From Corallococcus sp. NCRR (GTDB lineage: Bacteria; Myxococcota; Myxococcia; Myxococcales; Myxococcaceae): 64,000 nt of DNA. Made by a program: the position numbers and the translations under genes. Shown in pieces: positions 1-64,000 of the stretch. The notes beneath the pieces were generated by a model. That model did not search any database. It saw only the letters and a list, made by a program, of their open reading frames with translations, and was not told the DNA's origin. Location: NCBI RefSeq assembly GCF_026965535.1, contig NZ_CP114039.1:7378001-7442000 (forward strand), in the 5' to 3' direction. How positions within the stretch are numbered: the first letter of the stretch is position 1; every line of letters begins with the position of its first letter.

Positions 1-2
1 CG

Positions 3-1733
3 GGGCGCGTCGCGACCGTCCAGGCGCGCGCGGGCACACAGGACGTGCTCACCGTCGCCTATTCGTATGACGAAGCCACGGGCTTCATCACGCGAAAGGT
101 CTTCTCCTCCGCCCGGTCGCCCCAGGACGTCTCGCTCAACCACCAGGTGAGCTACCAGTATGACGGGCTCGGGCAGCTGCTCCACGAGGAGGTGCAAGAC
201 CCGAAGGGGGTCCTGCTCACGCGCCGGACCTACGGCTACGACGCCGCCGGCAACGTCACGCGCCAGACCCTGACCCGCGCGGGCCTTCCGGATGAGACCA
301 CGGGCTTCACGTACGACGCGGACAACAAGCTCCTCACGCTCCAGTTGGAGGGTGGCTCTCCACGAAGCCTGGCCTACGACCTGCTGGGCAACCTCACGGA
401 CGATGGCGCGGGGCGCACGTTCCAGTACAACGCGCTCGGTCAGCTGACGGGCTTCAAATCCAAGACCCTCAACTACACCTACACCTATCACCCGGACGGG
501 CTGCGCAAGAGCAAGTGTCAGGCATCCCAGACGCCGGTGCGTTTCTATTACGACGGGCGACCGTCAGCCCGGCTCGTCAATGAAATCCAGGACGCCACGA
601 GCGTCAGCCATGTCCAGGCCGGCGACCTCCGCTTCGCGCGTCAGGTGCCGGGACAGGACACGCAGGAGTTCCTCCACGACCAGAGCCATGTCGTGGCGGC
701 GCTGACCGGGCAGGCCCTGTCGGGCGTCCGCTACGGCGCCTATGGCGAGCAGGAGCCCGTCGCGTCCGGGCCCCGGACCTTCCAGCTCCAGGACAATCCC
801 TTTGGCTACAAGGGGGAGTACCAGGACGTGGAGTCGGGGCTCGTCTACCTGCGCGCGCGCTACTACGACCCCCAGCTCATGCGCTTCATCAGCCGCGACA
901 GCGCGCCCCTGCTCAATCGCTACCAATACGCCCTGGGCAATCCTGTCATGCTGACGGACCCCTCCGGCAACCTGGCGTGGTGGGAATGGCTGACCCTGGG
1001 CGCCGCGCTGGTGGCCAGCGTGGTCGTGACCATCGCCACCGCTGGCGCCGGCTCCGCGCTGCTCGCCGGGGCGCTGGCCAGCACCAGCACGCTGGTCTCG
1101 TTGAGCGCGGAGGTGGGCATCGCGGTCGCCGCGGGCGTCGCCGGTGCGCTCGTGGGCAAGGGCGTGGAAGCGTTTGGCTACTCCGCCAGGGAAGGCCGCT
1201 GGGGGCTGGACCGGTACTTCGACAAGGAGCTGGGGATCGAGGTCGGGCTCGCCGCCATCAGCGGCGGGATCGGCGCCAAGGCCAGCTTCGTGGGCAACAA
1301 GGTCGTCGCGAAGGTGGTGGGGACGACCGGGCGCAAGGCGGTCGCCGCCCAGGCGCTGGTGGGGTTCGCGGTGGGCTCTGTCGAAGCGCTCGTCGCCGAG
1401 CCCCTGCTCCAGCAGTTCACCAAGGGCAAGGTGGACTGGGACGAGCGCATCTTCGGAGCCCTCGTCGGCGGAGGGTTCGCGGGGGCCGGAAGCACGTACC
1501 TGGGCGAGCGCGCCAGGCATCGCTACCTCCAGCGCACGCGGACCACGCCGGTCGTGGCGTTCAACCCGGGCACGACGGCGGGCCCCGCGATTTCGTTGGG
1601 GTCCGCCGGCGGGGCGGGGGACTTCGCCGCCATCCGGAGCGCCTACAGACAGCTGGACGCGGCCGGCCCCATCCGGGCCCCCAAGCCGCCCGCGGCCCCC
1701 GCGCAGTTCCTGCTTCCCGGCTTCCTTCCCTGA
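3..1733 (+). CDS. RHS/YD-repeat protein, 5'-truncated by the window edge
   Basis: The reading frame is open from the first complete codon, so the true start lies upstream; 576 residues are visible. They hold several YD repeats (for example YSYDEATG, YGYDAAGN, FTYDADN) and the RHS-associated core near residues 275-320 (FGYKGEYQDVESGLVYLRAR, then YYDP and NPVMLTDPSGN). After the core come about 150 mostly hydrophobic, glycine/alanine-rich residues and a short Pro-rich tail. RHS proteins form large shells that usually end in a variable toxin tip. Here the tip matches no enzyme domain I recognise, and no small immunity gene follows. The protein is closely paralogous to the next gene, which starts 33 bases downstream, so a tandem duplication is likely. 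Secretion or surface location is inferred only. Confidence 0.9.
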   Translation, partial: GRVATVQARAGTQDVLTVAYSYDEATGFITRKVFSSARSPQDVSLNHQVSYQYDGLGQLLHEEVQDPKGVLLTRRTYGYDAAGNVTRQTLTRAGLPDETTGFTYDADNKLLTLQLEGGSPRSLAYDLLGNLTDDGAGRTFQYNALGQLTGFKSKTLNYTYTYHPDGLRKSKCQASQTPVRFYYDGRPSARLVNEIQDATSVSHVQAGDLRFARQVPGQDTQEFLHDQSHVVAALTGQALSGVRYGAYGEQEPVASGPRTFQLQDNPFGYKGEYQDVESGLVYLRARYYDPQLMRFISRDSAPLLNRYQYALGNPVMLTDPSGNLAWWEWLTLGAALVASVVVTIATAGAGSALLAGALASTSTLVSLSAEVGIAVAAGVAGALVGKGVEAFGYSAREGRWGLDRYFDKELGIEVGLAAISGGIGAKASFVGNKVVAKVVGTTGRKAVAAQALVGFAVGSVEALVAEPLLQQFTKGKVDWDERIFGALVGGGFAGAGSTYLGERARHRYLQRTRTTPVVAFNPGTTAGPAISLGSAGGAGDFAAIRSAYRQLDAAGPIRAPKPPAAPAQFLLPGFLP

Positions 1734-1766
1734 AACCCCGGCTGACCCCAAAAGGAGTCCTGCGTC

Positions 1767-4700
1767 ATGGGACAGATTGACAAGGACGAGGGGGGCGACC
1801 CCTCCAACGCCAACAACTTCCGCGACCCCTTCTCCAGCGAGGTCAACCCCCGGACGGGCAAGCTGCGCATCTCCATCGCGGCCCCCGTCGTCCCGGGGCT
1901 CGGGGGGCTCGACGTGGACCTGGGCATCGACTACGTGCAGCTCGATGGCAGACAACCCCGGAGCATCCTGGGCCTGCCCCCGATGTGGAGCTTTCGCCTG
2001 AGCCACATCGTGGGCGGGCGGATCGTCATCCAGGGCTCGCAATCCCATACAGTGGACGCCCACTGGCCCAGCGGCATGAAGTACCACGCCCTCCAGGACA
2101 TGAAGCTGGAGTCCTTCAACAGCCAGCCGGCGCTGCCCTTCGACGAGGCGAAGAGCCGCAAGTACCTGAGCGTCCTCACCCTGCTCGACGGCCGGAAGCA
2201 ATACTTCGACCTCTGGGGCCGGTTGATTGCCCTTGCCGACGTCCACGGCAATCACATCCTCTACGAGTACCAGGCGCCTGACGACGCCTCCGTCCTCGGG
2301 ACGAAGCTGCTGCGCATCGTCGATACGCATGGCCAGGTCTTCGCCTTCACCTATCCGGACGACGCCATCGAGATCTCCCTCCCCTCGGCTTCCGGACCGT
2401 CGCGCGGCATCCGCTACGAGTTCGACGCGGCCCGCCGCCTCAAGGCCTATCAAGATCCCGCCGGGCGGAAGACCTCCTTCACATACGCGGGAGGGCAGAT
2501 CCTCAAGAACCTGCTCTCCCGGATCGACTCGCCCGAACAGCTCGCCACCACCTTCAGCTATGGCCTGCTCCAGGCGAAGGCGGACGCCACGGAGCGAAGG
2601 CTCGACGTCGTCACCGCGGTGACCCGCACGTTCCAGGGCGGCTCACACACCACGCGCTACCAGTACGACCCCGACGGAGACCACCACAACTACACCGGCC
2701 ACCCGACCTACTCGCTCTCCTCCGGCGACGCGTTGCTGGAGAGCACGGACCACCGCTACCGGTACAGCGCCACCGTGGACGATGGCGTCACCCTCACCCG
2801 TCATACCTACAACCGGCTCCACCTGGAGACGCGGACCGACGTGCGTTCGAGCGCCACCTCCACGGACCTCATCGCCACCACCCTCTTCACCTATCCGGAT
2901 CAAGGCGCCGACGGCAGCTTCCCCGCGATCAAGAAGCTCTCCGCGAACTACCAGATCCCCAGCCAGGTGGAGACCCGGACCTACAATCCCGGGGATGACA
3001 AGCACTTCCGCGCGCGCAAGGTGACCCAGACGTTCAACGAGGCGGGGCAGCTCACCCGCAGGGAGGAGGCCGTCGCGGCGGATGGCGTCACCTTCCAACA
3101 GGAGCGGGTGGAGACCTTCCGCTACGATTCTCGCTTCGGACTGGAGCTGGAGAAGGACGTCCACGACTCCCACGCCGGGGGCGAGTTCAGCGCGGCCCCC
3201 GTCATCACCCGCGTCGCCCAGGAGCTGAACGCCACGGGGAGCCTCGTCGCGAGCAGCGAGGTGGGCCTCGTCGAGTCGAACGTCTTCAAGCCCTCGCGGC
3301 GCCTGGTCTACACCCACGATGCCCGGGGGCGGCTCATCCGGGAGGAGCTCAGCCCCCCCGGCGCCAAGGCCGCCACCGCCGTCCTGGAGAACACCTACAG
3401 CCACGACGCGAAGTCATACCGCCTCACCGTCGTGTCGAAGGATCCCACGGGCGCGAGCAGGACCCGCCGCATCGACACGGCCACCGGCCAGGTCGTCTCC
3501 GAAACCGATGGACGCGGCAACACCCTGACCTACGCCTACGACGCGCTCGGCCGGAAGACGTCCGTGGTGGATGCGCTGAACATCACGACCCGCTGGACCT
3601 ACGACGACGCCCAACGGACCCTCACCGTCCACAACGCCAACGGGTACGAGACCCGCGTCCAGTACAACGGTCTGGGGCAGGTGGTCCGCCAGGCCGACAA
3701 TGCCGGCTCCAAGGGAGCGGAGCGCACGCTCTACAGCCGGGAATACGACGGACACGGCCGGCTCGTCGGCGAAACCGGCATCCTGGGTGAAGCCTCCCGG
3801 CTGACCCATGCCTATGACGACCGGGGACGGCTCCTCCAGGTCACGGACGCGGAAGGCAACGTCCGCGCGTATGAATACGACGAAGTCGCCGGCACCCAGA
3901 CCGAGTCCTTCAACGGCCTGAAGACCCACCTGCGCCACATCAACGCCAGGCAGCAGATCACCCGGGAGGAGGCCTTCTCCACCGCCTCGGGCACCTCCCG
4001 CGTCACGTCCACCGGCCATGACGCCAGCGGACACGTGGTCTCCCAGCGGCAGGGGGAGCCGACCAGCGCCTCCCGCATCGAGCGACACATCACCCGGGAC
4101 CTCCTGGGCAACGCGCTGCGGACCGAAACCCAGACAGGCGACGGCACCACGCTCATCCACCTGGAGGACCGCGATCTCTTCGGCAACCTCACCCTCACCA
4201 CCCGGACGCTCCAGGTGGGCAAGCAGTCCGCCTCCGCCAGGGGCGAGCGCTTCCAGTCGGACGCGGCCGGCCGCATCACCCAGCTCACCACGCCCCTGGG
4301 CAAGAAGGAGACCTTCACCTACGACGCCAACGGCAACCAGACGTCGCGGACGGACCTCGCGGGCACCGCCTTCACCCAGACCTACGACGCCGTGAACGCG
4401 CTCTCCCAGACGGAGTTCCTGGATGGGAAGGTGAAACACAGGCTCGTGCGCACCCATGAAGCCACCACCCGCCGCCTGCTCACCCTGGAGCACTTCGAGG
4501 ACGACACGTCCCGCGGCAGCATCACGTACACCTATACGCCCGATGGCCGGCTCACCTCCGCCCACCATCTCCCCGAAGACAAGCGCCAGAGCTGGGAATA
4601 CTCCTCGCTGAGCAATCAGCTCACCCGCTTCACGGATGCCGCGGGCGTCTCCACCCTGTTCACCTACACCCCACAGGGGCGGCTCCAATCCCTGAAGACC

Positions 4701-6560
4701 GAAGGACAGCCGACTCAATCCCTCTCATTCTCGTACTACGGCAAGGCGGAGGACGCGGCCCACAGCGGCAAGGTGAAGACCCTCACGCTGGGCTCCGGCC
4801 TGTCCCTCGCCTATACCTATGACGGCTTTGGCCGCATCCTGACGACCACCGCGCGCGCAAGCGCCGTCGCCGGCACCAAGACCCTGGTCGAGATCAGCCA
4901 CGGCTATGACGACAGCACCGGCAACCTCACCCGCCGGGTCTACTCCTCCGGGTACGCACCGCGGGACGCCGCGCTCAACCGGCAGGTGGACTATCAATAC
5001 AACGGCCTGGGCCAGCTGACCCAGGAGCAGGAACAGGACGCCTCGGGCACGCTGCGCTCCCGCCGGACGTACGCCTACGACGCCGCGGGCAACGTGGTGA
5101 AACAGACCCTGACCCGCGCTGGCGTGAAGGACGAGGTCTCCCAGTACGAATATGACGCGGACAACAAGCTGACCTCCATCCAGGTGACAGGCGGCTCCAC
5201 GCGGAATCTCGTCTACGACGCGCTGGGCAATCTCACCCAGGACGGTGCTGGCCGGAGCTTCACGTACAACGCCCTGGGCCAGCTCACGGGCTTCGTGGAC
5301 GCCGCATCCCAGCGCTTCGCCTACAGCTACCAGCCGGATGGGTTGCGGCGGAGCAAGCGCCGCGCGAACGAAGCCCCCGTGCGCTTCTATTACGACGCCG
5401 CCGCGGCACCGAACATCACCACCGAGATCCAGGGGGAGGCGAGCGTCAGCCACCAGATGACGGGCTCCCTGCGCGCCTCGCGGCAGGTGCAGGGGAGCGA
5501 CGCACTGGCGCTCCTCCATGATCAGAGCCACGTCGTGGCGACCCTCGCCGGGAAGACGCTCGCGGGCGACCGCTTCAGCGCGTATGGCGAAACGGACGGG
5601 GGCCCAGGCGATTTCACGCTCCAGGACAACCCATTCGGCTTCAAGGGCGAGTACCGGGACGCCGAGTCGGGCCTCGTCTACATGCGGGCGCGCTACTACG
5701 ACCCGGGGCTCAAGCGGTTCATCTCCCGCGACAGCGTCCCCCTGTTCAACCGCTATGACTACGCCGATGGCAACCCGGTCATGATGAGCGATCCGACGGG
5801 GAACATGGCCTGGTGGGAATGGTTGACCCTGGGAGGCGCCCTGGTGGTGGGGGCCACGGTCACCATCGTCACCGCGGGGGTGGCGAGCGGGGTCTTCGCG
5901 GCGGCGCTCGCCAGCACCAGCACGCTGGTCGCCACAGGTACGGAGGTGGCCATCGCGATCGCCTCGGGAATCGCCGGAGCCATCGTGGGCAGCGCCATCA
6001 CCGCCATTGGCACGTCCGCGGCGGAGAACCGGTGGGGCGCGGATCAGTTCTTCAACAAGGACCTGGGCATCAGTCTCGGCGTGGGCGTCCTGGGTTCGGG
6101 GATTGGCACCGCCTTGACCAAGGGAGGCCTGAAGGTCGCCTCAAAGCTCGTGGGAGAGGTCGGGCGGCGGTCGGCGGTCGGCAAGGCCCTCGCGGGGTTC
6201 GTGGGAGGCGGCTCCGAATCCTCGTTCAACTGGACGGTGTCCCAGGCGATCAGCAAGGGGCGCGTCGAGTGGGACCCGTCCCTGCTCCCCGTCGTCGGCG
6301 CGGGCGGCATCAGCGGTGCAACGAGCCAGTTCTGGGCAGCCCTCCGAAGCGCGGCATGGAAGCGCATGCACCGGGCGCGGGTGCGCGAGTTCGATGCGAT
6401 CGCGGCCGTCGAATCCTACGACCCGACACACTTCACGCAGATCAATCCCGAACTCGATGTGCCCGTGTCGGGGGAAGCATGGTCCTCGCCTCCGAGCAGC
6501 CCTACCCCCAGCCTCTGGGACGGCTACTCGGAGCCCGGAGCCTTCCGCTTCTTCGGGTGA
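1767..6560 (+). CDS. Large RHS repeat protein, 1597 aa
   Basis: The ATG at 1767 is preceded by a good ribosome site (AAAGGAG about ten bases upstream). No signal peptide is visible; the N-terminus is polar and rich in Asp and Asn. Many YD repeats (FTYDANGN, YAYDAAGN, YEYDADN and similar) fill roughly residues 200-1250. The RHS core motif (GFKGEYRDAESGLVYMRAR) begins near residue 1290 and the NPVMMSDPTGN boundary is near 1340. The remaining 250 residues start with a hydrophobic, glycine-zipper-like stretch (AWWEWLTLGGALVV) that is clearly homologous to the end of the preceding gene. Only the last 70 or so residues differ between the two. No nuclease, deaminase or other known toxin motif is seen. 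Downstream is a convergent gene, so there is no adjacent immunity gene. Function unknown; the family is linked to intercellular competition and surface structures. Confidence 0.92.
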   Translation: MGQIDKDEGGDPSNANNFRDPFSSEVNPRTGKLRISIAAPVVPGLGGLDVDLGIDYVQLDGRQPRSILGLPPMWSFRLSHIVGGRIVIQGSQSHTVDAHWPSGMKYHALQDMKLESFNSQPALPFDEAKSRKYLSVLTLLDGRKQYFDLWGRLIALADVHGNHILYEYQAPDDASVLGTKLLRIVDTHGQVFAFTYPDDAIEISLPSASGPSRGIRYEFDAARRLKAYQDPAGRKTSFTYAGGQILKNLLSRIDSPEQLATTFSYGLLQAKADATERRLDVVTAVTRTFQGGSHTTRYQYDPDGDHHNYTGHPTYSLSSGDALLESTDHRYRYSATVDDGVTLTRHTYNRLHLETRTDVRSSATSTDLIATTLFTYPDQGADGSFPAIKKLSANYQIPSQVETRTYNPGDDKHFRARKVTQTFNEAGQLTRREEAVAADGVTFQQERVETFRYDSRFGLELEKDVHDSHAGGEFSAAPVITRVAQELNATGSLVASSEVGLVESNVFKPSRRLVYTHDARGRLIREELSPPGAKAATAVLENTYSHDAKSYRLTVVSKDPTGASRTRRIDTATGQVVSETDGRGNTLTYAYDALGRKTSVVDALNITTRWTYDDAQRTLTVHNANGYETRVQYNGLGQVVRQADNAGSKGAERTLYSREYDGHGRLVGETGILGEASRLTHAYDDRGRLLQVTDAEGNVRAYEYDEVAGTQTESFNGLKTHLRHINARQQITREEAFSTASGTSRVTSTGHDASGHVVSQRQGEPTSASRIERHITRDLLGNALRTETQTGDGTTLIHLEDRDLFGNLTLTTRTLQVGKQSASARGERFQSDAAGRITQLTTPLGKKETFTYDANGNQTSRTDLAGTAFTQTYDAVNALSQTEFLDGKVKHRLVRTHEATTRRLLTLEHFEDDTSRGSITYTYTPDGRLTSAHHLPEDKRQSWEYSSLSNQLTRFTDAAGVSTLFTYTPQGRLQSLKTEGQPTQSLSFSYYGKAEDAAHSGKVKTLTLGSGLSLAYTYDGFGRILTTTARASAVAGTKTLVEISHGYDDSTGNLTRRVYSSGYAPRDAALNRQVDYQYNGLGQLTQEQEQDASGTLRSRRTYAYDAAGNVVKQTLTRAGVKDEVSQYEYDADNKLTSIQVTGGSTRNLVYDALGNLTQDGAGRSFTYNALGQLTGFVDAASQRFAYSYQPDGLRRSKRRANEAPVRFYYDAAAAPNITTEIQGEASVSHQMTGSLRASRQVQGSDALALLHDQSHVVATLAGKTLAGDRFSAYGETDGGPGDFTLQDNPFGFKGEYRDAESGLVYMRARYYDPGLKRFISRDSVPLFNRYDYADGNPVMMSDPTGNMAWWEWLTLGGALVVGATVTIVTAGVASGVFAAALASTSTLVATGTEVAIAIASGIAGAIVGSAITAIGTSAAENRWGADQFFNKDLGISLGVGVLGSGIGTALTKGGLKVASKLVGEVGRRSAVGKALAGFVGGGSESSFNWTVSQAISKGRVEWDPSLLPVVGAGGISGATSQFWAALRSAAWKRMHRARVREFDAIAAVESYDPTHFTQINPELDVPVSGEAWSSPPSSPTPSLWDGYSEPGAFRFFG

Positions 6561-6569
6561 GCGCCGGCA

Positions 6570-6597
6570 GGCCCCGAAGCCTCGAAGCTCCGGGGCC
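6570..6597. terminator. Bidirectional hairpin between convergent genes
   Basis: An 11-bp stem with one mismatch (GGCCCCGAAGC with GCTCCGGGGCC) and a six-base loop sits between the stop of the RHS gene and the stop of the ATP-grasp gene. There is no T-run, as is common in GC-rich myxobacteria. Its symmetrical position suggests it serves both genes. Confidence 0.55.
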
Positions 6598-6606
6598 TCC
6601 GGACGC

Positions 6607-8790
6607 TCAGGACTTGAGCTCCGGACGCGGCGAGGGCGTGGTCTCCGCGGGGGCCGACGCGTTGGCCCGCGCGTTCTGCTCCTCGATCCGCTGCACGACT
6701 TTGTTGAGCGGCGGCGCGTGGGCCCCGGCCGGGTTCTCCGTCTGGGCCCGGCGTGCCTCGCGCTCCTTGTAGCGGCGGATGGCGGGCGCCATGATTTCGC
6801 CAATCAGCGTCCGGTAGTCCATGCCGGCGCCCGCCGCGATGAGCACCAGGTCGCTCCAGCCGGGCGTGAGGCCGGGCAGCGGGTTGCACTCGATGAAGTA
6901 GATGCGCCCCTTGTCGTCCATGCGGAAGTCGATGCGCGCCACGTCGCGGCACCCCAGCGCCATGAACGAGTTGCGCGCCGCCGTGCGCAGCTTCTCCAGC
7001 AGCGCGGGTTCGATCTTCGCGGGCGCGTCGTAGCGGATGCGGTCCGTCCAATCCAGCTTGTGCTGGAAGCTGTAGACCGGGTTCTTCTCCGCCTTGTCCA
7101 GGAAGACGATCTCCATGGGCGGCAGCACGCGCGGGCGCCGCTCGCCCAGGAGGCCCACCGTGAACTCACGACCGCCGATGTACTCTTCAATCAGCGCGGG
7201 CTGCTGGTACTTGCCGGCGATCTCCTTCACCACGTCGCGCAGCTCCGCCTCGGAGTAGCAGACGCTCTTGGTGACGACGCCCTTGGAGCTGCCCTCCGCC
7301 ACCGGCTTCACGATGAGCGGGAAGGTGGTGAACTCCTTGTTGAGGCGCTCCTTGCCCGTGACCATCAACTGGAAGTTGGGCGTGAGGATGCCCGCCTGAC
7401 GGACGATCTTCTTCGCCAGCGCCTTGTCCAGCGCGAGCGACAGCGTCGCCGGGTCGCTGCCCGTGTACGGGATGTCCAGGAGCTCCAGCATCGCCGGCAC
7501 CTGGCTCTCACGGTTGCGGCCCTTGAAGCCCTCCGCGATGTTGAAGACGATGTCCAACGGCGTGCTGGAGAGCACCGTGGGCAGCTCCGCCGTGGCCTCC
7601 AGGTCGATGACCTCGTGGCCCCACGACGCGATGGCCTCGCGGATGGCCTGGAGGGTGTTGGGCGAGTCGTACTCGGCCTCGCTGTCCTCCTGCACCGTCT
7701 CCGCCGTGGCGCTGGGCTTCACGCGCTTCACGTTGAAGCTGAAGCCCACGCGCAAGGGACCCGACTTGCGCGCGGGCCTGCCCTGGCGGCTCTTGTTGTC
7801 GCGGATCTTGTGGCGCTTGCCGGCGCTCTGGATGATGGAGTTGATGACCCCGTCCAGGTGCAGCCCCTCCAGCTCCGCCGCGGCGTAGATGCCCGCGCCC
7901 GGCTCCAGGCTGGGCAGCGCGTTGATCTCCAGGAAGTACGGCACGCCCGCGTCGGACACGCGGAAGTCCAGGCGGCCCAGGTCGCGGCAGTCCAGCACCT
8001 GGAGGATCTTCTGCGCCATCTTGCGGACGTCCTCGGACATCTTCGCCGGGATGTTCGCGGGGGCGCGCACGGACACGGCCTTCTCCCGGCGCGTCTTCAG
8101 CTCGTAGTCGTAGATGGCGTACTTGCGGCCCTCGGACGCCTCCGGGTCGATGACGTACTCCACCGGCGCGAGCACGCCGTCGTAGTCGTTGTCCACCGCG
8201 GCCAGGTACGGCACCGTCAAGTCGCGCCCGCTGATGTACTCCTCCACCAGCACGCCCGCCGGGTACTTCTCCAGCGCCTTCGCCACCTTCTCGCGCACCT
8301 GCTCCAGCGTCTCCGCGACGGAGTCCTGGGTGATGCCCTTGGAGGAGCCCTCGAAGTTGGGCTTCACGATGACGGGGAAGCGCAGGTTCTCCGGCTGCAG
8401 CTCGTTGAGCTTCTCCACGTACTGCCAGCCCGGCGTGCGGATGCCATGCTTGGAGAGGATGAGCTTGGTGAGCTGCTTGTCCAGCGTGAGCGCCAGCGCG
8501 TACGCGTCCGAGCCCGTGTACGCGAAGCCCAGCTCGTCGAAGAGCGCCGGGTAGAAGGCCTCACGGAAGCGGCCGCGGCGGCCCTCCGCCGTATTGAAGA
8601 TGAGGTCCGGGCTGTACGCCTCCAGGCGGGCCACGGTGCGCGACGCGGGGCCGCTCACCTCGAAGCGCTCCAGGCGGTGGCCCAGCCGCTCGATGGCTCC
8701 CGCCAGCGTGTTCACCGTCTCCTGCGTGTCGAACTCCGCCTCTTCTTCCGAGTCCGAAAGCCGCAGGTTGTAGGTCAGCGCGATGCGCAT
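6607..8790 (-). CDS. Tandem double ATP-grasp (D-Ala-D-Ala ligase-like) protein, 727 aa
   Basis: Two complete D-alanine-D-alanine-ligase-like units lie in one chain, roughly residues 1-320 and 345-690. Each has the glycine-rich lid (VKPNFEGSSKGI; VKPVAEGSSKGV), an EEYI motif and the Asp/Glu/Asn metal-ligand set (LDFR...FLEINALPSL; IDFR...FIECNPLPGL). A basic linker joins the halves, and a Pro/Ala-rich tail follows. ATP-grasp enzymes of this type activate a carboxylate as acyl phosphate for attack by an amine. Ordinary Ddl has one unit of about 310-370 residues, so the duplication is unusual. Both metal-binding sets look intact. The substrate is unknown; a peptide or amino-acid ligase is possible. 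The start overlaps the end of the RDD gene by 16 bases, suggesting one transcript. Confidence 0.9.
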   Translation of the reverse strand: MRIALTYNLRLSDSEEEAEFDTQETVNTLAGAIERLGHRLERFEVSGPASRTVARLEAYSPDLIFNTAEGRRGRFREAFYPALFDELGFAYTGSDAYALALTLDKQLTKLILSKHGIRTPGWQYVEKLNELQPENLRFPVIVKPNFEGSSKGITQDSVAETLEQVREKVAKALEKYPAGVLVEEYISGRDLTVPYLAAVDNDYDGVLAPVEYVIDPEASEGRKYAIYDYELKTRREKAVSVRAPANIPAKMSEDVRKMAQKILQVLDCRDLGRLDFRVSDAGVPYFLEINALPSLEPGAGIYAAAELEGLHLDGVINSIIQSAGKRHKIRDNKSRQGRPARKSGPLRVGFSFNVKRVKPSATAETVQEDSEAEYDSPNTLQAIREAIASWGHEVIDLEATAELPTVLSSTPLDIVFNIAEGFKGRNRESQVPAMLELLDIPYTGSDPATLSLALDKALAKKIVRQAGILTPNFQLMVTGKERLNKEFTTFPLIVKPVAEGSSKGVVTKSVCYSEAELRDVVKEIAGKYQQPALIEEYIGGREFTVGLLGERRPRVLPPMEIVFLDKAEKNPVYSFQHKLDWTDRIRYDAPAKIEPALLEKLRTAARNSFMALGCRDVARIDFRMDDKGRIYFIECNPLPGLTPGWSDLVLIAAGAGMDYRTLIGEIMAPAIRRYKEREARRAQTENPAGAHAPPLNKVVQRIEEQNARANASAPAETTPSPRPELKS

Positions 8791-9419
8791 GGCTTACCCC
8801 GTCTCCCTTTCCTGAATGCCTTGCCGCGGCGCACCTTGGCCGCGGACATCAACCGTCCGGGGGCGCGCGTGGCGCCCACCGGCGTGCGGGCTGCAACCGT
8901 CGCGCCCGCGACAACCTTCCCGTCCACCACCTGCGTCTGCGCCCAGGTGTCCCCCAGCCGCAGGCCCAGCGGGTCGCGCAGCACGCGCCACGCCTCCACG
9001 CCGCCAATCACCACGAAGCCCGCCAGGGCGGCCACCACGCCATGCGGCGCGGGCATCATCCCCAGGAGCACCACCAGCGCGAGCGGCGCGTTGCGAAGCG
9101 TGCTGTCACGGTGCCGCGCGGCCGAGCGCGTGGGCAGGTGCATCACCTTCACGCCGCAGATGCGCTTGCCCACGCTCTGCCCCTGGAGCATCCCGTCCGC
9201 GAGCAGCAGGAACAGCAGCGCCACCACCGCGCCCGCCGCGCCGCACACCACGTACAGGCCCCAGGCCACCGCGCAGTCGATGATGCGCGCGCCCAGCCGC
9301 AGGAGCAGCGACGCCTTCGGGTACGGTGAGTCCGGCTCCGCGTCCTCCTGCACCAGCCGCAGCACGCGGCCCGCGCTCCGGCCCTCCGCCATGAGGCTGC
9401 GTTCGGGGGCGGTGCTCAC
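8775..9419 (-). CDS. RDD family membrane protein
   Basis: This 214-residue protein has the RDD pattern: LLLRLGARIID near residue 40, two to three hydrophobic helices (about 50-75 and 115-140) and the GQSVGKRICGVKV motif between them. RDD proteins are small polytopic inner-membrane proteins of mostly unknown role; some are linked to ion transport. The C-terminus is a basic Arg/Lys-rich cytoplasmic tail. The GTG start at 9419 overlaps the stop of the upstream gene (GTGA) and has GGAG eight bases upstream, so I prefer it to the ATG at 9392. Tight coupling to both neighbours points to an operon with the ATP-grasp gene. Confidence 0.85.
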   Translation of the reverse strand: MSTAPERSLMAEGRSAGRVLRLVQEDAEPDSPYPKASLLLRLGARIIDCAVAWGLYVVCGAAGAVVALLFLLLADGMLQGQSVGKRICGVKVMHLPTRSAARHRDSTLRNAPLALVVLLGMMPAPHGVVAALAGFVVIGGVEAWRVLRDPLGLRLGDTWAQTQVVDGKVVAGATVAARTPVGATRAPGRLMSAAKVRRGKAFRKGRRGKPCASR

Positions 9420-9964
9420 TCCTCGGGCTCCAGCGTGAGCCCCTCTTCGGTGGGCTCCGGCTCATCCAGCCCCGCCAGCTTCGCCAGCCGCTCGTGCGCG
9501 GACAGCGGGTGGACGAAGGGCACCACCGTCTGCGCGTGCTCCCCCGCCGCTTCCGCCGCGAGTTGGGCCGTGGGGCTTCCGCCTTCCGACATGCGCAAGA
9601 GCTTCTGCCGCGCGTCGTCCTCGTCGTGCCGCGCGGCCTCGCCTTCGCGGGTGAAGAAGACGAAGGCCATGGCCGGGCGCTTGGAGGACTCGCGCATCGC
9701 GAACTGCACGCCGTCCAGGTTCCAGCCTTTGCCCGTCCACTCGTTCAAGGTGCGCTCCAGCGCTCCCTCGTCCACGGTGGACAGCTCCACCACTTTGTAC
9801 TGCAACGGCCCGGGCTCACGGATGACGGGAGCGCGGCCCTTCCCGGGGCGCTGGCCCGACCGGCTGCGCGGCGCCTGCCCCTTCCGGGGACTGGCCGTCG
9901 CGGCGCCACGTCTGGGCGGAGGCTTCTCGGTTCTGCGTCCGGGCCGCTTCTTCTGGGTGGGCAT
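9416..9964 (-). CDS. DUF4177-like small protein
   Basis: The protein is 182 residues from the ATG at 9964; a GTG at 10021 would add 19 basic residues. The first 45 residues are very basic and low in complexity (KKRPGRRTEKPPPRR). A compact domain follows (YKVVEL, then LNEWTGKGWNLDGVQFAM and FVFFTRE) that resembles DUF4177, a small domain of about 50-60 residues with unknown function. The tail is acidic. It is the first gene of a leftward set with the RDD and ATP-grasp genes and shares a four-base stop/start overlap with the RDD gene. No catalytic motif is visible. Neither start has a strong ribosome site. Confidence 0.72.
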   Translation of the reverse strand: MPTQKKRPGRRTEKPPPRRGAATASPRKGQAPRSRSGQRPGKGRAPVIREPGPLQYKVVELSTVDEGALERTLNEWTGKGWNLDGVQFAMRESSKRPAMAFVFFTREGEAARHDEDDARQKLLRMSEGGSPTAQLAAEAAGEHAQTVVPFVHPLSAHERLAKLAGLDEPEPTEEGLTLEPEE

Positions 9965-10038
9965 CGTGTGCGGACCATTTGGGCGCAAGCGGCGGAAGCG
10001 ATCAAGCCTTCCGCCGAACACGGCGCCCGGGGTGTCGC

Positions 10039-11007
<969 letters not shown>

Positions 11008-11070
11008 GGGTCGCCGGTATAAACCGCCGGGCCCCGCGCTTCACCCCTTCCGCGTCGCGAATCCGCCTGC

Positions 11071-11280
11071 TCAGCCGGCGACGGGGCGCCAGGTCAGCTG
11101 CTGGCGACGGGAGTCGCGCGCCATGCGGTCGGCCCGCCGGCCGGCCAGGTCCGCCTCGTACAGCGCCCGGGCGTAGCGCACCCGCGCCGCCTCGGTCCCG
11201 GTGCTCAGCTCCCGCTCGGCGGCCTCCAGCTCACGGCGCGCGTCCTGAAGCTGCTGCTCGGTCCCGTTTGCCCACGTCAT
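11071..11280 (-). CDS. Small coiled-coil hypothetical protein, 69 aa
   Basis: The ATG at 11280 has AGGAG eight bases upstream; a second ATG six bases earlier (11286) is too close to that site. The product is charged and predicted helical (QLQDARRELEAAERELS; RYARALYEADLAGRRADRMARD) with heptad-like spacing, so a short coiled coil is likely. There is no signal peptide or cysteine. I do not recognise the family. It is upstream of and codirectional with hemB. Confidence 0.6.
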   Translation of the reverse strand: MTWANGTEQQLQDARRELEAAERELSTGTEAARVRYARALYEADLAGRRADRMARDSRRQQLTWRPVAG

Positions 11281-11304
11281 GCCCATGTCTCCTGTGTGGT
11301 GTGG

Positions 11305-11336
11305 CCGCGGGGGTTGTTGGCTTTCGTGCCCCGCGG
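11305..11336. other. Perfect inverted repeat in a 299-base gene-free stretch
   Basis: An 8-bp perfect stem (CCGCGGGG with CCCCGCGG) with a 16-base spacer lies upstream of the small coiled-coil gene and far upstream of the ABC transporter genes. It could be a regulatory site or a chance GC-rich repeat. The rest of 11281-11579 shows no gene and no clear promoter; it should contain the promoters for both divergent units. Confidence 0.3.
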
Positions 11337-11579
11337 GTCGCTGACAGGCATTGCAGGGCCTGGACCAGGGACACCGTTGGAACCCACAGGAGTGCAACGT
11401 CCGGGAATGACGAGGTGTCGCGTCGCGCCACGCGCGCTCCGGGTGCGCAAGGACTTTCCCAGCGGCGCGAACAGGGGAACGCGCCGAGGAAGCCCGCATG
11501 CAGGGCCGCCCGTCCCGCCCTCGGGGGCGGCCTGCTTCCATGCGGGTGCAATCATCCGCCCACCGGGTCGTCTACAGTC

Positions 11580-12572
11580 GTGACCGTGACGACCCCACCT
11601 CCCGCTCTCGAAGTGCAGGGCCTGCGCAAAACGTATCGCCGAGCGTTCGGACGTGGCGGCCATGAAGCCCTCCGGGGCATGGACCTCCACGTCCCGGCGG
11701 GCAGCGCGTTCGGGCTGATTGGCCCCAACGGCGCGGGCAAGACGACCTTCATCAAGAGCGTGCTCGGCATCGTGCGGCCCACCGCGGGCACGGTGCGCGT
11801 GCTGGGCGGGTCGCCAGAGGATCCCGCCATCCGCGCGCGCATCGGCTACCTGCCGGAGCGGCTGCACCTGCCGGGCACGTGGAAGTCGCCCGCGTTCCTG
11901 GCCACCGTGGCCCGGCTCAAGCGGCTCAAGGTCGACGCGAGCGCGCACACACGGCTCTTGGAGCGCGTGGGGCTTTCGGATGCGCTGGACCGGCGCATCG
12001 GCGGTTACTCCAAGGGCATGCGGCAGCGGCTGGGGCTGGCGGCGGCGCTCCTGGGAGATCCGGCGCTGCTCGTGCTGGACGAGCCCACGGACGGCATCGA
12101 CCCCATGGGCCGCTTGGAGGTGCGCCGCATCCTCCAGGAGGAGGTCCAGAAGGGCGTGACGCTGTTCCTCAACTCGCACCTGCTGGCGGAGACGGAGCGC
12201 GTGTGTGACCGCGTGGCCATCCTCGCGGACGGGCGCGTGCTGCGTGAAGGACGGCTGGAGGAGCTGGCGAAGGCCGGGGCCCGCTGGCGCGTGCGCTTCG
12301 CGCCCGGCGCGGACCGGGAGGCGCTGGGGGCCGCGGGCTTCATGGCCGTGGCGGATCCAACGCGGGGACCAAGGACGGACGGAGCGCCCGCGGGCGGTGG
12401 CCGGGAGGACGGCGTGTACAGGGTGGACGCGGCGGACGTGGCGGTGCTCAACGTGGCGCTGGACAAGGCGCGGGCGTCGGGCGCGCTCTTGATGGAGCTC
12501 AAGCGCGAGGGCGCGGACCTGGAGGCGGTGCTCCTGGGCGCTGTCGGCGCCGGGCCGGGGGTGGCGGCATGA
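11580..12572 (+). CDS. ABC transporter ATP-binding protein
   Basis: This is a 330-residue ATPase with Walker A GPNGAGKT (residues 48-55), signature YSKGMRQR (143-150), Walker B LLVLDE (163-168) and the switch histidine at 200 (NSH). About 90 extra residues follow the ATPase core, as in ABC-2 type (CcmA/NosF-like) exporters. It would energise the permease encoded next, whose ATG overlaps its stop codon (ATGA). No ATG fits the start: GTG at 11580 or 11586 both begin just before the conserved LEVQGLRKTY, and neither has a good ribosome site. The substrate is unknown. Confidence 0.92.
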   Translation: MTVTTPPPALEVQGLRKTYRRAFGRGGHEALRGMDLHVPAGSAFGLIGPNGAGKTTFIKSVLGIVRPTAGTVRVLGGSPEDPAIRARIGYLPERLHLPGTWKSPAFLATVARLKRLKVDASAHTRLLERVGLSDALDRRIGGYSKGMRQRLGLAAALLGDPALLVLDEPTDGIDPMGRLEVRRILQEEVQKGVTLFLNSHLLAETERVCDRVAILADGRVLREGRLEELAKAGARWRVRFAPGADREALGAAGFMAVADPTRGPRTDGAPAGGGREDGVYRVDAADVAVLNVALDKARASGALLMELKREGADLEAVLLGAVGAGPGVAA

Positions 12573-13408
12573 AGAGCCCTGTCTTCGTCATCGCCGGCTA
12601 CGTGCTGCGCGAGGCGGCTTCGCGCAAGTTCATCATGGCCTTCATGGTGGGGCTCACGCTGGTGCTGGCCACCGTGGCACTCAGCCTCAAGCTGGAGGTC
12701 GTGGACGGAGCGCTCGCGGCGACGCGCCTGTTCGGCGAGGTGATGCGCTCCAACATCATGTCCGTGGACGTGGCGCTGCGGCCCATGTACCGCGCGGCGG
12801 CGTACCTGGTGTTCTACGGCGGCATCCTCTTCGGCATCGTCGCGTGCTCGGACTTCGCGCCGGGGCTGCTGTCGCCCGGCCGCATCGAGCATCTGCTCGC
12901 CCTCCCCTTGCAGCGCTGGCACCTGTTGGCCGGCACGTTCCTGGGGGTGATGACGCTGGCCCTGGGCGGCACGGTGTACGCCGCGGGCGGGCTGACGCTC
13001 ATCTTCGGGGTGAAGACGGGGTACTGGACGGCGGGGCCGCTCATCGCCGGGGGCCTGGCGTGCGTGGGGTTCGCGGCGGTGTACGCGGTGATGCTCACCA
13101 CGGCGACGCTGGTGAGGAGTGCGGCGCTGTGCTCGGCGGCGGGCTTCGTGCTGCTGGTGGGCGGCATCCTCGCGGGCTTCCGCGCGGACGTGTCGCGCTA
13201 CCTGGAGTCGGGCTTCGGCCGCACGGCGTTCGACGCGGTGACGCTGGTGCTGCCCCGGCTGTCCGCGCTGGCGTCGCGCGCGGCGGACCTGGCCAGCTCC
13301 ACGCCGCTGGAGAAGGGTTCGCTGGGAATGCTGCTCGGTGGCGTGCTGGTGTTCGGACTGGGGGCCCTCTCCGTGGGCTTCTGGCACTTCGAGGGAAAGG
13401 ACTGCTGA
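12569..13408 (+). CDS. ABC-2 type transporter permease
   Basis: This 279-residue protein has about six hydrophobic segments: near residues 22-40, 78-95, 118-145, 155-180, 185-205 and 255-272. It begins MKSPVFVIAGYVLREAASRKF, the typical cytoplasmic start of NosY/ABC-2 permeases. The ATGA overlap with the ATPase gene means translational coupling. Gene order and topology indicate the membrane half of a simple exporter. The substrate cannot be read from sequence. Confidence 0.88.
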   Translation: MKSPVFVIAGYVLREAASRKFIMAFMVGLTLVLATVALSLKLEVVDGALAATRLFGEVMRSNIMSVDVALRPMYRAAAYLVFYGGILFGIVACSDFAPGLLSPGRIEHLLALPLQRWHLLAGTFLGVMTLALGGTVYAAGGLTLIFGVKTGYWTAGPLIAGGLACVGFAAVYAVMLTTATLVRSAALCSAAGFVLLVGGILAGFRADVSRYLESGFGRTAFDAVTLVLPRLSALASRAADLASSTPLEKGSLGMLLGGVLVFGLGALSVGFWHFEGKDC

Positions 13409-13411
13409 ACC

Positions 13412-14533
13412 ATGGATTCGCGCGGACGCAGGAGGGTGTGGCTGGTGGGGGCGCTGCTGTTGTTCGCCGGGGGCGCGGTCCTGATGTTCACGGGCCAGGG
13501 CGACAAACCGGCCGCGGAGGCTCCGGACGTGGCGTTCCCCCGGCGCATGAAGGGCGCGGACCTGGAGCGCGCGGAGAAGCGGCGCACCTGGGTGATGCCC
13601 GCGGTGGTGGACGCGGGCGTGGCCGCGCCGGCGAAGCCGAGGGACCCGCTGCTCGCGGCGCTGCCCCGGGGCCCGGGCCGCACGGCGGTGGTCATTGAAG
13701 CGAACGCGCTGCGCTACTCGCCCGTGGGCGAGCTGCTCATGGACTGCCTGTTGCGCGACGGGGGCAAGAACCTGGAGCAGTTCAAGGCGATGAGCGGCGT
13801 GGATCCGCTCCAGGACCTGGACCGGCTGGTCGTGACGGACGAGGGCGTCATCCTCTCCGGCGACTTCAGCAAGGCGAAGTACCAGGAGCTCTTGGGAGAG
13901 CGCGTGGCGTCCGACCATGGCCCGGGCGCGCGCGTGTACGAGCCGGGGGACACGACCTTCGCCCTGCCGGACGGCGGCACGCAGCGCGGGCGCATGGACA
14001 CCGCGGTGGGCACCTGGAACAACCAGATGCTGGTGTTCGGCAAGTCGCCGGACTCCGTGAAGACGGTGCTGGATCGCATGGACGGGCGCGGCCAGGAGGA
14101 GGGCCCGCCGCTGCTGGATGAGAACAGCACCTACGGTGAGATGTACGGCGTGCTGGCGGTGGAGACCCTGGCGAAGCTGCTGGGCCCGGGCCAGGAGGAG
14201 CTGGCGCGGCGGCTGACGGACGTGGCCCAGAACGTGGAGCTGCACCTGGACACCAGCGGCGACGTGGCCATGGTGGCCAACGTGACGGGCCTGGACGCGG
14301 AGAAGATGACGGACCTGGGCAAGTCCCTGGGCGGCGCGCTGTCCATGGCGCGCATGAAGGCGCAGGCGGACGGCAAGGAGGACCTGGCGCAGTTGCTGGA
14401 CTTCGCGAAGGTCCGGCCGGACGGCTCGTCCTTCAAGCTGGAGCTGGCCGTGCCCCTGGCCACCCTCCAGGAGCAGCTCGCCTGGTGCCGCCAGGAGCGC
14501 CAGGCCGCAGAGCGCGCGAAGACGTCGCCGTAG
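13412..14533 (+). CDS. Membrane-anchored protein of the ABC cassette, 373 aa
   Basis: The gene starts four bases after the permease stop, so it is very probably cotranscribed. A single hydrophobic segment at residues 9-27, preceded by Arg-rich residues (RGRRRVW), anchors the protein; the rest looks periplasmic. The body alternates strands and helices (AVVIEANALRYSPVG; DLDRLVVTDEGVILSGDF) but matches no domain I can name. The only late cysteine is in LAWCRQER, and there is no lipobox. Its position suggests a role with the transporter, for example as a periplasmic accessory, but that is inference. It ends three bases from the stop of a convergent gene. Confidence 0.8.
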   Translation: MDSRGRRRVWLVGALLLFAGGAVLMFTGQGDKPAAEAPDVAFPRRMKGADLERAEKRRTWVMPAVVDAGVAAPAKPRDPLLAALPRGPGRTAVVIEANALRYSPVGELLMDCLLRDGGKNLEQFKAMSGVDPLQDLDRLVVTDEGVILSGDFSKAKYQELLGERVASDHGPGARVYEPGDTTFALPDGGTQRGRMDTAVGTWNNQMLVFGKSPDSVKTVLDRMDGRGQEEGPPLLDENSTYGEMYGVLAVETLAKLLGPGQEELARRLTDVAQNVELHLDTSGDVAMVANVTGLDAEKMTDLGKSLGGALSMARMKAQADGKEDLAQLLDFAKVRPDGSSFKLELAVPLATLQEQLAWCRQERQAAERAKTSP

Positions 14534-14536
14534 CGC

Positions 14537-15511
14537 TCAGTTCGCCGGGCGCGGGCCCTTCGCCTTCGCCTGGGGACGCTGCGGGCGCCAGCCCAGGACG
14601 ACGCGGCCATACAGCGCGGGGCCCATGTCCAGCCCGCGCACGTTCAGGCTTTCGCGCTCGCGGTCCAGCAGCGCGTAGTCGTTGATCAGCGACAGGCCCA
14701 CCGACGAGCTCAGCCACAGGTCGCGTCCCAGGTGGACGTTCACGGTGGGCCCCACGCGGACCTGCGTCTCGCGCAGGTAGCTGGCGTTGAGCGCCTGGAG
14801 CTCCGGGTCGAAGCGGGTGCGCAGCACCTGCATGTCCAGCGCGCCCACCAGCCCCAGCTCCACCGTGTCGCCCAGCCTGCGCAAGAGCGTGAGCCGGGGC
14901 AGGCCCACCTCCAGCACGTACGGGCCCCGGTTGTAGGTCAGGCTCAGCATGGGGATCACCGGCAGCGCGTCGAAGGGCCACAGCGCGACCACGCCGAAGG
15001 TCAGCCCGAGCCCCGGCGTGTCCTCGAACTGGTGGTTGACCATCGCGAACGCCACCCACGACGTGTCCAGCGCCAGGTCGAAGGAGGACCGGAAGTCCGT
15101 GCGGGTGCTGGCCATCACGCCCGTGACGAGCAACCAGCGCGGCGCCAGGGGCCGGACGGCCGTGAGCCCCAGCTGGATGCGGTGAAACTGCCGATCCACC
15201 GCGTCATCGCCCACGGTGGGCACGTCCGCGCCCATCCACCGCGTCTCGTAGCCCACCGACGGCAGCAGGTACGTGCGCCCCACGACGAGCGGCGGCAGCG
15301 GCACGCGCAGCTCCAGGGTCCGCCGTTCCTTGATGCGGGCACCTCCCGCCTCCAGCGAGCCGCCGCCGGAGAGGCCGTAGCTCAGGTAGAGCCGTTCCGC
15401 CTGCGTCTGCGCCTGCGCGCTGGAGCCCAGCAGCAGCGCCGCCACGGCCCAGCAGCCCAGGACCGGGGCCAGGAGTCGCCATCGCACGGCGCGGAGGAAG
15501 TCCACGCGCAT
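14537..15511 (-). CDS. Exported outer-membrane-type protein (DUF6268-like)
   Basis: From the ATG at 15511 the 324-residue product has a clear signal peptide: an Arg-rich start, a hydrophobic core and a cut near SSAQAQ at about residue 35. The mature part is rich in alternating polar and apolar strands with aromatic ends (YLSYGLSGGG; LYGRVVLGWRP), as in beta-barrels. It resembles DUF6268-type putative outer-membrane proteins; I am not certain of the family. A longer frame back to 15586 lacks a sensible start, and using it would bury the signal peptide. It is separated from the methyltransferase gene by 105 bases and is the last gene of the leftward group. Confidence 0.72.
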   Translation of the reverse strand: MRVDFLRAVRWRLLAPVLGCWAVAALLLGSSAQAQTQAERLYLSYGLSGGGSLEAGGARIKERRTLELRVPLPPLVVGRTYLLPSVGYETRWMGADVPTVGDDAVDRQFHRIQLGLTAVRPLAPRWLLVTGVMASTRTDFRSSFDLALDTSWVAFAMVNHQFEDTPGLGLTFGVVALWPFDALPVIPMLSLTYNRGPYVLEVGLPRLTLLRRLGDTVELGLVGALDMQVLRTRFDPELQALNASYLRETQVRVGPTVNVHLGRDLWLSSSVGLSLINDYALLDRERESLNVRGLDMGPALYGRVVLGWRPQRPQAKAKGPRPAN

Positions 15512-15616
15512 CACACCCTGCCTTCGCAAAGACGGGGCGGCCGGTCCCGGCCCCGAGGCCGGGGAGTCTACCCTGCCCCGCCGCACCCCGGGTGAAGCGA
15601 AATGCGTGTGGGTGTG

Positions 15617-16411
15617 TCAGCCCACCATGGCGTTGACCTCGTCCGTGAAGGCCGCGTCCTCGTCCGCGTGGACGACGAGCGGCGGCAGCACGGTGAGGTC
15701 CGCCCGGCCGCCCTTCACCGCGTGGATCAGCACCAGCTTCGCGGGCCGGTCCCCGCGCGGATGCACCATGCGCACCGTGCGCGGCTCCAGTTGCAGCGTG
15801 CGCAGCACGGACACCAGTTCGCTGAAGCGCGACGCCGGGTACACCATGCACAGCGCGCCCCGGGGCACCAGCAGGTACGCCGCGGCGCGCACCACGTCCG
15901 GCAGCTCGCAGGCAATCTCATGCCGCGCGAGCGCCTTCTCCCGGGACAGGTTGCTCTGGCCCGCGGCGCGCGCGCGGTACGGCGGATTGCACAGCACGTG
16001 GCCGAAGCTGCTCGCGGGGAACGTCTCCGCCACGTGCCGCAGGTCGCCCTGCACCAGCGTCACCGCGCCCTCGCAGCGGTTCAGGTACACGTTGCGCTCG
16101 GCCAGGGAGAACAGGCCTGGCTGCAGCTCCAGCGCGGTGATGTCCGCCCTCCCGAACCGGCGGGCCAGCACCAGCGGGATGATGCCGCACCCGGTGCCCA
16201 GGTCGAGCAGCCGCCCGCGGTCCGCCCCCGCCTCGAACACCGCGAAGTGCGCCAGCAGCACCGGGTCCAACGTGAAGCGGTAGCCCAGCCGGCGCTGGAG
16301 CACCTGCACCTCGCCACCGCAGATGGCGTCGAGCGTCTCCCCCGGGCCCGGCTCCAACCGCAGCCGCACCCGGCGGGGCCAGTCCTGCGCGGTGCCGGTC
16401 AGCGCACGCAC
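15617..16411 (-). CDS. Class I SAM methyltransferase, tRNA1(Val) adenine-N6 (TrmN6-like)
   Basis: The 264-residue protein has the SAM-binding motif LLDLGTGCGIIPL (about residues 68-80), an acidic residue after the next strand (ALELQPGL) and the catalytic NPPY (CNPPYRARAAG), which marks methyltransferases acting on exocyclic amino groups. The start of the fold (GGEVQVLQRRLGYRFTLD) and overall layout match E. coli YfiC/TrmN6, which methylates A37 of tRNA1(Val). Related enzymes act on other substrates, so the exact target is inferred. The upstream gene stops 11 bases before its ATG, suggesting cotranscription. Confidence 0.85.
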   Translation of the reverse strand: MRALTGTAQDWPRRVRLRLEPGPGETLDAICGGEVQVLQRRLGYRFTLDPVLLAHFAVFEAGADRGRLLDLGTGCGIIPLVLARRFGRADITALELQPGLFSLAERNVYLNRCEGAVTLVQGDLRHVAETFPASSFGHVLCNPPYRARAAGQSNLSREKALARHEIACELPDVVRAAAYLLVPRGALCMVYPASRFSELVSVLRTLQLEPRTVRMVHPRGDRPAKLVLIHAVKGGRADLTVLPPLVVHADEDAAFTDEVNAMVG

Positions 16412-16422
16412 TCAGGGGGCCG

Positions 16423-17568
16423 TCAGACTTCGGGATCCAGGAAGAGCAACCCCGCGGGCACGCGCGGCTCCACGCTCAAGGTGCGCGGCGGCAGCGTGGC
16501 CTGGGCCTCCATCACCGCCCTCACCTCCCACACCGGCGGAGGGTTGAGCGCGAAGCCCGCCTGGAACGTGCCGGCCTCCACGCCCGCCACCAGCGCTTCC
16601 AGGCCGTGCACCGGAAAGACTTGAGGATGTCCGGACGCCTCCGGCTCCTGGATGCCCAGCACCGTGCGCAGCACCAGCGCGTTGAGCAGCGCCAGGTCCA
16701 GGCTGCGCAGCGTGGGGTTTCGCGGCGCGCCCTTCAGGTGCGCCAGGTCCAGGCCCTGACGGAAGCGCAGGATGCGGCCCCGGCCTCCCGGCAGCACCAG
16801 CAGCACGGCGTGCTGTCCGGGCACCAGCGTGGCCAGCCGCTCGCGCGCCGCGGCCAGTCCCTGCGGCGTGGTGAGGGGCGCGTCCAGCTCCGTCACGCGC
16901 GCGTACGCGGCCACCAGGGTGAGGAACGTCTCCTCCTGGAACGTCTCCACGCCCTTCAGGGCACGGTGGATGGGGCACAGCTCCAGGCCCGGCTCGGACA
17001 GCGGCACCACCGCGGCCAGCGTCCGGCCCTGCTCGCTCAGCGCCGCCAGGGGCCGCATGGGGGCCTCGTCCAGCACCGCCTGCAGGCGCTTGGATACCGG
17101 AGACGGCTCGATGCGCAGGAGCGACACCGGGTTGCCGTCGTACTGCCCCTTCCAGACGGAGATGCCGCGCTCGGCCGCCTCCGCCAGCAGGGCGCGCAGG
17201 GCGCCGTGGTCATCCGCCACCAGCGTGACGGCGGGCTCCACCTCCCACGCGCGGGGCCGGTACGGGTCCTGCTCCAGCGACGGCACCGCGTCCGGCGTCA
17301 GCGCGCACAAGAGGTAGCGCACCGGAGGGCCGGAGAAGGCGCCCGCGGGGCCGTGCAGTTCCACGACGTAGAGGGCGGGGCGTGCGTCCTTCAACAGATC
17401 GCCCGAGTCCCGCATCCGGCGCAGCTCGGCGCTCGGGTTCGCGGCCTCCAGCAGGGGCCGCACGTGCGTGGGCAGCGGGGCCGCGTTGCCGCGAGGAGGA
17501 CCGTCCCCGGGCTCCAGCGAGGAGCCCAGCGAGGTCAGGAGGGCCGAGAACGGGAGGACGCGCGCCAT
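16423..17568 (-). CDS. DUF1015-like protein
   Basis: The protein is 381 residues with no signal peptide or membrane span. The middle (RYLLCALTPDAV, then EVEPAVTLVADDHGALRALL) and the end (TLPPRTLSVEPRVPAGLLF) match the general pattern of the DUF1015 family, which usually ends in a similar MPPKST...PSGLV motif. The characteristic N-terminal motif with APPYD is not present, so this is a divergent or shortened member. Function unknown; related genes are often found near amino-acid metabolism genes, but nothing here supports that. It is followed closely by the methyltransferase gene. Confidence 0.65.
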   Translation of the reverse strand: MARVLPFSALLTSLGSSLEPGDGPPRGNAAPLPTHVRPLLEAANPSAELRRMRDSGDLLKDARPALYVVELHGPAGAFSGPPVRYLLCALTPDAVPSLEQDPYRPRAWEVEPAVTLVADDHGALRALLAEAAERGISVWKGQYDGNPVSLLRIEPSPVSKRLQAVLDEAPMRPLAALSEQGRTLAAVVPLSEPGLELCPIHRALKGVETFQEETFLTLVAAYARVTELDAPLTTPQGLAAARERLATLVPGQHAVLLVLPGGRGRILRFRQGLDLAHLKGAPRNPTLRSLDLALLNALVLRTVLGIQEPEASGHPQVFPVHGLEALVAGVEAGTFQAGFALNPPPVWEVRAVMEAQATLPPRTLSVEPRVPAGLLFLDPEV

Positions 17569-17635
17569 ACCGGGGAAAGGTGATGCCGCCCCTCCCCCCG
17601 TGCCATGACGCCTGCTCGCCCGTCCGCCAGGCCGT

Positions 17636-18889
17636 CTACCACCAGACGTTCTTGTAGGGCCGGTCCTTGGCGCTGCGCAGGGCGGACCGGTCCACGCTCT
17701 CCTCCCACAACAGGCTCACGGTGGTGATGGCGCCCGCGGAGCCCAGGAAGGACAGCACGTAGGGGGTGGACTGGTTGAAGCCGCCCAGCACCAGGCCGGA
17801 GATGAGCAGCACCGCCGCGCCCACGCCACCGCCGAAGAGGTCCGCGCGGAGGATCTGCGACGCCGTGGGGTTGTAGCGCATGGTCGCCAGGGCCAGCACG
17901 CCCGCGCCCACGCCCGGGGAGATGAGCAGCATGTCCTTCCACGTCTTGCCGGAGATGGCCGTGCCGGAGAAGTGCACGATGGCGAGGAACAGCGCGCTGT
18001 ACGCCGCCGCCCAGCCCGCGCCGGACGCCACCAGCAGGCCGTCCGACAGCGGCAGCTGACCGCCGCCGATGCCCGCCGTCAGCCACGCGCCCAGCTCCGC
18101 GCCCAGGAACGCGGACCAGGTGAGCACGCCCGGGTCCTGGGTGATGAGGTCCATGAAGCCCGCGAGGAACATGCCGCCAATGCCCGAGTTGAGGATGGTG
18201 AAGTTCGCCATGGGCGTGTCCACCCAGTTGTTGAACTGCCACCACGCGGACGCGCCGAAGCCCAGGCCCGCGCCAATGAGGGTGCCCGCGAGCATGGACT
18301 CGCGCGAGCTGCGGTCGAAGTTGAACTCCTTGGAGAACGCCTGCGTGAAGAAGCCACCCAGCGCGCCCAGCGCCGTGTGGTGCAGCACGAAGCGCATGCT
18401 GCCCGGACCGGACAGGAACGGCCCCCGGCGGCGCTGGCCGTCCAGGAACACGCCGTTGTCCTCCGGCGGCGGGCGGATCCGCGAGGCGGCCGTCGCGGTC
18501 TCGTCGCGGAGGGACTCCGGACGCACCTCCCGCGCACCCTCCGTCAACGGCGCCTGCGGCTCGGTGCGCAGGCGGTCCGGATCCGGCGGCGCGAGCGGCG
18601 TGTCGTCCGCGCGAGGAGTCACTTCATCCGGGTTCGTCTGGGGCGCGGCCTGCGTGGGCGGAGGCACCTGCTCGTAGCCACCGCTGGAGGGCGCCACGGG
18701 CTGGGGCTCATCCGCCCGCGGCTCGGCCTGCGAGGACGGCGCGGGGTACATGCCCGGCGCGGGTGGAGGCGGCGGCTGGGGCGCCGGATAGACGCCCGTG
18801 CCACCCGCCTGCGCGAGTGCGAGGCCCGGCAGCATCAGCGCGACCGCGAGGACGGTGACAGGGAGGTTCCAGGTTCGACGGTGTGACAC
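17636..18889 (-). CDS. Proline-rich exported/membrane protein, 417 aa
   Basis: An N-terminal signal peptide (LPVTVLAVALMLPGLALA, cut near residue 27) is followed by a long low-complexity region rich in Pro, Ala and Gln up to about residue 150. The C-terminal half has six to eight hydrophobic glycine-rich helices (for example ALGALGGFFTQAF, MLAGTLIGAGLGFG, LLISPGVGAGVLALA). The layout suggests a periplasmic Pro-rich arm joined to a polytopic membrane domain. I do not recognise the family. It is divergent from the photolyase gene across about 95 bases. Confidence 0.75.
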   Translation of the reverse strand: MSHRRTWNLPVTVLAVALMLPGLALAQAGGTGVYPAPQPPPPPAPGMYPAPSSQAEPRADEPQPVAPSSGGYEQVPPPTQAAPQTNPDEVTPRADDTPLAPPDPDRLRTEPQAPLTEGAREVRPESLRDETATAASRIRPPPEDNGVFLDGQRRRGPFLSGPGSMRFVLHHTALGALGGFFTQAFSKEFNFDRSSRESMLAGTLIGAGLGFGASAWWQFNNWVDTPMANFTILNSGIGGMFLAGFMDLITQDPGVLTWSAFLGAELGAWLTAGIGGGQLPLSDGLLVASGAGWAAAYSALFLAIVHFSGTAISGKTWKDMLLISPGVGAGVLALATMRYNPTASQILRADLFGGGVGAAVLLISGLVLGGFNQSTPYVLSFLGSAGAITTVSLLWEESVDRSALRSAKDRPYKNVWW

Positions 18890-18984
18890 GCGAGGCGCTC
18901 CTTGGGTCCGGCCGTCCGGCAGAAAACCACAACCGGTGCGAGCGTGTTGGTTTTCCGCCGCGTGTCGAAGATTCTCGCGCGCCC

Positions 18985-20397
18985 ATGCCTGAAGGTCTCT
19001 CGTGGTCCGAACTCGGCGTCGACTCCGCCCGCGTGCAGGTGGTGAACGAAGCCCCCTTCCCTCCTGGCCAACGCGACTTCGTCCTCTACTGGTGCATGGT
19101 GAACCATCGGTGGGAGGAGAACCACGCGCTGGACGCCGCCATCGCGCTGGGCAACCACCTGGGCCTGCCCGTCGTCGTCTACCAGGCCATCCGCCCGGAC
19201 TACCCCTACGCGTCGGAGCGGCTCCACGCGTGGGCGCTGGAGGGCATGGCGGACATGGCGAAGGGCTGCGCCGCGCGCGGCCTGCCGTACTGGCTGGAGC
19301 TGCCGCGCACGAAGAAGGAGCACAAGCCGCGGCTCGCGAGCCTGGGCAAGCGCGCGGCGGCCGTCGTGTCGGACCTGTTTCCCACGTACATCATCCCCGG
19401 CCACCTGCGAGGCGCGGCGAAGGCGCTGCGGGTGCCGCTCATCGCCGTGGACGCGTCCTGCGTGGTGCCCATGCAGCGCATCCCCGCGGCCCAGGTGGGC
19501 GCGTACGCGCTGCGCCCCAAGCTGCGCAAGCTGTGGCCGGAGTACCTGGAGCGCACGCTGCCCAAGCGCAAGCCGCGCGTGTCAGGCGCGAAGCTCCAGC
19601 CGGACTTCGAGCTGTCCGACGCCGTGAAGGCCCGCGCCGCGCTGGACACGTTCGCCCTGGATCATTCCGTGAAGCCGCTCTCCGAGCGCGGCGGACGCAA
19701 GGCGGGGCTCAAGGCCCTGGACGCGTTCCTCGACGAGCGGCTGGAGGGCTACGACACCGGCCGGAATGATCCGGGCCTGGGCCAGCAGTCCAACCTGTCG
19801 CCCTACTTCCACTGGGGCAACCTCTTCCCCGGCGAGGCGGCGCGCGCGGCCATCGCGGCGAAGGGCAAGGACCACCCCGCCGTGCAGTCCTTCGTGGAGG
19901 AGCTGCTCGTGCGCCGCGAGCTGGGCTTCAACTACTGCTTCCACACGCCCGGCCCGAAGCAACTGAGCACGGACTCCCTGCCCGCGTGGGCGCGCGAGAC
20001 CCTGTCGCGCCACCGGAAGGATCCACGCCCGCACCTCTATTCCTTCGAGGAGCTGGATCAGGGCCGCACGCAGGACGCGCTCTGGAACGCGTCCCAGCGC
20101 GAGCTGCGGGAGCGCGGGCGGATCCACAACTACCTGCGCATGCTCTGGGGGAAGAAGATCCTGGAGTGGAGCCCCACGCCGGAGGAGGCGCTGGCCCGCA
20201 TCGCGCGGCTCAACGACACCTACGCGGTGGACGGACGCGACCCGGCGAGCGTCTCCAACTTCATGTGGGTCCTGGGGCTGCACGACCGGCCCTTCCAGGA
20301 GCGCCCGGTGATTGGAAAGGTCCGGCCCATGAGCTCCCCGCGCACCGCGGAGAAGTTCGACCTGGACCCGTACCTGGAGCGCTGGGGGGCCCGGTAG
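18985..20397 (+). CDS. phr: Class II deoxyribodipyrimidine (CPD) photolyase
   Basis: This flavoenzyme uses light to split cyclobutane pyrimidine dimers in DNA. The ATG at 18985 gives 470 residues, a usual class II length. The N-terminal photolyase alpha/beta domain carries FVLYWCMVNHRWEENHAL, equivalent to the class II YWMxRDQR motif. The FAD-binding half has SNLSPYFHWGNL, RRELGFNYCFH, LRMLWGKKILEW and NFMWVLGLHDRPF. The open frame continues upstream to 18883, but that part has no match to the family and would overlap the divergent gene. No regulator is adjacent. Confidence 0.93.
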   Translation: MPEGLSWSELGVDSARVQVVNEAPFPPGQRDFVLYWCMVNHRWEENHALDAAIALGNHLGLPVVVYQAIRPDYPYASERLHAWALEGMADMAKGCAARGLPYWLELPRTKKEHKPRLASLGKRAAAVVSDLFPTYIIPGHLRGAAKALRVPLIAVDASCVVPMQRIPAAQVGAYALRPKLRKLWPEYLERTLPKRKPRVSGAKLQPDFELSDAVKARAALDTFALDHSVKPLSERGGRKAGLKALDAFLDERLEGYDTGRNDPGLGQQSNLSPYFHWGNLFPGEAARAAIAAKGKDHPAVQSFVEELLVRRELGFNYCFHTPGPKQLSTDSLPAWARETLSRHRKDPRPHLYSFEELDQGRTQDALWNASQRELRERGRIHNYLRMLWGKKILEWSPTPEEALARIARLNDTYAVDGRDPASVSNFMWVLGLHDRPFQERPVIGKVRPMSSPRTAEKFDLDPYLERWGAR

Positions 20398-20502
20398 GCA
20401 GCCGGTGGACATCCCCCTGAAGACGGCGGTTCACTTTCCGGCCCGGGCTCACTAAACCGGACGGACGCACCCGCTTTCGCGGAATGAACTCAGGAGTCAG
20501 CC

Positions 20503-20826
20503 ATGGGCACGATGAAGTTCGAGGTCCCCCACAACCTTCCGAAGGACGAGGTCAAGAAGCGCGTCGAGCAGCTCCTGCAGTACTGGGGCTCCAAGTACGG
20601 CGTGAAGTCCGACTGGCAGGGTGACGAGGGCGCGAAGCTCGTCGGCAAGGTGATGGGCATCAACCTGGACGCCAGCTTCGTCATCACGGACAAGGCCATC
20701 TCCGGCGAGGGCACCGACCCCGGCATGCTGCTGCGCAACCAGGCCAAGACGTACATCCAGAAGAAGTTCGGCTCGGTGCTGGATCCGTCCAAGAGCCTGG
20801 AGCAGGTGAAGGGCAACCTGGACTGA
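20503..20826 (+). CDS. Polyhydroxyalkanoic acid system (PHA_gran_rgn) family protein
   Basis: This 107-residue protein starts at ATG 20503 with AGGAG about ten bases upstream. The pattern FEVPHNLPKDEVKKRVEQLL, a central strand-rich stretch and a basic helical end (NQAKTYIQKKFG) fit the small family first linked to polyhydroxyalkanoate granules. In most genomes its true role is untested, and no PHA synthase is visible here. It stands alone between the photolyase gene and the convergent frz operon. Confidence 0.75.
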   Translation: MGTMKFEVPHNLPKDEVKKRVEQLLQYWGSKYGVKSDWQGDEGAKLVGKVMGINLDASFVITDKAISGEGTDPGMLLRNQAKTYIQKKFGSVLDPSKSLEQVKGNLD

Positions 20827-20835
20827 GGCCGTCGC

Positions 20836-20864
20836 GCCGGGCTGTGCCGCCTCTTCAGCCCGGC
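20836..20864. terminator. Bidirectional hairpin at the end of the frz operon
   Basis: A perfect 9-bp stem (GCCGGGCTG with CAGCCCGGC) with an 11-base loop lies between the convergent PHA-type gene and frzF; the right arm includes the frzF stop codon. There is no T-run. Its position suits termination of both transcripts. Confidence 0.6.
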
Positions 20865-22648
20865 TGCTCCTCCAGCGCGGCCAGCGCATAGCGGGCCGCG
20901 CGGGAGATGGCCTCCGCGGAGTCGAGCATCTCCGGGTAGTGCCCCGCCAACGGGCGCTGCGGGTACTTCAGCTGCGCGACGGCGTTGCGGTAGCTGCGCC
21001 GGGCCGCCTCGAAGTCCTGAGTGCGCTCCTGCACCTGGGCCAGCAGGTAGTGGCCAATGGCCAGCGTGGGCTCCAGGAACAGGGCCTTGGCCAGCTCGGA
21101 GCGCGCCTCCGCCAGGCTCCCCGCCTGCATCGCCGCCACCCCGCCAAAGACGCGCGCCTCCACGCACAGCGGCTCGCGCTGGAGCGCCTGACCGAAGGTG
21201 TCGCGCGCCTCGTCGATGCGGCCGGTGAGCGAGTACAGGTTGCCCAGCGTCAGGAGCGCGTCCAGGTCGGAGGGCTCGTCCACCAGCAGGCGCTTCACGC
21301 CGTCGATGGCGGCGGGGAAGTCCCCCTGCCCCATCTTCCGCACGGCCATGTTCAAGCGCTCCGCGGGCGGCAGCAGCTGGGGCCATGAGCCGCTGGGGCG
21401 CGCGGGCACCGCTTCGGCCTGAGGCCGGGACGCGGGCGGCTCCACGCGCACCGCCGCGAAGGAGCCGGTCGTCGCGGGCCGGCGCGGAGGCTCCCCGGGA
21501 CGGGGCGGCTCCAGCTTGATGGCGGGGAACTCGCCGGTGCGGGCCGGCTCCGGCCGGACGGCGGGGAACTCCCCGGTGCGGCGGCCCCCCAGCGCGCCCA
21601 GGGAGGGCATCTCCAGGGTGGGCCTGCGCGCGGGCGCATCCGCGGCCCTGGCATTCGCCGCGTCGGCCTGGCCCGCCGTGCGCAGCCGGGCCGCGGTCTC
21701 CGCGTTGGTCTGCATCCGCTGGCGCAGCTCCACGGCGAAGGACTCCGGGCTGCCCGGCCGGGGCTCCGCCGACATGGGCGCCAGCGGCGCCGGCGGACGG
21801 GGGCGCTCGCCCAGGGGGCGCCGGTACACGAACGCGCCGTCCACTTCGATCATCTCGAAGCGGTCATAGACCTTGAACAGGCTCTCCGAGTACCCCAGGA
21901 AGAGCAGCCCGCCCGGACGCAGCGCCGCGAGGAAGCGGTCCATCAGCCCGCGGATGGTGGGCAGGTCGAAGTAGATGATGACGTTGCGGCAGAGGATGAG
22001 ATCCAGCGACGCGGGCGCCACCTTGTCGAACACCGGCGCGGCCAGGTTCTGGCCATCGAAGCGGATGTACTCGCGCAGGATGGGCGACGCCTCGTAGCCG
22101 TCCTCCACGGGCCGGAAGAAGCGCTTGAGCCGCTCCGGTCCAATGGCCATGGCGCGGCGGGTGGAGAAGCGCCCCTGCCGCGCGGCCTCCACCGCGGCCA
22201 GGTTCAGGTCGGTGGCCCACAGGTCCACCTCCACCGCGAGCGCGCCCAGCTCCGCCAGCACCAGCGCCAGGCTGTAGGGCTCCTCACCGGTGGCGCAGCC
22301 CGCGGACCAGATGGACACCTTGCGCATCTCGCGCCGGGCCCGCGCGAGCAGCTCCGGCAGCACGCTCCCCTCCAGCGCGCGGAACTGCTTCGCGTCGCGG
22401 AAGAACTCCGTGTGCCCCACCGTCACCAGCGGCAGGAGCGCGCGCAGCTCCTCCTCGCCGCTCGCGCTCATCAGCTTCTGCAGGTACTTCTCCGGGTCGC
22501 TCAGCCCCAGCGCGGGCATGCGCGTGGACAGGGCGAGCCGCAGGCTGTGGTACCCATCCAGGGTGATCTTCAGCCCCGCGCGCTCCAAGAGGAGCGCGGA
22601 CAGCTGCTGGAGCACCTTGTTGCCCACGTTCAGCACGCGTCCACCCAT
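20855..22648 (-). CDS. frzF: FrzF: CheR-type methyltransferase with C-terminal TPR
   Basis: FrzF methylates glutamates of the FrzCD receptor using SAM, tuning Frz signalling. Of 597 residues, about the first 270 are the CheR domain: [15 protein letters not shown] (SAM-binding), [15 protein letters not shown] and [11 protein letters not shown] Pro/Ala-rich linker follows, and TPR-like helices from about residue 460 ([25 protein letters not shown], given here only as a guide to the repeat) probably mediate protein contacts. M. xanthus FrzF likewise has CheR plus TPR. The ATG at 22648 overlaps the end of frzG by 19 bases; the frame is open further upstream but only as an overlap with frzG. It is the last gene of the operon. 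Confidence 0.95.
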
Positions 22649-23658
22649 TGCACGAGCGTCGGAGCGATGACGTCCAGCGGCAGCACCTGCTGCGCCGCGC
22701 CCAGCAGCACGGCCTCGCGCGGCATGCCGTAGACGACGCACGTGGCCTCGTCCTGCGCGATGGTGCGCCCGCCCCGCTCGCGAATCTCCTTCAGCCCCCT
22801 GGCGCCGTCCCGGCCCATGCCCGTCAGAATGACGCCGATGCACCTCTTGCCGAAAGACTCCCCGGCCGAAGTGAGCAGCATGTCACACGAGGGCCGGAAG
22901 CCCCGCAGGGCAGGTCCCGTATCCAGTTCCAGACGGCCGTCCGGCTTCACCAGCAGATGTCCTCCCGAAGGGGCGATGTACACCGTGCCCGGCTCCATCC
23001 ACGCGTCATGCGTCGCCTCGACGACGCGAAGCGCCGTCTCCGTGGACAGCCAGTGCGCCAGGCCTTCCGTGAAGCCCTGGCTGATGTGTTGACAGTAGGC
23101 GATGGGCGCGGGGAAACCCCGCGGAATCATCCGCAGCACGGACGCGACGGCCTTCGGCCCGCCCAGCGAGGCAGCCAGCGCGACCAGGGGGAACGGCGCG
23201 GTGGGCCCCTCCTGCGCCGGCTGCTTCACCTTGGACGAGGTGTGCGGCGAGCGCACGCCCTTGACCTGCGCCAGCATCACCAGCTTGCGGTTCACCGCGT
23301 GCCAGAAGTCCGGCCCCGGCGTCATGGGCCGGTCCATCACGTCCAGCGCGCCCAGGGCCAGCGCCTGGAACGCCTGCTGGCCGGTGAGCACGCCCGGGTG
23401 CAGCGCGAGGATGGGCGTGGGGCGCAGGGCCATGATGCGCTCGATGGCGGCGAGCGCCTCCGAGGACGTCAGGTCCACCAGCAGCACGTCCGGGAAGTGG
23501 CGGCGCACCACCGCCTCCGCGCCCACGAAGTCCGCCTCCGGCGGGCCCACGGCGACCAGGGACTCGCCATCGAAGAGCCCGCGCACCAGCCCGCGCAGGC
23601 CCCGCCCCACCAGGAGGACCCGGAACGCCAGCCCCATCACCGCCGTGCCGCCGCCCAC
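22630..23658 (-). CDS. frzG: FrzG: CheB-type methylesterase with degenerate receiver
   Basis: FrzG removes methyl groups from FrzCD. The C-terminal esterase domain keeps the catalytic triad: Ser164 (AASLGGPKA), His191 (YCQHIS) and Asp284 (TGMGRDGA). The N-terminal receiver-like part is degenerate. Where CheB has a conserved acidic pair it reads VLLVGRG (residues 15-20); the strand Asp is present (Asp62, LLVDL), but the conserved Lys is Arg (DRP). Phosphorylation-controlled activity is therefore doubtful. I chose the GTG at 23658 because AGGAG lies six bases upstream; the ATG at 23637 has no such site. frzE ends 10 bases upstream. Confidence 0.95.
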
Positions 23659-23668
23659 GAGAGGCTCC

Positions 23669-25996
23669 TCAGGTCAGCCGATCGATGGACTGCGCCAGGA
23701 TCTCCACCCCCAGCTCGCCCTTCACCAGGTACGCATCCGCGCCCGCATCCAGGCCGCGCCGCTTGTCCTCCGGCGACGCGAGCGACGACAGGATGATGAC
23801 CGGGATGCGCGCCACGGCGGGCGTGCCCTTCAGCCGCCGCGTGAGGGAGAAGCCGTCCAGCTTCGGCATCTGCACGTCCGTGAGGATGAGGTCGTACGTG
23901 TTCGACTGCACCTTCACGTACGCCTCCTCGCCGTCCTGGGCCTCCTCCACGGAGTGGCCCAGCGCCTTGACGAGCGCGCCCTCCGTCGCACGCGCGATGG
24001 GCGAGTCGTCCACCAGCAGCACGCGCAGCCGGCGGCTGGCGGGCGCCTGGGTGACGGGGCGGGCCATGCGGCGCACCTCCGTCATGATGTCCGGCACGTG
24101 CAGGAGCACCGCGATGCGCCCGTCCTCCAGCGCCGCCGTGCCCGCGATGAACGGCGCGCCCTTGAGGAACTCGCCGCCGCAGGGCTTCACCGCCACCTCG
24201 CGCTCGTCCACGAAGCCGTCCACCACCAGCGCGGCGTAGTCGTCGCCGTGGCGCACCACCACCGCGGGAGGCTTGTCGAAGCGGTTGCCGCCGTTGAGGC
24301 CCAACAGCGGCCCCAGCGCCACGAGCGCCGTGGGCTTGCCCCGGTGCCGCACGGCCAGCGTGCCGAAGACCTCCATGCGGTCATCCGGCTTGATGCGCAT
24401 GACGGCCACCACGTCCGCGGCGGGCATGCCGTAGACGTCGTCGCCCAGGCGCACCAGCAGCACCTTCATGAGGGCCAGCGACTGAGGCAGGCGCAGCGTG
24501 ATGGTGGTGCCGCGGCCCTGGCGGCTCTGCACGCCCACGGACCCGCCCAGCGTCTCCACCTTGCGCTTCACCACGTCCATGCCCACACCGCGGCCGGACA
24601 GTTCACTGACCTGCTCGCGCGTGGAGAAGCCGGGGCGGAAGATGAGCTCGATGGCCTCGCGCTCCGACAGCGCGGCGGCCTGCACCGGCGACAAGAGGCG
24701 CTTGTTGATGGCCACCTGCTTGAGCCGCTCGGTGTCCATGCCGCGGCCGTCGTCCTCCACCTCGATGTGGAGCATGTCGCCGTCCACGCGCACGCGGATG
24801 CGGATGCGCCCTTGCGCGGGCTTGCCCATCTGCTGGCGGAAGTCCGCCGACTCCAGGCCGTGGTCCACCGCGTTGCGCAGCAGGTGCACCAGCGCGTCGC
24901 GCACGTCGGCCAGCATGGACCGGTCCACGCCGATGTCGGCGTTCTCGATGATCAGGTCCACTTCCTTGTTCTGCGTCTTCGCGATGTCGCGCACCGCGCG
25001 AGGGAACGCGTCGAACACGGTGGACAGCGGCACCAGACGCGCCTCGGCCACGTGGTCCGCCAGCTGGGCCAGGTTGCCGTGCAGCGTGTTGATGCCGTCC
25101 CCGTTGCGGCGCACGAAGCGGAACGCGTCGTCGCGCAGCATGTGCAGGTCCGCCTCCGCGCGCTCCAGCTCCGCGCGGATGGTGTCCGGGACGTCCACCT
25201 CCTCGGAGATGCGCAGGAAGCGGTCGCCCAGGCGGCTGAAGCGCTCGAAGAGCTGCGCCGTCTCCCCGCTGCGAAGCCGGCCGCGCGCGCTCTCCACCAG
25301 CAGGTCACCGGCGAGCAGGCCCAGCGAGTCCAGCACCTCCACGTTCACGCGGATGCTGCGGTCCGCGATGGTGTTGCTCTTCGCGGCGCTGGGAGCTTCC
25401 TCCTCCTTCGCGGCCGGCGGATGCGGCGCGGCCACGGCGACGGGCTCCGCCACGCGGGGCGGGGCCTGCACGGACACCGGCGCCTGGGCCACCGGGGCCT
25501 GGGCCACGGGCGCGGCGGCAGGGGGGGCCACGGGCGCCTGCGCCGCGGGCTTGGGCGGCGGAGGCGGCGCGGAAGACGCGGGCCTGCGCACCGGGCCCAG
25601 GGCGGGCACGGGGTGGCCGGACACCTCCGACAGCGCCTTCACCATCTCCTCGGTGGCGGACGTGCCGGTGTGGGCCGCGTCCAGATCCTCGATGAGGTCC
25701 GACAGCACGTCGCAGGCACGGAGCATCACGTCCGTGGCCGTCTCGGTGGCCGTCTTGCCTTCGCGCTCGGCGCGCAGGACGTCCTCGGCGGCGTGCGCCA
25801 ACTGACCGATGGCGGCCAGGCCCAGCATGCGGGCCTCGCCCTTCATCGTGTGCAGTTCGCGCGCGACGTCCTCCGCGGCCTGCTCCGCGGTCTCCTTCTC
25901 CAGGTCGATGACTCCCAGTTGGATCTTCTGGAGTCGGTCGGCCGTGACCTCCTGGAACTTCTTCAGGAGGGATTTCTTGAGGGCCTCGGTGTCCAT
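23669..25996 (-). CDS. frzE: FrzE: CheA-CheY hybrid histidine kinase
   Basis: FrzE is the cytoplasmic kinase of the Frz pathway, controlling cell reversal. In its 775 residues: an Hpt domain with phospho-His49 (RELHTMKGEA), a Pro/Ala-rich linker (about 130-210), a dimerisation and HATPase core (N box HLLRNAVDHGLE, G1 VEDDGRGMD, F box FRPGFSTR, G2 SGRGVGMDVV), a CheW-like domain and a C-terminal CheY-like receiver (LLVDDSP, phospho-Asp707 in LTDVQMP). His49 matches the described M. xanthus site; Asp707 corresponds to Asp709 there. The receiver is thought to restrain or compete for phosphate with FrzZ. The gene is 62 bases after frzCD and 10 before frzG. Confidence 0.97.
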   Translation of the reverse strand: MDTEALKKSLLKKFQEVTADRLQKIQLGVIDLEKETAEQAAEDVARELHTMKGEARMLGLAAIGQLAHAAEDVLRAEREGKTATETATDVMLRACDVLSDLIEDLDAAHTGTSATEEMVKALSEVSGHPVPALGPVRRPASSAPPPPPKPAAQAPVAPPAAAPVAQAPVAQAPVSVQAPPRVAEPVAVAAPHPPAAKEEEAPSAAKSNTIADRSIRVNVEVLDSLGLLAGDLLVESARGRLRSGETAQLFERFSRLGDRFLRISEEVDVPDTIRAELERAEADLHMLRDDAFRFVRRNGDGINTLHGNLAQLADHVAEARLVPLSTVFDAFPRAVRDIAKTQNKEVDLIIENADIGVDRSMLADVRDALVHLLRNAVDHGLESADFRQQMGKPAQGRIRIRVRVDGDMLHIEVEDDGRGMDTERLKQVAINKRLLSPVQAAALSEREAIELIFRPGFSTREQVSELSGRGVGMDVVKRKVETLGGSVGVQSRQGRGTTITLRLPQSLALMKVLLVRLGDDVYGMPAADVVAVMRIKPDDRMEVFGTLAVRHRGKPTALVALGPLLGLNGGNRFDKPPAVVVRHGDDYAALVVDGFVDEREVAVKPCGGEFLKGAPFIAGTAALEDGRIAVLLHVPDIMTEVRRMARPVTQAPASRRLRVLLVDDSPIARATEGALVKALGHSVEEAQDGEEAYVKVQSNTYDLILTDVQMPKLDGFSLTRRLKGTPAVARIPVIILSSLASPEDKRRGLDAGADAYLVKGELGVEILAQSIDRLT

Positions 25997-26058
25997 GGGT
26001 CGCGGGCGTCAGGGCGTTATGCACGCCCCTCGACCCATTTCTCCCCTCAGGAGAACGC

Positions 26059-27318
26059 CTAGTCGGCCTTGAACCGCTTGATGAGCTCCGCGAGCCGGCC
26101 CGCAAGCTGGGTGAGCTCGGCGGCCGCCCCGGTGGCCTGCTTGGACGCCTGCGTCGTCTGGCGCGTCACGTCCTCGATCTCCGCCATGGACGCCACCACC
26201 TGCTCGGTGGCCGTGCGCTGCTGCTGGGTCGCCAGGTTGATGACCCGGGCCGCGTCGCTCGTCTCCTGCACGCCGGCGAGGATGCCCTCCACCGCCTGCG
26301 CCGCCACCGCGCCCAGCTTCTCGCCGGACTCCGTGGCGTGCTTGGACGCGTCCGCGGCGCCCGCGGCGGCCTGAGTGGCCTCGCGGATCTCGGTGATCAG
26401 GTTCTTGATCTCCTTGGTGGACTCCAGGACGTTCTCCGCCAGGCGGCGCATCTCCGCCGCGACGATGGAGAAGCCCTTGCCCGCCTCACCCGCGCGGCTG
26501 CCTTCCAGCGCCGCGTTGAGCGCCAGGAGGTCGGAGCGGTCCGCGATCTCGTCAATCACCTCCACCACCGTGCCAATGCGCTCCACGCGCTTGGACAGCT
26601 TGGAGATGGAGTCCGCCACCGCGACGCCGTCGCTGCGGATCTGCTGCATGGCCTGGATGAACTCGCCAATGGCGCCACGGCCCGCGCGGGCCGCGCCCAG
26701 CGTCTCCTCCGCCACGCGCGCCACGCTGCCCGCGTTCTCCGCGATCTGCGCGGAGGCGTGCTTCAGCTCCTCCATGGTCGCGGTCGTCTCGTGGATGGCC
26801 GCGGCCTGCTCGGTGGAGGACGTCTCGTGCTGCGTGGACGCCGCCAGCACCTGGTTGGCGGAGGACGACAGCCGCAGCGCGGCCTCGTTGATCTCCCGCA
26901 CGAAGATGCGCAGCGTCTCGATGACCTTGCCGAAGCCCTCCAGCAGGGGCCCGAGCTGGGGGTCTTCCGTGGACGTGTTCCAGCGCGACAGGTCGCCTTC
27001 ACGCACCAGGATGATGAGCGAGTCGAGCGCCTGATCAATCTCCTGGGCCGCCACCTGCTTGCGGTGCTCCGCGGAGGAGAACTGCTCCAGCACCTGGTTG
27101 AGCAGGTGGCCAAAGCCGCTGGCATCCGCCTGCACGCGGTCCTGCGGGACGCGCGCGTTCAGGTTGCCGGCCAGCACCGCCATCAGCGTGTCGGTGAAGG
27201 GCTTGAGCGGATCCGCCACCGTGTTGGCGATGACGGACTCCGCGCCGGCCTTCACGCCCGGGGACTTCCTCGCGCCGCGGGACTTCGCGGGCTTCTCGTT
27301 GGGGCTCTCCAGGGACAT
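26059..27318 (-). CDS. frzCD: FrzCD: cytoplasmic methyl-accepting chemoreceptor
   Basis: This 419-residue receptor has no transmembrane segment, as known for FrzCD, which clusters in the cytoplasm and on the nucleoid. Residues 1-130 form the N-terminal regulatory region, starting with a basic, Pro-rich tail (KPAKSRGARKSPG). The rest is the MCP signalling coiled coil, with the conserved hairpin tip ADRSDLLALNAALEGSRAGE followed by GKGFSIVAAEMRRLAENV. FrzA and FrzE bind at this tip. Ala/Glu/Gln-rich helices on both sides hold the methylation region; I have not assigned individual sites. The frzB stop is five bases upstream, with AAGGAAGG preceding the ATG. Confidence 0.97.
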   Translation of the reverse strand: MSLESPNEKPAKSRGARKSPGVKAGAESVIANTVADPLKPFTDTLMAVLAGNLNARVPQDRVQADASGFGHLLNQVLEQFSSAEHRKQVAAQEIDQALDSLIILVREGDLSRWNTSTEDPQLGPLLEGFGKVIETLRIFVREINEAALRLSSSANQVLAASTQHETSSTEQAAAIHETTATMEELKHASAQIAENAGSVARVAEETLGAARAGRGAIGEFIQAMQQIRSDGVAVADSISKLSKRVERIGTVVEVIDEIADRSDLLALNAALEGSRAGEAGKGFSIVAAEMRRLAENVLESTKEIKNLITEIREATQAAAGAADASKHATESGEKLGAVAAQAVEGILAGVQETSDAARVINLATQQQRTATEQVVASMAEIEDVTRQTTQASKQATGAAAELTQLAGRLAELIKRFKAD

Positions 27319-27323
27319 GTGTG

Positions 27324-27734
27324 TCAGTGCCTTCCTTGCGTCTTCAAGGTTTCCGCCAAATCAATGAGCAACACGGGACGGCCCGCCTGTTCATCCACGC
27401 CCAGGCAGACGCCCACCGCATACGAAGCCGCCGCGGCGGCGGCCGGCATGCGGCGCAGCCCGGCGAGCGGGATGGAGCGCACCCCGTTGACGGCGTCCAC
27501 CTTCAGGTGGCCCTCGCCCTCGGGGGTGTCGAACACGAGCGCCCGGTGCCCCTTGTGGGGCAGCCCCAGGTCGCGCACGGTCAGGTCGTCCGGGAGCGCC
27601 CGGTCGATCCTCAGCACGGACGACGCGTCCGTGCCGTACTCCGAATCACCGATCTGGAAGAAGAGGACGTCCACCTCTCCCACGGCCCGTTCCTGCTCGG
27701 GGGCTTCCTCATCCAGCAGGACGTTGCCGCTCAT
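27324..27734 (-). CDS. frzB: FrzB: divergent CheW-like protein
   Basis: This 136-residue protein has a reduced CheW fold: VDVLFFQIGDSEYGTDASSVLRID near the start and VCLGVDEQAGRPVLLIDL at the end. FrzB of M. xanthus is an incomplete CheW that does not fully replace FrzA and is needed for only some Frz functions. The ATG overlaps the frzA stop (ATGA), and frzCD begins five bases downstream. The first 20 residues are acidic. Assignment rests on gene order as well as sequence. Confidence 0.9.
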   Translation of the reverse strand: MSGNVLLDEEAPEQERAVGEVDVLFFQIGDSEYGTDASSVLRIDRALPDDLTVRDLGLPHKGHRALVFDTPEGEGHLKVDAVNGVRSIPLAGLRRMPAAAAAASYAVGVCLGVDEQAGRPVLLIDLAETLKTQGRH

Positions 27735-28213
27735 CGCACCACCGCGCGCTGACGGGCCGTCTGCAGCAGCTTGGAGAAGTTGAGCAGGTTGAGGCCATCC
27801 GTCGGCCCCGAGCCCTGCACCACGCCCAGGAGGTGCTCCGCGGCCTGATCACCGCCCAGGGGCGGCGGCAGGATCTCCGCCACGGGGACGCGGCGCAGGC
27901 CGAGCACGGTGTCCGCCACCACGCCGGACACGTAGCTGCCGCTGACGCCCACGAAGATGCGGGTGCGCGGACCGATGCGCGCCTCGCCCTTGCTGAGGAA
28001 GCGCAGCAGGTCCACCACCGGCAGCACCTGACCGCGGTGGCCGGTGACGCCCAGGATGAAGGACGGCGTGCGCGGCAGCGGCGTGAGCAGCCCGGCGCGC
28101 AGCACCTCGAGCACGTTCTCACTGGGGACGCCGAAGCGCAGCTCGCCCACGCGGAAGCAGAAGAATTCCTGCTCCGGCCGGGCCTGGGCGGCCACCGTAC
28201 GGTCTGGCGCCAT
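27731..28213 (-). CDS. frzA: FrzA: CheW-type coupling protein
   Basis: FrzA links the receptor FrzCD to the kinase FrzE. It has 160 residues, the same as I recall for M. xanthus FrzA. The CheW fold is clear: FFCFRVGELRFGVPSENVLEVLR, then ILGVTGHRGQVLPVVDL, then IFVGVSGSYVSGVVADTVLG. It is the first gene of the operon. The ATG at 28213 starts at MAPDRTV; the frame is open far upstream but that part runs through the frzZ promoter and coding region and is not real. It is divergent from frzZ. Confidence 0.97.
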   Translation of the reverse strand: MAPDRTVAAQARPEQEFFCFRVGELRFGVPSENVLEVLRAGLLTPLPRTPSFILGVTGHRGQVLPVVDLLRFLSKGEARIGPRTRIFVGVSGSYVSGVVADTVLGLRRVPVAEILPPPLGGDQAAEHLLGVVQGSGPTDGLNLLNFSKLLQTARQRAVVR

Positions 28214-28393
28214 GCGCAAGGCGCGTTGGAGGGGGGAGGAGTTCGGGGTCAAGGCAGTGAAGTATCCGGGACCGGGATAAAGAGGGTCAAGGGTCCATCG
28301 TCCAATGGCGGACCGGCCGCCTGCTCTCCGTTTCGATGGTCCATCGTGACCCAAAGGTGTAGGGTTGTGCGCTGGCAGCCCCTGAGGAGGACG
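28214..28393. promoter_or_regulatory. Divergent frzA/frzZ control region with repeats
   Basis: These 180 bases must contain the promoters of the frz operon and frzZ. GGTCCATCGT occurs twice in direct orientation (28292-28301 and 28338-28347, 46 bases apart). The second copy lies within the perfect palindrome CGATGGTCCATCG (28334-28346). The first copy overlaps the looser palindrome CCAT-N6-ATGG. I cannot assign -35/-10 boxes with confidence. The frzZ ribosome site GAGGAGG ends three bases before its ATG. Confidence 0.5.
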
Positions 28394-29266
28394 ATGTCCC
28401 GCGTACTGGTCATTGACGACAGCCCGATGCTTCTGGAGCTCACCGTCCGGGCCCTGACGGCCGCCGGCTATGAGGCCATTGGCGCGCCGGACCTGGCTAC
28501 GCTCAACCAGAAGCTCACCGAGGGCCCGTTCGCGCTCATCCTCATGGACGTGAACATGCCGGAGATGTTCGGCGACGACGTCGTCGAGTACCTCCGCACA
28601 CAGAAGGGCGTCACCTCCAAGCTCGTCCTCTACTCGGACATCTCCGAGCAGGAGCTGGAGGCGAAGGTGAAGAACTCCGGCGCGGACGGCTACATCCTCA
28701 AGAGCGGAGGCCTGGAGGGCGTGCTGGGGGGCGTCATGGGCATGATCGGCGCCCCGGCGCTGAACATCCCCGTCCCCTCCCCCGCCCCGGCCGCGGCACC
28801 CGCCGCCGCTCCTGCTCCCGCCGCGGCTCCGGCCGCACCCGCCACGGGTTCCGGCGGACTCCCCAAGGCCCCGGTGGCCGCCGGGGGACGCAAGCCGCGC
28901 ATCCTCATCGTGGACGACAGTGAGATGACGGCGCGGATCATCGAAGCGGATCTGGTGTCCAAGGGCTTCGAGGTCCACGTCGCGGACACCGCGGACAAGG
29001 CCACGAAGATCATCCTGAAGAAGCAGACGCGCCCGGACCTGGTGCTGCTGGACGTGCGCATGCCCAACGTGAACGGCGAACAGTTCTGCCGCTTCATCAA
29101 GAGCAACAGCCTCTTCAAGGGCATCAAGGTGCTGCTGTGCTCCGGCGAGAACGTCGAGGAGCTCCAGCGCATCTGCCGCGAGGCCGGCGCCGACGGCTAC
29201 ATCCCCAAGGACGCCGTGATGGGCAACCTCGTCGCCAAGGAGCTGATGCCCCCTGGCGCCGAGTAG
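28394..29266 (+). CDS. frzZ: FrzZ: dual response regulator
   Basis: FrzZ is the phosphorylated output of the Frz pathway and acts at the cell pole to promote reversals. Its 290 residues hold two receiver domains joined by a Pro/Ala linker (about 127-160). Receiver 1 has VLVIDDSP with Asp52 (LILMDVNMPE) and Lys103; receiver 2 has ILIVDDSE with Asp220 (LVLLDVRMP) and Lys near 270. Length and both Asp positions match M. xanthus FrzZ. There is no DNA-binding domain. The start is fixed by GAGGAGG just upstream of ATG 28394. The gene is divergent from frzA. Confidence 0.97.
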   Translation: MSRVLVIDDSPMLLELTVRALTAAGYEAIGAPDLATLNQKLTEGPFALILMDVNMPEMFGDDVVEYLRTQKGVTSKLVLYSDISEQELEAKVKNSGADGYILKSGGLEGVLGGVMGMIGAPALNIPVPSPAPAAAPAAAPAPAAAPAAPATGSGGLPKAPVAAGGRKPRILIVDDSEMTARIIEADLVSKGFEVHVADTADKATKIILKKQTRPDLVLLDVRMPNVNGEQFCRFIKSNSLFKGIKVLLCSGENVEELQRICREAGADGYIPKDAVMGNLVAKELMPPGAE

Positions 29267-29282
29267 TCGCCGTGGCGCTTCT

Positions 29283-29984
29283 TCAGGGCTTCGCCGCCGC
29301 CTCGGGCGTCACGGACGCATCCGGCGCCGCGCTCTCCGGGGCCGGGCAGCTCGTCTTCGCGGCCCGCTCCTGTAGCTGCTCCCGCACCTCCGCGGACTTC
29401 GCCTCGGAGGGCTTCGCGTTCTCCACGAAGCGCTGGTACGCGGCGAGCGCCTCGCAGGGCTTGCCCAGCGCGTCGTAGGTCTTCACCAGCGAGTTGAGGA
29501 TGGGGCGCTGGCCGGGCTGGAGGTCGAAGGCCTTCTGCAGCTCCGTCGCGGTCTCCTCGGTGCGCCCCAGCGCCTCCAGCGAGAGGCCGCGCCACACGTG
29601 GTAGCTCGCGTTGTCCGGCTGGGCCGTCACCAGCGCGGTGGCGGCCTTCAGCGCCAGCTCCTTCTCCCCGGCGCGCGCGTTGGCCGTGTACGCCAGCTGG
29701 AGCAGGACGATGTTGGGGCCGCACTTCTCACCGAACGTGTCCGTCACGCGGGTGAGGCCCTTCATGTCGCCGGTGTCCAGCAGCAGCTGCGCCAGCTGCT
29801 GCGCCTTCGCCTTGTCGCACGGCGTCTCCGCCAGCTCCTCGCGCAGCTTGCGCACGAGCGGCTTCTTCAGGCCGTGGTCGAACTCCGGCTCCTCGGGCGC
29901 CTTGCTGCACGCACCGAGGACGGCACCGGAGGAGAGACAGAAGACGGCGAGGCGGAACGCGGAACGGAAGGAGGAAGCGGACAT
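29283..29984 (-). CDS. TPR-containing lipoprotein
   Basis: From the ATG at 29984 the 233-residue product has a type II signal peptide with lipobox LGAC (Cys26), preceded by Ser/Arg and a hydrophobic core. The mature part is helical, with TPR-like repeats (YHVWRGLSLEALGRTEETATELQKAF, cited only as position 130-155, and SLVKTYDALGKPCEALAAYQRF). The tail is Pro/Ala-rich. It probably sits in the outer membrane or periplasm as a scaffold. A GTG at 30020 gives 12 extra residues but would overlap the gene upstream. It follows the radical SAM gene by 32 bases and is convergent with frzZ. Confidence 0.85.
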   Translation of the reverse strand: MSASSFRSAFRLAVFCLSSGAVLGACSKAPEEPEFDHGLKKPLVRKLREELAETPCDKAKAQQLAQLLLDTGDMKGLTRVTDTFGEKCGPNIVLLQLAYTANARAGEKELALKAATALVTAQPDNASYHVWRGLSLEALGRTEETATELQKAFDLQPGQRPILNSLVKTYDALGKPCEALAAYQRFVENAKPSEAKSAEVREQLQERAAKTSCPAPESAAPDASVTPEAAAKP

Positions 29985-30016
29985 GCCGTCCTGCGTAACC
30001 CTTCCCTCCCGGACGG

Positions 30017-31327
30017 TCAAACCTCCGGTGAGCCCGCGGCGTTCTCGCGCTCGTCCAGGCCGCGCGCGAAGTTGCCGATGATCAACCCCGGCCGCGCCGC
30101 CTTCAGCCGCTGGAGCAGCGTGCGGATACCCACTGGCTCGCCGCCCGCGCCCACGCCGCGCGCGACCTCCAGGTACTGGAGCGGATCAATGCACAAAGAG
30201 CGCGTCTGCACCTGATCCACGCGGTACTTGCGCACCAGGTTCTCCAGCGCCCGCACCTCGCCCTCGCGGTCGGTGACGCCGGGGAACAGGAGCAGGTTGA
30301 GCGCCAGGTACGCGCCCCGCTCGCGCGCCAGCGCGATGGACGCCTCCACGTCCTCCCAGCCGTACTTCACCGGCTTGTAGTAGGCCTCGTAGAGCCCCTT
30401 GGACGCGGAGTTGAGCGACACGCGCACGGCGTCCAGCCCCGCGTCCAGCAGGGCCTCGAGCCCGTGCGTGAGGCTCGCGTTGGTGTTGATGTTGATGGAG
30501 CCCTTGTCCGTCTTCGCGCGCATCAGGCGGATGGACTCCGCGATGAACTTCCAGCGCGTGAGCGGCTCGCCCTCGCAGCCCTGGCCGAAGCTCACCATGG
30601 TGCGGCCCGGCGCGTGCTCCAGGTGGTACAGGCCGATGGCCGCCATCTCCTCCGCGGAGGGGCCGTCATCCATGCGCTCGTGCGAGGCGGGCGGGCCGTC
30701 CGCGGGCTGATCCGAGATGCAACCCACGCAGCGCGCGTTGCACATCACCGACGCGGGGATGGCGCCCTCGTCGCGCGCGTAGAAGATGTTCTGCGACGTG
30801 AAGCACCGGTAGAGCAGCGCGCACGTCTTCAGCTGCTTGAGCACGCGGCTGTCCGGGAAGCGCGCCATGTGCGCTGTCACCAGGCCCTTGAGCTCCGGCG
30901 TGGAGTACGCCTCCGGCTCCCAGTGCGAACGCCGGTCCGTGTGGATGGCCCACGCGAGCGGCCCCTTCTCCCCCCACGCCGCCGCCGTGTACGCCCACTG
31001 CGGCAACACCGGCCCGCTGCCCTTCACCTCTCCGGGAAGGAACGTGCGCGTGTAGCCGGGAGGCAGCAGCGCGCCCACGGCGTTGGGCACGAAGGTCTTT
31101 CCGCCCATCTTCATCTCGCGCACCAGCTCCAGCTCGCCGGAGTCCGGGTTGAGCCCCACGGGCAGGCGGCCGGGCAGGTGCACCAGGCGCCCGGCCGCTG
31201 GCAGGGCGATGGGCTTGTCCTGCGGGGGCACCAGCTCCTCGCCGCTGCGCAGCGTGGCGATGAGATAGGGATGCTCCATCACCCGGCCCTTGGGGTCCGC
31301 GAAGAGCAGTTTCGGCGCGTGCGTCAT
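30017..31327 (-). CDS. Radical SAM protein
   Basis: The protein is 436 residues, with the iron-sulfur motif CNARCVGC near residue 195, which fits CxxxCxxC. The barrel that follows shows the expected features: VSFGQGCEGEPL (GGE-like SAM site), ININTNASL and VRVSLNSASKGLYEAYYKP. Such enzymes cleave SAM to a radical for a chemical step. The N-terminal 170 residues are unusual and may bind substrate. I cannot name the reaction. The gene is followed by the TPR lipoprotein and is divergent from ald across 181 bases. Confidence 0.88.
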   Translation of the reverse strand: MTHAPKLLFADPKGRVMEHPYLIATLRSGEELVPPQDKPIALPAAGRLVHLPGRLPVGLNPDSGELELVREMKMGGKTFVPNAVGALLPPGYTRTFLPGEVKGSGPVLPQWAYTAAAWGEKGPLAWAIHTDRRSHWEPEAYSTPELKGLVTAHMARFPDSRVLKQLKTCALLYRCFTSQNIFYARDEGAIPASVMCNARCVGCISDQPADGPPASHERMDDGPSAEEMAAIGLYHLEHAPGRTMVSFGQGCEGEPLTRWKFIAESIRLMRAKTDKGSININTNASLTHGLEALLDAGLDAVRVSLNSASKGLYEAYYKPVKYGWEDVEASIALARERGAYLALNLLLFPGVTDREGEVRALENLVRKYRVDQVQTRSLCIDPLQYLEVARGVGAGGEPVGIRTLLQRLKAARPGLIIGNFARGLDERENAAGSPEV

Positions 31328-31508
31328 GGGCTGTTAACTAACACGGGTGGGCCGCCCTGCGTCCAACGCCTCGCGTCATATGGATGGATGAATGAGGCCC
31401 ATCACAGGCAACCCGTTCCCGCGTCGGAGCGCGCCTTGAAAGCGCTCATGCCCTGGTCTATGGGTCCGCCACGTTTTCCAGGCAGTCCCCCATTCGTCGG
31501 AGGCAGTC

Positions 31509-32636
31509 GTGATCGTCGGAGTCCCCAAGGAGATCAAAACCCGCGAGTACCGTGTCGGCATGGTGCCTGCGGGCGTGCGCGCGCTCACCATGGCGGGGCA
31601 CACGGTGCTGGTCGAGACGAACGCTGGCGTCGGCTCCGGCATCCCGGATTCGGAGTACCAGCGCGTCGGCGCGCAGATCATCACCAGCGCGGATGAGGTG
31701 TGGAAGCGCTCGGAGATGATCGTGAAGGTGAAGGAGCCCATCGCGCCGGAGTACGAGCGCATGCAGCCCGGGCAGATCGTCTACACGTACTTCCACCTGG
31801 CCGGCGTGGACCCGGAGCTCACCAAGACGCTCATCAAGAAGAAGGTGACCGCGGTCGCCTACGAGACCCTCCAGTTGGACGACGGCAGCCTCCCGCTGCT
31901 CAAGCCCATGTCCGAGGTGGCCGGCAAGATGGCCATCCAGGTGGGCGCCGCGTGCCTGGAGAAGGCCCACGGTGGCAAGGGCATCCTGCTGGGCGGCGTG
32001 CCCGGCGTGCGCCGCGGCCGCGTGGCCGTCATCGGCGGTGGCGTGGTGGGCCTGTGCGCCGCCAAGGTCGCCGTCGGCATGGGCGCGGAAGTGACCATCC
32101 TGGACGTGAACCTGGAGCGCCTCACCTACCTGGACGACGTGTTCCTCGGCCGCGCGCAGACGCTGGCGTCGGACACGGAGTCCATCGCGCGCACCGTGCG
32201 CGAGTCGGACCTCGTCATCGGCGGCGTGCTCATCCCCGGCGGCAAGGCCCCGAAGCTGGTGTCGCGTGAGCTGATTGGCGAGATGGAGCCCGGCTCCGTC
32301 GTCGTCGACGTGGCGGTGGACCAGGGCGGCTGCATCGAGACCTGCAAGCCCACCACGCACGACAACCCCACCTTCACCGTGAGCGACGTCGTCCACTACT
32401 GCGTGGCGAACATGCCCGGCGCGGTGCCCCAGACGTCCACCTTCGCGCTCACCAACACCACCCGCCCCTACTCGCGGAAGATCGCGGACCTGGGCCTGGT
32501 GGAGGCCGTGAAGTCCGACCGCGCCCTCCAGCGCGCCATCAACACCTACAACGGCCACATCACCTACGAGGCCGTCGCCAAGGACATGGGGTACGACTAC
32601 GTGCCCCTGATGGACGCCCTCAGCGGCAAGAAGTGA
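31509..32636 (+). CDS. ald: Alanine dehydrogenase
   Basis: Ald interconverts L-alanine and pyruvate plus ammonium with NAD. Its 375 residues carry the known substrate and catalytic residues at their standard positions: Arg15, Lys75 (VKVKEP), His96 (TYFHLAGV) and Asp270 (DVAVDQGG). The NAD site is [10 protein letters not shown] (171-180). The start is GTG at 31509 with GGAGG five bases upstream. In M. xanthus, aldA lies next to the ECF sigma gene rpoE1 and affects development, which agrees with the neighbour here. A strong hairpin follows the gene. Confidence 0.97.
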
Positions 32637-32656
32637 CGTAGCGGTTGCATGCTCCA

Positions 32657-32685
32657 CAGCCGGCCAGCCTTGTGCTGGCCGGTTG
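32657..32685 (+). terminator. Hairpin after ald
   Basis: A 12-bp stem (CAG/TTG outer pairs, including one G-T, plus the perfect CCGGCCAGC with GCTGGCCGG) closes a five-base loop, starting about 20 bases after the ald stop. No T-run follows. It is the strongest hairpin in the 256-base stretch between ald and the sigma factor gene. Confidence 0.65.
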
Positions 32686-32807
32686 CCTGGGCTGGATGTT
32701 GGGACGGGTGTCCCGTCCGGTGCCCACCCTGAGGAATAAATGATCCCGCCGGGCGTCTCCGCACTCCAGAAGCGGGCATGCGGGCGGCGTGGCAGGGGAA
32801 AGCGTTG

Positions 32808-32835
32808 TTGACCCGTCTGTTCCGGTGCATAGATT
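32808..32835 (+). promoter_or_regulatory. Sigma-70-like promoter of the ECF sigma gene
   Basis: TTGACC (32808-32813), a 16-base spacer and TAGATT (32830-32835) match the housekeeping consensus in nine of twelve positions. Transcription would start near 32842, leaving a leader of about 50 bases. I see no typical ECF-type GAAC/GTC pair here, so autoregulation is not obvious. Confidence 0.45.
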
Positions 32836-32892
32836 GACCGTTAGGCAGGCGACGCATTCCCCAATCATTTCGGGCCCCTGGAAGGCGGGAGC

Positions 32893-33537
32893 ATGATGCT
32901 GGACTTCAGGCAACCCAACCGGACGAAGCAGGAATTCGAAGAGCTGGCGCTGGCGCACCTGGACCCGCTCTATTCGGCGGCGCTCCGGTTGACCAAGAAC
33001 GAGCGCGACGCCGAGGACCTGGTGCAGGACACCTGCATGCGGGCCTACCGCTTCTTCGACAAGTTCGAGCGCGGGACCAACATCAAGGCCTGGCTCTTCA
33101 AGATCCTCACGAACACCTTCATCAACCGCTATCGCCGCAAGGTGAAGGAGCGCACGGTGGTGGAGGGCGTGGAGCGCGAGGCGGTGCATGAGCGCTTCGT
33201 GAGCCGGGACGCGACGGACTTCGCGGCCAACCCGGAGCAGTACTTCTTCGACCGGCTGCTGTCGGACGACGTGCTGCGCGCCATCGACTCGCTGCCCATC
33301 GACTTCCGGCTGGTGGTCATCCTCGCGGACCTCCAGGAGTTCTCCTACAAGGAGATCGCGGAGATTCTGGAGTGCCCCGTGGGCACCGTGATGAGCCGCC
33401 TCTTCCGCGGCCGCAAGCTCTTGCAGAAGACGCTGCGCGAGTACGCGGAAGGCCAGGGCGTATTCCGGCACGACGGTGAACCGGTGCAGGCGCCCGCGGA
33501 TCTGGAAGAGTTCCGCCGGCGGAAGAAGGCAGGCTAG
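32893..33537 (+). CDS. rpoE1: ECF RNA polymerase sigma factor (RpoE1-like)
   Basis: The 214-residue protein has region 2 ([34 protein letters not shown] as position 19-53, with [18 protein letters not shown]) and region 4 ([29 protein letters not shown] at the C-terminal third), with no region 3, as in ECF sigma factors. It is followed by a zinc anti-sigma gene. In M. xanthus, the rpoE1 gene beside aldA has a reported role in motility behaviour, and a negative regulator gene follows it; gene order here agrees. Two ATGs (32893, 32896) compete; GGGAG upstream fits both. The long tail after region 4 is basic. Confidence 0.9.
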
Positions 33538-33589
33538 AAAGAGGTTGGAGGGGCGTCGCAGTCCCCTCCGCCCACCTCATCGAGCGCCC

Positions 33590-34441
33590 ATGACCTGCCA
33601 GGAACTCGAGCGGTTGCTGTATCCGTACCTCGACGGCGAATTCCAGCCCGAGGAACGCCACGACGTGGAGTCGCATCTCGAAGGCTGCGCCGCGTGTGTC
33701 GCGCGGGTGGACGAAGAGATGCAGTTGCGTCAGACGCTTCGCCGTGCGGCGAAGCACTCCATCTCCGCCCAGGGCACGCGCGCGCCGGCGTCGCTGCGCG
33801 CGGGCATCCAGTCCGGCCTGCACCGCGAGCACCGCCGCGCGCAGGTGAGCCAGTGGCTGCGCGCCGGGGCCATGGCCCTGGTGGTGGTGACGGTGAGCGG
33901 CGGCTGGATGACGTACCAGTCCGGCAAGGCGCAGAAGGCCACCATCCTGGAGGCCGTGCAGCGCCACACGCGCCAGCGGCCGCTGGAGTTCGTCGCGGGC
34001 ACGCCGGAGCAGATCGAAGCGTGGTTCAACGACAAGGTGGAGCACCGCATCACCCTGCCCCGCCTTCAGCAGGCGCGGCCCGTGGGCGCGCGCTTCTCCA
34101 CGCTCAACGGCCAGGAGGTCGTCTACGTCAGCTACGAGACGCAGCCCCGCCTCACCAACGAGCCCAAGCGCAACATCGGCGTGTTCGTCTATCCGGCGAC
34201 GGGGCAGCGGGTGATCAAGGACGAGGGCCCCACGGTGGAGAACGTCGCCGTGGACTCGAGCCAGGCGTACAACGTGGTGACGTGGCGTGATCAGGACGTC
34301 ACCTACGAGCTGGTGACGGACCTGGATGACGCCGCCATCCTGCAGATGCTGCGAGATCAGGAGCACCGCTCCAACGGGCTCGTGCGCCCCGCGCAGGTGA
34401 AGCCCGCGGTGAGCGTGCAGCCGGTCTCGCTACAGCCCTGA
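33590..34441 (+). CDS. Zinc-finger anti-sigma factor, single-span
   Basis: The ATG at 33590 begins MTCQELERLLYPYLDGEF, followed by the ZAS motif His29-x3-Cys33-x2-Cys36 (HLEGCAAC), the usual start of zinc-binding anti-sigma proteins. A single hydrophobic segment near 88-107 (LRAGAMALVVVTVSGGW) would place the N-terminus in the cytoplasm and the remaining 175 residues in the periplasm. It is 283 residues long and directly follows the ECF sigma gene, so it probably holds that sigma factor at the membrane. The periplasmic part is strand-rich and may sense envelope signals; no protease site is evident. Confidence 0.88.
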   Translation: MTCQELERLLYPYLDGEFQPEERHDVESHLEGCAACVARVDEEMQLRQTLRRAAKHSISAQGTRAPASLRAGIQSGLHREHRRAQVSQWLRAGAMALVVVTVSGGWMTYQSGKAQKATILEAVQRHTRQRPLEFVAGTPEQIEAWFNDKVEHRITLPRLQQARPVGARFSTLNGQEVVYVSYETQPRLTNEPKRNIGVFVYPATGQRVIKDEGPTVENVAVDSSQAYNVVTWRDQDVTYELVTDLDDAAILQMLRDQEHRSNGLVRPAQVKPAVSVQPVSLQP

Positions 34442-34630
34442 AGCCCTCGGAAAGCGGGGGCTCGGGTGGTCGCCTGCTCAACTGAATACCGGGCGTTGCG
34501 CCCGGTGTGAAGATTGACGGTCCCACACATGGCCGATAGCCTCGACGGCGTCTTCACTCTCGCGCGCCGCCGCTGCTGTCTCACGCGGTGAAACACCGCG
34601 CGCCCGCACCCCCAGGATGGCCGTCCCTTC

Positions 34631-36406
34631 ATGTCCAAGCGAATCCTGATCGTCGAAAGCGACGCCACCCTCGCCACCACCCTGCAGCAGGCCCTGGAGG
34701 CACGGGGCTTCTCCGCGCAGACGACGGGCGACGGCAAGGGCAGCGTGGAGCTGATCCGCCGTGAGCGTCCGGACCTCGTGGTGCTGGCGGTGGACCTGTC
34801 CGCGGGACAGAACGGCTACCTCATCTGCGGCAAGCTGAAGAAGGACGACGAGCTGAAGACGGTGCCCATCGTCATCATCGGCAGCCCGGACGGCTTCGCG
34901 GCGCACAGCAAGCTGAAGGCGCGCGCGGACGAGTACGTGGCGAAGCCGGTGGACGCGGACGTCCTCATCGAGCGCGTGGGCGGCGTCATCGGCTTCCCGG
35001 AGCCGCCCGTCAGCAACGAGGTGGTGGAGGACGAGAGCCTCACGCTGGACTCGCTGGGCGAGGAGCCCGCGACGGACTTCGGCTCGGAGGAGATCGCCGT
35101 CGACACGGGCGAGGAGGCCGCGGTGGCCGGGGAAGACCTGGACATGCTCGACGACGCCTTCAGCGACCTGTCCGAGCCCGTGACGGGCACGCCCGAGGAG
35201 CCCGTCGTCGCGCCGCCGGAGGAGATGGAGTCCCCGTCCGGCCTGGAGGAGATCTCCGCGCTCGACTCGCTGGGCCCGGACAACGACGACTCGCTGGACA
35301 TGCTGGGCGGCCTGGACGAGCCGGAGGAGAAGACCGTCATCGGCTTCATGCCGCCGGTGGATCCGGAGCCCGTCGCCGCCGCCCCCACCCCGCCGCCCGC
35401 GCGCGCCGCCGCCGCGCCCCTGCGCGCGGTGCCGCCGCCCGCCACCACCCGCCCCGCCGTCGCCGCGCCGGTGACGTCTGCCGCCGCCCCGGGCCCGTCC
35501 GCCGCGGACCTGGCGGAGCTGCGCAACCTGCGCGCGAAGGTGGCGGAGCTGACGAGCGCGCTGGAGGACGCGCGCGCCGAGACGACCCAGGTCGAGGAGC
35601 GCGTGCAGTCGCTGGAGTCCGAGCTCCAGGCGAAGGCCACGGAGCTGGAGGCGTCCCGCTCCACCGCCGGCAAGAGCGACAAGGACACCTTCGCGCTGCG
35701 TGACACCGTCAACAAGCGCGACAAGGAGATCCTGCGGCTCAAGTCGGAGCTGAACCAGAAGGACCAGGAGATCATCGAGCTGAAGGATCAGCACCTGGAG
35801 CTGGAGCAGAAGGCCTCCACCTCCGATGAGGAGCTGAACCGCCGCGACGCGCAGATCAAGACGCTCACCTCGCGCACCGAGCAGCTCACCACGGAGCGCA
35901 AGCGCGTGGATCAGCAGCTGGCCACCGCGAAGGAGGAGGCGCGCGGCGCCACCGCCAGGCTGGGCACGCTCCAGGCGGAGCTGGATCAGCACCAGGCCCA
36001 GGCCCAGGAGATGGTGGCCGAGGCGGACAGCCTGCGCGCCCAGGTGGCCCAGCAGGACGCGGACCTCCAGGCGGCGCGCGAGGAGGCCGAAGGGCTGCGC
36101 TCGCAGGTGGAGGCGGCGCAGGGCGAGCTGGAGGGCCTGCGCGGCCAGCTGGAGCAGGCCCAGGCGGACCTGTCCAACCAGAGCGCCCAGGCGGCCGCGG
36201 AGGCGGACGGCCTGCGCGCGCGCATCACCGAGCTGGAGCAGGCGGCGGTGCGCAACGAGGAGCGCGTGACGAAGCTCTACGCGCGCATCAAGGGCGACGA
36301 GAAGCTGCGCGAGAAGACGAAGAAGGCGCTGGCCATCGCGCAGCAGCTGCTGGACGAGCCCGGCACCGCCGTGGACGCCGACGCCGACGAGGAAGCTGCG
36401 GCCTGA
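34631..36406 (+). CDS. frzS: FrzS: pseudo-receiver and coiled-coil social motility protein
   Basis: FrzS moves between cell poles and is needed for type IV pilus (social) motility in M. xanthus. The 591 residues comprise a receiver-like domain (1-125; ILIVESDATLA, VVLAVDLSAGQNGYLICGKLK, DEYVAKPVDAD), an acidic, Pro/Ala-rich linker (about 130-295) and a long heptad coiled coil (about 300-565) rich in Glu, Gln and Leu. The usual acidic pair is replaced by Glu9-Ser10, though Asp55 and Lys105 remain; the M. xanthus domain is known not to work by normal phosphorylation. Its place after the sigma/anti-sigma pair supports the call. M. xanthus FrzS is slightly shorter (about 555). Confidence 0.96.
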   Translation: MSKRILIVESDATLATTLQQALEARGFSAQTTGDGKGSVELIRRERPDLVVLAVDLSAGQNGYLICGKLKKDDELKTVPIVIIGSPDGFAAHSKLKARADEYVAKPVDADVLIERVGGVIGFPEPPVSNEVVEDESLTLDSLGEEPATDFGSEEIAVDTGEEAAVAGEDLDMLDDAFSDLSEPVTGTPEEPVVAPPEEMESPSGLEEISALDSLGPDNDDSLDMLGGLDEPEEKTVIGFMPPVDPEPVAAAPTPPPARAAAAPLRAVPPPATTRPAVAAPVTSAAAPGPSAADLAELRNLRAKVAELTSALEDARAETTQVEERVQSLESELQAKATELEASRSTAGKSDKDTFALRDTVNKRDKEILRLKSELNQKDQEIIELKDQHLELEQKASTSDEELNRRDAQIKTLTSRTEQLTTERKRVDQQLATAKEEARGATARLGTLQAELDQHQAQAQEMVAEADSLRAQVAQQDADLQAAREEAEGLRSQVEAAQGELEGLRGQLEQAQADLSNQSAQAAAEADGLRARITELEQAAVRNEERVTKLYARIKGDEKLREKTKKALAIAQQLLDEPGTAVDADADEEAAA

Positions 36407-36432
36407 AGCACCGCGGTACCGCCTGAAGCACC

Positions 36433-36466
36433 CGGGGGAAGGCGCGGGATGAGCCGCCCTCCCCCG
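36433..36466. terminator. Bidirectional hairpin between frzS and the convergent gene
   Basis: CGGGGGAAGGCG pairs with CGCCCTCCCCCG in 11 of 12 positions around a ten-base loop, midway between the two convergent stop codons. It probably ends both transcripts. Confidence 0.55.
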
Positions 36467-36479
36467 CTCCACGCCCCGG

Positions 36480-37615
36480 CTACTTGGGCGGCTGCTTCGG
36501 GGCCGTCTTCTTCTCGTGCAGCTTCTTGGCGAAGGACTGCACGGCGGCGGGCACGTTCTTGTCGCGGGCCAGGTCCTTCAGCTCCGCGTCGCGCAGCGTG
36601 TTGAGGAACTTCATGGTGACGGTGAGCGGCACCTTGGGGTTCTTCACCAGCGCGAGCTTCACCTTCTGCATCTTCGTCCACTCGCGGTTGTTGTAGATGA
36701 CGCGCAGCACGTCCTCGTTGATGGCGCGGTTCGCGGCGCACGCGAGCACCTCGCCGTCGGTGATGCGCGGGCTGCGGATGACGGCCACGCAGACGAGCTT
36801 GTTGGTGTCGCGGATGAGCGCGGAGCGGGCCTCCTTGTTGCCCAGCGTGCCCAGCTTGATCTTCTCCGCGATGGACATCTTCATGATCCGCTGCGCGAGC
36901 GTCAGGCGCTTGCCCTCCTCCATGGGGGCGGCGTCCTCGGCCTCGGCCTGCGGGCCCAGTTCCTGGAGCACCTCCTCCGCGGTGGGGCCGGGGTCCGGCG
37001 GCGCGGCGGCGGCCTGCGGGCCGTAGATGCGCACGCGCGCGGCTTGCATCGCGGGCACGTCCGCCAGCACCAGGCCGCTGCGGACCGCGAAGTCGCAGAC
37101 GCTGTCCACCAGCGACGCCGGGACGCCGGGGTTGGCGCACAGGCCGCGGAGGATGCCCTCGTTGCGCAACAGGCGCAGCTGGTTCTGGGAGATGATCTCC
37201 GCCACCTTCGGGCTGCACGAGGACGCCACGCTGGCCACGGCGTCGTCCGGCGTCTCCGAGTTGAGGACGAGCATCTCCGCGTAGGCTTCCTTGTCCTTGA
37301 GCAGGCCCAGGAAGTAGCCCAGCACGGGCGGCTGCACGCCCTCGTCGCGCAGCGCGGAGCCGAGGATGCGCTCCGGCAGGTTCGAGGACGTCTTGGCGGC
37401 CGTCTCACGCACGCCCGCGTCCGGGTCGAACGTGAGCATGTAGAGGGCGCCCAGCATGTCCGCCGGGTTGAGCGGCACCAGGGACTTGGCCGCCATCATC
37501 CGCAGGGGCACGGGGGCGTTGGGGTCCACATGCTTGCGCAGGTTGGGCGGCAGGAATTCGGCGTTGAAGGGGCAGCCCGGGGGCGGGGCCGGAATGCTGG
37601 GGTCAGCGGCGGTGC

Positions 37616-37619
<4 letters not shown>
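36480..37619 (-). CDS. Helical-repeat (HEAT-like) hypothetical protein
   Basis: The protein is 379 residues, without signal peptide or membrane span. The first half has repeated short helix pairs ([27 protein letters not shown], as residues 52-78) like HEAT or DUF2336-type repeats. A Pro/Ala/Glu-rich hinge near 210-240 follows, then another helical half ([39 protein letters not shown]) and a Lys-rich tail. Similar proteins are common in myxobacteria but have no assigned function. Its ATG overlaps the coaX stop (ATGA), so it is translated with coaX. Confidence 0.75.
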
Positions 37620-38386
<767 letters not shown>

Positions 38387-38398
38387 CAGGGGCGCACT

Positions 38399-39400
38399 CT
38401 AGCGCTGGGGACGCAGCTGCTCCACGTCCCCCGCCAGCACGCGCTCCACCCGCCCGTCCGCCATGCGCACCATCAGCGCGCCCGTGGGGTCGATGTCCTC
38501 CGCGAACCCCTCCCAGTCCCCCCGGTCCGTCCGCACCCGGACGGGGACGCCCAGGGTGCTGGAGAGCGCCTTCCAGCGGGTGCGCACCGCGTCGAAGCCG
38601 GTGGCCAGGTACGTCTCCAGCCAGGCCTCCAGCCGGGTCCACAGGGCCGCGGCGAAGGGCGCGCGGGCCACGGGCCGCCCCAGCGCCAGGGCGAGCGACG
38701 TGGCCGTGGCGCGCAGCTCGTCCGGGAAGTGCTCCTCGCCGGAGTTGAGGTTCACCCCCACGCCCACGATGACGAAGTGCACGCGCTCGGGTTCGGCGGA
38801 CAGCTCCGTGAGGATGCCGGCCACCTTCCGGCCGCCGATCTGCACGTCATTGGGCCACTTGATGGCGGCGTCCGCGCCCGCCTCGCGCAGCGTCTCCGCC
38901 AGGGCCACGGCGGCCACCAGCGTGAGCTCCGGCGCGCGCTGCGGGGGCAGCTCCGGGCGCAGGATGGCGGAGAAGTACAGGTTCAGGTTCGGCGGCGACA
39001 CCCAGGCGCGGCCCCGGCGTCCCTTGCCGGCCGTCTGCTGCTCGGCCACCACCACCGTGCCGTGGACAGCACCGTCCTGGGCCAGCCGGAAGGCCGTCGC
39101 GTTGGTGGAGCCGAGGGTGTCGTGGTGGTGCAGCACGCGGCCCACCGCGCGCGTGGCGAGCAGCGGGTGGACCTCCAGCGCGGAGAGCCGGTCCGGCCGG
39201 CCCACCAGCCGGTAGCCCTTCGCGGGCACCGCTTCGATGCGGTAGCCCTTCAGCCGCAGGGCCTCCACGTGCTTCCACACCGCCGTGCGCGACAGGCCCA
39301 GCCGGTTGGACAGCGCCTCACCGGAGATGAAGCCCTCCCCGCCTTCCGCGAGGAAGTTGAGGATGCGCGCGTCCTGCGAGAGCTCGTTCGTCGTTTCCAC
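38399..39400 (-). CDS. birA: Biotin--protein ligase with HTH domain
   Basis: BirA makes biotinyl-AMP and attaches biotin to carboxylases. The first 65 residues form a winged helix-turn-helix (FISGEALSNRLGLSRTAVWKHVEALR, residues 19-44), so it can also be a biotin-operon repressor. The ligase core has STNATAFRLA, the biotin loop AGKGRRGRAW and KWPNDVQIGGRKVAGIL, and a C-terminal SH3-like domain ends the chain. At 333 residues the layout matches E. coli BirA. The start is GTG at 39400, three bases after the stop of the upstream lipoprotein gene, so coexpression is likely. Confidence 0.95.
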   Translation of the reverse strand: METTNELSQDARILNFLAEGGEGFISGEALSNRLGLSRTAVWKHVEALRLKGYRIEAVPAKGYRLVGRPDRLSALEVHPLLATRAVGRVLHHHDTLGSTNATAFRLAQDGAVHGTVVVAEQQTAGKGRRGRAWVSPPNLNLYFSAILRPELPPQRAPELTLVAAVALAETLREAGADAAIKWPNDVQIGGRKVAGILTELSAEPERVHFVIVGVGVNLNSGEEHFPDELRATATSLALALGRPVARAPFAAALWTRLEAWLETYLATGFDAVRTRWKALSSTLGVPVRVRTDRGDWEGFAEDIDPTGALMVRMADGRVERVLAGDVEQLRPQR

Positions 39401-39403
39401 GCT

Positions 39404-40006
39404 TCAGTGGGGAGCGGGCGCGGCGGCATCCGCCTTGTAGGAGATGAGCTCCAGCTCCGTCTGCGGCACGCGCTTGCCGTCGTGCTCCGTGGCCACGTCC
39501 ACGCGGACCAGGCCCACGCCCGCGGCGAAGGTCATCGTGTTGACGAGCGTCGTTTGCGCGTCGACCTTGTTGCGGCCCTCCACGCTCACGCAGTTGGGGA
39601 ACGAGCCTGCGGGCACCTTGCAGGCGAAGCCCACCTGCACCAGCTGGTAGCGCTCCGTGGAGGACACGGACACGACGTTGTTCCAGCCGCGCCCGGCCTC
39701 CAACGGGCCGCGCAGCAGGTAGCGCTTGGGGTCGCGCAGGCCGAAGGCGTCCACGGTGAGCTGGCCGCCCTGGTTGTCCACGAAGTAGCCGTCCTGCTCC
39801 TTGACGATCTCCACCGTGACGGGTTTGTCGTCGCGGCCGTCAATCCGGTACGTCCACGCGTTGCCCACGGCCAGCGGGTAGTACTGGGCGATGGACTCGG
39901 GCGAGGGGCGCGTGTCCGACTCGACGCGCTTCGCGCAGCCGGAACCCATGAGCGTGGAGGCCAGGAGGGCCAGGCCCCCCACCATCGACAGCGATTGCTT
40001 CATCAT
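39404..40006 (-). CDS. Small lipoprotein, strand-rich
   Basis: The 200-residue protein has a type II signal peptide (two ATGs, then MGSGC with Cys24). The mature part is mostly beta-strands (YYPLAVGNAWTYRIDGRD, VTVEIVKEQDGYFV) and carries two further cysteines near 129 and 140. It has no recognised enzyme motif; the start resembles periplasmic lipoproteins in which 'YPLAVGNxWTY' is a recurring motif. It lies between the HEAT lipoprotein and birA with only three-base gaps. Confidence 0.82.
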   Translation of the reverse strand: MMKQSLSMVGGLALLASTLMGSGCAKRVESDTRPSPESIAQYYPLAVGNAWTYRIDGRDDKPVTVEIVKEQDGYFVDNQGGQLTVDAFGLRDPKRYLLRGPLEAGRGWNNVVSVSSTERYQLVQVGFACKVPAGSFPNCVSVEGRNKVDAQTTLVNTMTFAAGVGLVRVDVATEHDGKRVPQTELELISYKADAAAPAPH

Positions 40007-40009
40007 GCG

Positions 40010-40936
40010 CTAGGGGTCCGCGTGGCCCTGGCCACGCGCCTCCGCGGTTGCGTGGTTGCGTGATGCGTAGAGCGTGTCCAGCGCCTGCTGCGCGGCGGCC
40101 TGCACCGACGGCGTGTCGTGGCCCTGGGCCACCGTGTACAGGTACGCCTCCGCCTCCGGGCCGCCAATCTCGCCCACCGCGAAGACGATCTCCTGCAGGA
40201 AGCCCGAGTCGCGTCCGCGCGCCAGGTCGATGAGCGCCGGCACCGCGCTCTTCGCCTTCATCTCCGCCAGCGCGCCGATGGTGCGGCGCACCTGCTCCGC
40301 GTCGCCGGTGTCCTTGAGGCGCTCAATCAGGAGCGGCGCGGCGGCCGGGTGCTTGCGCTCGGCCAGCGTGCGCAGGGCGAACTCACGGATGCGCGAGTCG
40401 TTGGCCTGGAGGTCCGCCACCAGCGCCTCGTCCGCGCGCTCCAGCGCGGCGAGTTGCAGCACCGCGGCCTCCGTCACCTGCCGCAGCACGCTCTCCAGCG
40501 CGCCGCGCATGGCGGCCCGCCGCCCTTCCGCCGAGTCCACTTCCACGGCCGCCTCGCCCAGGCCCACGACCTCGTAGCGCTGGGGCGTGTTGCCGCCAAA
40601 GCGCTCCAGGGACAGGTTGGCGCCCACCTCCGCGTAGCTGTGCGGGTTGCCGTCCTTCAGCACCTCGCGGGTGAAGGGCACGTCCAGCGACAGCCGCCAG
40701 GGGCGGGCCTTCTTGGGGGACTCGTCAGCCACCCGTTCGAAGCGGCCGGAGGACTCCAGCGCGTCATCGAACAGCTCCCGCACGCCTTCCGGGCCGAAGC
40801 CCAGGAGGGCGTTGTCCCGCAGGGTGGTCCCGGAGAGCTCCACCGGCGCCACCGGATAGCGCGGAGCCTGCGAGCGGCAGGCCCCGAAGAACAGCACGCA
40901 GGAGGTTAGCAGCAGGGCCGGCTTCATGGCCTCCAC
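40010..40936 (-). CDS. HEAT-repeat lipoprotein
   Basis: The 308-residue protein has a lipobox FGAC (Cys20) after a short hydrophobic core. Residues 170-300 are HEAT-type helix pairs (SRIREFALRTLAERKHPAAAP; QVRRTIGALAEMKAKSAVPALIDLA at about 215-240; EIVFAVGEIGGPEAEAYLY). The GTG at 40936 has GGAG nine bases upstream; the ATG at 40927 gives three fewer residues and would have its ribosome site too close. It heads a tight leftward cluster of two lipoproteins, birA and coaX. Scaffolding in the cell envelope is a reasonable guess. Confidence 0.82.
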   Translation of the reverse strand: MEAMKPALLLTSCVLFFGACRSQAPRYPVAPVELSGTTLRDNALLGFGPEGVRELFDDALESSGRFERVADESPKKARPWRLSLDVPFTREVLKDGNPHSYAEVGANLSLERFGGNTPQRYEVVGLGEAAVEVDSAEGRRAAMRGALESVLRQVTEAAVLQLAALERADEALVADLQANDSRIREFALRTLAERKHPAAAPLLIERLKDTGDAEQVRRTIGALAEMKAKSAVPALIDLARGRDSGFLQEIVFAVGEIGGPEAEAYLYTVAQGHDTPSVQAAAQQALDTLYASRNHATAEARGQGHADP

Positions 40937-40980
40937 AGGCTAACACTCCCGCGTCCACCGCACCTGATTCCGTGCGGGGA

Positions 40981-43266
40981 TCAGCCTTCCTTGTTGCCCT
41001 CGGACGAACCATCCGTCCCAGGCGACACCGGCGCTTCGTGCACCTCGCGGACCTCCGCGGGCTGCGAGGACGACTCGACGGGGGCCTCTTCCGGAGGCAG
41101 CGCCTGCGCGGCGACCGGGGTCTCCGCATCGGACGCGGCCTTCGCGGCTTCGGCCCGGGCCCGCGCGGACTCGTCGGACTCCGGCTGCGCCGCTTCGCCC
41201 GCCTGCCAGGCATTGCCCACGGAGGGCGGCGTGGCGGTGGCCTCCCCGTTCGCGGGGTGGGCCTCCGTCGTCACGGGCAGGGCCTCACCCGCGAGCGCGA
41301 CCGTCTCACCGGTGACGCTGCCACCCGGGGACGGCGCGGCGATGCCACCGGAGGAGCCCTCGCCCTCACCGGGCATGCCCACCGTGCCGGCGTCGGCCGC
41401 GACGCCGCCCGAGGAACCGTTGCCTTCACCGGCGGCGACCGCGGCCACCGTGGTGGCACCGGCCTCGCCCGCGCTGGCGGCTGCCTCGCCGGGAGCGCCG
41501 CCTTCACCCGCGGGCGCGCCCTCCGCTCCGCGCGAGCCACGGCCGCGACGGCCCCGGCGACGGCGGCGGCGGCGCTTGCGGTCGGAGGCGTTGCCCTCGG
41601 CGGTGCCGGCCTCGGCGCCCTCCTTGGCTCCACCCACGAAGGCGCTGGCGGCCTCCAGGTCCTCGTCCTCACCCTCGTCGTCGCCCTCCTCGGACTCGTC
41701 CTCTTCCGAAGCGGGCGTGAACCCGGCGGCGGGCGGCGGCGCGGGGGCCACCGGCGAGGCCTTGGCCTCGGAGCCCTCGGCGGCACCGGACTGGGCGGCG
41801 TCGCGCGCCTCGGCCCGTTCGCGCTGACGGTCGCGGCGGCGCTCGGAGCGCTCCTGACGGTCGCTCCGCTCGGGACGCTCCGCGCGCTCGGTGGTGGTGG
41901 CGGCGGCCTCGACCTCGCCACCGCCCTCCTCGCGGGCCTGCTTCTCGCTCTTGCGCTCCTCGCGGCGGCGCTGGGCCTCCTCGGCGTCCAGCTTCGCGGC
42001 CTCGAAGAAGCGCTCGTCGATGTCGTACAGCTCCACCTGGGTGACGGTGACGGCGGTCTTCGCCTCCAGGAACTTCTCACCCAGGGCGTCACCGCACCAC
42101 AGCATCACCAGCGAGCCGGAGGCCTGCGCCTCCGAGCGCGCGTCGCCGCGCACCTCGCCCGCGCTCACCAGCAGGCCCACCTGCGCCGAGTAGTGGCCCA
42201 GGTCGCGCCGCAGCTCCTGCACCGTCTTGCGGTCGATGCCCGGCGCGCCCTTGAGCATGCGGACCGCGTAGCGCAGCTCCACGCTGCCCTCGCGCTTGCG
42301 CGCGGTGAGCAGGGGGCCTTCCTTGGAGCGCTTGGCGACCTTCAGCTCGCGGAAGCCCAGCCCGTGCATCATCTTCACCACGGACTTCTCGAAGGTGCCC
42401 ACGTCCGCGTCGCCCAGGCGCTTGCGCAGCCCGCGCGCCACCGCCCGGCGCGCGTCCTTGAGGGCCGTGCGCGCGGTGGTGATGAGGGCCTCGTCCACCA
42501 GGGGCTCGCCAGCGGCGGCGGGCTTGCCCAGCACCGGGCGGCCCCCCTCCAGCGGGATGCCCAGGGCCTGCGCGAAGGCGGCCTGGAGCTCCAGGGGCGG
42601 CGCCTCGCTCGGCGCGCCCGCGCGCTCCAGGGACACCTCGCCGGTCTCCTGGTTGAAGGCGTACTGGGGCCGGCGGCCCGCGTCGATGCGGCGCTGGTTG
42701 TCCTCCAGCAGGGCGGTGAGCACCGCCTCCACCGTGGTCTCCTCGGCGCACAGCTCCTTGCCCTTGGCGCGCTCGATGAGCTGATCCGTGCGCAGCGCGG
42801 CGTCCGCCTCGCTGAGGATCTCGAACACCACCTCCGGCAGCGGCGGGAAGCGCTTGCGGCGGCCACCCCGCTCCTCGTCCCCCTCGTCACGGCGGCGCTT
42901 GCGCTCCGTGCCACGGCCCGACGCGCGGACGTTGTCCGTGCGGGGCTCCGGGTGACGCTCCACCGGCCGCAGCGGAGGCAACTCCTCCTCCGGATGCGGC
43001 TCCATCACGCCCGTCTGTGCAAGTGCCTCGACGTCCTCGGAGAGCGACCAGTCCGTCAGCGCGAAGGTATCCTTCGCCGTGACAATCACCTTGCGATCCC
43101 GCGTCCGTCGCGCCATGGCGGCCAGTCGCGACAGCATCGTCACTTCCGGCGTCTTACCAATGTGGGACAGCAGGCTCAGCTGGATGGACTTCTCCGTGAT
43201 TTCAAGGAAATGCAGGGGGCGACCTTCGCTCTCCAGCACACGGAGCGCGGCCTCGTAAAATGTCAT
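40981..43266 (-). CDS. HARE-HTH protein with degenerate Mrr-like domain and long disordered tail
   Basis: The 761-residue protein begins with a HARE-HTH domain (FYEAALRVLESEGRPLHFLEI, residues 3-23; ending FALTDW near 73), found in restriction and chromatin proteins. A second winged-helix-like segment sits near 140-215. Residues 288-410 resemble the Mrr/restriction-endonuclease core (TFEKSVVKMMHGLGFRELKVA; VQELRRDLGHYSAQVGLLVS). The expected catalytic QxK strand reads YAVRML, so the nuclease site looks lost. From 425 on the chain is low-complexity: charged Arg/Glu, a KRRRRRRRGRRGRG patch, then Gly/Glu/Ala-rich. Nucleic-acid binding is inferred. The start is supported by a promoter upstream. 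Confidence 0.8.
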   Translation of the reverse strand: MTFYEAALRVLESEGRPLHFLEITEKSIQLSLLSHIGKTPEVTMLSRLAAMARRTRDRKVIVTAKDTFALTDWSLSEDVEALAQTGVMEPHPEEELPPLRPVERHPEPRTDNVRASGRGTERKRRRDEGDEERGGRRKRFPPLPEVVFEILSEADAALRTDQLIERAKGKELCAEETTVEAVLTALLEDNQRRIDAGRRPQYAFNQETGEVSLERAGAPSEAPPLELQAAFAQALGIPLEGGRPVLGKPAAAGEPLVDEALITTARTALKDARRAVARGLRKRLGDADVGTFEKSVVKMMHGLGFRELKVAKRSKEGPLLTARKREGSVELRYAVRMLKGAPGIDRKTVQELRRDLGHYSAQVGLLVSAGEVRGDARSEAQASGSLVMLWCGDALGEKFLEAKTAVTVTQVELYDIDERFFEAAKLDAEEAQRRREERKSEKQAREEGGGEVEAAATTTERAERPERSDRQERSERRRDRQRERAEARDAAQSGAAEGSEAKASPVAPAPPPAAGFTPASEEDESEEGDDEGEDEDLEAASAFVGGAKEGAEAGTAEGNASDRKRRRRRRRGRRGRGSRGAEGAPAGEGGAPGEAAASAGEAGATTVAAVAAGEGNGSSGGVAADAGTVGMPGEGEGSSGGIAAPSPGGSVTGETVALAGEALPVTTEAHPANGEATATPPSVGNAWQAGEAAQPESDESARARAEAAKAASDAETPVAAQALPPEEAPVESSSQPAEVREVHEAPVSPGTDGSSEGNKEG

Positions 43267-43324
43267 CGAGTATTCCCCAAGAATTCCGAACGGTTACAAA
43301 AATGTAGGTCCGTATGGGCGGCGG

Positions 43325-43354
43325 ATGCTAGCCACCGCTAAACTGGCTTGTCAA
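43325..43354 (-). promoter_or_regulatory. Sigma-70-like promoter of the HARE-HTH gene
   Basis: Read leftward, a perfect TTGACA (43354-43349) is followed by an 18-base spacer and TAGCAT (43330-43325), four of six for the -10 box. Transcription would begin near 43318 and leave a leader of about 50 bases. It lies in the 97-base divergent gap, just upstream of the start codon of the beta-propeller gene. Confidence 0.6.
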
Positions 43355-43363
43355 CGAACGTCA

Positions 43364-45559
43364 ATGACCCGTCTTCGCATCGGACACCATTGGAAGCGCG
43401 AACCGTCAGCCTCCCCGCTCGATTCCATCGCGCTGGAGCTGGACGGCGTGAACCTTTTGTCCGGGGCGGTGGAGGAGCCCCTGGCGGAGGTCGTCCCCGC
43501 GCTGGTGGAGGCGGTGGCGGCCCTGCACGCGGGGAAGCGGCGGCTGGCGCAGGTGTCGCTGACGGAGGCGCACCTGGAGCTGGTGCTGCGGCGCGTCGGG
43601 CCGGACATCGAGCTGTCGGTGGCGAGCCTCGCCCGGCCCGCCCACCTGTTGCGCCCGCCGATCCGGGTGGACGCCGAGGAGCTGACGAAGGCCACCCGCC
43701 AGAGCGGCCAGCGCTTCCTCCAGGACGTGACGAAGCTCGCGCCCAAGGCCCTGTCCGCCGCGGCCGCCCGGAAGCTGGGCGAGGCGCTCCAGGGCCTGGG
43801 CAAGGCCGCCCCGCACGCGGAAGAGAAGCCCGCTCCCCCCACCCCGCTGCGGATTGAGCCCGTGTCCGTGCCGGGGTTCGGCTTCGAGCTGAAGGACATC
43901 TCCCCCGCCTCGCGCGAGGCGCCGTCGAAGGGCACCTCCGGGGCGCTGGCGCCGCTCCTGGGCGCGGGCGAGGTGTGGCTGGCGCTGCCGGGACGGCCTC
44001 AGGCGTGGCGTGCGCCGGGGCCGCCGTTCCTCACGGTGCTGGAGCTGTCCCGGCAGGCGGTGGAGCTGGCGCGGGCCGTGGAACTGGGCGAAGCCCGCTT
44101 CGAGTTCGAGCCCGCGGGCGTGCGCCCCCGCCTGACGCTGGACCTGCCCGGACAGCGGGCGAAGCTGGGGCCCACCGGCACGTGGTTCGAGCTGGAGCCC
44201 AAGGCGCTCCTGTCCGCCCTCTTCCAGTTGGGGGAGGCGCTGGGCCTGGCGTTCGCGGAGGCGCACCGGGTCCAGGTGTCCAACCCGTACCTCGTGGAGG
44301 TGGCGGAGCGCTGCCGCGAGGGGCTGTCGCACCTGCGTGGCGCGCACAAGCCTCCCGAGGCGGAGGGTGAAGCGCGCGAGCGCAAGAGCCCCCCGGCGCG
44401 CGGCGAGTCCCGTCCGCTGAAGGTGCCCGGGAAGCTCAGGCGCCTGCGCTTCGAGAAGCTCTGGGAGCAGCGCGGACTGGAGGAGCCGGAGGAGGCGCGG
44501 CTGCTCCTGGGCCGGCACGGGCCGGTGTACTGCGCGCCGGGGCTGGCGGGCGCGTTCTCGCGCAAGGACGGCGCGCTCTTGTGGCGGCGGGCCGCGTCGC
44601 TGGGCGTGGCGGCGTCCGCGGATGGCCACGCGGTGGCGGCGGACGACACGCGCGTGTACGGCTTCACCGGCCGGGGCTCGGGCGCGCGGTGGCTGCATGA
44701 CCATGACGGCATCCCGCTGGGGCCGCTGCTCCTGCGCCAGGACGGGCTGCTCCTGACGCTGTCGGAGGACCGCACGGCGGTGGCCTTCGCGGAGGCCACG
44801 GGCCGCGAGGTGTGGCGCCTGGCCCCGCCTCGCACGCAGCGCGGGTGGATGGCCACGCAGGGACACCGGGCGCTCTTGTCCACGGACTCGGGCTACCTGT
44901 ACGGCCTGGATTTGGAGGACGGTCAGGTGCGCTACCGGCTGCGCTCGCCCCTGCCCTTCCATGGGCCTCCGGTGGCGTGGGGCCGGCGCTTCCTGGCGCT
45001 CATGGGGCGCGGCTCGCATCACGCGCTCTTGCTGGCGGACGCGCACACCGGCGAGGCGCAGTGGACGTTCGAGCCGGACCTCCTCCTGCCCTCCACGCCG
45101 CTGCCAGTGGGCCAGCGGGTGCTCCTGGCCGGGATGCGCGACCAGGACGGGTTCCTGGTGTGCCTGGACGCGCGAGGGCGGAAGGTCTGGGAGCGCGCGC
45201 TGCACCTGGGGCCCGGGCCCTATGCGCTGGCGCCGCTGCCTCGCGCGGTGGTGGTGACGAGCGCGTCCGGGGCCGCGACTCGCGTGGCGCTGAACGGACA
45301 GGTGGACTGGCGGGTGGGGGCGGCCGGTGAGCCGCTGATCACCGCGCTGCCCGCGCGCACCGCCCGCGACGTGACGCTCATCGCGGGAGAGGTGGTGCGC
45401 GCGGTGGATCCTCGCGGCGGTCAGGTGCTCGCGGAGGTTCGCGCGGGGGTGGGGCTCGTCGCGCTCCAGGCCGACGTGCGCCTCAACCTGTACTTCCTGG
45501 ACGACGCCGGCACGCTGTCCGCGTACCGGCTGGGGTCGCACTTCGCCGTCGTGAAGTGA
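43364..45559 (+). CDS. PQQ/BamB-like beta-propeller repeat protein
   Basis: From the ATG at 43364 (MTRLRIG) the protein has 731 residues and no signal peptide. The first 380 residues have no recognised domain, with Pro/Lys-rich hinges. Residues from about 400 on show PQQ-like repeats of a beta-propeller: AGAFSRKDGALLWRR, VAFAEATGREVWRLA, YLYGLDLEDGQVRYRL, LLADAHTGEAQWTFE, CLDARGRKVWERAL. Such propellers act as protein-binding platforms; BamB is one example, but this one appears cytoplasmic. The next gene is convergent, 18 bases away. The role is unknown. Confidence 0.82.
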   Translation: MTRLRIGHHWKREPSASPLDSIALELDGVNLLSGAVEEPLAEVVPALVEAVAALHAGKRRLAQVSLTEAHLELVLRRVGPDIELSVASLARPAHLLRPPIRVDAEELTKATRQSGQRFLQDVTKLAPKALSAAAARKLGEALQGLGKAAPHAEEKPAPPTPLRIEPVSVPGFGFELKDISPASREAPSKGTSGALAPLLGAGEVWLALPGRPQAWRAPGPPFLTVLELSRQAVELARAVELGEARFEFEPAGVRPRLTLDLPGQRAKLGPTGTWFELEPKALLSALFQLGEALGLAFAEAHRVQVSNPYLVEVAERCREGLSHLRGAHKPPEAEGEARERKSPPARGESRPLKVPGKLRRLRFEKLWEQRGLEEPEEARLLLGRHGPVYCAPGLAGAFSRKDGALLWRRAASLGVAASADGHAVAADDTRVYGFTGRGSGARWLHDHDGIPLGPLLLRQDGLLLTLSEDRTAVAFAEATGREVWRLAPPRTQRGWMATQGHRALLSTDSGYLYGLDLEDGQVRYRLRSPLPFHGPPVAWGRRFLALMGRGSHHALLLADAHTGEAQWTFEPDLLLPSTPLPVGQRVLLAGMRDQDGFLVCLDARGRKVWERALHLGPGPYALAPLPRAVVVTSASGAATRVALNGQVDWRVGAAGEPLITALPARTARDVTLIAGEVVRAVDPRGGQVLAEVRAGVGLVALQADVRLNLYFLDDAGTLSAYRLGSHFAVVK

Positions 45560-45577
45560 CGAAGCGCGGCCTGTCCG

Positions 45578-46507
45578 CTACTCGCCCTTCTTGGCGGAGG
45601 CCTTGGCCGGGTCGATCTCCTCCTCCGGCCGCTCCTCCTGCGTGGCGCCTTCCCACGTCTCGTTGGCGCCCAGCTTCCACTCGGACGGCACGTCCAGCTT
45701 CCACGCGTAGGTGGCGTTGGCGTTGCCGCCGGACGCCGCGTGCGACGCGACGTTGATGGTCATCTCCAGCTTCGCCACCTCCGCGGGCAAGAGGTCCAGG
45801 TCGTAGTGGCCCAGCACCATCTGCGGAGGGAACTCGGCGATGAGGCGCTCGGGGTAGTCGATCTTCATCGACGGGTCGGCGCCGCGCATCTCGCCCAGCA
45901 GCTTGCCCTTCGCGTCCGTGAGCTTCCACACCGTGTCGAACGAGGCGCTGGTGACCATCTTCTTCAGCTTGCCTTCGTCCTTCTCCACGCGCTGCGCGCC
46001 CCAGAGCACCAGCTGCAGGCGGATCTGCGGCTTGCCCATCACCATCACGACGTCGTTGGACACGATGTCCAGGCGCATGCCCTTGTCCGTGGCGGACATC
46101 ACCGGGCGGTAGCGGCCGTCCTTCAGCGCGTCGAACTGCTTGCGCGCGTAATCGTAGAAGGCCTTGCGGTCCCCCGCGCGGTTGTCCTTCTTGTCGCCAC
46201 CCGACGCCTCGCGCTGCTCCAGCTCCGCCAGGTAGTTGTCGAACTTCTTGTTGCCGTGGAAGCGGTCCAGGTGCGCGTCCACGTCGTCGAAGTAGCCCTT
46301 GAAGAAGGACTTCAGCTCGTCCTTGTAGGAGGCCTCATCCGGGTTGGTGCGCATCCAGCCCACGCGCTCCAGGTAGACGGCCTGGATCCGGCGGAAGTCC
46401 GCGTCCCGCTCCGCCTGGGTGGCCCGCGCGGAGGCGGTGCGGTGACTCGCCACCGCGGCGATGATCACCAGGGCGATGACAATGATGATTCCGAAGTAGC
46501 GCTTCAA
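45578..46507 (-). CDS. Membrane-anchored hypothetical protein, TTG start
   Basis: The only fitting start is TTG at 46507, supported by AGGAG eight bases upstream. The product of 309 residues begins KRYFGIIIVIALVIIAAVAS, an uncleaved anchor or signal peptide. The rest is charged and probably periplasmic, with a helical part (about 30-140) and a strand-rich part (ATDKGMRLDIVSNDVVMVMG; IRLQLVLWGAQRV) before a Glu/Lys tail. I do not recognise the domain. Its start codon lies 35 bases from that of the divergent hydrolase gene. Confidence 0.8.
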   Translation of the reverse strand: MKRYFGIIIVIALVIIAAVASHRTASARATQAERDADFRRIQAVYLERVGWMRTNPDEASYKDELKSFFKGYFDDVDAHLDRFHGNKKFDNYLAELEQREASGGDKKDNRAGDRKAFYDYARKQFDALKDGRYRPVMSATDKGMRLDIVSNDVVMVMGKPQIRLQLVLWGAQRVEKDEGKLKKMVTSASFDTVWKLTDAKGKLLGEMRGADPSMKIDYPERLIAEFPPQMVLGHYDLDLLPAEVAKLEMTINVASHAASGGNANATYAWKLDVPSEWKLGANETWEGATQEERPEEEIDPAKASAKKGE

Positions 46508-46542
46508 GCGACAGGCTCCTGTGCGTTCGGGCAGGCAATGAT

Positions 46543-47595
46543 ATGAGCCGCATCATCGTGCCCCAGGCCGAGGGAATCCAACTGTTCACCGTGCCCCTTC
46601 CGCTGGAGGAAGGGGACCTGCTGGGAAGCCCCCAGATTGCCTGGCAGGCCTATGGGAAACCGTCGGACGGCAAAGCGGTGGTGGTGCTGCACGACCTGTC
46701 CCATTCCCACCAGGCGTTGAGCACGGAAGTGAACGGTGCGTACCAACCCTCGGGCTGGGGGCGGGAGCTCATCGGTCCGGGCAAGGCGCTGGATCCGGAC
46801 GTGACGCCGGTCATCGTGCCCAACCTGCTGGGCAGCCCGTTCGGCTCCACGTCGCCGCTGACGCCGGATCCGCACACGGGCGCGCCGTGGGGCGCGGGGC
46901 TGCCGCCGCTCACCGTGCTGGACATGGCGCGCGGCGTTTCCGCGCTGCTCAAGGCCCTGGGGCTCACGCGCGTGAAGGCCCTGGTGGGCATTGGCCTGGG
47001 CGGGCTGGTGGCGCTGCGGCTGGCGGCGCTGTTCCCGGAGCTGGCGGACGGCGTGGTGGTGCTGGGCGCGGCGCGGGCCCTGCCGGAGGGGCTGCGCGAG
47101 AAGATGGGCCTCACGTCGCAGGTGCTGCGCATGGCGCCCGACAACGAGGACACTCCGCCCCTGCGCGAGCGCGCACCGAACCGGACGCTGACGCGGCTGC
47201 GGATGGACTACCTCAAGCTGCTCTACGGACGCGACCACCTGGGCACCGCGTATCCGGACAGCGCGGCGGCGCAGGCGGCGCTGGAGGCGGAGGCCGCGTC
47301 GTTCGCGGACACGTTCGATCCGGTCGCGTGGTCGCTGCTCTGCTCCGCGTACGCGGGCTGCGACCTGACGGAGACGTTCCCGAGGATCCGCGCGCGGGTG
47401 CTGCTCCTCGCGGGCGCGACGGACGCGCTGGCTCCGGCGGGCCGCGTGCGGGACACCTACCACCAGCTGACGGCGGCGGGGGTGCAGGCGCGGTTCGTGG
47501 AGCTGCAGGGGCCGGGGGACCACGGCACCCTGCTGTCGGACGCGCACCGGCTGAAGGGGCCGGTGCAGGACTTCCTGCGCTGGCTGCGCGGCTAG
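46543..47595 (+). CDS. MetX-like alpha/beta hydrolase fold, nucleophile lost
   Basis: The 350-residue protein follows the homoserine O-acetyltransferase (MetX) layout: IAWQAYGKPS and VVVLHDLSHSHQAL near the start, then NLLGSPFGSTSP, TVLDMARGVSALLKALG and ATDALAPA. At the nucleophile elbow MetX has GGSxGG, but here the sequence is ALVGIGLGGLVAL, with Gly (codon GGC) instead of Ser. The usual GHD motif near the end reads GDHGTLL. So normal acyltransferase or esterase action is unlikely; a binding or regulatory role is possible. It is divergent from the TTG-start gene, and its stop is one base from the udk stop. Confidence 0.83.
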   Translation: MSRIIVPQAEGIQLFTVPLPLEEGDLLGSPQIAWQAYGKPSDGKAVVVLHDLSHSHQALSTEVNGAYQPSGWGRELIGPGKALDPDVTPVIVPNLLGSPFGSTSPLTPDPHTGAPWGAGLPPLTVLDMARGVSALLKALGLTRVKALVGIGLGGLVALRLAALFPELADGVVVLGAARALPEGLREKMGLTSQVLRMAPDNEDTPPLRERAPNRTLTRLRMDYLKLLYGRDHLGTAYPDSAAAQAALEAEAASFADTFDPVAWSLLCSAYAGCDLTETFPRIRARVLLLAGATDALAPAGRVRDTYHQLTAAGVQARFVELQGPGDHGTLLSDAHRLKGPVQDFLRWLRG

Positions 47596-47596
47596 C

Positions 47597-48235
47597 CTAG
47601 CGCTGCGACTGGTGCTGCGAGGCGAGCCGCGCCCGGAGCGCGCCCACCAGCATCCCGATGGCGATGTCGTTGTTGCCGCCGTGCGGGATGATGATGTCCG
47701 CGTGGTGCTTGGACGGCTCCACGAAGCCCATGTGCATGGGGCGCACGTGGCGCAGGTACTGGCCCACCACGTGGTCGAAGTCGCGGCCTCGGTCCTTGAT
47801 GTCGCGGGTGAGGCGGCGAAGGATGCGCAGGTCGTCGTCCGCGTCGACGTAGATCTTCACGTCCATCTCGTCGCGCACCTCCTTCATGTGCAGCACGAGG
47901 ATGCCCTCGATGAGGATGATGTCCCCGGGGTCCACGCGGTGCGTGTGCGGCTGACGGCCGGACGTGACGAAGTCGTAGACGGGCTTCTGGATGGCGCGGC
48001 CCTGCTTGAGCGCGCGCAGGTGGCTGACCAGCAGCTCCGTGTCGAAGGCGTCGGGGTGGTCGAAGTTCACCTCCCGCCGCTCTTCGAGGGACATGTCCTT
48101 CAGGTCCCGGTAGTACGAATCCTGATCAATGAAGGCGACCCGGCAGTCGGCGAGAGCCTCACGCACCTTGCGGGCCACCGTGGTCTTGCCGGACGCGGTG
48201 CCGCCCGCGATGCCAACGACGAGGGGTGACGACAT
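47597..48235 (-). CDS. udk: Uridine kinase
   Basis: Udk phosphorylates uridine and cytidine in pyrimidine salvage. From the ATG at 48235 (MSSPLVVGIAGG) it has 212 residues, the family norm. The P-loop GGTASGKT is at 11-18, IDQDSYYRDL at 36-45 and NFDHPDAFD at 57-65. Substrate-site PVYDFVTSGR and the lid RRLTRDIKDRGR are present. The open frame extends further upstream through the gap and into the neighbour, which is not coding. It is the last of the leftward genes here, with 68 bases to the next. Confidence 0.94.
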   Translation of the reverse strand: MSSPLVVGIAGGTASGKTTVARKVREALADCRVAFIDQDSYYRDLKDMSLEERREVNFDHPDAFDTELLVSHLRALKQGRAIQKPVYDFVTSGRQPHTHRVDPGDIILIEGILVLHMKEVRDEMDVKIYVDADDDLRILRRLTRDIKDRGRDFDHVVGQYLRHVRPMHMGFVEPSKHHADIIIPHGGNNDIAIGMLVGALRARLASQHQSQR

Positions 48236-48303
48236 GCGGCGGGCACTACCCCACCAGACAGGTGGGCGCAAGGATCCGTTGACCGGCCGACATGTGCCCT
48301 TCC

Positions 48304-49950
48304 TTATGCGCGCCGCAAGAGTCCACGCGCTTGCCCTTCCGCGAGCAGCCAGGCGGGCACGGCCTCCACCTGAAGCGGACCGTCCGCCAGCCCCTGGAGC
48401 CCCGCGGCCACCTCCGGGGGTAGCGTCAGGACCTCGAAGCCCGTCGCCTTCCGGCGGATGGCGAAGCGCCACGGGCCCGGACCCGGCCGGGCGGCCACCT
48501 GTGCCAGGGCCTCCAGGCCGGAGACCTCCAGGGCCCCGCAGGCCCACGCACGGCCGGTGAGGTGCCGCCGTAACGCCCGTGTGGCGAACACCAGCTCCGT
48601 CAGGTCGGCGGGAAAGGAGCCCAGGCGGACGTCCTCGGCCAGCGCCACCTGGCCCGGGGCCGGAGCCGGAGGCGTCTGGAGGAAGGCGTGCGGCAGCATC
48701 ATCTCCAGGGACAGCGCGGCGGCCACCCCGTCCGACGGCGCGGCCATCACGCGCTTGCGCGCCCAGGACGCGAAGGCGTGGGACAGGGACTTGCCCAGCC
48801 CGTCGAAGAGGCCTCGGTACTCGCGAGAGCGGGTGAAGGACTCCAGCCCCTCCGGCGTCGCCGCGAGCAACAGGCGCGTGAGCGGCCAGTCCTTGTCCAG
48901 CTGCTCCGCCACCACCGCCAGCCGGAAGTCCCGGTCCGCGCGCGTGCCCTCGGGGTCCTCGTCCTCCGTGGCCGGGGTGACGCCGTGGCCCGCGTCGAAC
49001 AGCGTCCACGGGCGGCTGTCCCCGCTGAGCCCGGGCACGGCCTCGCGCGACGCGGGGATGTCGATGGGGGCGCGGGACTCCTTCGGGACGAGCGCGCGCA
49101 GCCGCCGCAGCGACGCGAGCGCCACCTCCGGCGGATGGCCATCGCCCTCGAAGGTGACGGCGCGCAGGCGCGAGCAGCGCGGGAGCACCTCCGCGAGCAG
49201 CTCGAACAGCTCCTCGCGCACGGGCTGCGTGTGGTCATCCACGTAGAAGGTCCGCCCTGCCCTGCGCGTCACCACGCCGCCCGCGATGTGGATCTCCACG
49301 ACCTGATCCAACGGGAAGCCCTCCAGCCCCGCGCGCAGGGGCAGGCCCGCGGAGAGCTGGTGGCTGAAGAGGTGACCCAGGTCCAGGAGCAGCGGCAGGC
49401 CCGTGCGCGCGTGCAGCTTCGCCATGAAGTCCAGCGCGTGCAGACCTCCGCGCGTGGCGAGCACGGCGGGGTTCTCAATCACCAGCGGGACGCTCAGGCC
49501 CGCCTGGATGTGGAGCGCGTGCGCCGCGCTGTCCCGCACGCCCGCGTCGTTGAACGGCGGCGTGACGTAGAGGTAGCCCGGGAAGGGCTGGCCGCCCGCG
49601 TGCCACCAGCCCACGTCGTTGCCCACCCACGGGCTGCCCACCGCGCGCGCGTGCGCATCCAGCTCCGCGAGCGCCGACGCGGGCTCCAGCTCCGGACCCC
49701 ACAGGTTCAGGTGCACGGGATGGAAGAGGACCGGCACCTCCGGACGGCGGCGCCACATCTCCGGGAAGAGCGTGGCCTGGGCCTTCGCCTCCTCCAGCGC
49801 GATGGGCGCGCTGTACTCCACGAAGTCGAAGAGACCGGGCGAGCTGTCGAGCAGCCGGTACGGATGCGGCACGTCCGAGGCGCTCAGGTTGCTGCTCAGC
49901 CCCAACCCCATCCAGGGCAGTGACCACGAATCCGATGCAGGGCGCGTCAT
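48304..49950 (-). CDS. DUF692/MbnB-type multinuclear-iron protein with extra C-terminal half
   Basis: The first 290 residues are a DUF692 TIM barrel: GLGLSSNLSASDVP, DFVEYSAPI, LFHPVHLNLWG, NDVGWW, VIENPAV, LLLDLGHLFSH, EIHIAGG, VDDHTQPVREE and AVTFEGDG. Likely iron ligands are His77/His80, Asp112, Glu159, Asn160, Asp190, His193, His221, Asp239/His240 and Glu268. Relatives (MbnB, TglH) modify ribosomal peptides with a partner protein. Here another 260 residues follow; they contain helices (FASWARKRVMAAPSDG) that I cannot assign and could replace the partner. No precursor peptide is obvious nearby. The start is ATG 49950 or GTG 49956. HxlR lies 34 bases upstream on the same strand. Confidence 0.82.
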   Translation of the reverse strand: MTRPASDSWSLPWMGLGLSSNLSASDVPHPYRLLDSSPGLFDFVEYSAPIALEEAKAQATLFPEMWRRRPEVPVLFHPVHLNLWGPELEPASALAELDAHARAVGSPWVGNDVGWWHAGGQPFPGYLYVTPPFNDAGVRDSAAHALHIQAGLSVPLVIENPAVLATRGGLHALDFMAKLHARTGLPLLLDLGHLFSHQLSAGLPLRAGLEGFPLDQVVEIHIAGGVVTRRAGRTFYVDDHTQPVREELFELLAEVLPRCSRLRAVTFEGDGHPPEVALASLRRLRALVPKESRAPIDIPASREAVPGLSGDSRPWTLFDAGHGVTPATEDEDPEGTRADRDFRLAVVAEQLDKDWPLTRLLLAATPEGLESFTRSREYRGLFDGLGKSLSHAFASWARKRVMAAPSDGVAAALSLEMMLPHAFLQTPPAPAPGQVALAEDVRLGSFPADLTELVFATRALRRHLTGRAWACGALEVSGLEALAQVAARPGPGPWRFAIRRKATGFEVLTLPPEVAAGLQGLADGPLQVEAVPAWLLAEGQARGLLRRA

Positions 49951-49984
49951 GGGCACACCCTAACCAGCCCGGCTCCGGGTGGCG

Positions 49985-50437
49985 CTAGCCTTGTGTGACC
50001 GGCCGCTCCAGCCGCACGTCCTGGACCGTCAGCACCCTGCCGTCCGCCGCGCGCACCTCCAGCGGCTTCACCGGCTGCCCGTGCGCCTTGTCGAGCACCC
50101 GCGTCCGGGGCTCTCCCGCCTCGAAGCAGTGCTCCTGGCCCCACTGCCCCAGCGCGACCAGGATGGGAAAGAGGCTCCGCCCCTTCTCCGTCAGCACGTA
50201 CTCCTGCCAGGCGCTGCCGTCCGAGGCCGGCTGCGTCTCGAGGATGCCGTGGTCCACCAGGTGCTTCAGGCGCTGGGCCAGGATGTTCTTCGCCACGCCC
50301 AGGCTCTTCTGGAACTCGCCGAAGCGGCGCAGGCCGTATTGCGCGTCGCGCACGATGAGCAACGACCACCAGTCCCCGATGACGTCCAGGGAGCGGGCCA
50401 CCGGGCACGTCGCCCCTTCCATGCTCGTCCGCTTCAT
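49985..50437 (-). CDS. HxlR-type winged-helix transcriptional regulator
   Basis: HxlR/MarR-like dimers bind palindromic operators and often sense electrophiles or redox changes. The ATG at 50437 has a strong AGGAGG five bases upstream, better than an ATG at 50461; 150 residues result. The family start CPVARSLDVIGDWWSLLIVRD has the conserved Cys11, which is redox-active in YodB-type members. The helix-turn-helix region is YGLRRFGEFQKSLGVAKNILAQRL (about 40-63), then HLVDHGILE. It is divergent from the SDR gene and upstream of the DUF692 gene, so it may control both. Confidence 0.92.
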   Translation of the reverse strand: MKRTSMEGATCPVARSLDVIGDWWSLLIVRDAQYGLRRFGEFQKSLGVAKNILAQRLKHLVDHGILETQPASDGSAWQEYVLTEKGRSLFPILVALGQWGQEHCFEAGEPRTRVLDKAHGQPVKPLEVRAADGRVLTVQDVRLERPVTQG

Positions 50438-50470
50438 CACCGCCTCCTTCCAGAGGGACATTCCACAAGT

Positions 50471-50487
50471 GGTTGCATAACGAAACC
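50471..50487. promoter_or_regulatory. Imperfect palindrome, putative HxlR operator 1
   Basis: GGTTGCATAACGAAACC matches six of eight arm pairs and has the same outline as the perfect palindrome centred 41 bases to the right. It begins 33 bases upstream of the HxlR start codon. It is probably the autoregulatory site. Confidence 0.45.
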
Positions 50488-50510
50488 GGGCCTTTTAATC
50501 ATCCGGTAAT

Positions 50511-50529
50511 TGGTTTCATCATGAAACCA
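50511..50529. promoter_or_regulatory. Perfect 19-bp palindrome, putative HxlR operator 2
   Basis: TGGTTTCATCATGAAACCA is perfectly symmetric about its central C at 50520. It ends 20 bases before the SDR start codon, so it lies in or near the promoter or leader of that gene. Its centre is 41 bases, about four helical turns, from operator 1. Confidence 0.6.
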
Positions 50530-50549
50530 CTCAAACCGGAGGCGGTCGG

Positions 50550-51335
50550 ATGCGGCTCAAGGGAAAGACGGCGCTGATCACGGGCGGTAACAGCGGCATC
50601 GGGCTGGCGACGGCGCGGCTGTTCGTGGCGGAGGGGGCGCGGGTGGCCATCACCGGGCGCAACCGGGAGACGCTGGACGCGGCGGTGAAGGAGCTGGGCG
50701 CGAACGTGCTTGCGGTGCAGGCGGACGCCACGGAGCCGGCGGCCCTGGAGCGCGCGGTGGCGGCGACGGTGGAGCGCTTCGGCGGGCTGGACATCGTGTT
50801 CGCCAACGCGGGCATCGTGGAGCAGACGTTCGTGGGCAAGACGTCGCATGACGCGTTCACGTCCGTGCTCCAGACCAACGTCACCGGCGTGTTCTTCACG
50901 GTGCAGGCCGCGGCGGCGCACCTGAAGCCGGGCGCGTCGGTCATCCTCACCAGCTCCGTGCACAGCGAGCTGGGCATGCCGGGGTACTCCGCGTACGCGG
51001 CGAGCAAGGGCGCGCTGAAGGCGATGGCGAGCGTGCTGGCGGCGGAGCTCGCGCCCCAGGGCATCCGCGTCAACGTCGTGTCCCCTGGCGCGACGAACAC
51101 GCCCATCTGGGAGAAGAGCGCGCCCACTCCGGAGGCCTTCGCGAAGCTGGAGCGCGGCATGTCCGCCACCATCCCCATGGGGCGCATCGGCAGGCCGGAG
51201 GAGATCGCTCGGACGGTGCTCTTCCTCGCGTCGGACGATGCGTCCTACGTGAACGGGCAGGATCTGTTCGTCGACGGCGGCGTCAACGGCGCGGCGCTCG
51301 GTGCCCCCTTGTTCCGCGGGTCCCAGCGGGTCTGA
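50550..51335 (+). CDS. Short-chain dehydrogenase/reductase
   Basis: This is a classical SDR of 261 residues. NAD(P) site: TGGNSGIG (about 11-18); NAG at about 87-89 in IVFANAGI; catalytic Ser-Tyr-Lys in LTSSVHSELGMPGYSAYAASKG (Tyr/Lys in YAASK); then RVNVVSPGATNTP and FVDGGVNG at the end. The TGRNRE after the second strand favours NADP. The start has GGAGG nine bases upstream. It is divergent from an HxlR regulator; this gene pair is frequent and usually means the regulator represses the oxidoreductase until a reactive compound appears. The substrate is unknown. Confidence 0.92.
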   Translation: MRLKGKTALITGGNSGIGLATARLFVAEGARVAITGRNRETLDAAVKELGANVLAVQADATEPAALERAVAATVERFGGLDIVFANAGIVEQTFVGKTSHDAFTSVLQTNVTGVFFTVQAAAAHLKPGASVILTSSVHSELGMPGYSAYAASKGALKAMASVLAAELAPQGIRVNVVSPGATNTPIWEKSAPTPEAFAKLERGMSATIPMGRIGRPEEIARTVLFLASDDASYVNGQDLFVDGGVNGAALGAPLFRGSQRV

Positions 51336-51492
51336 TAACGCCCGCTCCCTCTCCCAGGGCCTCAGCTTTCTGAAGACGCCTCAGGTTTCCGAGCACGCGG
51401 AACCGCTCGGGGGACGGTGACTCCAGAGGGGCACGGCGATGGCACTGCTGTTGCTCTGCTCGTGGGGTCACCTCGTCCCACGGGAGTCGTCC

Positions 51493-52818
51493 ATGAACAC
51501 GAACCGGTTGCGGCATCTCTTCTCTCGCGCGCTGCGGACCTCGCTCGCGGCGCCGCTGGTACTCGCGGGCTGCGGCACCGGCGGCACCGGCGGCACGGAC
51601 CTGCGGGGCTACTCGGCCATCAAGTGCACGCCGCACGGTGAGCCCGCCATCGATGACCTGAGCATCGAACCCGCGGTGGACTCCGTCGCGCTGCGCATGC
51701 TCTCGGGTCCCGGCGGGAGCTACGAGACCCGGGACTCCACCGGCGAGGCGTGCGCGACCGCCACCGACGTCCCCGCGTGTCAGACAGCCCTGGCCGAGAC
51801 GAACCCTGGCGACGGCTTCATCAGCTCCTGCATCCAGGTCTGCTCGAGGTACTTCCTGGCGACGACGCGAGGAGATGAGGTGAAGACCTGGGCAACGCTG
51901 CAAGAACTCCAGGACCTGCTGGGCACGGTGGAGACCGCGCAGGACGCGGCGCTCCTCACCTCCGCCGCGGGCTACCGGCTGAGCTGCGGCAACCTGGAGG
52001 AGGGCGCGGTGAAACCGAACCCGGACGGAGGCTTCAACGTCGTGGCCACGAGGGGCTACGCATGCGGCGAGGGTTCGAGCCAGACGCAGTACGTGATCAA
52101 CGTCTCCGCCAACGGAGAGCTCCGCGAAGTGGAGGACCACGTGCTGCGAAAGGGCTCCGGAGAATGTGCCGTGGGCCGCCGGCCCGTGGGGCTGGAGGGC
52201 ACGGTCGCGGGTGATTGTGAGGACGCGCTGGGTCACCACTTCGCCCAGACGGCGCACCTGGAGGCCGCGTCCATCCACGCGTTCCTGCGGCTGCGTGAGG
52301 AGCTGGCCCTGCACGGCGCGGAGGCCACCCTCCAGGACGCGGCGCTCGCGAGCGCCGTGGATGAAGTCATGCACACGGAGATGACAGGACGGCTCGCGCG
52401 CCGTTACGGGGCCACGCCACCGCCGCCCGCCGTCGCCGCCGTCCCCCTGCGCCCGTTGAACGAGGTGGCGCTCGACAACGCCGTGGAGGGATGCGTGCGC
52501 GAGACGTACGGCGCGCTCATTGCCCATCACCAGGCGCTGCACGCACGCGACGCCCAGGTGCGTGAATCCATGGCCCGCATCGCCGAGGACGAGACGCGGC
52601 ACGCGGGCCTGTCGTGGGACATCGACCGGTGGGCGCGCTCACGGCTGCCCGCTTCGGAGCTGGCAGCGCTGCGCGAGGCCCAGAAGCGCGCCGTGTCCCT
52701 GCTGCGCGCGGAGGTCTCGGTGCCGCTCGATTCAGCGCTCGTCACGGAGGCGGGGCTGCCCACGCCGGAGGCCGCGCTGACGCTGCTCGACACGCTGGAG
52801 CAGGAGCTCTGGGCCTGA
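51493..52818 (+). CDS. Lipoprotein with C-terminal ferritin-like domain
   Basis: The ATG at 51493 has GGGAG upstream. A type II signal peptide ends at lipobox LAGC (Cys27), followed by a Gly/Thr repeat (GTGGTGGT). Residues 45-230 contain about eight cysteines and form a separate domain of unknown type. Residues 245-440 look like a ferritin-like four-helix bundle: HLEAASIHAFLRLREEL, VDEVMHTEM, ETYGALIAHHQALH and AEDETRHAGLSWD, giving paired Glu and ExxH ligands. Such domains bind a di-iron centre, unusual in a lipoprotein. The stop codon abuts the stop of the convergent gene. The whole is 441 residues. Confidence 0.82.
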   Translation: MNTNRLRHLFSRALRTSLAAPLVLAGCGTGGTGGTDLRGYSAIKCTPHGEPAIDDLSIEPAVDSVALRMLSGPGGSYETRDSTGEACATATDVPACQTALAETNPGDGFISSCIQVCSRYFLATTRGDEVKTWATLQELQDLLGTVETAQDAALLTSAAGYRLSCGNLEEGAVKPNPDGGFNVVATRGYACGEGSSQTQYVINVSANGELREVEDHVLRKGSGECAVGRRPVGLEGTVAGDCEDALGHHFAQTAHLEAASIHAFLRLREELALHGAEATLQDAALASAVDEVMHTEMTGRLARRYGATPPPPAVAAVPLRPLNEVALDNAVEGCVRETYGALIAHHQALHARDAQVRESMARIAEDETRHAGLSWDIDRWARSRLPASELAALREAQKRAVSLLRAEVSVPLDSALVTEAGLPTPEAALTLLDTLEQELWA

Positions 52819-53241
52819 TCAGGTCGTCGGCTTGTTCCGGGTCGCCGCCTCGCGCGCGGCCTGGAGCGTGTCGTCCACCGCGGACTCCACCGCGTCGCTG
52901 ACCAGCTCCGGCGCGGAGGTGCGCCAGCGCTCCAGCGCCGCTTCGTGCATCCCTTCCGGATCCTGGAGCTTCGCGTCCGTCTCCGGCGCCACCTCCGCGA
53001 TGCAGTCCGGACACACGCCTTCGAGCGCCCTCGACCACACCTCCAGGTGCGTCGTGATCAGCACGCCCTCCATGGCCAGGGCCTCGCGCAATCCCCGTCG
53101 GCCCGCGCCGCGCATCTGCGCGCCGTGCACGCGGTCCAGCATCGTGCGCATCCAGGAGGCCACCGCCTCCGGCTTCGGACAGGTCTGCCTGCCGCAGACC
53201 CGGCAGCTCGTCTGCCAGGACTGCCCTTCCATTGGAGTCAT
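52819..53241 (-). CDS. Small Cys-containing protein, possible zinc ribbon
   Basis: The ATG at 53241 follows GAGGAG nine bases upstream. The 140-residue product has CRVCGRQTC at 13-21 and CPDC at 77-80, which could form a zinc site. The rest is helical (AGRRGLREALAMEGVLITTHLE at about 45-66; LVSDAVESAVDDTLQAAREA), with an acidic character. No homology to a named family is clear to me. It is divergent from the acetyltransferase gene and convergent with the ferritin-like lipoprotein gene. Confidence 0.7.
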   Translation of the reverse strand: MTPMEGQSWQTSCRVCGRQTCPKPEAVASWMRTMLDRVHGAQMRGAGRRGLREALAMEGVLITTHLEVWSRALEGVCPDCIAEVAPETDAKLQDPEGMHEAALERWRTSAPELVSDAVESAVDDTLQAAREAATRNKPTT

Positions 53242-53364
53242 CGCGACCCACTCCTCGCACCGGGTTGCGCCTCGCTTTAGCAGGGCGCCTCCTCTCACGC
53301 ACGTAGACGTGAGCCTCTGTGAATGCAGAGAATCCGACTCCCTGGACCCCTTTGGAGACGCCTC

Positions 53365-54168
53365 ATGTCGCGAGCCGAGATCGACGAATCGCATGCGCAA
53401 TTCCGTGGAGCCTGGAGGCTCATGACGCTGGGCCTGCCCCATGGCGAGGTCGTGGAGCGCGCGGACGTGTTCATCACCGCGGGCCACGTCACGTGGTCGC
53501 TGATGAACATGGCGTTCCTCCACCGGCCGGCGCGGACAGAAGCGGAGCTGCTGCGCGCGGTGGACTCGGCCGCGAGCTACTTCGCGCAGGGGCCGCACGG
53601 GTGGGCCTTCACGCTGACGCCCGAGTGGCTGGCGCCGGGGCTGAGGGAGCATGCGGACGCGCTGCTCGCCACGCGGGGGCTCAAGCCGGGGATGACCACG
53701 TCGGGCATGGTGGCGGACAAGCTGCTGGAGCCGGTGCGGCCCCTGCCGCCGCTCGACCTGCGGCCGGTGAATGACACCTGGGGCTACAACGCCGTCGCGG
53801 ACGTGAACGCCGCGAGCTACGACACGCCCCAGGCGCTGGGACGTGAAGCCCTGGCCGCCCCCGGCATCTTCGGCCCCGAGAGCCGGGCCTTCGTCGGCTG
53901 CCACGACGGCGCGCCGTTCACGAGCACGGTGGCGCTGCGCGTGGACGGCATCGTCTACATCGCGCTCGTGGCGACGCTCGCGGAGCACCGCCGCAAGAGC
54001 GCCGCGGAGACGGTGCTCCGGCGCGCGCTGGAGGAGGCGAAGCACGCGTGGGGCCTGGAGCGCACGGTGCTGCATGCCACGGAGGCCGGCGCGCCCGTCT
54101 ACCGCCGCATGGGCTACCGGGACGTGGCGCCGTTCGTCTCGTACTTCGCGCCTCCAAAGGGCGCGTGA
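53365..54168 (+). CDS. GNAT-family N-acetyltransferase
   Basis: From the ATG at 53365 (GGAG nine bases upstream) the 267-residue protein has a C-terminal GNAT fold. Strand IVYIALVATLAEHRRKSAAETVLRRALEE (about 205-233) holds the CoA pyrophosphate-binding loop, with RRKSAA in place of the usual RxxGxA. The end TVLHATEAGAPVYRRMGYRDV is typical. The N-terminal 120 residues may be a second, degenerate GNAT-like half. The target amine is unknown. It stands alone, followed by a 200-base gap in which I see nothing. Confidence 0.85.
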   Translation: MSRAEIDESHAQFRGAWRLMTLGLPHGEVVERADVFITAGHVTWSLMNMAFLHRPARTEAELLRAVDSAASYFAQGPHGWAFTLTPEWLAPGLREHADALLATRGLKPGMTTSGMVADKLLEPVRPLPPLDLRPVNDTWGYNAVADVNAASYDTPQALGREALAAPGIFGPESRAFVGCHDGAPFTSTVALRVDGIVYIALVATLAEHRRKSAAETVLRRALEEAKHAWGLERTVLHATEAGAPVYRRMGYRDVAPFVSYFAPPKGA

Positions 54169-54368
54169 AGCCTCACGGGTCGCGCCGTCGCGGGTTTCCC
54201 CGGAAGACCGGTGGACTCGCGGGAATTGGGAGCTGACCCCGCGCGTCAACCCGCGCCCAAGGGTCGTCCACTCAACGTCGCGCGAATGCCACCGTGGGGG
54301 CCGGGGTTTGGACCGGCGCCCCCGCTGCATAGCTTGGTCGACCAGCCCCCCAACCCTGGACCCCCACC

Positions 54369-55619
54369 TTGGCGAACTCCTCTCGCACCGACGTGCGCCG
54401 CTCCGCCGCGCTGCTCGGCGCGCTCCTCGTCCTGGCCTCCGCCTCCTCCCAAGCACAGTCCGCGCCCACGCCACTGGAGGACAACCGCACCATCACGCTG
54501 GGCTACATCGGCATCGCGTATGAGCTGGGCGGCATCATCGACCCCACGCTGCAACCCGGTGGCACCAGCAGCGCGCGTCCCAACTGGTTCACCTTCGCGC
54601 CGCACGCGTCCCAGGCCGGCGGCAAGGGCATGTACGGCGCGGCGCTCGCGCGGCACTTCATCGACACCGCGCGGCTTCAGCCCTCGGTGTCGCTGACGAA
54701 CGCGTTGGACCGGCTGGGGCTGAGCGGCGCGCTGCGCTTGCAGCTCCAGGACCTGTCCCTCAAGCTCATCGCGCAGGGCCTGACGGCGGACGCGGCTGCG
54801 GCCCTCAGCGTGATGACGAGCGCGCTCAACGTCGCGGCGCTCGGGGACACGCGCACCCTGCTGGCCACCGCGTCGCGCATGGGCGCGCTGTACTGGAGCG
54901 CTCCGGGCACGGCTCCGCTCGACAAGGTGGAGGCCATCGTCATCACGCTGGAGCGCACGCTCCACGAAGGCAACCTCGCCATCTACAACGACATCGGCGG
55001 TTCCGCGCGGCTGTACCTGGACTGGCGCGCTGGCACCACCGGGCCCATCACTCCCGCGCGCGTGCTCACCGAGTTCACCCTGGCGGGCGCCAGCAACGCG
55101 GAGGCGCAGCAGGCGTATGCGTATGCCGTCGCGCACGCGGAGGACTCGCCGCGCCCCACCCGCATGGACCTGCTCTTCCCCGGCATGAACTGGAAGAGCC
55201 TGCTCATCGCCGCGTTCGCGCTCTACGAGGACGCGCGGCTCGCGCCCACGCCCGCGCGCCGGGACGCGCTCGTCGCCATGGGAACCAACTTCGTCGCCTG
55301 GCGCGAACAGCGCGACCAGGCCCAGCCCGTCTTCACGCCCGCCGGCTCGCCCACCGACGAGGTGTCCCGAGCGGCCGTGCTCCAGATGCTGACGCCCTTC
55401 CTGATGACGGACTTCGGCACCGTGCGCTGGACCTATGCGGACTATGCGTATGCCCAGCCCGACCGCGACGGAAACCCGCTCACCTCCCCTCCGTGCGAGT
55501 ACAGCTGGGCGGACTTCTGGGACCGGTGGAACGGAATCCTCTTCGCGTTCGACAAGGCCTACGCGCGGCCCACGGAACTGTGGGTCATGCCTGAACCCCT
55601 CACGGATCCGCTGAGCTGA
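54369..55619 (+). CDS. Exported hypothetical protein, TTG start
   Basis: The predicted start is TTG at 54369, since no ATG or GTG fits before the signal peptide (RRSAALLGALLVLASASSQA, cut near residue 30). The mature 385 residues are alpha-helical, with an Ala-rich middle and an aromatic end (RWTYADYAYAQPDRDG; YSWADFWDRWNGILFAFD). There is no lipobox. I do not recognise the family. No ribosome site is strong, so the start remains uncertain. It precedes the histidine kinase gene by about 70 bases on the same strand. Confidence 0.72.
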   Translation: MANSSRTDVRRSAALLGALLVLASASSQAQSAPTPLEDNRTITLGYIGIAYELGGIIDPTLQPGGTSSARPNWFTFAPHASQAGGKGMYGAALARHFIDTARLQPSVSLTNALDRLGLSGALRLQLQDLSLKLIAQGLTADAAAALSVMTSALNVAALGDTRTLLATASRMGALYWSAPGTAPLDKVEAIVITLERTLHEGNLAIYNDIGGSARLYLDWRAGTTGPITPARVLTEFTLAGASNAEAQQAYAYAVAHAEDSPRPTRMDLLFPGMNWKSLLIAAFALYEDARLAPTPARRDALVAMGTNFVAWREQRDQAQPVFTPAGSPTDEVSRAAVLQMLTPFLMTDFGTVRWTYADYAYAQPDRDGNPLTSPPCEYSWADFWDRWNGILFAFDKAYARPTELWVMPEPLTDPLS

Positions 55620-55687
55620 CAGACGGCCCGGCCCCCCCGTGCGCTCGCTTGACGGGCGCTGGGGCCGTGCGGGAGCGTGCAAACCCG

Positions 55688-57283
55688 ATGAGTCCCCTCC
55701 CCGGTGGTCCGTTCGAACCCGTTCGCCAGGCGTCCAAGGACGATGCGTCCTCACCGGGCCCGGCTGCCGCGCGCACGCCGCGAGACGCGAACCAGCCTGC
55801 GCTCCCGGCCGACGAGGCCAGCATGTCCGCGCAGACTCGCCTGCAGGTCCTGCGGGAGATGATGTCCGAGGCGTTCCTGGCGCTCGACGCGCAGGGAACC
55901 ATCCATGAGCTCAACCACCGCGCCGCGTCGCTGCTGGGCCTGCCGTATGGCACCTGCCAGGGAATGACGCCGTGGGCGGCGCAGCCGATGCTGGCCGGTA
56001 CGACGTTGCACGAGCGGCTCCTGGACGCGCTCACCCTGCGCGAGCCCGCGCGCTTCCTGTCGGAGCTGCCGTCGGGCGTCTGGCTGGAGCTGTCGGTGCG
56101 GCCGGTGGGCGGCGAGACGTGGGTGCTGGCCACGGACATCACCCGCCGCCAGCGCGCGGAGACGGAGGTCACGCGCACCGAGGAGCGCTTCCGCCAGCTG
56201 GGCGAGCGGTTCCAGGTGGCGCTGGAGTCCGCGCAGATGGCGGTCTGGGAGACGAACCTCGTCACCGGGCAGGTGTTCCGCTCGGAGGGGCATGACCGGC
56301 TCTACGGCTACCCGCAGCCCCTGGCGGAGTGGACGCACGAGCAGTTCCTGGCGTCGCTGCATCCGGAGGACCGGCCGGAGGTGGAAGCGCAGGTGTCGGC
56401 CATCTTCCACAACGACGTGCTGTCGTACTCCTCCACCTTCCGCACGCACTGGCCGGACAACACGTGGCACTGGCTCATCAGCCGCTCGCGCGTCATCCGC
56501 GACGCGAACGGCAAGGTGATGGTGGTGCGCGGGGCCATCCTGGACATCACCGCGCTGAAGGAGACGGAGCAGGCGTTGCAGGAGGCGGTGCGCACGCGCG
56601 ACGACTTCCTGTCGGTGGCGAGCCACGAGCTGCGCACGCCGCTCACGTCGCTGCGTCTTCAAGTCGACCTGCTGCGGCGCATGTCCGAGTCCAGGGGCCA
56701 GGAGCCCGTGGGCTCCGAGAAGGTCCGGGTGCGGCTGGACGCGGCGGACCGGCAGCTCAAGCGGCTGGCGTCGCTGTTGGACAACCTGCTGGACGTGAGC
56801 CGCATCCGCACGGGCAAGCTGGACTTCGACCTGGCGAGCGGAGACCTGGCGCCGCTGGTGCAGGACCTGGTGGCGCGCTTCGGGGACGAGGCGAAGCAGG
56901 CCGGGGTGGAGCTGGACGTGCGCGTGGAGGGGCCGGCGCCGTGCCGGTTCGACCGGATCCGGATGGAGCAGGTGGTAAGCAACCTGCTCTCCAACGCGCT
57001 GAGGTACGGCCAGGGCACGCCGGTGCAGGTGGCGCTGCGCTGTCAGGGCGGATACCTGCGGCTGACGGTGCGTGACGGCGGCCCGGGAGTCCCCGTCGCG
57101 GAGCGCGAGCGCATCTTCCAGCGCTTCGCCCAGGTGCAGGGCTCCGCGCGCACGGGAGGCCTGGGGCTGGGGCTCTACATCGTGCAGCAGATCCTGGAAG
57201 CGCACGGCGGGCGCGTCTGGGTGGAGGACGCGCCCGGCGGCGGTGCCGCGTTCGTGGTGACGCTGCCGGTGGACGGCGCGTAG
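55688..57283 (+). CDS. PAS-containing sensor histidine kinase, orphan
   Basis: From the ATG at 55688 the product has 531 residues. PAS 1 spans about 50-155 and a PAS/PAC unit about 165-292 (FQVALESAQMAVWETNLVTG; HPEDRPEVEAQV; RGAILDITALKE). Then come HisKA with His313 (SVASHELRTPLTSL) and HATPase (EQVVSNLLSNALRYGQG, VRDGGPGV, GGLGLGLYIV). No membrane segment is present, so it probably senses an internal signal. The first 45 residues are Pro/Ala-rich and disordered; ATG 55823 is a possible later start. No response regulator gene is adjacent, so its partner is unknown. Confidence 0.92.
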   Translation: MSPLPGGPFEPVRQASKDDASSPGPAAARTPRDANQPALPADEASMSAQTRLQVLREMMSEAFLALDAQGTIHELNHRAASLLGLPYGTCQGMTPWAAQPMLAGTTLHERLLDALTLREPARFLSELPSGVWLELSVRPVGGETWVLATDITRRQRAETEVTRTEERFRQLGERFQVALESAQMAVWETNLVTGQVFRSEGHDRLYGYPQPLAEWTHEQFLASLHPEDRPEVEAQVSAIFHNDVLSYSSTFRTHWPDNTWHWLISRSRVIRDANGKVMVVRGAILDITALKETEQALQEAVRTRDDFLSVASHELRTPLTSLRLQVDLLRRMSESRGQEPVGSEKVRVRLDAADRQLKRLASLLDNLLDVSRIRTGKLDFDLASGDLAPLVQDLVARFGDEAKQAGVELDVRVEGPAPCRFDRIRMEQVVSNLLSNALRYGQGTPVQVALRCQGGYLRLTVRDGGPGVPVAERERIFQRFAQVQGSARTGGLGLGLYIVQQILEAHGGRVWVEDAPGGGAAFVVTLPVDGA

Positions 57284-57290
57284 GCGAGCT

Positions 57291-58568
57291 TCAGGGCACG
57301 AGCCACGTGCCTCCGCTCTCGGAAGGGAAGCCGAGGCGGAGGGACTTCGTCTCGCCCTGCTTCAGGTCCACGGGCACGCGCAGGACCGAGAACGCGCCGT
57401 CCTGGGGCTCGATGGCGAAGAGCGTGTAGCGCTTGTCCGGCAGATGGCTGAAGGAGAAGTCCTTCTGCCAGTACTCGTAGCCGGAGCTGTCCGGATCATC
57501 CGTCCGCCACACATCTGGAGCCGGATCGCAGATGAAGGCGGACATTTGAAGCTCCTTCAGGTCCGCGAATGTCTTCGGCATGCGTGCGTCGCCAGTAACA
57601 AGGAACGTCTCCAACCCATCCCGCACCTTCGGAAAGTGGACCTGGAGTTCCGCCCCACCGCTCCTCGAGACGAAGTCCCTGCGTTCGCGCTCTCGGGGTG
57701 AGAGGGAGACAGGCTGGGGAGAGAAGACAGGGGCCGTGGGGCGCGGCCACGAGTAGGACCAGCGCCGCTCCACTGGAAAGTGCACGAAGCAATCCCTGTC
57801 CGGTGGCACGCGGAGCACGTAGTGGCCGGCGTCATCCGTCGTGGTGCGGGTATCGAGCCCGGATCCGCACCGCGATTCCAACGTCACGCCCGCGAGCGGA
57901 ACACGCGCTCCATCCGTCACGAAGCCTTCGAGCGCCGCGTCGGGCTTCATCCGCAGGTCCAACCGACTCTCACGGGCCCCAAGCTCGTACAGGAGGGTCC
58001 CGCCCGTGTAGCGATTCAGCCGCAAGTACTGCGGGCGCCGGGGCACGTGATCCAACCGGAAGCGGCCCGCCTCGTCGGTGTGAGCCCCGAAGCGGGAGTT
58101 CCAAAGCTTGATGTCCACGTCGGCAGGGTCCACCAGTTCAATCCAGACCTTGGACACGGGTGTCACGCCATCGTCCTCGAGCAACCTGCCCAGCACGGAG
58201 CGCCCTGAGTCGAGTTGGATGTCCGGGACCTCCCGCTCCTCGTGTTCGCGAGCCTCGACACGCACGCGCGCGGAGGCCACGTACGCCCCGTCGACACGCA
58301 GCGAATAGGTGCGGGATGCGGTCGGCCCTCGGATGAAACGGCCTTCACGGTCGGACCTGCCCTGCCAGTCGACGTCGAAGTAGACCATGGGCTTCCCGTC
58401 AGGGCCGAGGATGCGTCCCACCAGCGTCCCAGGGGAGTGGAGCACCACGGGGCCGTCCTTCGCATCGGAAGGCGCGAGTTCCGCCTCGCCGACCCTGCTG
58501 TCCGGGAAGGACCTCGATCTCCACGGCACGACGCCACCAGCAACGCGAGGCCGCGGCGTAGGTGGCAC
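57291..58568 (-). pseudogene. C-terminal part of a broken carboxypeptidase-regulatory-like lipoprotein
   Basis: From about residue 24 (DSRVGEAELAPSDAKDG) this frame matches residues 361-754 of the intact paralogue next door: GRILGPDGKPMVYFDVDW with GRVVRPDGWPVGYFEVDG, then TDGARVPLAGVTLESRCGSG and FSHLPDKRYTLF with FSHLPLGHYTLF. The first 23 residues are an out-of-frame read of the preceding piece. It has no signal peptide and no credible start, so alone it would be unexported. The junction with the N-terminal piece lies near 58495. An assembly or sequencing error is possible, but about 80 residues are also missing. Confidence 0.7.
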
Positions 58569-59328
58569 TCACGCGGTAGCGCTGCGCTGGGAGCAGTTGG
58601 TGGACGGTTCCTTCAGGCGTCTTTTCGGACTGATGCCGGAGGCCCACCGGGCGGTCCAGGGCGGTGAGCCAGCTCTGGGAGTTGGGAATCAAGCGTCCCT
58701 TGGGGTCCACCACCCGCACAAGCAATGACGAGAGCCGTCCCATCACAACCGTGAGTTCCGGTTGGGGCGTGATGACCTTCAGCCGCTGCCAGCTCCACCC
58801 CTGCTTGTCGGAATAGAGCAGGCCTTCGCCGGCAGCCGCGCCCTCGATGTCGAACCGGCCGTCCTCGCCGCTGATGGCTTCCACATACGGCGCGGCGGCG
58901 TTGGACGATGCGAAGCGGAGCCGGACGCCCGACACGGGCTTCCCCTCCGCATCCACCACGCGTCCGACGAGCAGTGCCGAGCGCGCAAGGGTCAGGTCGA
59001 GCCGAGGCTCTGACTCCGGTGCGATCCGGATGTCCTCGCGGAAGGCCGTCACGTGGCCACGCGCCTGGACCTCCGTGCCATACCAACCCGGCTTCAGGAG
59101 AAGGCGTCCTGTTCCCTGGGCATCCGTCGAGCAGGGCAGCGCGTCGTGGGTGGGCGACTGATCCGCGCGCCAGACCTTCACCCGCGCGCCGGAGACAGGT
59201 TGCCCCTCCGGATCCACGACCCGGAACATCCACGACACTTCATTCGCCGGTCCGGGTGCTTCCAACTCCGGACGCGTGCCCGCGCAAGCGAGCACCACGG
59301 CAACGAGCCCCACCCAGCTCCATCGCAT
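58399..59328 (-). CDS. N-terminal part of the same broken lipoprotein
   Basis: The ATG at 59328 starts MRWSWVGLVAVVLAC, nearly identical to the start of the intact paralogue, with lipobox LAC (Cys15). Repeated carboxypeptidase-regulatory-like (CarboxypepD_reg) folds follow: FRVVDPEGQPVSGARVKVW, GRVVDAEGKPVSGVRLRF, VRVVDPKGRLIPNS. Homology stops at EIEVLPGQQ (about residue 279), after which the frame runs into 30 unrelated residues. The piece could still be made as a shortened lipoprotein. Together with the overlapping downstream frame it represents one damaged gene. Confidence 0.7.
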   Translation of the reverse strand: MRWSWVGLVAVVLACAGTRPELEAPGPANEVSWMFRVVDPEGQPVSGARVKVWRADQSPTHDALPCSTDAQGTGRLLLKPGWYGTEVQARGHVTAFREDIRIAPESEPRLDLTLARSALLVGRVVDAEGKPVSGVRLRFASSNAAAPYVEAISGEDGRFDIEGAAAGEGLLYSDKQGWSWQRLKVITPQPELTVVMGRLSSLLVRVVDPKGRLIPNSQSWLTALDRPVGLRHQSEKTPEGTVHQLLPAQRYRVSATYAAASRCWWRRAVEIEVLPGQQGRRGGTRAFRCEGRPRGAPLPWDAGGTHPRP

Positions 59329-59356
59329 GGCGCGAAGCATACGCGATGGACTCACG

Positions 59357-61621
59357 TCAGCGCGTGTACGGCCTTCCGCCGCCGAGACCGGGGCGCTCGG
59401 ACTGGACGACGTGCACTCCGGATCCGGTCAGCTCCACGGGCATGCGCAGGACCGCGTCCGCTCCATCCATCTCATCGCGGATGAAGAGCGTGTAGTGGCC
59501 CAGGGGAAGATGGCTGAAGTGGAAGACCGCCCCCAACATGAACGAGGGAGCGAAGCCGTCGTCATCGCCATCCGGATTGAAACCGGCCCGGATGAGCGCA
59601 TCCAATGATTCGGACGAGCGGGGCCACGGAACGTCGCCTGGCAGCAGGAACGCGGTGACGAACTCGCGAGATGCCTCGACGCTCACCTTCAGTGAGGCAG
59701 CGCCTTGACGAGGCACAGGGTCCAGCGCATGGCGCGAACCGGGCGTCAGCCGGAGCCGCGTCGGAGCGAAGGACACCGGAGGCGGCAGGAAGACATCCCT
59801 GACGTTCAGAGGGCTCACGACGGGATGCACGAAGCACTCGCGGTCTCCCGGGATGTTCACGGCGTAGTGGCCCGTCCAATCTGTTTCAGTGCTCGCCTCG
59901 AAGCCACCTTCGCAGCGGACCCTCAAGCCCACTCCCGCCAGCGGAACTTGCGCCCCATCCGTCACGGAGCCTTGCAGCTCCGCCCGGGGAACCAGCCGCA
60001 ACCGCACCGCCGACGCATCGGGTTCGAGCGTCTGGAGCACGGTCCCCCGTTCCTTCGCATCCACGCGCAGGAACAGGCGCCGGCCCGCCACATGCTCGAA
60101 GCGGAAGCGCCCGCCCGCGTCGGTCGTCACCGTGTGAGGCCGGCGCCTCGCCTTCGTCTCCAGGTCGAAGCCCTCCACGAGTTCGACCTCCTGCCCGGGC
60201 ACGCCCGTGCGACCGTCTCTCGCGAAGACGCGGCCCTGGACGGTGCGACCCTCGTCGAGCACGACGTCCGGAACCTGGAGCACCTCCCCAACCCGCCCCT
60301 GCGCACGCACGAGGGCGGGAGCGAATCCCAACACGTCGATGACCCACTGATAGGTCTGGGTCATCCACACATTCTGCACGTACTCGCTCCGCGGATTGTT
60401 CGGGGAGACGCCATCGACCTCGAAGTAACCCACGGGCCATCCATCCGGGCGCACGACACGGCCCTTCAGAGCACCGCTTTCGGGAGGAAACACCAGCGCC
60501 TCACCCGTCCCCGCCCCGAACGCGCCCTTCAACAGCCGCGTCGGCGACGGCTCGTCGGAGTTCCAGGCCACCATGAACGGACGCCCGAGCACACGTGAAA
60601 GAGCGAAGGAGCCATCCGGCTCCACGCGGGCTTCGCACCTTCCGCGCAGGCCCGGCGCGTCCTCGCCGCTCTCTCCCATCCAGGCCATCACCTTTCCACC
60701 GCCGAGCGCCCTTCCCTTGTCGTCCACGGCCCGCGCGCGCCAGGGTCCGAAGCCCTCGACTCCTTCGAAGCTCACCGTCGCTTCCACCTGCTGGCCCGGA
60801 AGCACCTGGACTTCAATGACACGTTCCCATCCACATCCCGCCGAAGGCTCGTACCGCCCCGAGACGTGGTAGCGGCCGGCGGGAAGGTTCAGGAACAGGA
60901 TGGCCTCGGGCACCTGAATCGGGCTCTTCGTGATCGGACGCTCGCCTTCCTCCGCGAGCGAGATCGACACGGAAGGCTCGGGCATTCGACGCAGTTGGGG
61001 ATCCAGCACCCGGACCCGCATCTTGCCGAGTCCCGCCATCACCACCGTCACCTCCGGTGCGGGAGCCGCGAGCTCCAACCGCGTCGGGCTCCAGCCCTTC
61101 TTCTCCGCACGAAGCTTCACGGTTCCGGCGGGAACGCCGTCGAACTGGAAGCGCCCCTCCGCGTCGCTCTCGGCCGGAGGGACGGACAGGGTCTCGTCCG
61201 AGAGGTTGAGCTCAAGCCGGGCCCCCGCGACGGGCCGTCCTTCCAGATCCACCACGCGCCCTGCGACGGGGGCGGCGCGCTCCAGCGTCACGTCCCAGCG
61301 CACCTCATCACCGAAGGGGACCCGCGCATCCGTGCGCGTCACGCTCACGAAGCCGCGCGCCTGCGCCTGGAGGACATACCAGCCCGGCATCACCTGAAGC
61401 CGCGCCGTGCCGGCCGCATCCGTGGTGCCCTCCCTGGCAACGGCCGACCCGCGATCCGCGCGACGCGCCACCAGGGACACACCCGGGATCGGCTGGTTCG
61501 CCGCATCCACGACGCGGACGCTCACCGCCACCTCTTCGAGCGGCCAACGCTTCACCACCGGGCGCGGCGCTTCCGCGCACGCGAGCACCACGGCCAAGAG
61601 CCCCACCCAGCTCCATCGCAT
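59357..61621 (-). CDS. Carboxypeptidase-regulatory-like repeat lipoprotein, intact, 754 aa
   Basis: The lipoprotein signal is MRWSWVGLLAVVLAC (Cys15). The mature protein is a string of prealbumin/CarboxypepD_reg beta-sandwich repeats: VRVVDAANQPIPGVSLVARR, GRVVDLEGRPVAGARLEL, MRVRVLDPQLRRMPEPSV, GRVVRPDGWPVGYFEV, GRVFARDGRTGVPGQEV and GSVTDGAQVPLAGVGLRV. Such repeats are structural or ligand-binding domains on the cell surface; no enzyme motif is seen. The broken copy follows 28 bases downstream, so a tandem duplication is evident. The function is unknown. Confidence 0.87.
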   Translation of the reverse strand: MRWSWVGLLAVVLACAEAPRPVVKRWPLEEVAVSVRVVDAANQPIPGVSLVARRADRGSAVAREGTTDAAGTARLQVMPGWYVLQAQARGFVSVTRTDARVPFGDEVRWDVTLERAAPVAGRVVDLEGRPVAGARLELNLSDETLSVPPAESDAEGRFQFDGVPAGTVKLRAEKKGWSPTRLELAAPAPEVTVVMAGLGKMRVRVLDPQLRRMPEPSVSISLAEEGERPITKSPIQVPEAILFLNLPAGRYHVSGRYEPSAGCGWERVIEVQVLPGQQVEATVSFEGVEGFGPWRARAVDDKGRALGGGKVMAWMGESGEDAPGLRGRCEARVEPDGSFALSRVLGRPFMVAWNSDEPSPTRLLKGAFGAGTGEALVFPPESGALKGRVVRPDGWPVGYFEVDGVSPNNPRSEYVQNVWMTQTYQWVIDVLGFAPALVRAQGRVGEVLQVPDVVLDEGRTVQGRVFARDGRTGVPGQEVELVEGFDLETKARRRPHTVTTDAGGRFRFEHVAGRRLFLRVDAKERGTVLQTLEPDASAVRLRLVPRAELQGSVTDGAQVPLAGVGLRVRCEGGFEASTETDWTGHYAVNIPGDRECFVHPVVSPLNVRDVFLPPPVSFAPTRLRLTPGSRHALDPVPRQGAASLKVSVEASREFVTAFLLPGDVPWPRSSESLDALIRAGFNPDGDDDGFAPSFMLGAVFHFSHLPLGHYTLFIRDEMDGADAVLRMPVELTGSGVHVVQSERPGLGGGRPYTR

Positions 61622-61663
61622 GCGCCCAAGCCTAACAGGCGCGCACGAACGCCAGACAGCCTC

Positions 61664-62476
61664 TCAGCCGAAGCGCTCGCGGAAGGTGCTCAGGTTCGGC
61701 CCCTTCCCGCCGCGCTCGTACACCGCGAACACCACGCGGCTGAACGCGCCCGCCATCGTGGACAGCCCTCTCGCGAAGGCCTCCGCCACGTCGTGCGGGT
61801 TGTTGCGGAACGCGCCGCAGCCCCAGGCTCCCAGGAGGATGGTGCGGTGCCCATGGTGCGCCGCCACCTGCAACACCTTGAGCGACCGCGCGAAGAGCAC
61901 ATCACGCACCTTCCGCGCGACCTCCGGGTCTTTCATTGGCAACTCGCGCGCGTTGGGCGCGGGCGCCGTCAGCACCGACACGGAGAACGGCCGCTCCAGC
62001 AGGTCGTGGTGCTCGTTGCGGAAGAACGGCACGTCCGGCGAATAGAGGAAGTGGTCCGTGTACAGCGGCGAGCGCAGCTTGCGGTTCACGTCGTAGTACT
62101 CCGGCCACTTCAACAGGCACGGGTACAGCGCCGAACACCGCGCCAGGTCTTCTTCCTGCGCCTTCGCGCCCGTGAGGAAGCCGCCGCCCGGGTTCACCGC
62201 CGACGCGAAGTTGAGCGCGAGCACCCGCTGCTCCCCCTCCTGCTCCACCAGCCGGCGCGCGGCGTCGCCCGTCTTCTCCGGCGTCACCTCGATGGTGAAG
62301 CCCGCCACCGGCGCGGGCCGCGTGAGGTGCTCGAAGTCCCCGGGGCGCACCAGCACGGTGCCTTCGACGGCGCGCGAAACCGCGTCGCGGATGGGCACCT
62401 CCCGCCCGGACAGCGGCACGTACGTGCCCTGCTCCAGGATGTGAAGGGTCTCGTCCGCGACGCGGTTCAACGACAT
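61664..62476 (-). CDS. Bacterial-type poly(ADP-ribose) glycohydrolase (TIGR02452)
   Basis: PARG-type macrodomain proteins cleave ADP-ribose chains. The 270-residue protein carries the signature GGG (97-99) and QEE (107-109) in NFASAVNPGGGFLTGAKAQEE, including the catalytic glutamates 108-109. Other family motifs are LARCSALYPCL, YSPDVPFFR and TILLGAWGCGAFRNNP. It has no signal peptide. The ATG at 62476 lies four bases after the stop of the lipoprotein gene upstream, so they may share a transcript. No ADP-ribosyltransferase gene is visible in the window, so its substrate source is unclear. Confidence 0.9.
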   Translation of the reverse strand: MSLNRVADETLHILEQGTYVPLSGREVPIRDAVSRAVEGTVLVRPGDFEHLTRPAPVAGFTIEVTPEKTGDAARRLVEQEGEQRVLALNFASAVNPGGGFLTGAKAQEEDLARCSALYPCLLKWPEYYDVNRKLRSPLYTDHFLYSPDVPFFRNEHHDLLERPFSVSVLTAPAPNARELPMKDPEVARKVRDVLFARSLKVLQVAAHHGHRTILLGAWGCGAFRNNPHDVAEAFARGLSTMAGAFSRVVFAVYERGGKGPNLSTFRERFG

Positions 62477-62480
62477 GGCG

Positions 62481-63308
62481 TCACTCGCAGCCGATGCGCT
62501 CGGGCGCCACCGCCAGGTCGTCGATCCACGTCTCCGACGCGGAGTCGCCCTTCGGGTGCACGAAGCCGTAGCCCACCCCGAAGTTGGTGAACGGCCGGAT
62601 GCCCACGTTCGGGAAGTCGAAGGCCAGCTTCCCATCCACCCACACCAGCGCGTGGCCGGTGGTGGCGGTGCTGTTGGCGCGCTCCACGCCCCACTCGATG
62701 CAGGTCCACTTGTTGGGCGACACCGTGACCTCCGTGCCCTCCTGGTGGTTCCAGCCCGTGCCCTTGATGCCGCTCCAGTCATCCAGCGCGAAGGCGCCGC
62801 TGTGCATCCCCTGGAGCTCGATGCCGCCGAAGTCCGTGTCCTTCGGGGAGAAGAGGATGAAGTACGTCCCCATCACGCCCTCGGGCGAGGCCCGGTTCAG
62901 GTACACGTACGCGCGCGTGTAGAGCTTCGTGCCGAACGCCGGGATGTCCCTGCGCAGGTGCGCGATGGCCTGCTGATCCCCCGGGCCCGTGTCCTCGTTG
63001 TAGCCCGGGTCCGTCTTCACGTGCACCGAGCCCTTGCCGGAGCGGGGGCGCGAGCTGTCGACGGCGATGGTGGCGTGGTGATCCTCGTCCGGCTGCTTCC
63101 AGCCGGTCTCCCCGTTCTCGAAGTCCTCACAGATGATGGCGGAGGCGGGGCACTCGCCGTTGCCCGTGCTGGTGCCGGCGTCGGTGTTCGTGCCCGCGTC
63201 CGTGCCCGAGTCCGGGGTGTTGTCCTTCTTGTCGTCGTCGCCGCAAGCCGACAGCGCGCCCACCGCGAGGGAAGCCATCATCAACGCCAGTGCCGAAGTC
63301 GAACGCAT
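62481..63308 (-). CDS. Lipoprotein with lectin/lyase-like beta-sandwich
   Basis: The signal peptide ends at LSAC (Cys22), followed by an Asp/Thr/Gly-rich linker (DDDKKDNTPDSGTDAGTNTD) typical of myxobacterial lipoproteins. The 200-residue domain starts at CPASAIICEDFENGETGW and has strands such as SGKGSVHVKTDP, LYTRAYVYLNRAS and GHALVWVDGKLAFDFPNV, like concanavalin A-like or Cip1-type carbohydrate-active proteins. Catalytic residues cannot be fixed. A cell-surface carbohydrate-binding role is plausible. The PARG gene follows four bases downstream. Confidence 0.8.
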   Translation of the reverse strand: MRSTSALALMMASLAVGALSACGDDDKKDNTPDSGTDAGTNTDAGTSTGNGECPASAIICEDFENGETGWKQPDEDHHATIAVDSSRPRSGKGSVHVKTDPGYNEDTGPGDQQAIAHLRRDIPAFGTKLYTRAYVYLNRASPEGVMGTYFILFSPKDTDFGGIELQGMHSGAFALDDWSGIKGTGWNHQEGTEVTVSPNKWTCIEWGVERANSTATTGHALVWVDGKLAFDFPNVGIRPFTNFGVGYGFVHPKGDSASETWIDDLAVAPERIGCE

Positions 63309-63672
63309 GAGTCCTTCCAGGAAGAGGCGTCGCGCCCTCGCGCTCCTGCCGCGGGGACGGGACGTGTCTCCGTCCTAACACGGCCCCCCGTCTCCCTTGG
63401 AATGGGGCCCGGTGGACCCTGGTGGCGGCGGCAGGCGGGCAAGCGGTGACGACACGCCCCGCGGGGCCATGCGGATGTCGCCCGTGGATGGATGCGCGCC
63501 CGGCGCGATCACAAGTGCTCACTAGCGGCGCACGACCCTGCCCGGCAGGTGCGCGTTGCCGTTCCGGCCCGTACTGCTTTCCATGTGAAGCGCCAGCGGC
63601 ACGGGCGTCACCCCCACGGGCGACAGGAGGGTGGGAGTGGGTGGGGGTTCCTGGCATCGGGGAGAGCGGGAG
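63309..63672. other. 364-base gene-free stretch, divergent promoters expected
   Basis: The region lies between the lipoprotein start and the cyclase start, which are divergent. Frames are open here in several directions, as usual at this GC content, but none has a plausible start with a ribosome site or protein-like composition. I see no clear -10/-35 pair or strong hairpin. Confidence 0.4.
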
Positions 63673-64000
63673 ATGGGAGAGGCCTTCCGAAGATTCACGG
63701 TCGTCGCGCCCCCGGCCGACGAAGGCGCCTCCGTATGTGCTCCGCCGCCCGCCCGGCACCTGCCGCCCACCGGCTCGGTGGCGCTCGTCTTCACCGACAT
63801 CCAGGGGTCCACGCGGCTGTGGGAGCGCTGTGGCCAGGCCATGCGCGACGCGCTGGAGCTGCATGATGGCGTGCTGCGCACGCTGCTGACGGGCACCGAC
63901 GGCTACGAGGTGAAGTCGCAGGGCGATGCCTTCATGGTCGCGTTCGCGTCTCCGGTGGAGGCGGCCCACTGGTGCCTGCGCGCGCAGGAGGCGCTGCTGC
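63673..64000 (+). CDS. Class III adenylate/guanylate cyclase, 3'-truncated by the window edge
   Basis: Translation from ATG 63673 (GGAG eight bases upstream) runs off the window after 109 residues. It contains VALVFTDIQGSTRLWE (metal-binding Asp) and, after about 35 residues, DGYEVKSQGDAFMVAF (second metal Asp), the hallmark of class III nucleotide cyclases. Proteins with this start (TDIxGST) in myxobacteria often continue into ATPase, TPR or kinase domains, which cannot be seen here. The N-terminal 38 residues are Pro/Ala-rich. Substrate (ATP or GTP) cannot be decided from this part. Confidence 0.85.
   Translation, partial: MGEAFRRFTVVAPPADEGASVCAPPPARHLPPTGSVALVFTDIQGSTRLWERCGQAMRDALELHDGVLRTLLTGTDGYEVKSQGDAFMVAFASPVEAAHWCLRAQEALL

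Follow-up and report, generated by a model that had tools for sequence, protein, structure and literature searches.

One open reading frame of the window, by which we mean the whole 64,000-nucleotide stretch of DNA that was analyzed, joins an MNIO (formerly DUF692) barrel to a second half whose predicted fold is that of an MNIO partner. MNIOs usually work as enzyme-partner pairs. We propose that the gene probably encodes a single-chain MNIO holoenzyme which, as we infer for both chemistry and substrate, hydroxylates a residue other than cysteine in a peptide or protein whose gene lies elsewhere. The gene is from the 9.79-Mb genome of a soil myxobacterium, and the records closest to it are from Corallococcus. 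The gene and its first half are:

48304..49950, minus strand: single-chain MNIO plus partner gene (548 aa, protein P0001)
49081..49923, minus strand: MNIO (DUF692) TIM barrel, residues 10-290, from the PF05114 match and the TglH fold match

The frame starts with an ATG at 49950, beyond which there is an in-frame GTG at 49956, and stops at 48304 on the minus strand; a preliminary description of this DNA had given the span, where the frame indeed lies, and had left out the strand. Its identification of a DUF692 barrel proved sound, with a PF05114 match well above the cut-off (residues 33-277, E-value 4.5e-28, 98.7 bits against a cut-off of 25) and with TglH as the top solved structure. In a fold search with the full-length AF2 model (pLDDT 84, pTM 0.78), the barrel aligned to TglH (8hi7_B) with Z 26.0 at 2.9 A over 271 residues, followed by 7fc0_B (MbnB, Z 23.3) and 3bww (Z 20.6), and the protein has the AP-endonuclease-2-like barrel seen in MbnB and TglH. 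The best NCBIfam models were ApyH (94 bits, cut-off 400) and BufB (80 bits, cut-off 310), and because these scores are far below the cut-offs the protein falls outside the named subfamilies. A PHROGs search with the whole fused protein gave no match. The barrel superfamily also takes in endonuclease IV and sugar epimerases, and the protein could in principle be a non-redox Zn or Mn metalloenzyme with a small molecule or nucleic acid as its substrate, which we consider highly improbable. Foldseek also matched endonuclease IV, and the DxxH pattern at site 3 (see below) resembles the endonuclease IV metal site. However, sugar epimerases and similar non-MNIO barrels reach Z of only about 15-16, well short of the 20.6-26.0 of MNIO structures, the match is to the curated MNIO family, and a fused MNIO-partner fold would be left without a role.

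To compare the metal sites with those of known enzymes, we used an alignment of 48 MNIOs, in which two positions are diagnostic:

49147..49722, minus strand: span of the nine ligand positions H77, D112, E159, D190, H193, H221, D238, H240 and E268
49615..49617, minus strand: codon of Asp112, which replaces the site-1 His (TglH His107)
49372..49374, minus strand: codon of His193, which replaces the site-3 Asn (TglH Asn187, HvfB Asn175)

In TglH, Fe1 and Fe2 are bound by His71, His107, Glu151, Asp184, His216 and Glu258, and Fe3 by Asp184, Asn187, Asp229 and His231 (PMC10880893); the counterparts in the fused protein are H77, D112, E159, D190, H221 and E268 for the first two irons and D190, H193, D238 and H240 for the third. 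The expectation that all likely iron ligands would be present is right as to their number, all nine columns being filled and none of the ligands missing, and wrong as to their kind, two of the nine being different (His to Asp112, Asn to His193). These nine residues are invariant in the alignment of the fused family and in all 24 sequences of the Asp/His class, from which the barrel should carry a two- or three-iron centre. With Asp112 and His193, the protein departs from the canonical His/Asn class (MbnB, TglH, HvfB, BufB), whose third-site ligand in HvfB is Asn175 (PMC13419390). It has instead the Asp at site 1 and the His in the site-3 DxxH of the PbsC-like class, PbsC being compared through its published ligands, which come from an AlphaFold 3 model (His97, Asp133, Glu178, Asp213, His216, His247, Asp260, His262 and Glu290; PMC12257519) and fall on the Asp/His side (Asp133, His216). 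The MNIO of a std-like cluster (L081) is Asp/His as well in the 48-MNIO alignment. The two diagnostic columns change together throughout this alignment (24 Asp/His, 24 His/Asn and no mixed sequence), and a single branch with support 100/99 splits the two groups in the tree; the tree has a single change here, so that the columns are coupled by descent and the pattern does not amount to repeated evidence.

The L081 cluster is on a plasmid of Piscinibacter gummiphilus (NZ_CP136338.1), with the MNIO beside carbamoyltransferase and TfuA-like genes, and a nearby 57-aa ORF ends in SNKARQKPW, resembling the StdA motif SNKEWQE. A 533-aa Asp/His MNIO on a Streptomyces europaeiscabiei plasmid (L082, NZ_CP109155.1, 7974-9575) neighbours a YcaO-like gene, a 51-aa ORF and acyl-protein synthase and acyl-CoA reductase genes, possibly forming an uncharacterized peptide pathway. 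Another locus (L090, genome G063) has two adjacent and very divergent Asp/His MNIO genes.

The ligand class bears on the reaction. The ferric site with two His in MbnB holds the thiolate of the substrate Cys (PMC13419390), and one site-1 His fewer would fit a non-Cys substrate. The shift of a His from site 1 to site 3 would alter the place where the thiolate binds and should make the third metal site stronger. The likeliest reaction would be an O2-dependent C-H hydroxylation of a non-Cys residue, because PbsC and the std-like homolog share the Asp/His class; the suggested link between this class and hydroxylation draws on PbsC and StdDE as characterized systems, the latter by way of a homolog, and on a single origin on the tree. 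The coupled His to Asp and Asn to His changes may be a simple sequence marker separating Cys-modifying from hydroxylating MNIOs; a literature search on MNIO ligand variants returned no papers. A protein of the same architecture could also modify Cys as MbnB, TglH and the bufferin maturases do, and would then be a fused variant of metal-binding RiPP maturation. Cys is the target of MbnB, TglH, HvfB and the bufferin enzymes (PMC12452194), and the genome of the window encodes two further MNIOs of the canonical His/Asn class (G000:C1:5009603-5010388, L077, and 1444725-1445537, L078), the former adjoining a DUF2063 partner and a Cys-rich 88-aa ORF. We nevertheless judge Cys modification unlikely, with a ligand class that differs at both diagnostic columns, a branch apart from the genome's two canonical MNIOs and no Cys-rich ORF adjoining the fused gene.

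The second half of the protein was assigned by structure, with the following predicted domains:

48682..49011, minus strand: helical DUF2063-like domain, residues 314-423, from AF2 models and matches to TglI and NGO1945
48310..48651, minus strand: RRE-like winged-helix domain, residues 434-547, from AF2 and matches to TglI, NGO1945 and MibB

The fold search list of the full-length model was filled by the barrel, so we folded the C-terminal half (residues 304-548) alone (AF2, pLDDT 87.4, pTM 0.84). Among 350,542 PDB chains, Foldseek returned three matches at E<0.001, namely two entries of TglI (8hci_A, 5e-5; 8hi7_A, 2e-4) and NGO1945 (3dee, 8.6e-4). VIA-align gave Z 10.7, 10.5 and 8.0 for TglI 8HCI, TglI 8HI7 and NGO1945 3DEE respectively, with MibB next at Z 6.0 over the winged-helix region; the TM-scores to the partner fold are modest (0.41-0.47) and the identities 12-14%. 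The proposal that the extension replaces the usual separate partner is supported by these matches, which are the half's sole ones in the PDB below 0.001 and are to MNIO partners rather than to a domain of clear unrelated function. The profile comparison suggested for this purpose did not succeed, since hhalign found no significant similarity (P 0.26) between the half and standalone partner proteins from related MNIO pairs, and the partner is not visible by sequence alone; hmmsearch with the half's profile against PDB sequences gave nothing meaningful, and Pfam yielded no family at E-values up to 10. PME-type proteins are recognized by the TglI and NGO1945 partner structures in PMC12452194, which also notes the lack of sequence similarity in PME type 2. 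The C-terminal half lacks the Pfam DUF2063 match of PME type 1 and shows the type 2 combination, an NGO1945/TglI-like fold without the DUF2063 signature. The predicted structure thus supports its assignment as an MNIO partner-type module. In four deep-branching members of the family (L025, L026, L073 and L075) the RRE-like domain is cut short at its end, and the fused enzyme may therefore not need a full RRE.

The extension of about 260 residues in the preliminary description corresponds to about 258 residues of real coding sequence, as shown by the conserved fused length and the low dN/dS of the partner half (0.11-0.14 within Corallococcus, 0.39-0.50 against other genera). We found 28 related loci in genome contigs, 54-95% identical and nearly all full-length, and even relatives of 46-57% identity keep the fused length. 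Purifying selection acts on both halves, with the linker (residues 291-335) looser. In a search of 195 Myxococcota genomes, the whole protein was recovered from most of the Myxococcaceae sampled and from a single genome outside this family, in the same order; the fused family is represented in Myxococcus. When the C-terminal half was searched for by its own profile, 75 Myxococcota genomes gave one hit apiece, always within the reading frame of the fused gene and never as a separate gene. The fusion is old and stable.

Other long MNIOs were observed. A 647-aa ORF (L096, genome G020) is a natural fusion of a canonical His/Asn MNIO to a C-terminal DUF2063 domain (E-value 4.5e-16), so partner fusions are not unique to the fused family described here. 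Two canonical MNIOs (L092 in G081 and L095 in G096) continue into a C-terminal half of about 285 aa, for which Pfam gave no match above cut-off in L092, and possibly represent another independent partner fusion. A Streptomyces protein (P0002) also has a long C-terminal half.

The genes on either side of the fused gene are:

49985..50461, minus strand: HxlR-family regulator, 34 nt upstream on the same strand
47597..48235, minus strand: uridine kinase (udk), starting 68 nt downstream on the same strand

No precursor gene adjoins the fused gene, and the gaps of 34 nt (to the HxlR gene) and 68 nt (to udk) hold no fitting ORF, in agreement with the earlier remark that no precursor peptide is obvious; the locus lacks the precursor gene beside the MNIO that marks a RiPP cluster. 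No small-ORF precursor candidate was recognized in the listed gaps of L073, L079 and L080 either. The upstream regulator had been described as of a redox- or electrophile-sensing type. It does belong to the HxlR family (E-value 2e-20), while the RrpB redox regulator model scores 57 bits, below its cut-off of 175. An HxlR gene precedes the fused gene in the window and in five similar Corallococcus-type loci (L001, L002, L004, L006 and L010) and was not found at this place in the other genera compared, and we dropped the redox reading as a functional clue because of this restriction. Upstream genes differ between genera; udk is the next gene in most Myxococcaceae compared. Further along the window, a probable lipoprotein (51439-52815, plus strand) has a weak AurF-like C-terminal match (E-value 7e-4, below cut-off) and is a possible di-iron protein near the MNIO.

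This setting raises the question of a substrate within the cell's own machinery, in which case the partner half would recognize a conserved non-RiPP protein and the gene would be a Myxococcaceae core gene by udk. We regard such a protein hydroxylase as a less likely reading. The gene is single-copy in almost all Myxococcaceae sampled, often neighbours udk and is surrounded by no biosynthetic cluster; MNIOs acting on large proteins have been proposed (PMC12452194), and one 34-kDa substrate is known (PMC12636315). Against it, genes of a MacAB-TolC-type exporter directly precede deep-branching relatives and point to a product that is exported. In L025, L026/L074, L073 and L079, a gap of 3-30 nt lies between the permease genes and the fused gene that follows them, and the L074 set comprises an OEP-family outer-membrane protein, an HlyD-type protein, an ABC ATPase and two MacB-type permeases (Pfam identity was checked for this set and for one L073 permease). 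The arrangement hints at an exported peptide. We also considered a relative of this exporter in the genome of the window (7.463-7.465 Mb), which includes that genome's nearest relative of the permease, about 35 kb from the fused gene, and rejected it, as it is followed by a GNAT gene, with no MNIO and no precursor recognized.

In the holoenzyme that we favor, the C-terminal half most likely docks on the barrel, by analogy with TglI and HvfC. By the same analogy, it would bind the substrate's leader or recognition segment as an additional beta-strand and assist the iron centre in attaining its active state, the part that TglI and HvfC play as separate proteins. The substrate would have to be encoded elsewhere. 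A natural single chain with a 1:1 stoichiometry fixed by evolution offers a convenient system for the tuning of an iron centre by its partner, which has so far been studied in an engineered HvfBC fusion. Because the gene is widely kept in Myxococcaceae and has no precursor gene beside it, one may ask what it modifies; in the less likely reading as a core-genome MNIO without a precursor, it would hydroxylate a specific residue of a cellular protein and be a protein-modifying oxygenase outside natural-product biosynthesis with a built-in recognition module.

A literature search combining Corallococcus and DUF692 returned no papers, and the searched literature, which left out many subscription papers and included some sources in part, contained no description of a natural fusion of an MNIO to a full partner. 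Among known systems, TglHI (pearlin, 3-thiaglutamate) provides the best match to the barrel (TglH) and to the C-terminal half (TglI), but consists of two separate proteins, has His107/Asn187 where the fused enzyme has Asp112/His193 and acts on a C-terminal Cys. PbsCD, which carries out Phe ortho-hydroxylation in biphenomycin-like peptides, shares the nine-residue pattern with Asp/His at the diagnostic places (PMC12257519) and has an RRE-containing partner; this partner is separate, and the cluster holds a precursor and other tailoring genes. For StdDE, which performs homocitrulline bis-hydroxylation (PMC13174530), a std-like homolog (L081) shows the shared Asp/His pattern; StdDE differs by a separate partner and a cluster with YcaO-TfuA and a carbamoyltransferase. 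MovX, ChrH and PflD each carry an extra domain on the MNIO chain (PMC13419390, PMC12636315 and PMC12636437), whereas the added part is respectively a winged helix only, a small helical bundle and a nitroreductase, none being described as a full partner module. The engineered HvfBC fusion has an MNIO and a full partner in one active chain (PMC13419390), and differs in being laboratory-made, in having the third-site Asn (N175) of canonical enzymes and in acting on a Cys substrate.
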